Shown here piece by piece: positions 1 to 64,000 of a stretch of 64,000 nucleotides of DNA (position 1 is the stretch's first letter; every line of letters starts with the position of its first letter). The position numbers and the translations under genes are program-made. The DNA comes from Pocillopora verrucosa (taxonomy: Eukaryota > Cnidaria > Anthozoa > Scleractinia > Pocilloporidae). The stretch spans positions 6,353,349 through 6,417,348 of the forward strand of contig NC_089318.1 in assembly GCF_036669915.1 (NCBI RefSeq), read 5' to 3'. A model generated the notes under the pieces. That model had not been told where the DNA came from. It worked only from the letters and a program-made list of their open reading frames with translations, and searched no databases.

Positions 1-3000
1 CTGCTGATCCCACGTGACTACCACGTGCATCCAAATGCCCAGACGTATTCCACTGCAAGACAAAGATGAACATCACCTCCTTTTGAGATGGGTGGAGTAA
101 ATATGAAGATGCTATGAAAAGTTTTCCAAAACGATCGGCTTATTCAAACAAAATCAGATAACCCTGTGAGTGTTTTGACTCATATGACAAACCATAGAAT
201 CCGAAACAAAATGAAGTTCTGCCATAGACTACTGAATGATGGTGGAATTTTCAATGAATATTGGTATGCTGTGTAAGAGTGATAATAACTATTTTTAATG
301 ACCCATTACTTTTTCACGTTCTTTAAGTTTCGTCGTTTTTAATGACGATTGATGTTGCACCCGAAAATTTGCGAAAGATCATCAGAGTCCCGCTGCGCAA
401 ATAAGAACCCTTAGCAAAGTTTACGAAGAGGAATGAACTTACCAATTAACTTACCTCCTGTGCATCACAAGAATGTCTCTTCCCAGTTCGTTTCTTAGAT
501 GGAAGAGGAGTGACTTGTGGATACCGTTGACCCAAAAAGAAAACTGATAAGGTCTGGACCAATCAGCATAGATGTAGCCCTTATTTTTTGCGGGTACTAA
601 GACCTTTACCCAGCACATAATGGTAAACGCCGAAAATTGATAGAGGGCGGTGGATGGTGTGTCGGCGTATGAACCCTTGCCATCCAGATACAAAGCAGTT
701 ACACCATCTTCAGATTTATAGGAAGCATTATTTCGCAAGCTGGGATATGAAAGTATTTATCATTAAAGATGGAGAGTTAAGAAGTAATACCACAATACGG
801 TTCAAAACTGTCAAACTGTTACTCTAATACGAATGACTGAGGTAAATTTGCAATTGTCTCTGGGGAAAAAAAGAGGAAACTTATGGAAGCTGGTAATAAA
901 TGTCAAATTCAGGAAACCATGAGCACAGGAAACATTTCATGAATATTGTTGTGTAAACAAGAAGTGACCAGTCAGCGTTAAGCCACAATTTAGAAAAAAC
1001 TCTGGTATTGCAATCACAGTTTGTCTTTGACTTACATTACATCTTTGTCAGTGCCGTCGAGGGTCCAGTTAGCAACAAGGTCTGTGACATCTAAATGATA
1101 TGAACGAATGTTTGAAAGGCTCAACATTTGACCAGTAAGATTAATTATATGACAAAGGAACTAGCTTATCTTTCTACAACAAGACTTCTTAAAAATCAAT
1201 AGGCGTAAACAGTAGTCTAAATAGGAGTGTGAAATTCATAACAGACGAAGATCGGGATACGGTATTCATGAAAATAGTGATGTTATTTGCATTGCACGAA
1301 TAGCGTTGTAAACAGCTGATTAAGGCAAATAATCTCCTCAGCCTGCGTTTTGATAATCACCTGACTCTCAAAAACATCTCAAAACAGAATTTCCGTTTTT
1401 AAAACGCCGATACTTTCAAAAAAACCTTTGGATAAAAGACAATTATTTTAGTAAAATCTTGCAATCCAATAAATTACTTTTCGCATCGATTACGAAAACA
1501 CCAAGAAATGTTCTGGTAAGATCTTCAGGAACGTCTTTCATTTATATGCCAGTGAACATCAATAAAGGTTGAGAATGGCCTAACGAATTTTGTTGATCAT
1601 TGCACTTCAAACGATCTTCCACTACAAAAGAAAAAAATCAGGAACTCTTGAAGTAAGGGCTGCGGACACTGCTTTGCTCTTCTCGATAATTCAAATCTCT
1701 TCTGTTCTTCGCACGAGTTGTAACTGCAAGGCTTCGTGACAATTTGTATATTTTAGATAGATCTTTTATCTTGTCGAACACGATGTCCAGTTATAATTAG
1801 AATATAAATGATATGCAGTTTCTTTTCTTTGAAGGTTTCAGAATTAATTGCCTAAAAGTCTTAAGTTCTTATCCGTACAGTCATCCCAACTTGCTGTTCT
1901 CACTAATAAGACTTGAAATTTTACACCACGGCAGAATGACATACTATACCCGTATTAGCACTTTTTTTGTGTTTGTTTTTTCATTTTCACTTGGGCTTTC
2001 AACACTTTTCACGTTCAGTTGCAAATCGCACTCAAGTGCTTAACACGCACGCGCGACGTTCTGACTGATGAGCACATGTTATGGTGTAACGGCGGAAGAA
2101 GAGAGGTCTTTGCGGTGCAAAATAAGTACAGATACTGTGTATAATACGCTCAAAACGCATACAAAATATGCACACAGCGTTCGCGGTAAACTCATAGTAA
2201 AAGAAGTCGAGAGTTTTCGGAACGGGTCGGTCTGCGAACCTTATAAGAGATCTCTTTACAAGCGAACATTTATGAGTGAACCTTTCATCGAGAAACATGC
2301 TATATCAACTGAGCTACCTAATGCTAATTGAGAGAAGCATAAAAGCAAATCTCATCGTGTATGTAGACGTGATCGTGAACCAAGCAGAATACCAATACGA
2401 AGTTTGAAAAGTTTAGGGAACAAGCTTAAGAGCAGAAGGGTTAGAAAATTTGTCTATGCACGTATTCTTTCATGTATACCCATGTCATCTACATTGTACT
2501 ATTATGTAAATGCTTAAAATCTATCAAATACAACGACTTTTAAGTTTAACTGTCGTGAAAGAATTCGTCAAAGTATAAGAAAGATAAAGTATCGGATCAG
2601 TCGATATTTAACATCTTTTTCTTGTACAAATTGATTTGTCCTATTGCAACTATAGATTTGGTCCTCCAATGTTTGTTGACCTAACAAAAGAATAGCAGCT
2701 CCATATGGTCAAGGTAACGAGTTAGTTTTTGGGCAGAATGCAGGACAACAATGTGTTGTAATGAGTTTGTGCTCTTTGATCTACAATAGCACACTTGGGA
2801 TCAGCTCTACAATTGATCTTATGCAAATAATGAATTTTGGAAATCAGTTTTTTCAAGTTTGTCATGATTAGTCAGACAGGCGTTGTTAAGGCAGTCAGAA
2901 TTACCAACAGCATTAAATGTGTTTGATACTGATTATCAACTGGAATACAGTGAAAGCTACTCTGGTACTGCTCACCAAGAAACTGCGATAGAGGGATATC

Positions 3001-6000
3001 AGTACTGTACCTCTTTACGAGGAGCCTTTGAGTCGTCCATATCTGAAAATTAGCTCTGGTTGTGACTTTTTGTTTTCTTTTAGTGATAAGAAAATAAGCA
3101 ATTGGTTTTCTTGCTTGGGTTGAGTGTCATCACCCCTGCACTTGGGGCTGTTTATAATTAAAAGCTATCCCACCCTGAAATCTTTTGTTAACCAAGAAAA
3201 GGAAAACATAAGGAGACAGCCTATGTGGTAAATGACTCACCCCGCTAAAACCCCTTAACCCGCAAAACAATATCTAATCAAGTTAAAACTAAAAAAAAAA
3301 AAAAAAAAATGGAAATAACGTCTAGTGATAAGTATTGAAATAATAGCCAATAATATATGGCACTACCTCCCCCCACCCCAGAAAAGGGTCTGTACACTAC
3401 ATAACAAATGCTGTTTTCAGCTCTCTGTATACATATGTGAGAAACCTGCATCTCCGACATACCAAGACAGAAAACAGTTAAAGGATAAACCAATAATTGC
3501 ATAAAGAAACTTTGACAAATGCAGGCACAAAGAAAAAAACAAAGTTTGTTTCCAACAGAAAGCCCGAGTGAACGCAAATTTGTGTCGAGGTCAAGAGGAA
3601 AATTGAAAGCAGTTGGGACCAATTTCCTTTGCTTCCAGCTAAAAAATTACGCAATAACTTCAAGATATGATAAAAAATGATAGATGAAAACAAAATTAGG
3701 AAGCAGCTAGAAATCTTCACAAATTAAAGCGTTTCATGGGACACCAATGCGCATATTATTGAACGATTATGTCAATGACAGAAATAACATTTTAACACCT
3801 TTTCAGACCGAGATAAAGGCGCGTTTCAGTTCTCCGAAAGAAACATTACGCTAACTGTCGGTTTCAATTAGAAAAAAACCGACTGTTTTTCTTTCGTAAT
3901 TTCCTTACATGCAAGCGCAAATCAATAAGTTTCTTTATGTTGGCTCTTTGACAAAAATTATCTTTAAATACGAGCCAATGTCGATTGTTATTTGCATCCA
4001 TTCATTTGCATTTCGGGTGGATTAATAACCGAAAATATAGACGAAAATAGGCATTTCACGCTGTTATCTATCCTCCGGCTTAGGTATCCAGCTGTGTATA
4101 GCAACTTTATCATGAACAATATCTTAAATTGGCTTCTAAATATATATAACCTACACAATTTTGCTCATAGGGTTAAACAAATAACCAATTTTGCACTTGC
4201 GTGACCCCAAAAAGCCATCGTGTGTTATTAAAGGTTAAAATGAATTTCACCTACGTGTATATCTTTTCGGAAATTTTTTCCCATAAGATACGGAGGGGAA
4301 TTAAAATTTTCTTGAGCTAAAGCGAATCATGTTCACGGTTGCTTATGACAACGTTGGAAAACTGGGGACATATGAAAGTTGGATTTGCGACCCAAGCCAT
4401 TACTATCACAGCTCTAGAATTAAAGATGTTTTGAAGAGACGGTCAAGCCATAATTACTTTTTCCTCGCTTGGGCTTCGATTAAAATACGAGGGAAGGGTG
4501 AAAGCAGCATTTGTGTAGGGATATTTTTGGGGCTTTTTCAGGGACAGGTTATATGCTGTTTTTACACCATAGCAACGCTATTATCATGGCAATTCTTGTC
4601 TTTTGATACAAAGAGAAAATTATCAGGAATTGATTTTATATTCATATATCTACAGTCTATTTCCAAACGATTTGAACAATATTCTTGCAAAAACCTTCAA
4701 ATGCCTGATTGTCAGTTGTAATCTCTTTCGCTCTCATATCAATTTCTAAAAATCCACTTAACATGGAAAGTATATATCCCTTTTAAGGAGAGGACACTGA
4801 AAGCTACTTAACAACGTAATTTAGAGCACTATTCAATACCTTTTCAAGTAAGGAAAAAGATGAACATCACATGTCTGAATTAGAGCTTTCTCATTTCTCC
4901 TTAGATCAGTTACAATTACATTACCTGGACACTTCGTTTTCCCCGAGATAGCGGGATAAGTTAATGTCAAAGAAAAATAAGTGCAGACCCAGAGGTGGTT
5001 CATGGTGGCAAGACAAGTAAACTGCGCTGCAAAAATTTTTATTTTTGAATTTATAACGTGCATCATTACCGAATGACAGCAATGGGCACGCTTTGATTGG
5101 CTAACCACTGACATCTCATCTACCTAATAACAAAAGAGCTGGAATTCTTTATCTTTTTGTATGTTTGCCTGTCCATTTCTTTTTCGTTTTGGCTCACCGA
5201 ATTGAACGATGAATTATGGATGTACTCTTTCTCATATGAAGCTACCCCGTTGAAAACGGAAAACAACATCGCATTTTGGCTTTGAAATTCTTCCTACTTC
5301 CTCCAAGGTAATTTACAAAGTTGCCGCCCTGAAGCAACACGTACGAGTCAAAAAACAGCGGTGTGTTAGCCAAGAATATTTGTAAGTTTTCCAAATTACC
5401 TATCTCGCAATGTTAGTTGTTACCCGTGTCACTCATTTGTGTTTGTGTGTAAACGTTCTCTGGTTTGGTACTTACTGAGGTGATAATACTTTTTTTTCAT
5501 CTTAAAGCTGTTATTATTGAGTTTTTATCATAAATGATGTTGTATTCTCTGTAATAGCGGGTTGTGAAGCAGGATGAGTAATTTTTCTTGTTATAGTTTA
5601 ATAACTTCATCCGTGAATGATCAAACTAATGGAACACAAACACTACCTATAATCAAAGTATGCATAAATCGACAAAGCAATTTCCGGTCTGAGAAAACAT
5701 TTCTTGTTAGTTAGGGAAACTTTCGAAAGCAAAATCTTAGGCAGTTTTTAAACTCAATTCTTGAATCTGTGTAACTAAACAGAGTCACGAAGAACTACTA
5801 ATTATTATTCAGAACAATCAATTCAGCTTAAAAACATTAAAACTGTCTCCATAGCTATTCACACGCCTGTTCGATGTTAAAGCTAATTACGTTTTCAGAC
5901 TCTGCCACTAAACATTAAAAAAAACATTTTAACAGAACTTAACCTAAAGATGACAAAAAAGATAACGCTTCCTTTTAAAAAAACATCAAAAAGTGATGGC

Positions 6001-9000
6001 CAACACCATCATCGAAAAGCCATAAGGCCTCGAGAAGACGGGGTGGCTTTGAGAACACTACTTGATGCTCCAGCTGATCTTGTTGCTGTATTTAACGCAG
6101 CAGTTGTTGACGTTGTGTTATCTGGTGCGGTTGCTGTTGATGTTGCTGAGACACGTGAAACAGCCGATTGCGTTGTTGAATCTGATACAGCAATCGAAAT
6201 ACTTGGTGTAGCAGCTGATGGTTTTGTTGAACTTGATGCAGCAAATGCTTGTGTTGTTTTTTCTGGCACAACAGTGGTTGGTGTTCTTGAATCTGATGGC
6301 AGAGGAGCTGGTGTCGTTCGTGCTCTTGAATCTGATGAAACAGATGTTAGTAATACTGTTGATGATACACCGACTGATGGTGTCGTTGAATCAACTGGAA
6401 AAGATGTTGGCGTTGATATTTTAGGCAAATCAAGCGGAGTTGTCATGGAATCCGATGTAGGAGATGTTGATGTTGTTATTGTTGTTGTTGTTTCTGAAAC
6501 GACAGACGATGATATCGATGTGACTGAGTCCGACAGAAGAGGTGTTATTGATGTCGCATTTATCATAACAGTTGGTGAGGCTGTTGAATCCACTTGAGCA
6601 GACATTGCAGTTGTTTCTGGCACAACCAGTGATGTTGTTGTTGAACTTGATGTAGTAGATATTAATGTCGTTGTCTCTGGCACAACAGTTGATTTTGCTT
6701 TTGACTCCGGAAGAAAAGTTACTGTCATTGATGTTTCTGGCACCACAGCTGATGGAGTTGTTGAATCTAATGGAACTGGTTTTGATATTGTTGAATTTGG
6801 AACAACAGCCGAGGATGTTACTGAACCTGACGGAACAGATGTTTGTTTTGATGAGGCAAACGTTGGTGTTGCTGTGGCTAGCAGATTAGTTGATGCTGTT
6901 GAATCTTCTGGAACAGATATTGGTGTTGCCATTTTTGGCACAATAACTGATGATGTCATTGAACGGGATGGGGCAGATGGTAGCATTGTTTTTTGTAGCA
7001 CAACAGGTGATGATGTCATTGAATCTGATGGAACAGCCACTAAAGTTGTTGTTTTTGACAGAAAAGATGATGTTGGTGATGAATCCAATAAAACAGATGT
7101 TTGTGTGGTTATTTCTGAAAAAACTGATAATTGTGCCGATGAATCAACTAGAGCAGATATTGGTGTTGTTGTTTCTGAAGTAACAGGTGACTTTGTTGAT
7201 GACTCAACTGGAAAAGATGATCCTGTCGTTGTTTCTGTCACCACAGCTGACGGTGTTGTTATTTTTAAAACAGCAAGAGATGTTGTTTTTGAATCAACTG
7301 GAACGGATATTGGTGTGGTTTTTTGTGTAACTAAAGGTGATGGAGTAGTTGAATTTGATGGAATATGTGTCGACGTTTTTGTTTCTGACACCGCAGCTGA
7401 TGGCGTTGTTGAGTCTTTGACAGACTTTGGTGTTATTGTACCTGTCATCATGGCGGATGATGTTGTTGAAACAACTGGGATTGGTGATGCTGTTGTTTCT
7501 GGCACTGCAGGTGATGGTGAAGTTGAATTTGATGGAACAGATGTTTGTGTTTTGATTTTTGAAACGTTCATCAGTATTGTTGAATTTACAGAAAGGGATG
7601 TTAGAGTTGTTGTTGAAGGAGTTGTCGAATCTGGTTGTGTAAATGATGGGGTCATTGTTCCTGAAGCCACAGCTAATGGTGATGTTGAATTGGATGTTTG
7701 TCTTGTTGTTTGTTGCTTGACAGAAGGATTATTTGTTGACGTTGTTGAACCAGGCACAATAGCCGAAATTGTTGTTGAATTAATTGGTAGAGGTATTGGT
7801 GTTGTTGTTCCTGGCAAAACAGGTGGTGATGTAGTTGCGTCATCTGAACCAGATGTTGACGTTGTTATGTTAGGCATAACAGCTGATGGTGTTGTTGAGG
7901 CTGCTGGAACAGAGGTCAGTGTTGCAACTTTTGGTACAACAGTTGAAGGTGTTGTTGAATTTACTTGAACAGAAGTTGAGATTGATGTTTCCGGCACGGC
8001 AGGTGATTGTGTTTTAGCCACAGCTAATGGTGATGTTGAATTGGATGTTTGTCTTGTTGTTTGTTGCTTGACAGAAGGATTATTTGTTGATGTTGTTGAA
8101 CCAGGCACAATAGCCGAAATTGTTGTTGAATTGATTGGTAGAGGTATTGGTGTTGTTGTTCCTGGCAAAACAGGTGGTGATGTAGTTGCGTCATCTGAAC
8201 CAGATGTTGACGTTGTTATGTTAGGCATAACAGCTGATGGTGTTGTTGAGGCTGCTGGAACAGAGGTCAGTGTTGCAACTTTTGGTACAACAGTTGAAGG
8301 TGTTGTTGAATTTACTTGAACAGAAGTTGAGATTGATGTATCCGGAGCGGCAGGTGATTGTGTTTTGGCCACAGCTAATGGTGATGTTGAATTGGATGTT
8401 TGTCTTGTTGTTTGTTGCTCGACAGAAGGATTATTTGTTGACGTTGTTGAACCAGGCACAATAGCCGAAATTGTTGTTGAATTAATTGGTAGAGGTATTG
8501 GTGTTGTTGTTCCTGGCAAAACAGGTGGTGATGTAGTTGCGTCATCTGGACCAGAAGTTGACGTTGTTATGTTAGGCATAACAGCTGATGGTGTTGTTGA
8601 GGCTGCTGGAACAGAGGTCAGTGTTGCAACTTTTGGTACAACAGTTGAAGGTGTTGTTGAATTTACTTGAACAGAAGTTGAGATTGATGTATCCGGCACG
8701 GCAGGTGATTGTGTTTTTGAATCAGAAATAATGTAGGTTGTTGTTGCTGCTGAAGTTGTCGGGTCAAGTGATGGTGTTGCTGAATCTACTGGGGCAGATG
8801 TTTGTGATGTGCTTTCTTGCACAACAGGTGATGGTGTTGTCGAATCAACAGGAGAAGATGTTGGTTTTTTTATTTCTGGCACAACAGTTGATGTTGTTAA
8901 ACCCACTGTAGCAGATGTGGATATTGTTCTTTCTAGCACAACAGCTGATGATGTTGTTGAATTAACTGAAGCAGGTGTTGTTGATCTTGTTTCTGACGCA

Positions 9001-10776
9001 GCAGGTAATGGTGTCGTTGAATCTAATGGAACGCTTGTCGGCACAGCTGATGGTGTGGTACCCGAAGGCACAGATGTTGGTGTTGTCGTCTTTGGCACAA
9101 CATCAGATAATATTGTTGAAGCTGATGAACCTTGTCTTGGTGTGGCTGTTCTTGATAGATAAGGTGATACTGTCTCTGTATTTATTTAAAAAAATGTAGA
9201 TGGTTGTTTTATTTAAGAGAGCGGTTGATTATGTTAGTGTTTTCGGTAGGAGAGGTGAGGGTGAAGCATTTTTCAAAATAGTATATTGCGTTATTTCAAC
9301 CTGAAAGGACATTTTACGTTGGTTTATTTGTCGTTAACGGTGTTCCATTTGTTGTGGTTTTTGTTTAGCGATTATTTTGTTGTCTGTGATGTACTACCTC
9401 GGTCAGAAATATTGAATAAGCCGGATTGATACGGAGATGGAATATTCCTAAGCAAGTGTTCAAAATTAAAGTGAAATAGATGTATCTTTCTTAGTTTAGC
9501 AAGAAAACACAACAGCGTTTCTGAATCAGTTCATTAGAAAAACGACAGGCCTGAGAAGCCACCTTGTCCCTTTTCGGCTTTAATCTTAGGTTTAAGTAAA
9601 TGTTGTTCAACTCTATGAGATGTCTACTCCTTTCCTAGGGAAGTTACCAAAAATATATACTTTGCAAATATCAGTGCTGGAAGTTAATGTTGATCCTCTG
9701 ATATTAAGAGTCACTTCTTTCACACATAACAAAAATACGAAGGGCCGAAATTCATGCCCTTTTCAATATGATCTGCCGAAAATGTCCAATATAACAATTT
9801 GCATTGATTTACTTATTTATTTTTTATATCTATCATTCTCAAATCAAGATCGTCATAGTGCATTATTCGAGTTTCGTGTTGTTTGCAATCAAAACAACCT
9901 AGCAGTCGCCAATATCAATATCATCATTCTTGAGTTATGACTTGGGTTTTTACTCAGAGCTATCAGTTAGGACAACCACGCCTTGATATTTTACAATATT
10001 TCTGAAATAAAAGGTTACAAATCTACTTTCATGGAATCGATCGCTTAACTCGACAAAAGCAAAGTCTTTATATATCTAAAGAATGATCTGGGCGATCCCT
10101 ACAGTTCCACAGTGAGAATGATTATAATTGTTATCCAGGACAAGGAAAGCGGAAGAAACGGTAAAATGAAGGGTTGAACAGTTTTTAAAAACATTGAACT
10201 ACCTCATGATTAATTTGGATTTCATAATCTTCAAAATGTTAGCTATAGAATAATTAACCCACCGAAGTAAACATCTTAAGAACAAAGCCAAAAAAAGGCT
10301 ACGAATTCGTAGGTTGAATCGTGATTTTAATATTCTATATGGAAAAAAATAATTTGGTTTCCAAATACTCAGACTCTGTGGAAATGCTATCTAGTTATAC
10401 TAAGTTACCTTCGGTGACTAGGTATTCTAAAGGTCTTAAGTTGGAGTAATGTGTAAGGTGTAAGTTTGAAACATAAAAAATACCAACTCAACGTCAAATA
10501 TACCCACGGAATATACCACGTGGAAAATCGTGCATTTTCACTAAAAATAAAGAATGAAATAAAACTTTTCATCATTCTCGGACGAGCTCCTTTTTCCAAC
10601 AAGCACATTCTATTTTGTTTTTTTAATTATTGATAGGTTATGATGTTACGTAATGCAAAACGAAGTTCTTCTTTTCACGGCGTTATCAATTACTTTCACT
10701 TACCTATCTGAGCCCAGGATTGCGTTGATAAAAATGCTATCTGTAAAGCCACTACAAACAGAAGATCGAAACGCAT
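1..10776 (-). CDS. Secreted mucin-like protein with LamG domain (3' end outside window)
   Basis: Model of five exons on the minus strand: 10776-10704, 9175-6062, 1090-1036, 739-455 and 52-1, continuing past the left edge. Exon 1 starts at an ATG and encodes a 24-residue signal peptide (MRFDLLFVVALQ...) ending at GTAAGT in phase 1. Exon 2 joins in phase and encodes about 1,038 residues rich in Ser, Thr, Pro and Val, a mucin-type O-glycosylation domain. The last three exons join in phase and give a LamG/concanavalin-A-like fold (NWTLDGTDKDV, ALYLDGKGSYADTP, FTIMCWVKV, then IWMHVVVTWD). The weakest joint is exon 2 to exon 3: the donor CAA/GTAGTG is only fair and the 4.97 kb intron could hide another exon. 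Likely an extracellular or mucus/matrix glycoprotein; ligand unknown. Confidence 0.72.
1091..6061. other. Long intron or gap with no supported gene
   Basis: This lies between the proposed mucin exon and the first LamG exon. Open frames on both strands are short, lack domain signatures and lack good splice partners. A small hairpin near 3858-3884 (GTCGGTTTC paired with an AAACCGAC arm) is visible. A missed small exon of the mucin-LamG gene cannot be excluded. Confidence 0.5.
7665..8717 (-). repeat. Three tandem 351 bp (117-residue) coding repeats in the mucin exon
   Basis: Three head-to-tail units of exactly 351 bp lie at 8717-8367, 8366-8016 and 8015-7665, in frame with the Ser/Thr/Pro-rich exon. 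Each begins with Lys-Thr-Gln-Ser-Pro-Ala and ends with Ser-Pro-Leu-Ala-Val-Ala. They differ by only a few residues, for example Pro/Ser in the SG[PS]DD segment and Glu/Lys before QQTT. The near identity points to recent unequal exchange or gene conversion, while the rest of the exon is an older and more diverged version of the same roughly 20-residue motif. Confidence 0.9.
9176..10703. other. Intron 1 of the mucin-LamG gene
   Basis: The acceptor at its end (AAATAAATACAG before position 9175) and the donor GTAAGT at 10703 are both visible on the minus strand. No other coding sequence or recognisable repeat was found in it. Confidence 0.6.
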
Positions 10777-11493
10777 TATGAAAATGTTTAAGGCTCCTTA
10801 AGCCTTGCGGCCGGGGTAAAAAATTTCTTATTTGAAATGTCTGAAAAATAGCTTTAGGAATTCATAAAGCTGTTGTTCTCATCAAAGCTAACCCTATAGT
10901 GTCACCCACTTCTCTTACCATTAGCCTTTTTATAACGTTGTTTTTGCGTGCACGGATCTGGTCGCATATATCGGTTTGTTTGTAACTTCCATGGTAATTT
11001 ACCTTGTTTTCATTGAGTGCTGCTCTGTATTATTTACAGCATCAAGTGGATATTGTATTCCTGGTTGTTAATTGTATATCAGTGTATTTTCTGTTTAATA
11101 TTATGAACGCGAATCGACTGTAAATGAAAAGTGATTTTCTCTTGTTGTGTTTGGTCGACTAAAAAGATACCAACATTGTCCAAAAGCACACAGGTTTTCT
11201 AGCTCTTCAAGGTTTAACTGAGTGCCATATGGCGCGCTTGTATCCAGTACATCACGGTTACTCATGGTGTAGTCTGTGCTCCAGTATTAATGTCTAATGG
11301 TTATAAAGGGTCGACTGAGTTTGATATTGTTGTGTCCCGCATTCTTCGCGGTTTTCTTTAATATAATCTCGTAAGCCACTTTAAAGATTCATCTACTATT
11401 GCCAATTGTATTTGAAATCGTATATCTAAAACCAGTATTACAAAAACTTACTCTCCAAAATAGTATTCATCTTTACAGTGAGAGGTAGGAGTG

Positions 11494-12160
11494 ATGCTAC
11501 CACTTCCATGCATAACTCACGTCTATTAATAGATGAGCTCAAGTTTCTAAAAGCTAAAAGTACATGGAAATTAAGAGCCAATATACAGCGATGAAATACA
11601 GACAAGCTATGACTGATGCAATGAGCTAGAGAAAATAACTTTGAGGCTATGTGTCATAATTATGTCTGAAGTACAAGGACAGACGTTATAAAATTACTCA
11701 AAAGGTATAGGCTGAGACATCACTGTTAAATGTTCCAAAAATTTTATTCCTGCTATTAAAAAAAAAAAAAATTCATATTTGCGCGTTTTTACCCCGGATT
11801 AGTAAAGATTAAAATTATCCCAAATTTCCAATTTTCCGCCAGGCACAAGTTATCGTTTCCACGCATGGCTCACGTATAATAATAAATGAGCTAAAGTTTC
11901 TAAAGCCAATTGAATGACAATATACATCGGTGACATGTAGACAAGACATGACTAGTACAATGACCGAGAGAATACAAATTTCAGCCAACTACAATACCTA
12001 TATCTGGTGCACGGAAACAGAGATTTAAGTATAGTCAAATGGTATAGGCTGGGACAACGTTCTAAATGTTCCAAAAATTTCATTCTTGTAAATAAGTCCA
12101 CTGCACTGCCCCAAATTTCAGTTTTCCACCAGGCACAAGCGAAAGAGAAAGTGGAAGTGA
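11494..12160. repeat. Diverged direct duplication, unit about 340-350 bp
   Basis: Matching blocks recur in the same order. ATGCATAACTCACGT near 11507 matches GCATGGCTCACGT near 11862. The GGTATAGGCTG blocks near 11703 and 12041 are each followed by a similar TTCCAAAAATTT stretch. Offsets of about 338-353 bp reflect indels. It looks like an old tandem duplication of non-coding DNA. Confidence 0.6.
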
Positions 12161-14387
12161 TTGTTGATACATGTATCAGAATAATTGTAAAGTTTGAAAA
12201 AAAAAATTGAGCCAATTTGTCTAAGTTCGTTTTTGGAGCACAAAAAGTAGCGATGGATCTGTCGTTAAATAGAATAATAATACTAGTGAAAAAATTTGTT
12301 GCTCAAAGATAAAACACAACGACCAAAAGGTCTATTTTCTACCACCTGGTTTTCTCAGTGTGATTTATGACAAACAACATTCACTCGTCATGCAGAGCAT
12401 TGAGACGTACGGTATTCCAGGGGGGTCAAGTATGGGGCCTTCCCAAGAGACCAGCCTTATCAGTAATTATCATCTGTTACCAAGATTATTGTCATAGCAA
12501 CCATTAGATCTCATTACAACCAGAGCATAAAAAAAAACACGAGGAAAGAGGGAAGGGGGGGAAATTGGTAATAATCTTCAGGGTCCACCCCACCCCACCC
12601 CCCTCCCCCACCCATCCTGTTCTACTACACGATTAAGACATCAATCTTAAAGTTTCTTTACAAGAAGACAAATTTATTACTGTTGAAGCTAATTCCTTTA
12701 TGTCTACAAGTTTTCCTTTGATTTTTCAAAGCTAAAACAATCCCAAATGTATGTAACTGTTGGTACAATAAATCTATGAAAGCTTTCCTTTGAGGAATTC
12801 AAGTACACAAACACTATCTGAGTCCGATATAGCTTATATTTACTCCAATAAAATAGAAATACAAAATAACAAAACTCCCAAAACAGGTCTAGACAGATAT
12901 ATTCTAGCCCAAGCCAAATAAGAACTAACATTTCAACACTTTCTTAGGTTGATTTTCACTTGTCACAAGAGGTCTAATAGTCTGTCTCCTATCAGGAAGA
13001 ATCAGTTTTCTTACTCCTGCTCAGATTAAATGTATTCAAAATGCAGGAAGTACTGAATATTGCATTCAATCATACGAGAGAACAAACCTACCGGTAGTTA
13101 TGTTGTTATCAAAAACAGGCAAAGCACGCAAATCCCAAGCAAATGCTCCAGAAAGGTGAACTTTGACTTTCCATTTTCAGAAAAAAGTAAAGTCCAGTTT
13201 ATGAAATTCCTTTCAACACTCCACCCTTCACTCTCTATATATTTTGTTTTGTTGCTTTTCGTGACAGATGTTAGCACCTCTAATTAAGGTAGCGTCCCTA
13301 GTTACATGTAATAAGAGGCACAAGCCAGTGCCATATGTTTTTTTTCCTTACCTTATGGGACACACAGTGTATTCTGCTACAAATGCTCCTCCCAACTCAA
13401 GTATGGAGAGTTTACTTAAGGATTACCTTGAGAATGCCAGACTTACTTGGCAGTACCTTCAAATGAAGCATTACATATTATAGAGACATCACTCTTTAGG
13501 TAACCATGTAATATTGATTTATCTTTCCTGTGCTAATACGACATTGCTAAGTGTTTTAGCTGTGTCAGTCACTTCCTACACCTGACAAAGGGCTTCCCCC
13601 TTGAAACTTCAGCTTTTGAGACTCTTTACAGTGGCAAACAACTTACATTATGATACATAAATTTTAAATAAAAGCAAATTATTTTAGTGTATCCCCATTG
13701 ACACAGAATCACAGTTTCTTTAGAAACTTAGCCTCTTTGCTCATCATTATGGTCTTGGCAATTATATATGCTATCACTGTATCTATGCATGCTATTTAAC
13801 AATCACAGCATCTTTAGAAACAACTAAGTACCTTATTTTTCGTCACATAGTAAAAGTTTATGTAACGTCTTAATGCAATTAATCATGCCTTTCCTGGTGA
13901 TAATATTCAAGTGAACCAGGAGTCTGCATCTTTATATCATGCAGAATACAAAAAAATTCAACCACACAACAAAGTAAAAGGCATTTTTAAAGTATCGTTA
14001 AAAAAATGTGATTAATATTCAAAGTTACATGGATACACAAGAAAAGACCAAACTTGAGTATGGAAATCTTGGAAACAGTCACTCAAAGCTACTAGGGTTT
14101 CCTGAGGATTTTCACTTATCTAACATAAGCCTCATTAACTCCTGTTACATGAACTCTTCACACCTTAACATCAGTTTGCATCTTCTCCATACTGTTTTCT
14201 AAAAATTTTTCTAAGGAGCTGCTGAGGAGAATTTGTTTTAACAATCAAGAGCTTCTCAAGTTGATGATCACTTCCTTTATCCATGTAAACTTAATGCTTG
14301 ATTCGGGGGTGACATTCTAAAGAGAAGTAAACTACCAGTCAATTTTCAAGGTTAAAGGGTAAAAATATTTTTTATTTCCCTTAGTAG

Positions 14388-14577
14388 TTAACCCTTTAAC
14401 TCCCATGAGTGACCAAGACAGAATTTCTCCTTACAATATCAATACAAAATCAAGTAGACAAGTGATGAAAATAAAGAAAAATATTTATTGGAGAATTATA
14501 AGTTGATCTAATATCAAATTCTCCAAACTAACATCACAAGAACTATATGGCAGACAGTGGGAGTTAAAGGGGTTAAG
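14388..14577 (+). mobile_element. MITE, subfamily A
   Basis: It begins TTAACCCTTTAACTCCC and ends with the complementary GGGAGTTAAAGGGGTTAA, and carries the subfamily A core GACCAAGACAGAATTTCTCC. No coding capacity. Confidence 0.85.
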
Positions 14578-14719
14578 TTTGCAGGGCTCTATCATTTATT
14601 AGCACAAGTAATGAAATGATTTCCCAAGTGAGCTGCAAATAAAGTGTTTAAAGAAAAAGAAATCCTTAAAAAATGTCAAGCTGATCTAACCTAAAACCAA
14701 TTACTGTGTTATTGAAAGC

Positions 14720-14928
14720 TTAACCCTTTAACACCCGGAAGTGATTAGCATGTAACTTCTCTCTATTATATTTACACATCATCCAGCAAACAGGTAATGA
14801 GAATACTCAAACTTATCGGGTAGAAGTTTTCATCTTGATCCAACAAGAAATTCTCTTTACTAGTTTATAAGGAAATGTGTAGCAGTTAGAGGGAAGATTA
14901 CAAATCAGATCTAGGGAGTTAAGGGATT
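14720..14928 (+). mobile_element. MITE, subfamily C
   Basis: It has TTAACCCTTTAACACCC at one end and AGGGAGTTAAGGG at the other, with the subfamily C marks ATGTAACTTCTC near the start and GTGTAGCAGTTAGAGGG near the end. Confidence 0.8.
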
Positions 14929-15177
14929 ATGCAAACTCAGCCATGAAGCAATTTCTCAAGAGGGCTTCAATGGTAATCTGGAAATGCTCTGTTTTTGAGC
15001 AACAACCCACCATGATTGGTTCAAACTATTTGTTCTATGTACTAAACTAATAAATTGGGCAACTGGTTAAATTAATTATCTTTATCTAAAGTTTTCACTT
15101 TGCAGTCACTTCCATTTTTTGTTTTGCCACCCAATCAAAAAGCACTTCCACATACTCACTTCTGACTTGTCATGGCC

Positions 15178-17487
15178 TCAAGCGGTCGGCTGTAGGCCTT
15201 GGTAGGGAACAGAGGAACCATTTGTCTTCTTAAAGCAGCAGTGGCCCTTGGATCGGCAAAACAGAGTACCAAGGAGGCCAACACTCATTGCAATGATGAG
15301 CATCGGCCACAAAATGCAATGCAAAATCTTCATCTTATCACTTTTCACTGAAGATCTTGTTAAAAACACCTCATCAAGTTTCTTTTGATTATAGAAACAG
15401 GTGTAAGTATCATGAACTCGGCCATACTTGTTTTCGAAGCTTGATACACTTTCGACATTTCCATAAGTATTACATGGCTGAGTGCTACACTGTAACAAAA
15501 ATATAACAATAATATTATACAATGGCCAAAAAATGACAAAGTCTATCTGTAAAACTACATATTTTAGTATTTTTCTGCAACTGAAGGATTGTAATGCGAC
15601 CTACATTGTAAGAAGTCTATGTAGAAATTATGTTTTGTAAATTAAAATTATCATTATTCCTACAAATAAAAAAAATGTTTGGGAACAAAAGTAGAAAATA
15701 AGTTTACAATGCCATGTAGTTCACCATAAAACACATCTTCCCTTAAGAGTGACTGGCATCTAATTTCTCCTTACAATATCACCCTTGAATCACACATTAA
15801 AGTTATGACAATAAAGGAAATGATCACCACCTAAAGAAGCTCTTGATTGTTAAACAAATTCTCTTGTTAGCACCTTAGGAAATGTATAGAGAACAGTAAA
15901 GAGAAAATGCATAATGATGATAGGGTGCAAAAAGTTAAATGTTATTCAATCACAGAAAACACAGTGATCCTTAGTACAGGGAGAGAAAGGGTGAAAACAA
16001 GGGTACTAATAATGGTAATAGGACCAAGTGAAGTCCAATTTGGTCTGTAATCACACAAGTACTTAACAAAATTGAATGACTGTGAAGCAGGAGTCTGATT
16101 TGTTAATTATGAGTATGATTACAGACAGAATTGGACAACACAAATTTCTGTTACTAATTAATCAAAACTATGACAAAATTTGAGAAAGAAACTAGACATT
16201 GGTTATATGTTTTCATAAAAAAAAAACTGTTAACTCAGCGAATTGCAAGACAACAGGCCATGCACATGATGGGTTCTGTCCACTTACACAGGTATGATGT
16301 GTTAACTGTCCCTGTAACTGTCCTATTACACTGTCCAATTACAAGCATGATGCACACACCATCCAGTTAGTGCTCAAATCAGGCTGGTGATGACCAATCA
16401 CGTTTGAGAATTTTGTTATAGTTTTGATTGGTAATAAAACTGTTATGTTAGTCCACTAAAACCTTTTCAAAGGTGATGTGTGTGAACAATTTTGTCACTA
16501 ATTGAAGTGATAAGCTATATGAAATGTGCACTGAAAGTAAACACATGAAGGTTTTCCTTCGAACAACTAAACGTCCGGTAGTCTAATATTCGTCCATATT
16601 TCTCTTTGAAAAATACCAATTTCTATTGGAAATATTTCGTCTTCATTTAGAATCCTCAAGCGCTTCTAGAAAGTGAAAAAATTTGAACGTTGTCCAAAGA
16701 CGATTCTAGAAGGTTTCGAGTACTGCGTGTTACTCAGCCGAAAATATACTTAATAAAAACTAAAATTGTTTACTAAAAAGTCACCTCTCACCTTGTTTTT
16801 GCTGTCGTAAACATTTTCATACAGATAAGCAATGTGTTCCTCACCGCTAGCGTGGTAGCCCACTCTTATCTCGAGACAAGGGTAAGACGAAGAACAGTAC
16901 CGACCACAACTACAACTTTTATCCTCTCCTGTCATTTCACTAGAGGTGACAATGCACACGGCTTTCTTCAGCTTCATGTCGTTCATGGTGGGATGGACGA
17001 TAAGGACACCAAGCACAATAAGTAATACCAAACCTACCAGAAAGAACGAAACGCCGAGCCGGGTGAGACGGTAGGCACAGCTTCGCCGAGGGTACCTACG
17101 ACTGATGACCACCGTGTTGGCGATCCCTTGTTGGATCGTTATCTCCTGCTGCCGACGATGATTAACTTCTCCACTGACGACATTAGGACCAGGATAATAT
17201 TGTCTGGGATACCCAGTATTGTACAGATGAAATGCACCCGGCTGTTGGGAATAGGACGGTTGCTGTTGACCCTGTTGAGCGCTTCCTGCGAAGTTGGATC
17301 CAGGTTGAGTCGGCCATTGTTGTTGTATTGTGGGATTCTGAATTACTTGTGGGTTTTCCTCTCTATACTGTGGCACTTGAGTGTATGGCGGTGGAGGTTC
17401 CATTCCAGTTCCACGTTGTCCTCCGTTAGATTCGTCATTTGGGTGAACAACAGTCCCAACCAGCCTAGATTCCTTCTGGGCGTCCAT
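15178..17487 (-). CDS. BK-channel beta-subunit-like two-TM protein, paralogue 1
   Basis: Two exons, 17487-16792 and 15489-15178, joined in phase 0, give 335 residues. The ATG at 17487 is the first in frame; the frame is open upstream but reaches a stop with no other ATG. Order: a Pro/Gln-rich cytoplasmic N-terminus with PPPPY (residues 31-35), TM1 (about 144-165), a Cys-rich loop with SYPCLEI (about 202) and CFYNQKK (about 263), and TM2 preceded by LHCILWP (about 288-309). This order, with YPCL, a late CFY and an xFWP/LWP before TM2, is that of the KCNMB (Slo-beta, CaKB) family, whose members modulate large-conductance calcium-activated K+ channels. Compared with vertebrate members (about 190-280 residues) the N-terminus is unusually long. 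Family assignment is by pattern; binding to a Slo channel is inference. Confidence 0.75.
15728..15936 (+). mobile_element. MITE, subfamily B
   Basis: It carries the subfamily B core GTGACTGGCATCTAATTTC, then AAGAAGCTCTTGATTGTTAA and a GGTGCAAAAAGTTAA end. The outer ends are decayed. Confidence 0.7.
16034..16134. repeat. Inverted repeat with 20 bp arms
   Basis: TCCAATTTGGTCTGTAATCA at 16034-16053 is complementary to the arm at 16115-16134, with 18 of 20 positions paired across a loop of about 60 bp. It is probably a short non-autonomous element unrelated to the A/B/C MITEs. Confidence 0.6.
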
Positions 17488-20419
17488 GTTAAGGTTTGTC
17501 AGCAATCGCGTCTCGCAGAAATTTTTTTTAAGATCACTTTCCAAAGGAGCGTAGACACCAGGCTCAGTTAGGTAACCAAGCCTTCCAGGGATTTGTTAAC
17601 AATTCTACACTCACCTCCCCCGACTGGTTGAAGTGCGATTGGAGGGGGACAGGGAAGGGGACATTTTTGTTACTTAGGCGAGAAAAAATGAATGGGAAGT
17701 TATCTGTTAACCTTTTTTTTTTTTTTTTGAATTTTCGCGGGAAAGAATATTATCTCGCTGCGCTCCGTTCAAATACGAATCTTCTGCCTTTGGCTAAAAT
17801 ACGCTTTCTTCGTGAATTCTACTCACGGTCAAATGGAACCAAAGGGAATTTCAAACCTAGAAAATACTTGCTTCTCGATAGTGTCTTACAAGCTCTGGTC
17901 TCAGTGACATGTTTTTCCGAAGGACTCGCTGGATTACAGCACAATCGCGAGAAGTGCACCTCGTCGAGTACAGGTCTTGAAAATGTATTCAATGTTAAAA
18001 AAAAATCCCAGCAAGCAAACAACATTAACCTTTCGGTGAACTGCGTAATTGAATCAAGTACTTTTTCTGGACCGCAAAATTCGTCATAAGTGTAGTAATC
18101 CAATTATTTATTCTGGAAATTAAGCTTATTTCGACTTAATGAAGCAATTGGTATCAATCATATTAAAATACGTATTTGACAACTTGATATTCTTGTTAGA
18201 ACGTCATTGGAAGTTGTACCTCTAAAGAAGCTACGAGTAAAATCTGCACGTCTTAGTCATTTGCTTGATTATTTTTTGACGCTGTTGTGTTGCGCATTCA
18301 TCTGAAGTGTGCTTGTATGAGTTTTCAGGGTGCAAAGAGTGAAAACGGTATGCAAACCTAATAATTTCGACCCCTCCACCCCTCCCAGCCCCACCGTCTA
18401 CAAAAATGAGTAGTTTCTGGACCATATTGACTTGAAATTTTACACTTGGTAATTCCTAAATTGACTGATGCCTCACACAAGAGAAAATTATTTTCATATC
18501 ATAACTGTGCACCACTGGGGCCTTGCATTAATAAAAAGGCTATCTGGTATGTTCTACTAATTACTCTAGGTCAGATGCGTTTGCAACAAAGGATGGAAAA
18601 ATGAATTATTATTGTTATTGATATTATTATCATTATTATCATTGTGTTACATACTCTTAACCAAATTTGAAACTTTACCACTCCCCTTCCCCAAAGCAGC
18701 TACATGTGTACAATATAGGACTTTTTAAAAGTGCTCACTGTTTAATGCCTCAAGGCTTGCTGGTTTGGCAATAAATGGAAAAGTAATAAAAAAATACATT
18801 CAGTTGGATTTAAATGACTATAATATTTATATATCAATTCTATCTGAGCAATGACGCGGGATATAGAAAACAAGACATTGATTGCATTATATAAGGTGGC
18901 TTGATCCAAATGAGCCAAGAAAGCTTTTTTTTTTTTGTTTGGTACCTAATCATAAAAAAGCCCCATATTCTGTAATTGTAAGTCAAATTCAGTACTCTAA
19001 CTATATTCAATAGACCTTACTGCAGTTTTCAATACCACCTTGATGGGTTGGTGGGTAAGCGTGACCTTGCAGTATTTGCATAAGAATTCAATGTCAAATA
19101 ATTTTTGTGAAAATTCTGTTATGATGAAAATATCAGTAATGCAGCAGTTGTACACGTTACAGGAAAAGGATTCTTCTCTAAAAAAAAACTCTTCTTGCAG
19201 ACTTAAAATTTCCTGAAAAAAATAACAGACAGTGCATGGAAAATCTATTACAAACAACAGGGTAAATTCAAGGACAGGTACAGCCATAGCTACTATGAAG
19301 TAAGCATCCCTACCACTCCCGAAATGGATTATAAGTTGCCTCAGATGTCCAGGCAGTCCAGGGAACAATTTAAGCATTAACTCAGTTCTGTGAAATCAGA
19401 TTAATTGTTGCTAAGTGCATTATTTCATGACAACATACTTCAACAAGTTAGGTATACATATAGTATATACCACAAAAGCAAATGATGTCTGGTGTTATCA
19501 CTAATTGAGATATGAGATCAAGAAAGTATAAGGTTATTGATAAAGAGTTAAATTTTAGCCTAAAGCTTTCTGAGTCATTATTTTGACAATTTACTGTACG
19601 TTGTAAAATTACAAAGCAAAACACTAAATTTAGGTTGTAAAACACTAAAATACTTACTTACTTACCTTTCGGTCTCAAAACGTTCTTCTCTTTGCTGCTT
19701 TAAAAATTTGAGCTTGTGTTTTCTACACACCGAAGTTCCTTGTCTTCTCCAGTGTGATAAAAAAGGTCACGCAAGCAAGAAAAGGCTTGGGCACAAATTC
19801 GGTAGGCTTGGCTACTGAAAAAATTTTTGCTGGCGTTCTCACAAGATCCTTGAGAGTACAACGTAGTTCTCAGGGTTTTTCTCTCTTCTCCCCTAAAGAA
19901 ATACGAGAGAAGACCCTGGGAACGAGATTGTGTTTAAGCGTATTTCTCGCGCGCCCGGAAACCGTCAAGTAAAGCACCCGAAGAAGGTTTCGGTTTTACT
20001 GGAACACACCAAAAATTTCGCACCCTAGAAAAACACGTAATTTTTTTTTCCCGAAAACTGTTTACGCATGTCTTGATCTGAGATGTATCTGCCGTCGGGG
20101 CTGTCTGAATCATACCAGTACAATCGAGAAGATACAAGACGATACATGGTAAGAACATCGATAGGGAATAAAAAAAAAACGACATTTTTGAAAGACATTG
20201 GTCATCAGATGAGAGATTTTCATAGTCGGTGGCTTGATTTGAGAACAAACTTTAGCGTGACATGTGGCGCGAATTTCCTCAGAGCGTGAAGACGTAGGTG
20301 AGCATGTTGAATTAAATAAACAATTGCAATATCCTCCATTTAGCGCGAAAATAGGCACTGATACTTTTCGCGGACGTTATCTGTTCTGACAAGCGAACAG
20401 TTTTTCGAGAACAAAGCTC

Positions 20420-20666
20420 CAGGGACCAGTTGTTCGAAGGCCGATTAGCACTAGCCTGGGGTTAAATATTAATCCAGCTTTCTTTATTTCTTTGTTCAAA
20501 AATCCTTTTTAAGGAAAAATCTTCCCTATTACTTTTAGGGAATCCAATGATGAAATTGCAAGCAAAAATATTTGAACTGAACTTTCTCTTAAAGCTTTCA
20601 GACCTAAAATCAAATTTCACACTAACCCTGGGTTATCTTAACCCAGCTTTGAACAACCCGGGCCAG
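20420..20666. mobile_element. Probable MITE with imperfect terminal inverted repeats
   Basis: The left end (CAGGGACCAGTTGTTC, then CTGGGGTTAA) and the right end (TAACCCAGCTTTGAACAAC and CCGGGCCAG) are inverted copies over about 40 bp with several mismatches. No open frame inside. Confidence 0.6.
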
Positions 20667-21605
20667 AAAAATTGTAAGCTGTGAGGGATTAGGACTTCTC
20701 CGAATACAAAACAAACACTTATACGCATCCTTTATCAGGTCTGTAGCTGTTTGCGATCATTATGATACAGGAAATCCCCATTTATTGCAACGCAGAACTA
20801 GTCTGTATCCATACCTTTCACGGCTAAGCGGTTGTAGGGATCCCATTGTCATTTCAGTTACAGTTACACAGTAGGATCTAGGTACAAGATTAACAACAGC
20901 ATTGACTCCGATCTATTGAGCGACTTTCGATTGAAATAAATGTAAGCTTCTGTTCCATTGGGAGACCAGTACGAGAGAAGACCCTTTGTACAGTACTATA
21001 TACTGGACAAAATAATATTTACAAATGTAAATTACATTACAATATCCTGACTCAACATATTGAGACGACGTCCTTGCAGTCGGAACTTAGGGTGTCGGGG
21101 GGGAAAAAGACGGTACTCTATTTGCAAGGCGAAAGCAAGGATGAAAAAGCTGAGCAGCGGGGAATTTCGGTTTATTCTTCTCCCGACTCAGTGTTTGTAT
21201 CTGTTGCAGGTTCGAGATTTCTATTACTTTCCAGTCAGCTAGCGTGGAAGAAAATTTTAGATTTCTTGATTTTCTGATTTTTTATTATTACTGATTGGAA
21301 AACCTCTTGAATTGCTTCCTTACTCGGCTAAAAGATAAATTAATTATTTCCGTGTCGTATTTATTAACTGGTTATTCGCAGACTGAGCAAACCACAAAAT
21401 GAATGAAAACACTAAACATTCAAAGAGGAAAGAAAAATATAAAAAAAATAAGTAGTATAAGTAAAAAAGGTAAAACTGAAAATTTTGAAGCGTAAAAAAA
21501 ACATGACACAAGAATTATACAGTAATTACTTTCTTTTTCCGTTTCTGTAGAAATCTTTGATAATAACATATTTATATTTCGAAAATCCGAAATAAAGAGA
21601 ATTTG

Positions 21606-21840
21606 AACAGCTTTGTACTTCCACCCACTTCAACATACATGCCTTTACACATCACGACAAATGGAGTAGAACACAATCAGCCATATTCATGTTCCATCAT
21701 CCCGAGAGTATTTGTACAGCTTGGCGCTTCCACGCACTTCAGCATCGATTTCATTCTCACGTCTGCGATGACTACCTCTACAGATCACGATAAATGAAGT
21801 CGAACACAACCAGACATATATTCATGTTCCATTGTTCCGG
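21606..21840. repeat. Diverged tandem duplication 3' of the GPCR
   Basis: Two units of roughly 110 and 125 bp share the blocks CTTCCACCCACTTCA / CTTCCACGCACTTCA and ATTCATGTTCCAT in the same order. Non-coding; possibly part of the GPCR 3' UTR. Confidence 0.6.
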
Positions 21841-21879
21841 CGAATTAACAAACTGAGTTGCAGATTACTTGGATAGTTT

Positions 21880-22893
21880 TCAATTGGCGGTGAGCTCTGT
21901 GTTGCGAGGGTTTCGACTCGAAAACGAAGTTAAATCCACTTGCAAATTTTGCCGTCTTGAGTTTCTTTTCCTTAACGAAAACATCTTTCCATATTCTCTT
22001 CTGAAACTCCTGTTTAGGAAACCGTATATAAAAGGATTAATGGCTCCTGACAAATTTCCCAGAATTAGGTAAAAAACATAGACCTGTCTCGGAAGAGACA
22101 CTTCACCCCGGAACGTGTCTACAAAATCTATGACCGCAATCGGGGTCCAACAGGCCAAAAATCCTATCACGGTGATGAACAGAATCTTTGTAACTCTGAT
22201 ATCTGCATGAGTTATGTTGTCCACAGCCATAGCACACGATCGCAAATTTTGAACTGTTCTCCGGTGAATACGCATTTGTCTGAAGACAAGAGCATAGCAT
22301 ATGGTTAAAGTGAAAGTAGGCAAGCCGACGTAGAAATACACGATGAAGTTTGGAAGGGAAATCTCACCTGTCTGAAAGCAAAACAACTTTCCGGGATGAA
22401 AGACATAACGTCGACCCGAAAGTAAATAAGGTAATGGTTCCAAGCAAGCTAAGCCGACTCCAAATGCTATCATAGTTGAGGTTTTCCACTTTGTAAAAAT
22501 TTGCCGATAATGTTTCGTTAGGACCATTCGGTAAAATCGATTGATCGCGGTCAGGGTTAAGGTTAGCAAAGAGGCGCAAGCTAAAATTATGACGAAAAAT
22601 CCTTGACTTTGGCAAACGCTATCATTAAATGGCCAGTAACCAACGATGGCAACAGCTATAGAATACGGAGCACACAGTAAAGGTAAAAGAATATCAGAGA
22701 TCGCCAGAGACACAATGAAGTAGTTAGGAATCGTTCGCAGTCTTGAGTTTCTGTACACTGCCAGAAGAACACAGGAGTTTCCAACGACTGCCACCGAAAT
22801 TGTTAACAGATAGAAAAACGTTTCAAATATCACAACCTTCTGATCTCGGTTTAAAAGTTCTTTTGCCAAGTTTTCGATTCCTTTCAGCCGCAT
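21880..22893 (-). CDS. Class A (rhodopsin-type) GPCR, melatonin-receptor-like, intronless
   Basis: A single exon encodes 337 residues with seven hydrophobic segments. Landmarks: GNS in TM1 (Asn39), SDILL in TM2 (Asp67), Cys94 and Cys172 for the extracellular disulfide, INRFYRM at the end of TM3 (117-123), CWTP in TM6 (248-251) and NPFIY in TM7 (286-290). The Asn-Arg-Phe in place of Asp-Arg-Tyr and the NPFIYG ending resemble melatonin-type receptors, which carry NRY. Ligand unknown; in cnidarians this class is large and mostly orphan, so the melatonin label is similarity only. The ATG lies inside an exact 326 bp tandem duplication that also copies its 5' flank. Confidence 0.88.
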   Translation of the reverse strand: MRLKGIENLAKELLNRDQKVVIFETFFYLLTISVAVVGNSCVLLAVYRNSRLRTIPNYFIVSLAISDILLPLLCAPYSIAVAIVGYWPFNDSVCQSQGFFVIILACASLLTLTLTAINRFYRMVLTKHYRQIFTKWKTSTMIAFGVGLACLEPLPYLLSGRRYVFHPGKLFCFQTGEISLPNFIVYFYVGLPTFTLTICYALVFRQMRIHRRTVQNLRSCAMAVDNITHADIRVTKILFITVIGFLACWTPIAVIDFVDTFRGEVSLPRQVYVFYLILGNLSGAINPFIYGFLNRSFRREYGKMFSLRKRNSRRQNLQVDLTSFSSRNPRNTELTAN

Positions 22894-23348
22894 CGTCGTC
22901 CTCTAACACAGGAAGAAAATTCTGTTTAACGATGACTGTGATTGATGGACACTAACTAGCTTTAGGCTCGCACTTAAGCTAGCATCTAATGACGAAAAGT
23001 GGCATGAAACAGTATGAGAAACGAGATCGCCAGAGACACAATGAAGTAGTTAGGAATCGTTCGCAGTCTTGAGTTTCTGTACACTGCCAGAAGAACACAG
23101 GAGTTTCCAACGACTGCCACCGAAATTGTTAACAGATAGAAAAACGTTTCAAATATCACAACCTTCTGATCTCGGTTTAAAAGTTCTTTTGCCAAGTTTT
23201 CGATTCCTTTCAGCCGCATCGTCGTCCTCTAACACAGGAAGAAAATTCTGTTTAACGATGACTGTGATTGATGGACACTAACTAGCTTTAGGCTCGCACT
23301 TAAGCTAGCATCTAATGACGAAAAGTGGCATGAAACAGTATGAGAAAC
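22697..23348. repeat. Exact 326 bp tandem duplication over the GPCR 5' end
   Basis: Copy 1 is 22697-23022 and copy 2 is 23023-23348; by eye I find no difference between them. The unit spans GPCR codons 1 to about 66 and about 130 bp of 5' flank. It is either a very recent duplication or an assembly artefact. Confidence 0.92.
22986..23219 (-). pseudogene. Truncated duplicate of the GPCR 5' coding region
   Basis: This second copy of the GPCR start encodes the same first 65 residues (through IVSLAIS) and then runs into the duplicated upstream flank, adding 12 unrelated residues before a stop. It covers only TM1 and part of TM2 and so cannot form a receptor. Because it also carries the duplicated 5' flank, transcription may start from it. 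Confidence 0.85.
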
Positions 23349-24120
23349 GTTTTGGAACGTTGCCCACCGCACTTCCTTTGTCCATTTCGCTTTCGTAACA
23401 CTTTCTGCTTACGTAAATCCCTTCCCCTCACGATCTCGCGAGGCTCTCGCTCCGTCTGCATTGGGAAGGTTTCACGGTTCCCTATCTTCGGCTACTGCAG
23501 ATAGCACAAGCCTCGCAATCGGCCATGATCATCCTCGCCACATACGATAATTTTTAGAGTCAGGTTGTCTTTTCCCCATTTGAACCACTGAAAGTAACTT
23601 TTGAAATAGCAGGGACTCGAGATTTTATCCGATGTAAAATTACAGAGACACACAGCCCGGCTCAAGCCGCATCTGGGGATGCGCCCCTTTCATTACCTGG
23701 CCGTTGGAGGTCTGCGTACGAGATAAAAGGGAGTTTAAGACATCTGTCGGAAAAGGATACTCTGTTAGAACGTTAAGGGTTATAAACAACTGAAAACATG
23801 TTGACGAGGAGGCACTGGAAACCATAGTGAGGAAACCTTTCTTTATAATTTTAGTTTTAATATACGACCGCTTTGCAGCTACAATTCTGAGTAATTTGTG
23901 AAATTACCTAAACGATACGCGCCTATAAGCCCAATGTGGAGTTTCTTTCTTTTATTTGGTGTAACTCTGAAAGTTGACGATCATTTGTCAGAGCAGACCT
24001 GAAGCAGACTTGGTCAATGTCAACTTTATCTGTGCGATATCAGGGATCGATAGCTGCAAAGAAAGAACTTTAAAAAAAAAGAAGGCAAAAGGATGCAGCT
24101 TTAAAATCAGGGGTAACTTC
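23349..24120. other. Intergenic, nothing recognised
   Basis: This is the upstream flank of the GPCR duplication up to the TTAA-flanked transposon. No coding, RNA or repeat feature was recognised. Confidence 0.5.
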
Positions 24121-26156
24121 TTAAGGCGGGGGTAAACCTGAAAAAATGCCCATTTTTCACTCATTTTTCACAGCTAGGACTTAATTCAAAACTTAGGCAA
24201 ACTATATATCCCTGGAAAGCTTATGACTTGAAGATCATGGAAAAAAATATTTCAGACTCAACATGTCAATTGTAATAGGATACCACTCATTTAATTGAGC
24301 CACCTGCTGGGTTCTACCAGGGGTTACTTCAGAAAAGATAACTCCTTCTGGAATTAATGAAAAATAACGTTTTTAGTATCAATTCAAAGAAGACATGTTG
24401 CTTATTGTTATAAGCAGAGGGATTTCTAATATGTTGAAAACATTTTAAATGATGATCAATTAAATTTGACATGGAAAATCAGAGGGGTGTTTCACTTCAT
24501 AACTTTAAGTACATACATCATATGGAAAATTGCTCTGCTTATAACACAAAACTTATCAAAAGGAACAAATGCTGAAAATTTCATATCAATTGGATAAATT
24601 GTTGTCAAGATATCCTTTCTGGAAGACAAAATTATTGCGTAATGAGAAAATGGCCTTTAAACTTACAGATAGCAATCAAACTTAATTTTTTACAATATGT
24701 AACCACTATAGTGGCCCAAGTGTCCATATTTTGTCCACAGGAGTATCTAAAAGTAATTTAAAAACATCCTGGTTCATAAGTAACTCCTTCAGCTTCTCGA
24801 AGGGCTTCCTCTCGACGAGTCCTCAGAAGTCGCTCCCCTTGACGCCGTCTCTTTTCCTTCTGCATAACCTGCAAATCGGACTTAGCCTATCTTTTACTGT
24901 CTTTTGCATGTGTTGCCACTCTTGTACAAACACCACCAGGGATACAAAGCCTCTCCATGATTTTTAGCCTACTAAAAGACTCGGTGGTTAATGTCATATG
25001 ATTTCCCTAACTGGGTCACACCACTGGATGGTGGAAGTGGACTGGATTCCTCACAGGAACTACACTGAAGGGAAAACTGTAACCCCCACTCTTGCACTTT
25101 TATCTTCCTCAAGAGTTAAGGTGCCTAAAGACAAATCAAGTGAAAATTTTTAGATAAATCGGGCAATTTTGTTATAAGCAAAGTAAAGACCTCAAGTCAG
25201 AAATACACATTCTGTGATTTTTCCCCATAATTTTTTGTTTACAGTGTATATGCACAATACCTAAAAATCTTTCTCTTACCCAATCCAAGATTTAATAGAT
25301 AAATCAGTGTATTTAGCAGGGAAAAACTGGAACTATGGGTCGATATGATATGGGAAATAAGTCATAATCGAGAACAGAGAAAGACAGAGATTTAAAAAAT
25401 TTCTCACCTTTCTCACACACGTGTGCCTTTGAGACGGCCGTGGATAAATTTTTCTCATTTATTAATCTAAATCCCTCGCTTTCCTCGGTATTGAAGGTAT
25501 ACTCTTCATCAGAGCTGTCTAAAAGAAGCGGCATATTTCATTTTCTTTCTGGAGGAACCAACGGTTTCTTTAGAGTCCGAGTCAGAGAGCTGATTTTCAT
25601 CCAGCGAAGTGCTCGGAGTTGAGGCGGCGATTTCGTCAACATCGGGAGCTGTTTCTTCAGACTCTTGTTTTGTTTTCGCCTTCCAGAAAAACTTCTCTTT
25701 CTTTTCTTCCTGTAGACAGATCTACTTTTCTTTCCGACCATTTTCGATATAACTTTTCCTTTGATTATAACTTTTCCTTTGATTGCTCCGAGTACACCGA
25801 GTGTCACATTCGACAGAAACTGCCTCTAAATCTATCCCATAATGGGTTTGACCCTAGAAAACCCTTCAGATAAGACTACATAAAGTATCTCTCGTTAAAT
25901 CCTGCCCGTTTGGGAGCTTGGTTGCCAGAATAACACATCATAAACAACTGAAAAATCAAAAAATGCTCTTCTCGTTGCCATGGTAACCACACCATTAACC
26001 AGAGCGGGAATTTTGAAATCGCTCAAAAAGGCAAAAATAGTGAAAATAAGTAGAAAATTATTTTTCCACAGCGAAGTTGAATACCCAAAGCTGCAAATTC
26101 CGAGGAAAACAAAAAACTCAGTTTTTGAGCAAATTTCAGGTTTACCCCCGCCTTAA
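24121..26156. mobile_element. Decayed TTAA-flanked DNA transposon
   Basis: The 2,028 bp body (24125-26152) begins GGCGGGGGTAAACCTGAAA and ends with its inverse complement, and both ends abut TTAA (24121-24124, 26153-26156). A TTAA target duplication is typical of the piggyBac and Kolobok superfamilies. The interior holds broken coding remnants on the minus strand: a very basic start (MVGKKSRSVYRKKRKRS, from 25741), an acidic segment (DSSDEEYTFNTEESEGF, near 25500), and a piece near 24760-24850 reading as EREALREAEGV-type sequence with a stop after it. Frame changes between these pieces show that the element is dead. Confidence 0.82.
25313..25807 (-). pseudogene. Broken transposase-like reading frames inside the TTAA element
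   Basis: A start region with 10 or more Lys/Arg (from the ATG at 25741) is followed in other frames by an acidic Ser-rich linker and a GFRLINEKNLSTAV segment, ending at a possible donor AAAG/GTGAGA near 25407. Basic-then-acidic openings of this kind are common in cnidarian transposon proteins. The changes of frame imply at least two disabling indels. The exact superfamily was not identified. Confidence 0.55.
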
Positions 26157-26319
26157 GACAGAGGAAAATCTCTGAGATGTGATCCGTATGATAATAAAAG
26201 GTTAAAGGCACTTGAAAATCGAAAACAGATTGAAACAATAACCTAACTATATGCTTGATTCAACCACACATTAATACGATAGCTAATCTTTCATACAATT
26301 TATGATAAAATGTTTATGA

Positions 26320-27578
26320 TTAGGCCATTGACGAAAGATCTTGATATGGAACAGAACTGGAGGATTCATTCTGCTTCCTGTAACGGCAGTGTCCTTTATC
26401 TCGGCAAAACCCTATACCCAGAAAGACGATGCCGATAACCAAAACTAGCCCTGGCCACAAGAAGGAATGCATCAACTTCATGCCATCACTCTTCAAAAGT
26501 CTTTTTGTAAAAGCTTCGTTGAGATTTTTGGGATTGTAGTAACAAGTGTACGTGTCGTTAACTCCACCATAATTAATCCAAAACACTGTCACATTTCCAT
26601 CATTATTGACGTCGAGGCAGTCACACGGCTGAGTGCTGCACTAAAAATTTAAAAAATAAAAAATAATAAAAGGCATAAGTTTCTTGAAAAGTACAAAATA
26701 ATTATCAGGAAGGTGGAGTTTGGGTCTAGGTTCGAAATGGTTCCCAGGACTTTCCGACGTTCTTCAGCCCAAATGCAAATGAAAAACAAAACTAGCTACT
26801 GAAATGACATGTGCAATGATATAACTCTTAAACAAAGGCGTTAAAAAAAAAAAAAAGCGTTAGTTATGTGAAGTTCAGCGAAACTGATTTGATACCTATG
26901 TAAATAATGTCTTCATTCATTATCAGATCAAATTGTAGTGTTCCAACTGCGCATGCTCTTCTGTTATGGTTTTTTTTTTCGGTGCGCTGTCATTGGTGCA
27001 TTTTGACCTTCATCTTTATTAAAAGCCACTTATTTAGAAGTGGCCCTTAGGCTGAATTACAATTATTATTCAAATATGAAGTGAAAGATTGTCATTTACA
27101 CGGACAATTGATGACTAATTCTGTTTGCTACCTTTGCGCGATCTTCCCAAATCAACGTATTACTACGTATACATACATTTCCTGACACGAAGATCATTTC
27201 ATGAAATCCCGCCGTATTTCCAGATCTTACCTTATTTTTCTGCTTGTAACTATTTTCATACAGATAGGCTGTGTGCTCTTCACCGTTCGCGTACAAGGCA
27301 ACTTCTATCAGAAGGCAAGGGTAGGACGACTTAGACGACATGAAAGAGGGCACGGTGTTCGTGCAACTACAATTCATCCTTTCGCTTGCTACTCCAGTGG
27401 ATAAGACTCTACACTCGGACGTTTTCAGTTCCATGTCGTACACTGCGAAACGTGCAACTGTGAGACCAAGCACTATCGCGGCCACAACACTAATCAGCGA
27501 CAAAAAAATCCCTAACCCTGTAAAATCAAGGCCAGTTCTATGTTTTTGAGACCTCTCCGAGACCTTCTCGTGTTCCAT
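26320..27578 (-). CDS. BK-channel beta-subunit-like two-TM protein, paralogue 2
   Basis: Two exons, 27578-27231 and 26640-26320, joined in phase 0, give 222 residues, close to the size of vertebrate KCNMB proteins. TM1 is at about 20-43 and TM2 at about 172-194. The loop carries SSYPCLLIEV (about 84), CSTQPC at the start of exon 2, TYTCYYNPKN (about 146) and SFLWP before TM2. Intron position and phase, the CSTQPC start of exon 2, YPCL, EEHxAYLYEN and the Cys-Lys-Gly-His-Cys motif after TM2 are shared with the paralogue at 15.2-17.5 kb, so the two arose by duplication. It lacks the long Pro/Gln-rich N-terminus and PPPPY. ATG choice: the open frame extends upstream, but 27578 is the first ATG. 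Confidence 0.75.
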
Positions 27579-29050
27579 TTTAAGCCACAATTTCTTCAGC
27601 TTGAGCGCGTTGCAATGCAAGATTTCTGAATAGCTATGTAAGAAAAGAAAAGATATAAAAACCGTCGAAACTGTCAGATTGAACCAATCCCCGAAAACCG
27701 GAAAAGGAAACCACGATCAGAATAATTATTTCAAGTCACGTTTTGTCACGGCAGCTGCACTTAAAGCATGAATGATCACAAAGCGTTCATGCTACAGATA
27801 GCCAGTTAGTATCAGGAGTAAAATAGGCTGCAAAAGTAAAAACTAAATATACAACTAACCAAATAAATACCAAAAAAGTAAAAAAAAAAAGAAACAAATT
27901 GAAAACTTTTAAATACAAGAACAAAAGAACAAAGAAACAGCCCTAATGATGTCGGTGTTAACAAGAGTTTGAGGCGGTTTTCGGCTCCTCTTTTAATCAC
28001 GATTTGGGTCAAAGATTTAGTTCTATAGTATTTGGAGAGAAATTCGCTTCTACTCTATTTTGATAACTTTCCAAAACTCCCCGATATCATCGGCCCTTCC
28101 TGACAGATTTGGTACCAGAAAAACGTTCTCAGAACACTTAAGTTCCTTATGACGGCGAACAATAATGATATCAAAACACGGAAAATTATAGTGTTGCCCA
28201 AGTGTTTATTGTCTTCGATATGACGTCATTTGGATCGACGTTCTCCTTTGGACGAGTAACTATCACGTACCATTAGTAATTTCATCCATTCATGAACCTT
28301 AGACAGGACAAGATCATAAAAGATATAACTATCCTTGAAATAAACCCAATTACTTATTTTTACCATTGCTACCATCTTCAATTGAGAGAAGTCTTTTTTT
28401 AAGTTCATAAATAAACATCTAACTCTACTTTAAAAGGGTTATCAAGTGAATTGTAGGGGAGAGTGAAGGGAAAATAGTGAAAGGTGGCACGTTTTAACAA
28501 AGAGATTCCTTGATGCCGCGCGACTGTTCAGGAAAAGATGCGACAAGTAAAGTGATATGACGTCAAAATGCGGTAAGGACATGCAAGTGGCATACGAGGG
28601 GCAGCCGAGTGTGTCCATGATGTTCTTACCATGCATAATGCGCTAGAAATTAAGGCAATCACAATCAATACAAATTTGTACATCAACGGCAGTCTTTCCT
28701 GGAATTGGTTTTATTACATCAAGTTAGCAGAAGCAAAGAAATTCACAACTATCTGTATACTTAGTGATCACGTAAAAACGTTTGACTTTTAAAAGAAAAT
28801 CTGGTCTCCCACGCAAAAACAATCAAACTAATAAACAAATTAAAAGCACCACCAACGACATCAACAACAAACATAACAACAAAAGGCCAACCTAGAGTAA
28901 AAATATAATAATTTCCTATTCCTCTAAGGCAGCTGGTGAGGATTGCGTCTTTTCAACCCAAAAATGACAAATATCCTTAGCTTGCCGAAATATTTATCAA
29001 ATTGTCGATCACTCTGAAATTCTAGGGTAGCGATGTAAACAGCGGCAGCT
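27579..29050. other. Intergenic, nothing recognised
   Basis: This lies upstream of BK-beta-like gene 2 and downstream of the RIOX1 stop. A possible RIOX1 polyadenylation signal (AATAAA on the minus strand) lies near 28707. No coding exon, RNA gene or clear repeat was seen. Confidence 0.5.
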
Positions 29051-38114
<9,064 letters not shown>

Positions 38115-38237
38115 TTTTACGAGAAGATACTCGTGTGAACTTGATTCTCCCGCGTAATATATCAGCGGCTTTAGCAGTACTCGTATGCTCCGTGGTGCAA
38201 TAGTACTGAGAATTCTCTTAGGAGTGGTTTGAGGAAG
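38115..38237. promoter_or_regulatory. Bidirectional promoter, RIOX1 / ZDHHC-like
   Basis: Only 123 bp separate the two start codons, which face away from each other. No clear TATA box is visible near expected positions. Both 5' UTRs and the core promoters must lie here or overlap the neighbouring gene. Confidence 0.75.
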
Positions 38238-39140
38238 ATGAGTGCGTCATCTCAACCAATTGATTTTTCTCGGCATCAGTTCTACGGCAAGACTTCGCGA
38301 GGCACCATCCTCGGAACTCACACCGTTGGGCTTGGATATGTCGTTGTTATGTTCGTCCTTCTTTTTTGGTTTGAAATTTTTGAAGTGATACCAATATTGT
38401 TTACGGACTCTGTCGGGCTGCTGGCGACAAATTTAATACTTTTTATCTACATTATGATCAATGCTGTTGGAAACTATTTCTACGTAGTAACGACTGACAC
38501 ATCTCATAAGAGGCTGGAGAAATTCAGCGAGGGGCGCGATGGAGATTTCTATTGCCAATCGTGCGAACAAAATTCGCCTCCAAGGTCACATCATTGTTCG
38601 TTTTGTGACAGGTGTATAGTTAGGCGTGACCATCATTGCTTCTTTGCGGCAGCCTGCATTGGTCACGCAAATGCGCGTTTCTTTGTCGTATTTAATTTTT
38701 TCGCATTCGTCGGATCAGCTTATGTGGCGATCATAAACTTATTTTACTTACATCTGAAGATCGGTCCTTTGATTCCTCTCAGTTTTGAGGCCATCTGCAA
38801 AGTTGTTCCATTATTGACAGTCTTTAAAGTATGGAATGGAAGTGTCACGTTGTATTATTTCTTGGTGGTTGTTGTAACATGGCTATGTATTGTTCAAACT
38901 CTGGGTTGTGCCAGCTGTTGCTTCTTTCAACTGACATTGATTTTCTCTGGGCAAACAACCTATGAATGGCAACATAAAAATTTCATTTACAGCAAAGGTT
39001 GGAAGAAAAACTTCTATGACATTTGTGGACAAAAGTGGTACCTCTGGTGGTTTTTCCCTATTTTTCAGTGGCAAAAACTTGCATCAAGGGAGGAAGAATA
39101 TTATGCACAGTATAGTTCTAAAACATCAAAGTATGTCTGA
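38238..39140 (+). CDS. DHHC palmitoyltransferase, ZDHHC22/24-like
   Basis: An intronless 300-residue protein starting at the ATG at 38238; the frame is open 9 bases further upstream but only from a TTG. The Cys-rich domain begins at FYCQSC (about 106), continues through HHCSFCDRC and contains RRDHHC (DHHC at about 131-134), then CIGHANARFF. Four hydrophobic segments flank it, two before (about 30-50 and 58-80) and two after (about 145-170 and 200-225), the standard topology. The DHHC cysteine forms the acyl intermediate that transfers palmitate to protein cysteines at Golgi/ER membranes. The RRDHHCFF context is closest, from memory, to the ZDHHC22/24 group; assignment within the family is tentative. 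Confidence 0.9.
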   Translation: MSASSQPIDFSRHQFYGKTSRGTILGTHTVGLGYVVVMFVLLFWFEIFEVIPILFTDSVGLLATNLILFIYIMINAVGNYFYVVTTDTSHKRLEKFSEGRDGDFYCQSCEQNSPPRSHHCSFCDRCIVRRDHHCFFAAACIGHANARFFVVFNFFAFVGSAYVAIINLFYLHLKIGPLIPLSFEAICKVVPLLTVFKVWNGSVTLYYFLVVVVTWLCIVQTLGCASCCFFQLTLIFSGQTTYEWQHKNFIYSKGWKKNFYDICGQKWYLWWFFPIFQWQKLASREEEYYAQYSSKTSKYV

Positions 39141-40427
39141 GTACATAATTATCATGATAATGGTCAATCATTTATTTTGCTTTCTCATCCAAGTATCCAC
39201 AGAAGTATCTTACATACTCGTCTATGATAGGCTCAATAATCTGCCACTGTTTGGGAATATGAGCCCACACTCCCCCCCTTGAACCAGGGAGGAGCAAAAA
39301 GTGGTCAGGAGAGAGCAGCAAAAATTGAACTGTGAATTTTTGGCATTTAATTAACGATTTGCATGTTGTGTGCACAGGACCCCCCCACTCTACCTCCTCT
39401 AAAAATCACACACAGACACACCCACCTACACCCATGCACACACACTTGAAATAAGTAAGGGTAGGAGAAGGGTATGAGTTGCAAGAGGCTTTATCCTAGT
39501 GAAGAATCATTTGGTTTCCTATTCAGGTTTTATTTTTATTTTGTTGCAACAACAGAAATTAAATGTGGACCAAAAAAAAGAAGAATTGATGACTGAAAAT
39601 AACAAAATGAAGCAATTGATGCTCTATCCTTGTGGATAGATTGAGGATTGTGGGTTCATTTTCTGAACAGTGGTTCTTAATCGAGCGTATGGTCTACCTA
39701 ACACTCAACAAAGTGCATTTGCATGTGTGACTGTTGTAATAACTAGGTGGGGTACTTTCAGGCTGTCAGAACCCTTTAATTCCCATAAGTGACCAAGACA
39801 GAATTTCTCCTTACAGTATCAATACAATATCAACCAGATGAGTGATGAGAACAAAGAAAAATATCAAATTGGGGATAGTTAGTTGATTTGATACTTAATT
39901 CTCTGAACTAACATTATAATAATTGTATGGTTGACAGTAAGGAGAATTACAAATTTGATCTGGGAGTTAAAGGGTTAAACAATTTGCAAACAACCACACA
40001 AGCCAGTGAGTCATGGTGTTTTGGAATAAATTTCTTGAAGAAGCTTTGTGTTCAAAAGTCTCGAGTTTTCCTATTTCCTCCTTTTTTTCTTTTACAGATT
40101 TCAATTTTCTTTTGTTTATTTTTTGAGACCGGTCGTTTCTTACATTTTCATGTGAAATTATGCGCGGGAAATTGGCTCGCTGGCGGCCGAAATTAATGCT
40201 TCGCACATGCCTCATGTGTTTAGTCTCGTCACGCGACGCTCTGTCTTCCCGTACGCGTGAGCACGTTGCGTGACGTGATGAAACAACGAGTCGGAACGGA
40301 TACTACGCGCAAAAGTAACATTAGTTTTTTTCCCGTCTTAATAATCAATGTTATATTTGAAAAAACTAAGGCAATAGTTGAAATCAGAATTACATAGAAA
40401 AGCAGTTTTTCTGGAATGAGTATCGGG
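39141..40427. other. Convergent intergenic region
   Basis: It lies between the DHHC gene stop and the MCFD2-like stop. It holds a CA/ACAC-rich tract (about 39405-39446), one MITE (39770-39977), and a TTTATT at 40115-40120 that would be an AATAAA signal for the minus-strand MCFD2-like gene. Confidence 0.6.
39770..39977 (+). mobile_element. MITE, subfamily A
   Basis: AACCCTTTAATTCCC to GGGAGTTAAAGGGTTAA with an intact subfamily A core. Confidence 0.88.
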
Positions 40428-42598
40428 TTAGTTTGCGTGCCCTTCTGAATTTTTGGTCGTGGTTTTATGCGATGCGATATATTCGGGATAGTCAATATAT
40501 CCGTCTGAATTTAAGTCATCCTCGTCCAAAATCTGGTCCACGGTTCTCGAATTAGCTTCGTCCGAAGTTTCCTCCTTGTCTGTTACTCCCGACTCGTTCT
40601 GATAATGGCTGATGGCATGCATAATCTCCAGTCCGTCCAGTTTTCTGTTTCCGTCGTAATCATGAAGTCGGAAGTAGTGGAACTGTAGGTCTTCATCACT
40701 CATTTCTTCTTCTTTGAACTCAATTTCCTCTTTTAGATGCTCCTTGATATGACTAAAATTAAAGAAAATTCTTGTGAAAAGCTGACTTTTCTGGCAAATT
40801 ACTTGTGGATGACAAACTAAGGTAAAATAAACATAAAAAGTTCTTGCAGAAACAAGGTCAGCAACACTTAAAAAAGACATTTTTAACTTAAAAGTTATGA
40901 GTAACAACAAATCAGCCCATGACGCCTTTATATCCTCTTTGATGTGAAAAAGAAGAATTTCCGATCTGCAGAGCCGCAAAAAAGCGGCATAAGTGGAGAC
41001 GATCCTGTTTTATCAAGTGAGTTGATAATATAAATTGGCCACCTTCCCGGTAGAGAATTTCTATGAATTTCTATATTCAATTTACAATGGCTTAGTTTTG
41101 CCAGGGTTTTGCCGAGATCTCGGCACTTTTCATTGGCGCAACAAAAATCAATTTCGTGATTACATGACAACCGAGCCAGCCCGGTTAGCCAGGATCCCGG
41201 TATCACAATGACTGGGCTGGCTCGGTTGCCATGTAAATTCTTGCGTTAAACTAAATTGACGAAATCTCAGCCAAACCTAATTGGCGCAGCTCTTGTAACC
41301 AGGCCCTAAAGCTGACGTTCGAGCGTTCGCTCTGAATAACTCTCGAAACATCAACTTTAGAAACCCTCTACGGTAGCCACACTTACATTATCAATTCAGT
41401 CTAAAACCAAATTCTCTTTTTACCCCCCCCCCCTCCCTCTCTCAACGACGCAGTACCACAGTTTCCCCTTTTTTCAGGAGTGGGGACGGTTTCATAGCGT
41501 TTTTTAACCCTTTCACTTCCCAAAGTGATTAACCTGTAACTTCTCCCTATAATAACCATACGTTCTCCAACAGACTAGAAATGAGAATACTTAAAATTAT
41601 CAGGTACAAATTGTTATCTTGATCGGTCCCAAATTCTCTCAACTTGTTTACAAGGAAATGTGTAGCAGCTAGAAGGGAGAATTGACAATCAGTTCTTGGG
41701 AGTTAGAGGGTTAATGGCGTGTTACTGATAGGAATGACCCAGTCACTCTAGGCCAAAATGTTTCTTGCTATTTTTGTTTGGCTTCCTTTTTAATACGACT
41801 TTTCTTTGTTCCACCGGTCATGTAGAACAGTTTCCTTGTCTATTTTGGGAGATTGAGCGCTGGCCATCGTTTGTCACGTTGCGCCGTTTTGTTTTTTCTC
41901 AGGCCGAATAAGTAGGTAGTCAGTAGGGTTACTCTTCAGTCACACTCGACTGGCCTGGTTTTTCACACTTCACGCATGCCTCGTTTCGCGTTCGCATGGA
42001 TTATCACATTACAAAGCAGGTGCAATTTGAATGCTGCAAATTTAACCATTTGAAATCATGTTTACCTATACAAACACAGACGAAAACAACCGGTGTGCAT
42101 ACTTTTCACACAGAAAAATGTACTGGCTTTTTCGAAAAAAACCAGCAGCATGCAAGTGTGGGTCGTATTAAATTATACCTCCCGAAATGTGATAAAATTA
42201 TATGTTTGAGATAGCAACAGAGCGGTAAACAAGTTAAAACATATGAATAATTGGACCATTTACATCGACCTTCACACACAGTCAAGCGGTACGATTTCAC
42301 ACTTTCAATATTGCAGCACCAAGTCCTGATTCAAATGGATATATTTCTATTTTGTCTAAATATTATTAATAAATATTTTAGGTGGCATTCGCTTGGTACT
42401 GAAAACCATAGTGATCTTCAAAGCGCACATTAGGATTTCAACTGTTTAGTTAGGTACTTTTTGATGTAAAGTTACTTACTCTCGATCGTGCGTGACTTTG
42501 GAATCGTGTAGAACCGATTTCGCCTCTTCATCGGCACGTGCGAAAGATCCGCCGAAGAGAGCAACAATGAAAATACACCGCATACTCAAGGGTGCCAT
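40428..42598 (-). CDS. MCFD2: MCFD2-like EF-hand cargo-receptor protein, paralogue 1
   Basis: Two exons, 42598-42480 and 40752-40428, joined in phase 2, give 147 residues (human MCFD2: 146). Residues 1 to about 22 are a signal peptide (MAPLSMRCIFIVALFGGSFA). Exon 2 opens HIKEHLKEEI, then FHYFRLHDYDGNRKLDGLE (EF-hand loop 1, D-x-D-x-N...E) and DLNSDGYIDYPE (EF-hand loop 2). In the known system MCFD2 binds Ca2+ and the lectin LMAN1/ERGIC-53 and carries selected glycoproteins from ER to Golgi. The Lys/Asn-rich tail after EF2 is longer than in the paralogue at 55.6 kb. Symbol by homology; it is one of two co-orthologues here. Confidence 0.88.
41160..41236. repeat. Long inverted repeat in the MCFD2-like intron
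   Basis: The left arm at 41160-41182 and right arm at 41214-41236 are complementary over 23 bp with one mismatch (core GACAACCGAGCCAGCCC). The loop itself contains GGATCC and more complementary bases. Confidence 0.75.
41504..41714 (+). mobile_element. MITE, subfamily C
   Basis: TTAACCCTTTCACTTCC to GGGAGTTAGAGGGTTAA with CTGTAACTTCTCCC and GTGTAGCAGCTAGAAGGG. It lies in the MCFD2-like paralogue 1 intron. Confidence 0.85.
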
Positions 42599-44339
42599 CC
42601 TTATTTTTGATGTCTGTGTGCCGTAATATTCTGTAAATTACCAGGCTTGCCACAAATTGTCACCATTCGCTTAGACAATTTGCGTATGCTAATTCAGCTA
42701 ATTACTTTGTTAATGCCTGCGTCTATTCTTAACTTTATTTTCCGTCAAACCGAGACTACGTATGGAATTTCGATTGGTGAAAACCACAAAGGGATATCAA
42801 GAACAATTGAAATTTATCGCTTCATTGCTGTTTTCCATTGCAAATATTCTGGAGAGATCTGTCCATTATCTCTTGTCCCAGGCTACAAATGATAAATTTG
42901 TGTCAAATTAAAGAATTTTCAAGTATCTTTTGATCAGCTTACTCGAGCTGTCTAGGCCTACAGCTTGATGATTCGTATGTAGGCGCAACGCACCTCTATC
43001 ACAATGGGTTGGTTGTTACTCTTTACGTCCCAACATCAATGTGCAAGTTCTCCTTACTGTTATTTATACAATTTCTATGATGCTGACAAGGAGACCTTAC
43101 TTAACAATCCGAAGCTTCAAGAGTTTGCGATCATTTCTTGTATTCTCATGACATTAATGTTTTATTCAGGGGTGATATTGTTGGGAGAATTTAGATGCTT
43201 GTTAGAAAAAAAAGAAACGATTAAGGGAGGGAGGTAGCTTTTCGTGCGCTCGATGAAAGTAACGAAGGTGTTGGACGTGAGAAAACGAGAGGTACAGCTG
43301 ATACCCTTTGTGACTCTGCCCAATAAAACTTTAACAAAACAGTCAGCTGCACCGGTTAAGTAAAAGCAATTGAATCATGTTCGATCGTGACTAGTCCCGA
43401 GGACTTCTTGTTGTCGGTAAAAGTGACCAACGATTCGACAACCTATGCGGAAGTCATCAAGACTCATCAGAGTCGTGCGTTTACCTGTATCGACATCATT
43501 CATTGAAGCACGGTGCGATTATTCCCAATGGGTATAAGTGTGGAAGCACTGTTAAGTGTTTTGGTATCTAAAAAAAGCCAAAATCTAGACAAGATCATTT
43601 CTGAGTAACCTGCAGTGCAGTTGCCGACGTCTTATTAGGGCGAGCTAACGTTTCTCAGGCCGGTCATGTTTGATTTGGAGTTAGAGTGGACGGTGGGGGT
43701 AGGGTGGGGAAAGGGCGAGAAGACTTCTCCCACCCCAGCCCTCTCCTTATTTTTGACTGTCGACCGTCCCCTGCAATTTGTTTAGCTAAGGAAGGCTAAC
43801 TTAGATGCATCCTACCAAAAAGTCGAGTGGAGTTGTAAAAATTAGTATTTTGTAAAGTGGAGTAATTAGGTCTGTCCACATAAGATAGGGTGCGCGGCTC
43901 CAGATGGCGTAATACGCGATTGTGCCGTGCGGAAAAACCCAAATCCGAGAGCTTGCTTGCCATCGAAACAGATGGCAGAGAGAAGTCTTACAGGCGGCGG
44001 TAGACCGCCAATAACTGGCTTTTATTGAAACTCCAAGCGTTTAAGGTTCGAAAGATCTCTCTCGAAGGATGACGGTAATCCTTTTTTTCTGTTCTATTCC
44101 AGTGAGTATTTGTTTGTTTTTCGCTTCTTGTTACGTTTTGTTCGTTGACTTATATTTGGTTAGTTTTACTTAGCCTTTTTATGCTTTATTTGTGTTTTTT
44201 TTTCTTGTTTTGTATTTTTTTAAAAAGTTGAATCCAAAGGGCACATCTCACAACGAACACTACGCATTCTTTAAAATTATTTTCTCTTTTTTATTTCATC
44301 TTTTTTTTCCAAAGAAGCTGCAATCGTTCAATTAATTTA
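42599..44339. other. Intergenic region
   Basis: It lies between the start of MCFD2-like gene 1 and the CRLS1 stop. One reversed MITE (about 43020-43206) is present; short open frames over it are element-derived. Nothing else recognised. Confidence 0.55.
43020..43206 (-). mobile_element. MITE, subfamily B, reverse
   Basis: GTTCTCCTTACTGTTATTTA, GCTGACAAGGAGACC and GGAGAATTTAGATGCTTGTTA are complements of subfamily B blocks. The ends are decayed. Confidence 0.65.
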
Positions 44340-44341
44340 TT
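44336..44341 (-). terminator. Polyadenylation signal overlapping the CRLS1 stop
   Basis: AATAAA on the minus strand begins at the second base of the TAA stop codon (44342-44340). If used, the 3' UTR would be only about 10-30 nt. Confidence 0.5.
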
Positions 44342-47300
44342 AAAGATATTTTACAGATCCTCTAAAGTTGATAAGATAACTAATACTAGACATGACAGTT
44401 GAACAAGCCACTGTATACCTGAAAAAAAAATGACATAATACGATGAAAAAAAGAAAAAAAAAAAATTCATAACTTGTTTAATAGTTTTTAAGCTAAACCC
44501 ATTACACCCAAACAAAAAGTTATGGTTTTTAAAAAGTTCTTGTTTTCCTTGGTAAAGTTTCTAAAGGAACTAGGGAGAATGTTCCTTCACAGGACAGCTT
44601 TGTGCTTAGGAATATTTCATTAAACGCAATTGAGGTGGCAACTTGGAGTGCTAATGTATGCACATATGCATGTATGTTCTATATGTTTATGATACGTATA
44701 GGAGAAAATTGTTAATTTAATTCTATGGGTATAGCCATTTGCTGCCAAATTTTACACCCAGAGAGTGACTGGTATCTAGTTTCTCCTTACAGGATGACCC
44801 CTGAATCAAAAACGCACTAAAGAGGCTCTACACTGTTAAGCAACTCTCCTTATCAATACCTTGGGAATTTTACTGAGGAGAGTAGGGAGAATATGCATAT
44901 GGATGTTAGGGTAGAAAAGGTTAATCCTTTAACGCCTAAGGGTGACTAGCATCTAATTTCCCCTTACAATATCACCCCTGTATCACACATTAAGGTAATG
45001 AGATGAGAATAAAGAAAATGATCAACAGCCCAAAGAGGCTCTTGATTGTTAAACAAATTCTCCTTGTCTGCACCTAAGGAAATGTATAGAGAACAGTATG
45101 GAGAATATGCAGACTGATTTTGGGTTAGAAAAGGTTGATGTGTGTGAAATAGTCTAACAATGGGTAGTGAGGTACAAAGAATCTCTGAGACTACAGTTTG
45201 GACAAAACTGATCAAAATCTTTTACAGGAATAACTGTTCTTCCTCTATCAGCTTCATCCAAAAAAGTCTCTTTTTTCCCCCCATTGTTTGTGTTGTTTTT
45301 TTTTCACCAGAAGAAAAACAGCCAATGATTAAAAATAAGAAATTTGTCACCCACCAAAGGTATTGCAAATGAGGATGATCCACAAATCCAAAAACAGGAG
45401 CAGCCAGTGAACAGCCAACAAGAGCCAGCTGTAAAACTGTGTTGGCCTAAAACAATGAAGGAAAGTTAAATAACAAACAGAGGCTCTTACATTATGATAC
45501 AAATTTGTCATGATTGGTTATCAAACAACTGGAACCACCAGATTAACAAATGCCAACGTCAGCCTTTTTTGAAACACATTTTTGCAAATTAAGTTATATT
45601 AAATAACAATCTCAACAAGAGATAGCAAGTGGTAGGATAGTGTTAGCTTTCAGAACAGGCGTAATCTTGGCAAGTAAGTGCTCGATATTTTCTTGATGAA
45701 AATTATAGCTGCCATCTTTGATTTTACAGCAGCAGAGAGCATAGATATGTATTCCATGGGAGTAAGGAAGGAAAAGGAGAGGGGAGGGTGTAGGCTAAGG
45801 GTTGTGCAGTTTAACTCATATTTAAGTGTATGCTATCTTAAACTGTGGGCAAATCTCACTGACAAGTGATTTCCATCAAATTCAATTACATCTGTCTTCA
45901 TTAACTTTTAATTCTGATTCTAGATTTTGGCTACAAAAGAAACTTAATATTTTACAAAAGGTTATCAAGTTTAGAAATTTGCACATTCTTAAAGCTTTGA
46001 AAGTAAACTATATATAACCTTGGTCAGTAACTGATGCATGTATGCACTAACTTTGGTCTTGATAAAAAATGAAATTCTCTCCACTAAATCTTAAGGAAAT
46101 GTAGAGCAATTGGCAGAGAGAAATAAAAATCAGATCTGAGGAGTTGACTGACCTTGCCAAGGAAGTTGGGTCTAAGCTCCACTGTAGGTAAGTTAAAATC
46201 AAAGTACCTGGAAATTGTTTTCTAAAGAAATCAACACAAAATTGTTTTAACAAGAAAATAAGACAAATGAACACATTTAAATACTGCATTGCCAGCATTT
46301 GTTTGTTGTGAAATACTAAAAAGATTGAGTGAGGTAAAACCTACCGGTGATGGAAGTGACTTGTATCTCAAGTAAAAAGCATAGCCAATCAAAAGGGCAT
46401 CTCGACTCAGAATCAATGCAGTCAGGGTAACTAACAAGAAAGAAAGAAAAAAAAAAGGGTATCAGATGAAGTTCAAGAGGACTCTGAAATCAGTTTGAGC
46501 CTTGCAGTGCTGATAAGCTCACCCAAATTTGCAAATTTCAATTTGCTGCACCTTCTGCCATGCATTTCTTTATGCCATGCAGTGTTCCTTCATTGATAAA
46601 CAAGGGTTACAGCAAGTCACAGCTGCACTGTATTTTATATCGCTGCATTAAAACATTTAACTTTGGTCTCAGACCTTCATGGCCAATGTTGTCATTTTTA
46701 ACATAATCTTGATCAGTACTCTAGTTTTCGTTATCATTGAGATTTTTGTAATCATCATCATTATCACTATCATCATCATCATTGTCATCATCAGGGACCT
46801 TTTTATAACTTAGCTTAACTACACCTAACCCTAGCCATCTGACACACTCGTATTCTTTTAATCATAAAAAAAGAAATTACAACCTACAGTTACTTATGAT
46901 ATCTAAAAACAGTTTCAGTATATACTAGAAGGCATTAAAGGCATGCTCTAATTGGCTTCTCAAACTCTAACTATCTTTTGCTGTTCATCTCCAAGCAACT
47001 CACGTGGGTATATGTGCCCAAAAAAATTGTAATTGTTGCAGGAATACATGTAAAAGAGTTCAAATCATGTCTTTGGGCAATATTATCTCTGTGTATAGGT
47101 AAATACAGAAACAACTATTCAACCATTCACCTCACTGTTGGTGGATAGCAGTGGATATTTCTGCTGTGCAGCTTGGTTAATACCCACCACTAACCACCTC
47201 CACTACTGTGGATAGTTGTTAACTCTTGATAAACTTAATTAGTTTTTTATTCTCAAGTCTAAATAATTTACCTGGTAGAAGAGACACAACAGTGAGTGAT

Positions 47301-49211
47301 ATGGTCAGTACAGACATCAGAATCTTGTCAGCAAATGGATCTAAAACTGTGCCCAGCACTGATTTCTGGTTTTTAAAATTTCTTGCAATGAATCCATCAA
47401 GCTAAATGAACACAGGGATAAGCTGTATGGTCATAATTCACCTTAATTACTTTTCATCATTTTTCTTGTAACAAGTATTTAAGGTTAAAATTCCATGGGT
47501 AACTACAATCATACCCAAATACATGTCTTTCTAATAGAGAGTCATCTCACAGGGATACCAACTGAAAGAAGGTTATGTAGTATATATTTAACTGTACAAC
47601 CCCGAAGAGTGACTAGCATCATAATATCACCCCTGTATAACCCATAAATGCAACAAGAATAAATGAGATGATCACTTATTATATAAGCTCTTAATTGTTA
47701 AACAAATTCTCCTTGTCAGCACCTTAGAAAATATACTGAGAACAGTATGGAGAATATGCATACTGATGTAAGGGTGTAAAGGGTCAATGAGTGCTTGGTT
47801 CAAGTTATTTTAATTGGACTCCATCCTGGACCCTTTGTCCCCTGACAGTGACTAGAATCTAATTTCTCTATACAATATCACCCCTGAATCACACATTGAT
47901 GTCATGAGAAAAAAGGAAATGATCACCAACTGAAGAAGCTCTTAGTGCTAAACAGATTCTCCTTGCCTGCACCTTAGCAAATGTATAAGGAGCAGTATGG
48001 AGAATATGCATACTGATTCTAAGGTGTAAAGGGTTAATGAAAATTCACTGAAGAAACACAAAGTGTGATTAAAGCATTGTTCACTCATATCATACCATGT
48101 CAGTGACACCAGCGACACCAAAGAAAATTAAAGAGCTGACAAAATCCTCTGTAACTATCAGATAGCCAAGAACTGGAGTGATCACTATTCTGAAGGTGGA
48201 CAGCAGATTTGGCACTGTATAAATATCCTCTTTCTTTAAAAAAAAAGAGAGATAGTGGAAAGAAATGTAGCCTGCTGCTGCCTGGAAACTGAAATTGTCA
48301 TTCACTCACTCTGCACAAATTCTGTGTCAATTTGGGTGCAATGCAACTTTGATCATCATTAGATTAATACATGCCTGTACACTCCCATCAAATAATTTTT
48401 TATCACATACTGACAACATAGTGCATAGTGCATAGTGCATAGTGCATAGTGCATAGTGCATAGTGCTTTGGTATTGGAAAGCACAATCATGCCCATGATG
48501 TGATCATGTAGTATAATCATCTGGGTGGGGGCAGTCCTGAGCAAGACCGTTGTTGATATTGGTGACTGAGGTTTCAACAACCTTATGGAAGTCATTATCA
48601 GAGTCAAGTGAAGCATTGTTTTCAGTTGAGTGTCATAACTCTGGTTTAGACAATCAGACAACATGATCAAAATAGTAACAAAATGCCAGGCAACTTGAAA
48701 AAGGAGGCAATACATGTATCTCCTGATGACTGCACAGGAGGCAAAAGTCATAGTCATTACCTTGCCCATCACCCTTCCGGTCCATGCCGCCTCTCGTTCA
48801 CCTTACACACTTTCCTCCAACTAACCCCCAGGCAATATTTAGTTTTGGAATATAACATACCATTTCTTTCATCTTTTCCAGCTTCGTCTTGATTATTCCA
48901 GACACTGGTTTCGTCTTCCCAGGTTCCTCTACACCTCGCTGAAAATGAAAAGAAGTGGATCTATAGGTTCTTGATCCTTCCATCTTCCAAAACGTGTAGA
49001 CGTCTTCCTGCACACATCTTCCGTGTTGCCAAATGAAGCCTCCAGAACGACGATCTTCAGACGAACGTCGACATCCGAGAAAACTGAAGGTAGAGACGAA
49101 GGTAGCAGGTATGATATATTTTGGTTTAAAAGGCAGGAATTTGGTGTTAAAGCATCCTTTTAGGGTTGAAGTCAGGCGAAGTATTTGGCAATTGCCGCAA
49201 ACACCCGCCAT
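44340..49211 (-). CDS. CRLS1: Cardiolipin synthase (CMP-forming), mitochondrial
   Basis: Seven exons, all in phase, give 314 residues (human 301): 49211-48861, 48233-48096, 47401-47272, 46430-46345, 46221-46153, 45446-45355, 44418-44340. Residues 1 to about 110 are basic and Ser/Arg-rich with few acids, suiting a mitochondrial presequence. Exons 2-3 carry [11 protein letters not shown], then the CDP-alcohol phosphotransferase motif TDMLDGFIAR...[11 protein letters not shown] (Asp162, Asp165, Asp184, Asp188). Later exons give [19 protein letters not shown] and RPNFLGK. The enzyme joins CDP-diacylglycerol and phosphatidylglycerol to make cardiolipin in the inner membrane. Exon 6 uses the donor TTTG/GTGGGT; this choice keeps phase with the last exon. 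Confidence 0.94.
44751..44924 (+). mobile_element. MITE, subfamily B, partial
   Basis: AGTGACTGGTATCTAGTTTC through GGATGTTAGGG and AAAAGGTTAA. It abuts the next copy directly. CRLS1 last intron. Confidence 0.7.
44925..45136 (+). mobile_element. MITE, subfamily B
   Basis: TCCTTTAACGCCTAAGG, GTGACTAGCATCTAATTTC, GCTCTTGATTGTTAAAC, ending GGGTTAGAAAAGGTT. It is tandem with the preceding copy. Confidence 0.8.
46052..46147 (+). mobile_element. MITE fragment, subfamily C right half
   Basis: GGTCTTGATAAAAAATG, then AAGGAAATGTAGAGCAATTG and AATCAGATCTGAGGAGTTGA match the right half of subfamily C. It lies beside a CRLS1 exon. Confidence 0.6.
47595..47788 (+). mobile_element. MITE, subfamily B
   Basis: AGTGACTAGCATC, CAAATTCTCCTTGTCAGCACC and GATGTAAGGGTGTAAAGGG. 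CRLS1 intron 2. Confidence 0.78.
47830..48037 (+). mobile_element. MITE, subfamily B
   Basis: CCCTTTGTCCCCTGACAGTG through AAGGTGTAAAGGGTTAA with full subfamily B core. CRLS1 intron 2. Confidence 0.8.
48416..48467. repeat. (GTGCATA)n heptanucleotide repeat
   Basis: About seven tandem copies of the 7-mer in CRLS1 intron 1. Confidence 0.92.
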
Positions 49212-49287
49212 CTTTCGTCCCTGTAGGAGCCAGTCTCTGTCGGAAAAGTAACACAGCGTAAAGCCTGGGTACCAGGACAAAAACATC
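49212..49287. promoter_or_regulatory. Bidirectional promoter, CRLS1 / NDUFAF1
   Basis: Only 76 bp separate the two ATG codons, which diverge. No TATA box is evident. Shared control of two mitochondrial genes is a reasonable inference. Confidence 0.78.
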
Positions 49288-51680
49288 ATGGCGGCTGGAA
49301 ACGGCATCGTAAGAGGTGTCCAAGGGTTTTTCAAAAAACCAGCCGTAAAAAAAGTTGTAGACACTCTCTTTCCAGATCCCATGTCGAGATTGAAATACCA
49401 AGAAATTCTGTGGGACTTTAGCGATAAGGAGTCTCTCGAAAAGTGGACACTGATTACAGATGAACAGTTTGGTGGCAAATCAACAGCTGAATTTGTACAA
49501 AGCCCTGGGGGAAAAGCAGTGTTTCGAGGAAATCTATCGACAGAATTACCTCAAGCTACAAGTGTCAAGTACAGTGGTATGTGTGCTATCAGGGCGCAGC
49601 CGCACAGGGTTAGTTACAGGCCACATAGACTTAACCCCTCTAACTCCCTTGAGTGACTAAGACAGAATCTCTCCTTACAATATCAAAACAATATCAAGCA
49701 GACGAGTGATGAGAATGAGAAATTATAAATTCATAGATTATATGTAAATCAAATATCAAATTATCAGGAAAACATCATAGGAATTGTATGGTACACAGTA
49801 AGGAGAAATACTTATTAGATATTGGGATTTAAAGGGTTAAAGATAGCAGCCACGATGTAAACCTGTACTAATTTGGAAAAATCAATGAAGAACTTTTAAT
49901 CCTTCAATGTCATAAAATCATTTGAAGTTTGAGTGATTCAAGATTTCATGAAATACAGACCGTGAAATAAAATATATTATCCTATTGGCAGATAACAACT
50001 TGCCTTATATTGTGAAGAAAATTTTTTTAAGTGCATTTTTTTTTCTCTTGATGATCCTGACATTTGATTCAGCAGTAATACAGTACTTAACCCTTTCACT
50101 CCCAAGATCTGATTCTCCCCTCTAGCTGCTTCACATTTCCTCTTAAATAAGTAACAAGAATTTGGTGTTAAATCAGGAAAACAACCTCTACTTGACAAGT
50201 TTAAGTATTCTCGTTACCCCTTTGCTAGATGATGAATGGATTTTATTGGGAGAAGTTACATGTCCATCACTTCTGGGAGTTAAAGGATTAAGGCGAATTT
50301 AGTTACAAGTCACTGTTAGGGATTTTTTTCTTTCAAATCTTGGATCTAATTGTTTGGAAAGACAAAAAATATATATGTGCAAACACTCCTAACTGGGAAT
50401 TATTTGGTTACTCTCCAGGATTGGAAAGGTGATGTTACTGCAAATGATGTAACAGATTATGATGGTATTGTAATGAGAGTGCGAGGTGATGGTAGAACGT
50501 ATGCACTGAATGTTCAAACACAGAGCATCAGAGATGATGATATTCATCAATCTTTCTTTCATACAAGGGGAGGACCACTTTGGGAGACAGTAAAGGTACA
50601 GTTTTGAGAAAACATACACATAACTTTTACAGCAAACAGTAGGACATTAAGGAATAACACTTGTGTTGTTATAGGGGGGTTAAGTTTCTAGAGAAACTGT
50701 GGAGCTGCGTCAATGGGGGGTATTAGAAGATAATTTGGATCTATCAACTGACGAAGGGCAAAGACTCAAAAGGTCAGCATAAGGAAATCTCTATGGCGGC
50801 CAACTTGCATTTTCTGTTCAGTTGGTAACACTAGATACGTCAGTTTAGGTAGCGTTTCCAACCCTTAAACTCAGAGGCTCTAACTTTTGGTTCTATCCAT
50901 GAGCTGCTACCATCTCCATAAAATTATTTGGAGAATGTGGTATTATGTCAAGGAAACAATCTCTAGTTGATACTGAAGTTATCTACTCTCATTTCCTATT
51001 GAATGGATTGCATAAATTGGTACTTTTAGGAAAGTTTGCATATGTACATGTATATTCAAGTTTAAGAATGCACAAAGGATGTATGTTGTAGTTTAAGATG
51101 ATTCCTGGGTAAATTACTAAATACCAGAGGGAAGTGAAGAGCAACCAAAGTAAACTTGGAACTGCTAGTGAGCATTTGTATCTGAAAGGTTGCACAGGTT
51201 GCTCAAGCTCCAGCTGTGAGATGATAATTTCTCGTAATAAGCATTATGGCATAAATGTAAGAGTTTTTATGGCAATATTTAACATTAACATTTACCATCT
51301 TTCCCAAACCCCAATCCCTTCCCCCCCACCTCTTCATGCACAAGCCACTGAATGAGACCTTTGTTCATTCAGGGCTCATAAAGCTAAGGCAACACAGTTG
51401 CAACATTAGGCAATGAGCATCATGATATGGTCATTCACTGTACTACATTTTCTGATGTAGTGAATACATTTCTTACCAGGTGCCATTCACAAAGTTTGTC
51501 CTGACCAATGCAGGTTACTTGCAGGATCAGCAGATGGCATTTCCAAGGATACGCACATTAGGCTTCACGTTAGCAGACTGGAACACAGGACCATTTCATT
51601 TAGAAATTGACTACATTAAGCTGGTTATGTTCATGTACCAACCAAAGCATTTTAAGTACCACTGGCAAAGCAAAGTTTAG
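49288..51680 (+). CDS. NDUFAF1: Complex I intermediate-associated protein 30 (NDUFAF1)
   Basis: Three exons, 49288-49608, 50419-50595 and 51480-51680, all phase 0, give 232 residues. The CIA30 domain runs from about residue 38 (EILWDFSDKESLEKWTLITD, FGGKSTAEF) through VMRVRGDGRTYALNV and FFHTRGGPLWETV to LGFTLADWNTGPFHLEIDYI. NDUFAF1 acts with ACAD9, ECSIT and TMEM126B in the MCIA complex, which builds the membrane arm of respiratory complex I. The exon 1 donor at AGG/GTTAGT was preferred over an earlier GTATGT at 49577 because only it keeps phase with exon 2. The protein is shorter than human (327), mainly at the N-terminus. Divergent to CRLS1 with 76 bp between starts. Confidence 0.9.
49631..49840 (+). 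mobile_element. MITE, subfamily A
   Basis: TTAACCCCTCTAACTCCC to GGGATTTAAAGGGTTAA with the subfamily A core. NDUFAF1 intron 1. Confidence 0.83.
50087..50291 (-). mobile_element. MITE, subfamily C, reverse
   Basis: TTAACCCTTTCACTCCC to GGGAGTTAAAGGATTAA; contains GGGAGAAGTTACATG, the complement of the subfamily C mark. NDUFAF1 intron 1. Confidence 0.85.
50859..51000 (-). mobile_element. MITE-like remnant, subfamily C
   Basis: AACCCTTAAACTC, GAGCTGCTACCATCTC and ATGTCAAGGAAACAATCTCT resemble the complement of subfamily C. NDUFAF1 intron 2. Confidence 0.45.
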
Positions 51681-51845
51681 ATTTGTTACTATCCAGCCTC
51701 CTTTATGAAATTTTCCATGTTTCCCATGACTTCTAAATGTTTCAGTGGGAAAATGCAAGTTTGAATTTGTTTGTATTGGCCTCTGTTCAGTCTCAATTTG
51801 GGCTTGTATTCAACGACTAAATATTTGATGTATTTTCATGTACAA

Positions 51846-51851
51846 AATAAA
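51846..51851 (+). terminator. Polyadenylation signal of NDUFAF1
   Basis: AATAAA 166 bp after the stop codon, the first canonical hexamer downstream. Confidence 0.65.
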
Positions 51852-52268
51852 TTTTGAATCGTAATCCAAACTTTACCCATTGCAAGTTACACGTGAAAAA
51901 GCTAAACAACACAGATAAACTTTTTCTTCAGAGCACTGTCCTTCAATTTAGTAAACAGGTAAATGCCTCTCATGGAAATTTCAAATGCAGATGATCACAA
52001 GAAGTTTGGACACTTGGGTGTCAGTCTTTTTTTTTTCGGCCTGGAAAAGATGTGGTATGATTTCTGAAATAGCTTGCGAGCATAGCCTCATGATTAGCTT
52101 TTCAGCAAGAGCGTTTTTTTTCTTTTCGCCAGCGGGAAAGTTTGACTCCTTGATACCAGACCCCCGGTAAACCTCTCGATTCGTCTCCAACCTTCCCGCA
52201 GGCGGAAAAACGTTTATCCAGCAGCGCTCGCTAAGAATAAGAGCCTGCCCCCCCCCCAGGCTATTGCA

Positions 52269-52478
52269 TTAACCTTTTACACCCTAAAATCAGTATTCAT
52301 ATTCTCCTTACTGTTATCCATACATTTCCAAAGAGGCTGACAAGGAGAATTTGTCAAACAGTCAAGAGCTCCTTTGGTTGTTGATCATCTACTCTATTCT
52401 CACGACCTTTATGTTTTATTCAGGGTGATATGGTAAGGAGAAATTAGATGCTAGTCATTCTGAGGGGTTAAAGGTTAA
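52269..52478 (-). mobile_element. MITE, subfamily B, reverse
   Basis: TTAACCTTTTACACCC to GGGGTTAAAGGTTAA with AGAAATTAGATGCTAGTCA, the complement of the subfamily B core. Confidence 0.83.
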
Positions 52479-53122
52479 TCACGTCTTTCTCGTGTCTTTC
52501 TTTCCTGTAATTTTTTTGCGAGGATACCAGTCATGAGGCTTGCGCGCAACGATTTCCACTTGCAATGACTTATTTCTAATTTATGTTGGGCAACTCGATC
52601 ACGTTTTTGAAAGTTCCTCAGAGTACATGTACGGTATGCAATTCTTTAGTCACCGTACCTGTGAAAAAAACACGAGGTGACAGACAGGTAATTGCAGAGA
52701 AAAACGGAAACGCAAACAGCCAACAAAACTACGTGGTATTTGCGTCATAACTGTTTTTCGTCGTATCGTTATCTTTTCAGAATTTTCAGTACTGGACTTC
52801 TTAAAGTAATATGAAAAATAAAATAGGTTGAAATTATATCAAACGGACTTAAAAAATTTTTAATAAATGCGTGTGAGGAATTTTGATTGTCGCAAATTAC
52901 TTGATGTTCTTGTTTAGAACCCTCAGCTCTCACGTGAAAATTGTTTCAAACGCCCTAACAATTCTTAAGGAATTCTGTTCTTCAGTGAACCTTTTTATAA
53001 TAAGTCCCCATGGAATGGGTGGACAAGCACTGAAAGCTAGCAGGTTTCGCAAGCGTACTCCTTTCACATCTGCGAAAGACTGCCTGAGAAGCTGCAAGAA
53101 GCACTAGGAAAATAGCAGGGTA

Positions 53123-54247
53123 ATGGAGGGTAAGAAAGGCATAGAGAACATTACTGACAGAAAGCTTGTTTGCGAAATGAAAGACGTGCTGAATAATTTG
53201 ATTTCTCAGCTGTCAGCTGCCGGTCTTACAGTCCACGTGCTTCAAAATCGCGCTGTTGTCACTGAACGAAACGAACTGAGAGCGTTCAACGTTTTTGATG
53301 GAGAAACAGCCTTGCAGTTTGTGAATCAACCAGAGCATGCCGACAAGATTATTTCTTTCAATTCTGAACGATTTTACTGTCATACAGAGTACTTGGTTCT
53401 TAGAAGTCAGTATTTTCGGGCTCTATTTTTTGGGGTCTACCGCGAATCAAGCATGGACTTTATCTCCGTTCACCTTCCGGCGCCTGGAAATATGGAGCCT
53501 ATTTTGCGCTTTATGTACTCGGGTATTGCAGAAGACGCGCTATTCGAAGCTCACGAAATGTTCAGCACGATTCAAAATGCAAATTTCTTGGGTGTCGAGG
53601 AACTGTTGATTAAGGCAGCCGAGAACTTCGCCTCGAGGTGGAAATTTTACGCCGTTTCTCCTCTGTTTAGGAGAAGCATCGTTGATTCTGAATTTTTATC
53701 ATCGATTTTAGAGTTGGGAACAAAAAACAGCGTTTTCAGCATGGGAGATATGCTAAGAATTGTAGTTTGGTGGAATGAAGAGGAAGAAAGCCCAGAATGT
53801 AACTTTTCCGAGTCAATCCGTCTTCTTATGGAGCACAAATGCTTAGAGAAATCGGGCTTGATGGATTTGGAATGGGCGCTGGGCAAGAAACCTCCGCTGT
53901 TTTGCTTTATTGAACAGTCCGCGTTCCGCCCAGTGTATCAACACGCGATCCAGAATTCCGCGCGCGCACTCGAGAAAATGCGTGTGCACGAGGACAAAAT
54001 CAAGAGTCTTTCTCAATGCGTGCGGACATTGACGAGACAACTCGAGGAAGTCCGCTGTAACAGATGCCAAATGTTCCTTCCTCGGGCAGCCATGAAGACC
54101 AGAACCTGTATTGTGACGCGACATCAGGGAGAGTACGTGGTGAACAAGGGATGGAGTTGTTGCAGGCAGCTGATTAAGAGAAGCAAAGGATGTAAACCTG
54201 TCAGTTTGTCCAGGCACTGCATGTCTTTGAATGCAAGGGCAAGATGA
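53123..54247 (+). CDS. BTB/POZ protein with C-terminal Cys-rich tail, intronless
   Basis: A single exon of 374 residues. The BTB fold is at about 75-175: FYCHTEYLVLRSQYFRALFF (first helices), then DFISVHLPAPGNMEPILRFMYSG and IQNANFLGVEELL. A BACK-like helical region may follow (about 180-270). The C-terminus has a possible coiled stretch (RALEKMRVHEDKIKSLSQCV) and a Cys-rich end: CNRC near 343, then single Cys and WSCCRQLIKRSKGC, which could bind zinc. BTB proteins often serve as Cul3 ubiquitin-ligase adaptors; here no Kelch or MATH domain is present and the tail may recognise the substrate. I do not recognise an orthologue. No intron and no stop interruptions, so a retrogene origin is possible. 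Confidence 0.82.
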   Translation: MEGKKGIENITDRKLVCEMKDVLNNLISQLSAAGLTVHVLQNRAVVTERNELRAFNVFDGETALQFVNQPEHADKIISFNSERFYCHTEYLVLRSQYFRALFFGVYRESSMDFISVHLPAPGNMEPILRFMYSGIAEDALFEAHEMFSTIQNANFLGVEELLIKAAENFASRWKFYAVSPLFRRSIVDSEFLSSILELGTKNSVFSMGDMLRIVVWWNEEEESPECNFSESIRLLMEHKCLEKSGLMDLEWALGKKPPLFCFIEQSAFRPVYQHAIQNSARALEKMRVHEDKIKSLSQCVRTLTRQLEEVRCNRCQMFLPRAAMKTRTCIVTRHQGEYVVNKGWSCCRQLIKRSKGCKPVSLSRHCMSLNARAR

Positions 54248-55611
54248 TTGACGTGGATACCGTTGCTGTGACAATGCCAGAGCTCTGTGTAATGACAATA
54301 GAGGGTGATGTTATTCGTGATAACCTTGTGAGCCCCGCAGTTAGGAAAACCCTTTACATGGCCCTCGCCAATTTAGTGTTATTAATCATTACTGATATAT
54401 TATATACAAATACCAATTATTAATTTCTTTTAGGCATTAAATTTCCTCTTGGCGAGTTTTTAATTAGTTTAGGTAGATATAAATTTTCTTTACAGAAGGA
54501 ATTATTTCTTTTACGGTGTCTTTTACGAAACTGTTGAACACGAGTTTCGTTATTGACGTTTTACGATATTCAGATGAATTTTCAGGTTGTGACACGAGTT
54601 TTATATCAATTTATTTTTAAAAACACAAGTTTTCGTTCAATTTATTTTAAAACTTTTTGAAAAATAATTTTGAAAAACCATATTGATTGTCTTGGTGTAT
54701 TTATTTGAATGAGACTAAGAATTTACTTTCGAACCCTCTCTGCTCTATCTTTGCCCCAATTTTTTTTTCCCGTTTTTAGAAATACTCCTCATCACCCCTT
54801 CCCCTCCCCTTCAAATCTAGACGTGGCCTCTTATTGGCAAAGGAATATACAAAGATATGTTATTATTCGTAAATCAAATACTTCTAGCATATAATTGATT
54901 CCAACCAATTCATGAACAAATTAGATTGATTTAATCGAAATGATGGAAATCTGTCTGAAATTTGATGGAACCGGGAGAACCAGCCAAGCCCCCCCCCCCT
55001 TAGGGCAACCCCTGGGCATTTGAACTTTTGAAAATTGTTTGGTTCAAATTCCCGTCCGTTTGGGCCAAAATTGTGCCCCACCCAAGTGCCAAATTTGATG
55101 ATCAACCGTTTCGAAAAGACAAAATTAGCGACCGTTACTTTCAGTATTCATCGACCAAGCTTCAAAACATGAACGTTTTTTAAATTTTCTTCTACGCCAT
55201 GCCCTTCAGAAAGTGAACTCCTAACCTCGAATTGAAACACCTCGATGTTTAAGATAAACACTTGTGCTCCACTGGGCTCCTGACTGGATAGACTTGACAC
55301 TTCCAGTTCCAATTCCTCACCCCAGCTAAGCAAGGTTCAAATTGTCCACCCCTGGGCAAGGACGACAGACCCGTGCGTTGTCCGAAGGGAGGAGAATGTT
55401 GAAGCTTCTGATTGATCGGCGCACAATTCAGACGTAACCGTCCAAAATCTCACGGAACTTTTTGCATAAGAAGTCAGACACACAGCAAGTGGACCAATGG
55501 GAGGTTGGGATCTAGAAAGGATCCAGTTCCTGCTCAGTAACCGCGCCTTACTTTTGTCAGAATAGTCTCGTAGAGGAAATCTTTTCTCAAAATTCACATA
55601 TTTTTAACTAG
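54248..55611. other. Intergenic region with a repeat fragment
   Basis: It contains a fragment (about 54990-55030) with GGGCAACCCCTGGGCATTTG, related to the element at 62736-63119. Nothing else recognised. Confidence 0.5.
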
Positions 55612-56831
55612 ATGGATAGAAAAATGGTGTCTTATTGCCGTGCTTGTGGGCTCTTACTGTTCCTTTCTCTATTTTCTTTGATAAAATCTGACGATACGCA
55701 GGCTGCGGGGATGCATAACCCTCTACACGATTCAAAACTAACACACGATAAAGAGTAAGTGTAAAATCCTTATAGTTAATAGTTTCAGATGTAATATTAT
55801 TTGTTCTAAACCAATAATAACGTTTCTGTCTCCCTTTGCGTAAGGTTTTTCGTATGTTATTTATTTTCAATCTATTTTCGAGCTAATTGTCTCGTTTTAT
55901 TAAGGAACCAACCACAAAATGACCGTAGCGTATTAACTTATTACACGTGTATTGTAGGAAGCCTTGTCCATCGATCAACTATTTGATTTTGAAATGAGTA
56001 GTGTAAGATAACATCAATTGTGATGATCTGGAAAACAACTGGACTCTGAAATTTGGTTGGTACGAGCCAGCAGTTACGTATTGCCAATCCTCTCATTGTA
56101 GAATTCCCAAATATTTATCCTTTTCAGATTTACAATCCAGAATCATTTTTTCCCCTCTGAGATCTCACATGCAAGTCACAAATCTCCTTTTTTTGTAATT
56201 AGATAAATCTAGCATGCTAGAAAGACAATGGGAGATCCTCTGTTTAGTTTGTGTTGCAAATAGGGCACTTTTTTAATTAACTCCCAGAAAAGATTAACAT
56301 GTAACTTCTTCCCATAATAGTTCCATGCATTAACCAGCAAACAGATTACAAGAATACCCAAAATCATCAGGTAGAAGTTGTTATCTTGGTCTAAAACCAA
56401 ATTCTTGCTACTAATATACTGGGAGGTGTGTAGCAGCCATAGGAGGGAATTAAGAATCATATCTTGAGAGTAAATGGACTAAGTCAAAAACAGGGTAGCA
56501 TACATACTCTGACTGACATTTTTATTCAAATTGCAGCCATATCAAGGAACATCTTAAGGACGAAATTGACTTGAAGGATGAACAGATGTCTGACGAGGAT
56601 CTCCAATTCCACTACTTTAAACTGCACGACTATGACAATAACAACAAATTGGATGGAATTGAGCTAATGAATGCCATGACTCATTATCACGATGAAGAAG
56701 GTGAAGGAAAGAACCCACAGTATAGTGATGACGAAATGGGACACATGATAGATCAAATTTTAGATGAGGATGACCACAACAAAGACGGCTATATTGATTA
56801 TCCAGAATTTGTAGCATCACAGAAGTCTTAA
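55612..56831 (+). CDS. MCFD2: MCFD2-like EF-hand cargo-receptor protein, paralogue 2
   Basis: Two exons, 55612-55754 and 56537-56831, joined in phase 2, give 145 residues. The signal peptide includes GLLLFLSLFSLIKS and is followed by HDSKLTHDKDHIKEHLKDEI, closely matching the paralogue at 42 kb across the same splice site. EF-hand loops are DYDNNNKLDGIE and DHNKDGYIDYPE, both with the acidic ligand positions. The start could also be the ATG at 55624, which leaves the signal core intact. It ends soon after EF2, like vertebrate MCFD2, whereas paralogue 1 has an extra tail. Which copy binds an ERGIC-53-type lectin cannot be judged from sequence. Confidence 0.88.
56276..56480 (+). mobile_element. 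MITE, subfamily C
   Basis: ATTAACTCCCAGAAAAG, ATGTAACTTCTTCCC, GTGTAGCAGCCATAGGAGGG and GAGAGTAAATGGACTAA. It lies in the intron of MCFD2-like gene 2, 57 bp from the next exon. Confidence 0.75.
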
Positions 56832-56871
56832 CATACAGAGATTGAATATTATATGTTTGTGTTTTTGAGAA

Positions 56872-56877
56872 AATAAA
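56872..56877 (+). terminator. Polyadenylation signal of MCFD2-like gene 2
   Basis: AATAAA 41 bp after the stop codon. Confidence 0.7.
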
Positions 56878-57317
56878 TATGCAATGGTCAATTTGTTACT
56901 GGTGGTGTCCGTTATAACTTGAGCGGGAAGGAGACATCCTTTTTTCAGTGCCAACTTGTTTTCCAGTGTCTGCAAGGGACATTGGAAGTTCTAGGGGAAG
57001 GGAGGAGAGGAGAGATAGAGACAGAGAGGGAGGAGAGGGGCAGGCAACAGTAGAAAGTCCTTGGAACTCTTGGTGGGGGTCGCTATCAGGTTTTACAAAC
57101 ATGTACTTTAGAACACCTGTAGATGTTGTTGTTTTTTTAATTCTGAATTTGTTGTAGAGAAATAGAGCTTTCACATATATAACTAGTGTTATAGTCTATA
57201 AAATTTAAAATTGATCTGAAAATTTCACCATCATTCAAAGTTTAAAGGACAAATACTTAGACTGTTCACTCCTGTGGTCTCCTTGAGGACCACAAAGGTC
57301 CAGAGCCATGTTCTTTT

Positions 57318-57482
57318 TAACCCTTTAACCCTTAAGAGTGACAAGCATCTAATTTCTCCTTACAATATCACCAACTAAACAAACTCCTGATTGTTAGACA
57401 AATTCTCCTTGTCAGCACCTTAGTAAATGTAAAGAGAGTAGAATGGAGAATATGAATACTGATGTTAGGGCGTAAAGGGTTA
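57318..57482 (+). mobile_element. MITE, subfamily B, internally deleted
   Basis: TTAACCCTTTAACCCTT to GGGCGTAAAGGGTTAA; about 45 bp of the middle is missing compared with full copies. Confidence 0.82.
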
Positions 57483-58249
57483 ATACCTGCTGACACCCAC
57501 CTTCAGCGAAAGTCCAGACAAGTGTGCTTGGATTTTTGGTTTCTCCACTCCCCCTCCTGTACATGTGTGTCATACTTATGAATCATGAGGGGACGCAAAT
57601 CGTCTGTACTGTAAGTATCCTGGAGAGTCCCCTAAAAGTCTAAGAAAATGTATGGGACTTTTTGAACGCTCCAGGCAGCTTTCCTATAAGGTGTCATAAT
57701 CCTGTTGCTGCTGACATCGATGTGACAGATAATTGCTTTTGCACTGTTTTCTTTGCCGGCTTATACTTGTCATTAAGTTTCAATAAGATGGCTATCATTT
57801 TTCACAAGAATAATGAAGTTTTCGTAAATTGTGATATGTACTTACAGTGCAGATGATTTGCGTCCCCTCATGGTACCAACTAAAGCTTCTAAATAAATTT
57901 TACATGCCAGGAAGAAGCTTTAGAAAGAGGGATGTCTCCTTCCTCAGACTTTCTCTATCAGACACCACTTAAATTATTTTTTAGAAGAATGATTATCAAA
58001 ATTAATTACTTGGATGGATGTAAAAGAATGATGTTTAATGTAATCAGTTATGAAGTATTATAATTTTCTTCTTTTCAAAATCAGTCTCTTCATTCTATAT
58101 TTTGCTGAACAAATCAAAAAAGTAAAATGTCTATCATACTTTGTCTATATGACAAAATCAGCCCTAAGATGTAGACAATTTTACTTGTCTTAATTGTTGA
58201 CTGATATTTCTCAAGTCAAGGAATGGGCACTTCATTTACTGGTCACATT

Positions 58250-58453
58250 TAACCCTTTAATTCCCAAGATCTCATTAGTAATTATCCTCACGGTCTGCCA
58301 GACAATTCTTATGATGTTACTTCAGGGAATTTGGTATTGGATCAACTAATTGTCCCCTTATCTATATTTGTCTTCATTCTCATCACTTATCTGCTCAACG
58401 CTGCATTGATCTTGTAAGGAGAAATTCATGTCTTGGACATTCGAGTGAGTTAA
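58250..58453 (-). mobile_element. MITE, subfamily A, reverse
   Basis: AACCCTTTAATTCCC at the left and AAGGAGAAATTCATGTCTTG near the right, complementary to subfamily A. Confidence 0.78.
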
Positions 58454-59312
58454 ATAGCTAGGACATTTTTCTTCTTACATCTTTGTCCCATTCCCAGTTC
58501 TCAAATCACATTCCCAGTGATGCAACTGATATTCTCTCAAGCCAGCCCATGACTGGCCAACCTCAGTTTCTTTTTCATCTCTCTAAGACAAAATCTTCAT
58601 TTGTTTCACATAGGGCTGCAGTACATTGTTTTTTTTGGTTATATATGCTGCATTTAAAACTCTTCTACAGAGAACATGGATGATGGTAGTTCTGTGCCCT
58701 TAGTGAAAGTTTTAAGGGAAGGGCACAAGGTGGTTGTATTGTCCCTTAATTTGGGTCATTGTAAAGGAGGGGGGGGGGGGTGGGTGTCGTGTGGAGGTGT
58801 GGAAAGTAAAGGTTACATTTTTGAAAGAACAAATTTTAACTGTCTCAATAATATGACAAGCAATGTTTTTTTGAAAGTTTTTTGTTTTTCAGTTCTGTAT
58901 CTTGACTGAAATAGCAACATATATTTTTTCATTCCTCTCTCTATGGCCTTAAAGGCCAGAAATTCTTCTGAAATTCTTCAGGAACAAGCAAATTCTCAAG
59001 ATATCCTCTCTTTAGCAACCAAAATAAATAATGTGAAATGACAGTTCCAGAACATACAACAAAATATGGACATTTTCATAGCTTTATTTAACCAGCACCA
59101 ATATTAAACATAAAAAATGATAAGCTCCTGTGTGGACTCTTAACTCTACATTACTGGTGATCCTTGGTTATTCCACCCTCCAAATACCCCAAAATGTAAC
59201 TAGCTGTCCTTTGATTCCCAGACAATTCCCCCTTGTTTCCAGGCTGTTTTTGGAGCTGCAAGTACAATTTGGAAAAGCAACATCAAGTTTGATGGATCAG
59301 TTGTGAGACTAA

Positions 59313-59524
59313 CCAACCCTTTGACCTGTAAGAGTGACTAGCATCTAATTTCTCCTAAAAACATTACCCCATGATCACATGTTAAGTCAGAAGAATAAAG
59401 GAAATGATCACTAACTAAAAAAGCTCTTGACTGTTCAACAAATTCTCCTTATCAGCACCTTAATAAATGTATAGATAACAGTATGGAGAATATGCATCTT
59501 GACGTTAAAGGTGTAAAGGGCTAA
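59313..59524 (+). mobile_element. MITE, subfamily B
   Basis: AACCCTTTGACCTGTAAGAG to GGTGTAAAGGGCTAA with GTGACTAGCATCTAATTTC. Confidence 0.82.
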
Positions 59525-60197
59525 TCTTTTGAGTCAGTCATGCCTATGCTTGGAGTGATGATATTTTCTAACTCTAATGGATTAGGGGAAAAAATAACTG
59601 ATCCTGATTTGAATGGCACTATTCTCAGCAGAAATTACTTTATTTCTTTCTTTCTCCAAGAACAGGGGTCTAAGTTCCAGTTTGCAAAATGTTAAACCAA
59701 GTTTGCAAATTTTATTCTCATGTTTAACCATTGTATGTTGATTTTTTATTCATTTTTCAATTGTTTTTGCTTTATTAAAGGCTTCATATTTGTACAAAAA
59801 CCAATATTTATTTTAACCATCTCTGCTTATAGTCATAAAATCTCTTGGTTTCCAGCCCCCTAAGGCAAAAGTAAAGAAGCTCAAAAATTGGCCAACATTA
59901 ACCCTACATAGATATTCAACGTCTCTTTGAGTATTCAACTCGATATCTCAGCAGCTGATTGGCGATATCAAACACACATAAGAAATTATCGTAATTTTAC
60001 ACCTGTGCAGTTACAGCTTTTCTCAGGCTTAGAAATCTTTTCCACATGTTAAAAAATTTTTCCAACACAGCAATTTTCAATCAAAATTGATGTTTTGGAT
60101 ATATAACCATCTGCATACTTTTGAAAAGGTGAAGAGAGTTTTCCTCCTTACAGGAAAGACTCAAAAGTTCTCACATCAATTCATAGTCTCCCGTACC

Positions 60198-63100
60198 TTA
60201 GTCACACTTCACTCTGCACCTCTTCCCTTTCCTACTTTTTCCCTTGCAACTCTTCCCCTCGCCGCTTGGGGGCGGGTTGGTGCAGGTTCGGTACTTGTAC
60301 ATTTTGCCTCTCTTATTACACTTCTTGCCTTTACATTCACCATACTTACTCCAATTGGTCCACCCACCATCTACTGTAAATTTAAAATGAAACTAAATCA
60401 ATGAATTTTAGACAAATATTTCCTTGGCGCATTGAAAATAGGAACCAAACGAATATATGTGAATTTATAACATCTCTCAGTAAGTATGTCCTCTATGATT
60501 GAGTACAAAGAACGCGCGAAATAGAGTACAAAAAATCTTGCGATATTGTACGGTCATTTGGACGGCTGGTTATTTTGTACTGTAAAAAACCAGTTTAACC
60601 AGTCCGCTGCGCACACTACGCTTCTCTATCTGCTTTGCTTTTCCCGCCTTGAGAGAAATGAGCTGAAAGACTTGGACAATAAATAACTCATTAAACGTTT
60701 TGGTGTGTAGTAACGCTGTGTAGTTTTACTCGTTGTTTGTATTTTGTCTCGCCTTACGGGCTCACCGAAATACGGCACAACTGGTAAAATACTCAGCAAA
60801 AGAAAGACTTGGATAATAAATAACTTATTAAACGTTTTGGTGTGCAGTATCGCTGTGTAGTTTTACTCGTTGTTTGTTTTTTGTCTCGCCCTACGGGCTC
60901 ACCGAAATACGGCACAACTGGTAAAATACTCAGCAATACTACACACGAAAACATCTCATAAGATATACAATTTGTACTCCACTCGAGCGTTGCTTGTACT
61001 TCACCTTGTGAAGTTGGATAATAATAGCCTATAGTACGATTAGTAGACACTGAGAAAAGATATTTGAAGTCATTTTTTAAAGGATGTGAGGTACCTACCA
61101 TCACAAGGCTCCACATTACAAACTATTGTTTCCTTAGCTGACCCTGAACATTGGGCTCCACCTCCTGACGGAGGGGGATTGGTACAGGTTCGTGAGCGCT
61201 CCTTGATTCCACCTCCACAAGTGGCGCTGCATTCTCCAAAAGGTCCGAATTCAGACCATCCACCATTAACTGCAGCAGAAATAAATAAGTTATTTCTAAA
61301 ATAAGCACTACGCTTCTCTATCTGCTTTGCTTTTCCCGCCTTGAGAGAAATGAGCTGAAAGACTTGGACAATAAATAACTTATTAAACGTTTTGGTGTGC
61401 AGTATCGCTGTGTAGTTTTACTCGTTGTCTGTTTTTTGTCTCGCCCTACGGGCTCACCGAAATACGGCACAACTGGTAAAATACTCAGCAATACTACACA
61501 CGAAAACATCTCATAAGATATACAATTTGTACTCCACTCGAGCGTTGTTTGTACTTCAATTTGTGCAGTTGGATAATAATAGCCTCTAGTACGATTAGTA
61601 GACGCTAAGAAAAGATATTTGAAGTCATTTTTTAAAGGATGTGAGGTACCTACCAGCACAAGGCTCCACATTACAAACCATTGTTTCCTTAGCTGACCCT
61701 GAACATTGGGCTCCACCTCCTGACGGAGGGGGATTGGTACAGGTTCGTGAGCGCTCCTTGATTCCACCTCCACAAGTGGCGCTGCATTCTCCAAAAGGTC
61801 CGAATTCAGACCATCCACCATTAACTGCAACTGAAATGAATAAGTTATTTCTAAAATAAGTAAGTTTTTTGATCGACATACGATTATTTTCATTGTGAAT
61901 GATAAATTCAATCATATCATAATATGATCTTATCGCTGCTCTCATCTTGAGGAGCAAAGTATGAGTGTGAAATGAGGCCCGATTATTGCAAATCTTGTCA
62001 CCAGTGCCTTTCACCTTAATGGTTTGACATTTCATTTGAAATGCAGAAATATTCTGGGTTCTTTTATCTATCAGAGTTCCAATGGTTTGTTTCCTTTTAC
62101 AGTTTCAATTTTACATCTTTCTTTAGTTAAATCTTGTACCCTTTTGATAAACTTAACGCATCACTCAGAGTCTTAAACTTCCCTCTTTACTATAATTGTA
62201 AAGATTTTGAAGCACATAGAACGCAATACCTTTCTTCATGCTGCAGCATTTGAATTTTTCAATGCAGTAAAGGTGCTCACAGCCGCCTTTGTAGATTCCA
62301 GTCATGTAATAGCCATCCCGTTTGCATTCGCTCCAACCTTTCTTGTCGAACGAAAGGTAAACATCCTCATCATAACAGTCATCATAAGCGTTCGGATGAT
62401 TCTGTGGACGACAGCACTTGGACTCTTCGATGTTGTAAATATTTGTTGGATAGGTGATATAGATGCCCTCCATGTAATAGCCAGCAGGACACAGAGCCCA
62501 AACATGTTTTCTGAAAAAGAGAAGTGAAAAGGAAAAATGTAGGTTATAGAACAACTGAAATAGTGTTCAAACTTACTTTAATACCTCTACGCTATGGAAA
62601 GGATATCCGTGTTTTTGTAACCTGGTAGACTGTTATACCTCGAGCATTATTTTTGGATAGAGCTTCACTGGTTTATTTTAAAAGCCTAAATACGGCAAAA
62701 CCTAAGAGAGGACATTCTATTATCCGCTGAACAATTCGAATCTTCAAAATCCCTCCCCCCCCCCCTCAGGCAACCAACGGACATTTGACCGTTGTCCGTG
62801 CTCGTGGGGGTGAGGAAATTGATCAGAAAGTGTCAGATCTTTCCAACGAAATACAAGGGTTATATCTTCAAATATGCCGAGGTGTTTAGGGTAAATAGTT
62901 CACTTGTGCGAGCGAATCGCTCAGGAGAAAAGTGGGTCTACATGGTCTACGTTTTCAGGTTTGGTCCATGTGTAGAAAGTCACGGTCACTGATTTTGCCT
63001 CTTACGAATAAATAAGGCACAATTTTTGCCCCGGGTGACAGGTATTTAAAAAAATCTATCCTCACAATTTCAAATGCCCCGGGGGGTTGCCCGGAGGGAT

Positions 63101-63485
63101 TTTGAAGCTTCGAATTCATCGAAGTATTACTTTCCATCAGAAAAGTTTAGAAAGCCAGAGTTTTGAAAGCTCTGTGATATTCAACCAGCACGACTTACGG
63201 GTCTAATGTTCTCCACCAGTTTGCGTTTGTGCAAGTTGACGGTTGATTAGCATAACTTGGCTCCTTAGCTCTGCAGCATTTTCCTTCCTCGATAAGCCAA
63301 AGGCCGTTGTTCCCCGATGGATCATTTCGCCAGAGTCCTTTGAGGAAAGTACGATCATTTGGACATACAGACCAACCTTTCTTGTCAAGACTTGCCCACC
63401 AATTTGCTGTGTCACAGCTCAGAATGGCATCAGGTTGAATTATCAGCAGCATGCTGATAAAGTAAAGTGCGAGCCCAAACTTCAT
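60198..63485 (-). CDS. Secreted protein: three novel Cys-rich repeats plus three TSP1 repeats
   Basis: Five exons, 63485-63199, 62510-62230, 61830-61654, 61269-61099 and 60373-60198, all in phase, give 363 residues. Residues 1 to about 23 are a signal peptide. Residues 24-189 hold three units of about 55 residues with the pattern Cys, aromatic, S/T-L/F-D, W-x2-C, Y/F-L/M-x-G-I/L-Y/W, then IE-x2-KCC (KKGWSVCP...IEEGKCC; VWALCP...IEESKCC; KKGWSECK...IEKFKCC). I do not recognise this domain. Exons 3 and 4 each encode a thrombospondin type 1 repeat (GGWSEFGPFGECSATCGGG, then RSRTCTNPPPSGGG). Exon 5 is a diverged TSR ending in a Lys/Cys-rich tail (GKSCKGKSRKGKRCRVKCD). It is extracellular; the TSRs suggest glycan or matrix binding. 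Confidence 0.88.
60665..61492. repeat. Intronic 137 bp unit, three copies
   Basis: The block starting GAAAGACTTGGA occurs at 60665, 60802 and 61356, each followed by ACGTTTTGGTGTG and CGGGCTCACCGAAATACGGC. The first two are tandem in intron 4; the third is in intron 3. Confidence 0.88.
61080..61859. repeat. Duplicated TSR exon with its flanks, offset 555 bp
   Basis: Block 61080-61304 matches 61635-61859 almost base for base, covering the TSR exon, its donor GTAGGTACC and the acceptor side. The upstream introns also match (60800-61080 against 61355-61635), so a unit of about 555 bp was duplicated in tandem. Confidence 0.88.
62736..63119. mobile_element. MITE-type element with terminal inverted repeats of about 30 bp
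   Basis: ATTCGAATCTTCAAAATCCC at the left is the inverse of the right end (GGGATTTTGAAGCTTCGAAT). CCTCAGGCAACC and GGTTGCCCGG lie just inside. It sits in intron 1 of the TSR gene. A related fragment occurs near 55000. Confidence 0.78.
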
Positions 63486-64000
63486 CCTGTAAAAAACCTT
63501 CTTTCAGGCAACCAAAGCGCAGATTAAAACGCTGGAGATCCGAAAGTTTGAAAAAAAAAGTCAAGTGGTTACAGGATTGCAATTTCGTCTGTCAATGTTA
63601 TCGTAAGAAAGGGTAAATGGTTTGGTCGTCCCAAAATCTACAGAGAAAGATGAAAATAAGACCAGCCGTTTCCGAAAAGACGTGCTTGAGATACGCGATG
63701 CCTCTTCATGTTTCTTCTTTCAGAAGTAATAAAAAAAGCAACTCTTCATTAAAGTGATAACTTTTCCTAAAACCATTTCTTTAATTAAAAGATAAAGAAA
63801 AATTGGTTAAGTTGCCCAAATCATTTTAAAAAATTGTGATATCTATCCGCCAAGATTATGTTGTATTTGTGCTCAGGCCTGAATGCCCCGTGAAATCTAT
63901 ACCCTAATCAAATATTGGAGTTTTCAGTTTAATTCGAACACCTATCCTCTTTTCCTTTGTTGAGCATAATTTCACTTACATCAAAAGAATAAAAGTAACG
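63486..64000. other. Upstream flank of the TSR gene
   Basis: This must contain the promoter and 5' UTR of the minus-strand TSR gene. No clear TATA box, repeat or other coding sequence was recognised. Confidence 0.5.

Follow-up and report, generated by a model that had tools for sequence, protein, structure and literature searches.

Do two neighboring genes in the genome of a probable stony coral, here called A and B, encode beta subunits of BK (Slo1) channels, and if so, what does their presence say about the age of this kind of auxiliary subunit? Both genes consist of two exons on the minus strand of the analyzed window, a stretch of 64,000 nucleotides at positions C7:6353349-6417348 of a 353-Mb assembly of 52 contigs (coordinates without a contig name refer to this window). 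A first, sequence-only reading had described them as a pair of KCNMB-like genes, which would either push back the origin of the KCNMB family or represent an unrecognized related family.

A separate observation concerns the mitochondrial DNA in the same assembly. On a contig of 66 kb (C30), cox1 occurs in three copies that lie ~17.41 kb apart, and 10 TGA codons inside each cox1 are read through. This contig is probably a circular mitochondrial genome that was assembled as tandem copies. Within one repeat unit, ARAGORN in strict mode identified tRNA-Met only, while its loose mitochondrial mode added tRNA-Trp (TCA) and four more tRNA calls, the latter four being regarded as noise. A mitochondrial genome of ~17.41 kb with just tRNA-Met and tRNA-Trp would fit the pattern of stony corals and other hexacorals, which supports a cnidarian source as probable.

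Exon-Intron Organization and Predicted Proteins

Gene A encodes a product of 335 aa (335 codons) and ends at position 15178, the last base of its stop codon. Its first exon (16792..17487, minus strand; 232 codons) begins with the first Met of the open frame and codes for a Pro/Gln-rich N-tail of ~138 aa, which contains a PPPPY stretch ahead of the first transmembrane helix (TM1), followed by TM1 itself and the early part of a Cys-rich loop. It terminates in phase 0 at the donor GTGAGA and scored 44.2 bits with the Pfam model CaKB in a six-frame scan. The GT-AG intron (15490..16791, minus strand; 1302 bp, phase 0) directly abuts the cysteine that opens the CSTQPC motif of exon 2 (15178..15489, minus strand). 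This second exon contributes the remaining loop (CSTQPC...YTCFYN), the ILWP motif, TM2 and a C-tail that ends in ...SSVPYQGLQPTA, and by itself reached 26.4 bits with CaKB in the same scan.

Gene B is shorter (222 aa, 222 codons) and starts at position 27578, the first base of its start codon. Exon 1 (27231..27578, minus strand) likewise opens with the first Met of the frame, encodes a short N-tail, TM1 and the early loop (CaKB, 41.1 bits in the six-frame scan), and ends in phase 0 at the donor GTAAGA. It is followed by a GT-AG intron of 590 bp (26641..27230, minus strand; phase 0), which occupies the same position as in gene A, and by exon 2 (26320..26640, minus strand) with the remaining loop (CSTQPC...YTCYYN), FLWP, TM2 and a C-tail ending in ...SSVPYQDLSSMA. 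This exon yielded no CaKB match by itself in the six-frame scan; the spliced gene B protein scored 82 bits. A further coding exon may exist upstream of either gene.

Hydropathy analysis located hydrophobic segments at residues 139-171 and 285-310 of A and at residues 15-49 and 170-199 of B. Both proteins thus show two hydropathy peaks corresponding to two TM helices, with a loop of ~120 aa between them that is predicted to be extracellular. The loop carries SSYPCL in both proteins, and the features from which the family had been recognized by eye, i.e., two TMs, a Cys-rich loop, YPCL, a late CFY or CYY and [IF]LWP before TM2, were all recovered in both genes. The same is true of the common intron, which is in phase 0 and followed by an exon 2 starting with CSTQPC in each case. 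The C-tails contain VPYQGL in A and VPYQDL in B and hence share a YQ[GD]L motif; VPYQGL and VPYQDL both fit the Yxx-hydrophobic pattern that is typical of endocytic sorting signals. Overall, the two proteins share 48.5% identity over 198 positions (MAFFT).

Other features were noted in the window. An unrelated gene for a rhodopsin-type G protein-coupled receptor (GPCR; ~21880-22893, minus strand; 7tm_1, 129.9 bits) is situated between A and B. Its 5' part is duplicated by a perfect direct repeat of 300 nt (22697-22996 and 23023-23322, spacing 326), which reflects either a tandem duplication of recent date or an error of the assembly. At 6012-9185, the minus strand exhibits an open frame of 1058 aa with Thr/Ser/Pro-rich repeats that appear mucin-like by eye; an open frame of 456 aa runs on the opposite strand, and the 1058-aa frame coincides with a block of strong GC skew (6001-10000).

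Assignment to the CaKB Family

The Pfam profile CaKB (PF03185), whose search had been named in advance as the test of a KCNMB-like identity, matched both proteins by a wide margin. A scored 83 bits (E = 2.9e-23, profile positions 9-175 of 195) and B 82 bits (E = 6.1e-23, positions 13-181 of 195), with the gathering cut-off of the model at 25.1 bits. No Pfam family besides CaKB was found for either protein at E ≤ 1. Among all PDB chains, A matched three and B two distinct sequences at E ≤ 1, every one of them a BK beta subunit. The best matches were 9czh (a beta2/beta4 construct, 6.7e-19) and 6v22 (beta4, 7.6e-19) for A, and 6v22 (5.1e-13) for B. Neither of the outcomes named in advance as refuting the assignment, a missing CaKB match or a closer match to some other two-TM family, was thus encountered, and the suggestion of an unrecognized related family gives way to a known one, CaKB. 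As controls, the CaKB model found matches in none of 14 control genomes, and the neighboring GPCR was without a CaKB match at E ≤ 0.01.

A pair of TM helices with a Cys-rich loop is a simple build that could, in principle, have arisen by convergence in proteins without kinship to KCNMB. This is highly improbable, as the profile matches extend across most of the domain at E-values of about 1e-23, PDB matches at E ≤ 1 are solely BK beta chains, and the order of the cysteines as well as the YPC, C[FY]xN and WP motifs agree. At the level of sequence, the profile and PDB scores rule convergence out. Judged by these comparisons, the homology of A and B to BK-channel beta subunits is nearly certain, and the two genes are tandem-duplicated members of the Slo-beta/KCNMB/CaKB family. 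An identity with the insect TipE family (PF16972) was also considered and rejected, as all seven proteins of the coral family (see below) were without a TipE match at E ≤ 1. A genome search with the TipE model likewise gave no match, a result of little weight since this model was also silent in all control genomes.

Related Genes in the Genome

While both members of the pair proposed by the sequence-only reading are real, they belong to a larger set. The six-frame scan of the 353-Mb genome with CaKB returned seven matches at E ≤ 0.001, all above the cut-off and all representing exons of CaKB genes or of a broken copy. Two of them are the exons of A and one is the first exon of B; gene C, a broken copy of C, gene D and gene E account for one match each. 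Protein searches added two genes, F and G, which are absent from the scan matches. The genome thus contains at least seven open-frame CaKB genes (A-G) and one broken copy, counts that are lower bounds because only the best candidates were scored. Gene C consists of a single exon on contig C1, and D to G are located on C7, where F and G form a diverged tandem at C7:636107-641058. The CaKB scores of 51.9 (C), 77.5 (D), 57.6 (E), 50.4 (F) and 31.2 bits (G) place, together with those of A and B, seven of seven proteins above the cut-off. A weak additional place was found on C10 (E = 0.048, protein search). The broken copy of C (C1:18395086-18395439) lies in tandem with C at a distance of ~6 kb and has an interrupted reading frame; it shares 96.9% DNA identity with C over 684 bases with one gap.

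An intron in phase 0, directly before the Cys that opens exon 2, is present in all six two-exon genes. The second exon starts with CSTQPC in A and B, CTYGPPC in D, CTLKPPSC in E, CTLPPEQC in F and CTRKLDSIC in G; the splices of D and E were checked. Because the same phase-0 site is used in all six genes, the common intron probably predates the duplications that gave rise to A-G. Gene C has no intron at this site and may be a retrocopy. Several paralogs have lost conserved elements of the domain: C is without the WP motif before TM2, F lacks two of eight loop cysteines, and G is without YPC and the late loop Cys, yet has kept the common intron. In an eight-row tree, only the grouping of A and B was firm (100/98), F and G were joined with 91/98, and C, D and E formed long branches.

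Candidate Partner Channels and Proposed Function

A natural partner is present at a Slo1-type locus on contig C5, which is represented by an RCK1 piece and a calcium-bowl piece. The BK_channel_a model gave four matches at two loci, on C4 and C5, and a Slo-like RCK model matched three times, twice on C5 and once on C4. For the RCK1 piece on C5, 26 of 27 PDB matches at E ≤ 0.1 were of the Slo1/BK type (best E = 1.3e-9), the remaining one being a KCNU1 (Slo3) sequence with E = 0.0031. For the calcium-bowl piece, all 26 PDB matches at E ≤ 0.001 were of the Slo1/BK type (best E = 6.8e-16). The pore exon of the C4 locus matched KCNT1 (Slo2) best. A regular-expression search of 60 kb around the C5 locus did not return the Slo1 pore signature, which may be split by an intron or be situated outside these 60 kb.

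By analogy with the vertebrate system, A and B are probably BK beta subunits (Slo-beta) that act as auxiliary proteins of the coral's own Slo1, a partner suggested by sequence kinship. The proteins would span the membrane twice, their two termini facing the cytoplasm and their disulfide-linked loop folding on the outer side. In the human Slo1-beta4 structure, four beta4 subunits with four disulfides each are described, which are seated between the voltage sensors mainly via their TM helices and form a crown capping the pore (PMC6934384). If A and B behave like human beta4, as many as four copies would insert between the voltage sensors of the coral Slo1; the base of TM1 and the N-tail would alter the closed-open equilibrium of the channel, and a crown above the pore would be built by the loops. 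The shared YQ[GD]L motif of the tails might in addition serve trafficking. From the same analogy, we infer the topology, the tetrameric assembly and the direction of modulation for A and B.

The main doubt concerns the partner of A and B, which is unreadable from homology alone, because the distant TipE relatives in insects act on a Nav channel and not on Slowpoke. Insect TipE is described as acting on the Para Nav channel with no effect on Slowpoke currents, and TipE and Slo-beta are reported as homologous (PMC3240667). It is therefore conceivable that A and B are true members of a Slo-beta/TipE superfamily and, as insect TipE does, regulate another channel such as a cnidarian Nav or Slo2. 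A Slo2-type locus also exists in the genome, and seven genes exceed the need of the single Slo1-type locus that was found. Against this stand the strong CaKB scores of A and B in the absence of any TipE match at E ≤ 1, the restriction of the PDB matches to BK beta subunits and, with little weight given its silence in the control genomes as well, the genome-wide silence of the TipE model. Regulation of another channel is thus unlikely, albeit deserving of some attention.

A further scenario, which is compatible with A and B acting as Slo1 beta subunits, restricts this role to some of the genes, while the diverged paralogs C, E, F and G have lost it in favor of trafficking, adhesion or other partners. 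The missing WP motif of C, the missing YPC and late loop Cys of G and the two missing loop cysteines of F are in agreement with such a change, as are the long branches of C, D and E and the difference between the CaKB scores of C, E, F and G (51.9, 57.6, 50.4 and 31.2 bits) and those of A, B and D (83, 82 and 77.5 bits). On the other hand, none of these proteins scores below the cut-off of the family, and the common intron persists in E, F and G. A loss of the role in these paralogs is accordingly a serious possibility that falls somewhat short of an even chance, and the assignment of A and B as Slo1 beta subunits is unaffected by it.

Evolutionary Origin of the Family

An origin of the family pushed back in time, as the sequence-only reading had proposed, does follow if the genome is cnidarian, which the mitochondrial data suggest; the idea of an early-animal ancestor of Slo-beta and TipE had, however, been put forward before. 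Li et al. (2011) linked insect TipE to vertebrate KCNMB4, which they report as the connecting member, proposed a common Slo-beta/TipE ancestor for metazoans and left undecided whether the channel of this ancestor was a potassium or a sodium channel (PMC3240667). Among the proteomes on which their TipE profiles were run are those of Nematostella, Hydra, sea urchin and amphioxus, and arthropod proteomes are named for the reciprocal search with a KCNMB4 profile (PMC3240667). A 2019 paper regards the auxiliary subunits of mammals as a novelty in comparison with invertebrates, and a 2022 study on tunicates names KCNMB3 in Ciona (PMC8803312). Among the publications listed in literature searches for a connection with cnidarians, corals or TipE, not one refers to a cnidarian KCNMB in its title or at the start of its abstract. 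Automatic annotation in public databases may well carry such names already, and cnidarian sequences may also be part of the Pfam model. A and B are proteins of a familiar kind that turn up in a lineage where they were not expected, and the interest of the find is a clean, multi-gene KCNMB-like family of a probable cnidarian beside a Slo1 with a calcium bowl.

These findings suggest that channel helpers of the beta-subunit kind arose before corals diverged from the lineage leading to vertebrates. A more extensive scenario, to which we give slightly better than even odds, places Slo-beta in the cnidarian-bilaterian ancestor, so that modulation of Slo1 by a two-TM crown would be no vertebrate invention. 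Most protostomes would then have lost Slo-beta or turned it into TipE, and anthozoans would have expanded it to at least seven genes for the tuning of Slo1 in distinct types of cell. The KCNMB-like coral family provides an outgroup for the Slo-beta/TipE question, in which it favors a Slo-beta-like ancestor, and makes it testable whether the ancestral partner was a potassium or a sodium channel.

Comparison With Known Auxiliary Subunits

Auxiliary proteins of invertebrate Slo1 are known from C. elegans, and are set beside the coral family here by their descriptions. ISLO-1 was likened to beta subunits because of its two TM domains and is characterized in the same report as being without obvious homology to known proteins (PMC2788698), and BKIP-1 is a further partner of SLO-1 (PMC5736756). 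The insect proteins TipE and Teh1-4, auxiliary subunits of Nav channels, resemble A and B in their two TM helices and extracellular Cys loop and are reported as distant relatives of KCNMB4 (PMC3240667). In contrast to these PF16972 proteins, none of the seven coral proteins matches the TipE model at E ≤ 1.

The closest likeness is to vertebrate KCNMB1-4, for which human beta4 (6v22) was compared. Orthology to one particular KCNMB subtype was dropped, since beta4, the one vertebrate sequence included, remained unplaced in the eight-row tree. Unlike beta4, A possesses the Pro/Gln-rich N-tail of ~138 aa, and B keeps fewer than all eight loop cysteines: it pairs with six of the eight in the beta4 segment in the phmmer alignment and with seven of eight, plus an extra Cys elsewhere, in the MAFFT alignment. 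The corresponding values for A are eight (phmmer) and seven (MAFFT) of eight. One loop N-glycosylation site is reported as conserved in all beta subunits (PMC6934384), a trait described for known beta subunits that lies outside the Pfam definition. In the alignment, neither loop sequon of beta4 (N53 and N90, counted along the chain) is kept in A or B; the loop of A is without a sequon, and those in the loop of B (N69, N132 and N144) are not aligned with the beta4 sequons. Of the acidic residues E64 and E67 of beta4, which are said to line a cage beneath the crown (PMC6934384), A and B keep E64 only (MAFFT, numbering counted from the chain). Nevertheless, A and B share with beta4 the two TM helices, the Cys-rich loop with largely matching cysteines, and the motifs YPC, C[FY]xN and LWP before TM2. 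Identity to beta4 amounts to 31.3% over 163 positions for A and 26.9% over 167 positions for B (MAFFT), and A is 22.7-29.6% identical to its paralogs C-G over the same columns. By this measure, A is about as near to human beta4 as to the members of its own family, with the exception of B, the value for beta4 being slightly the higher.
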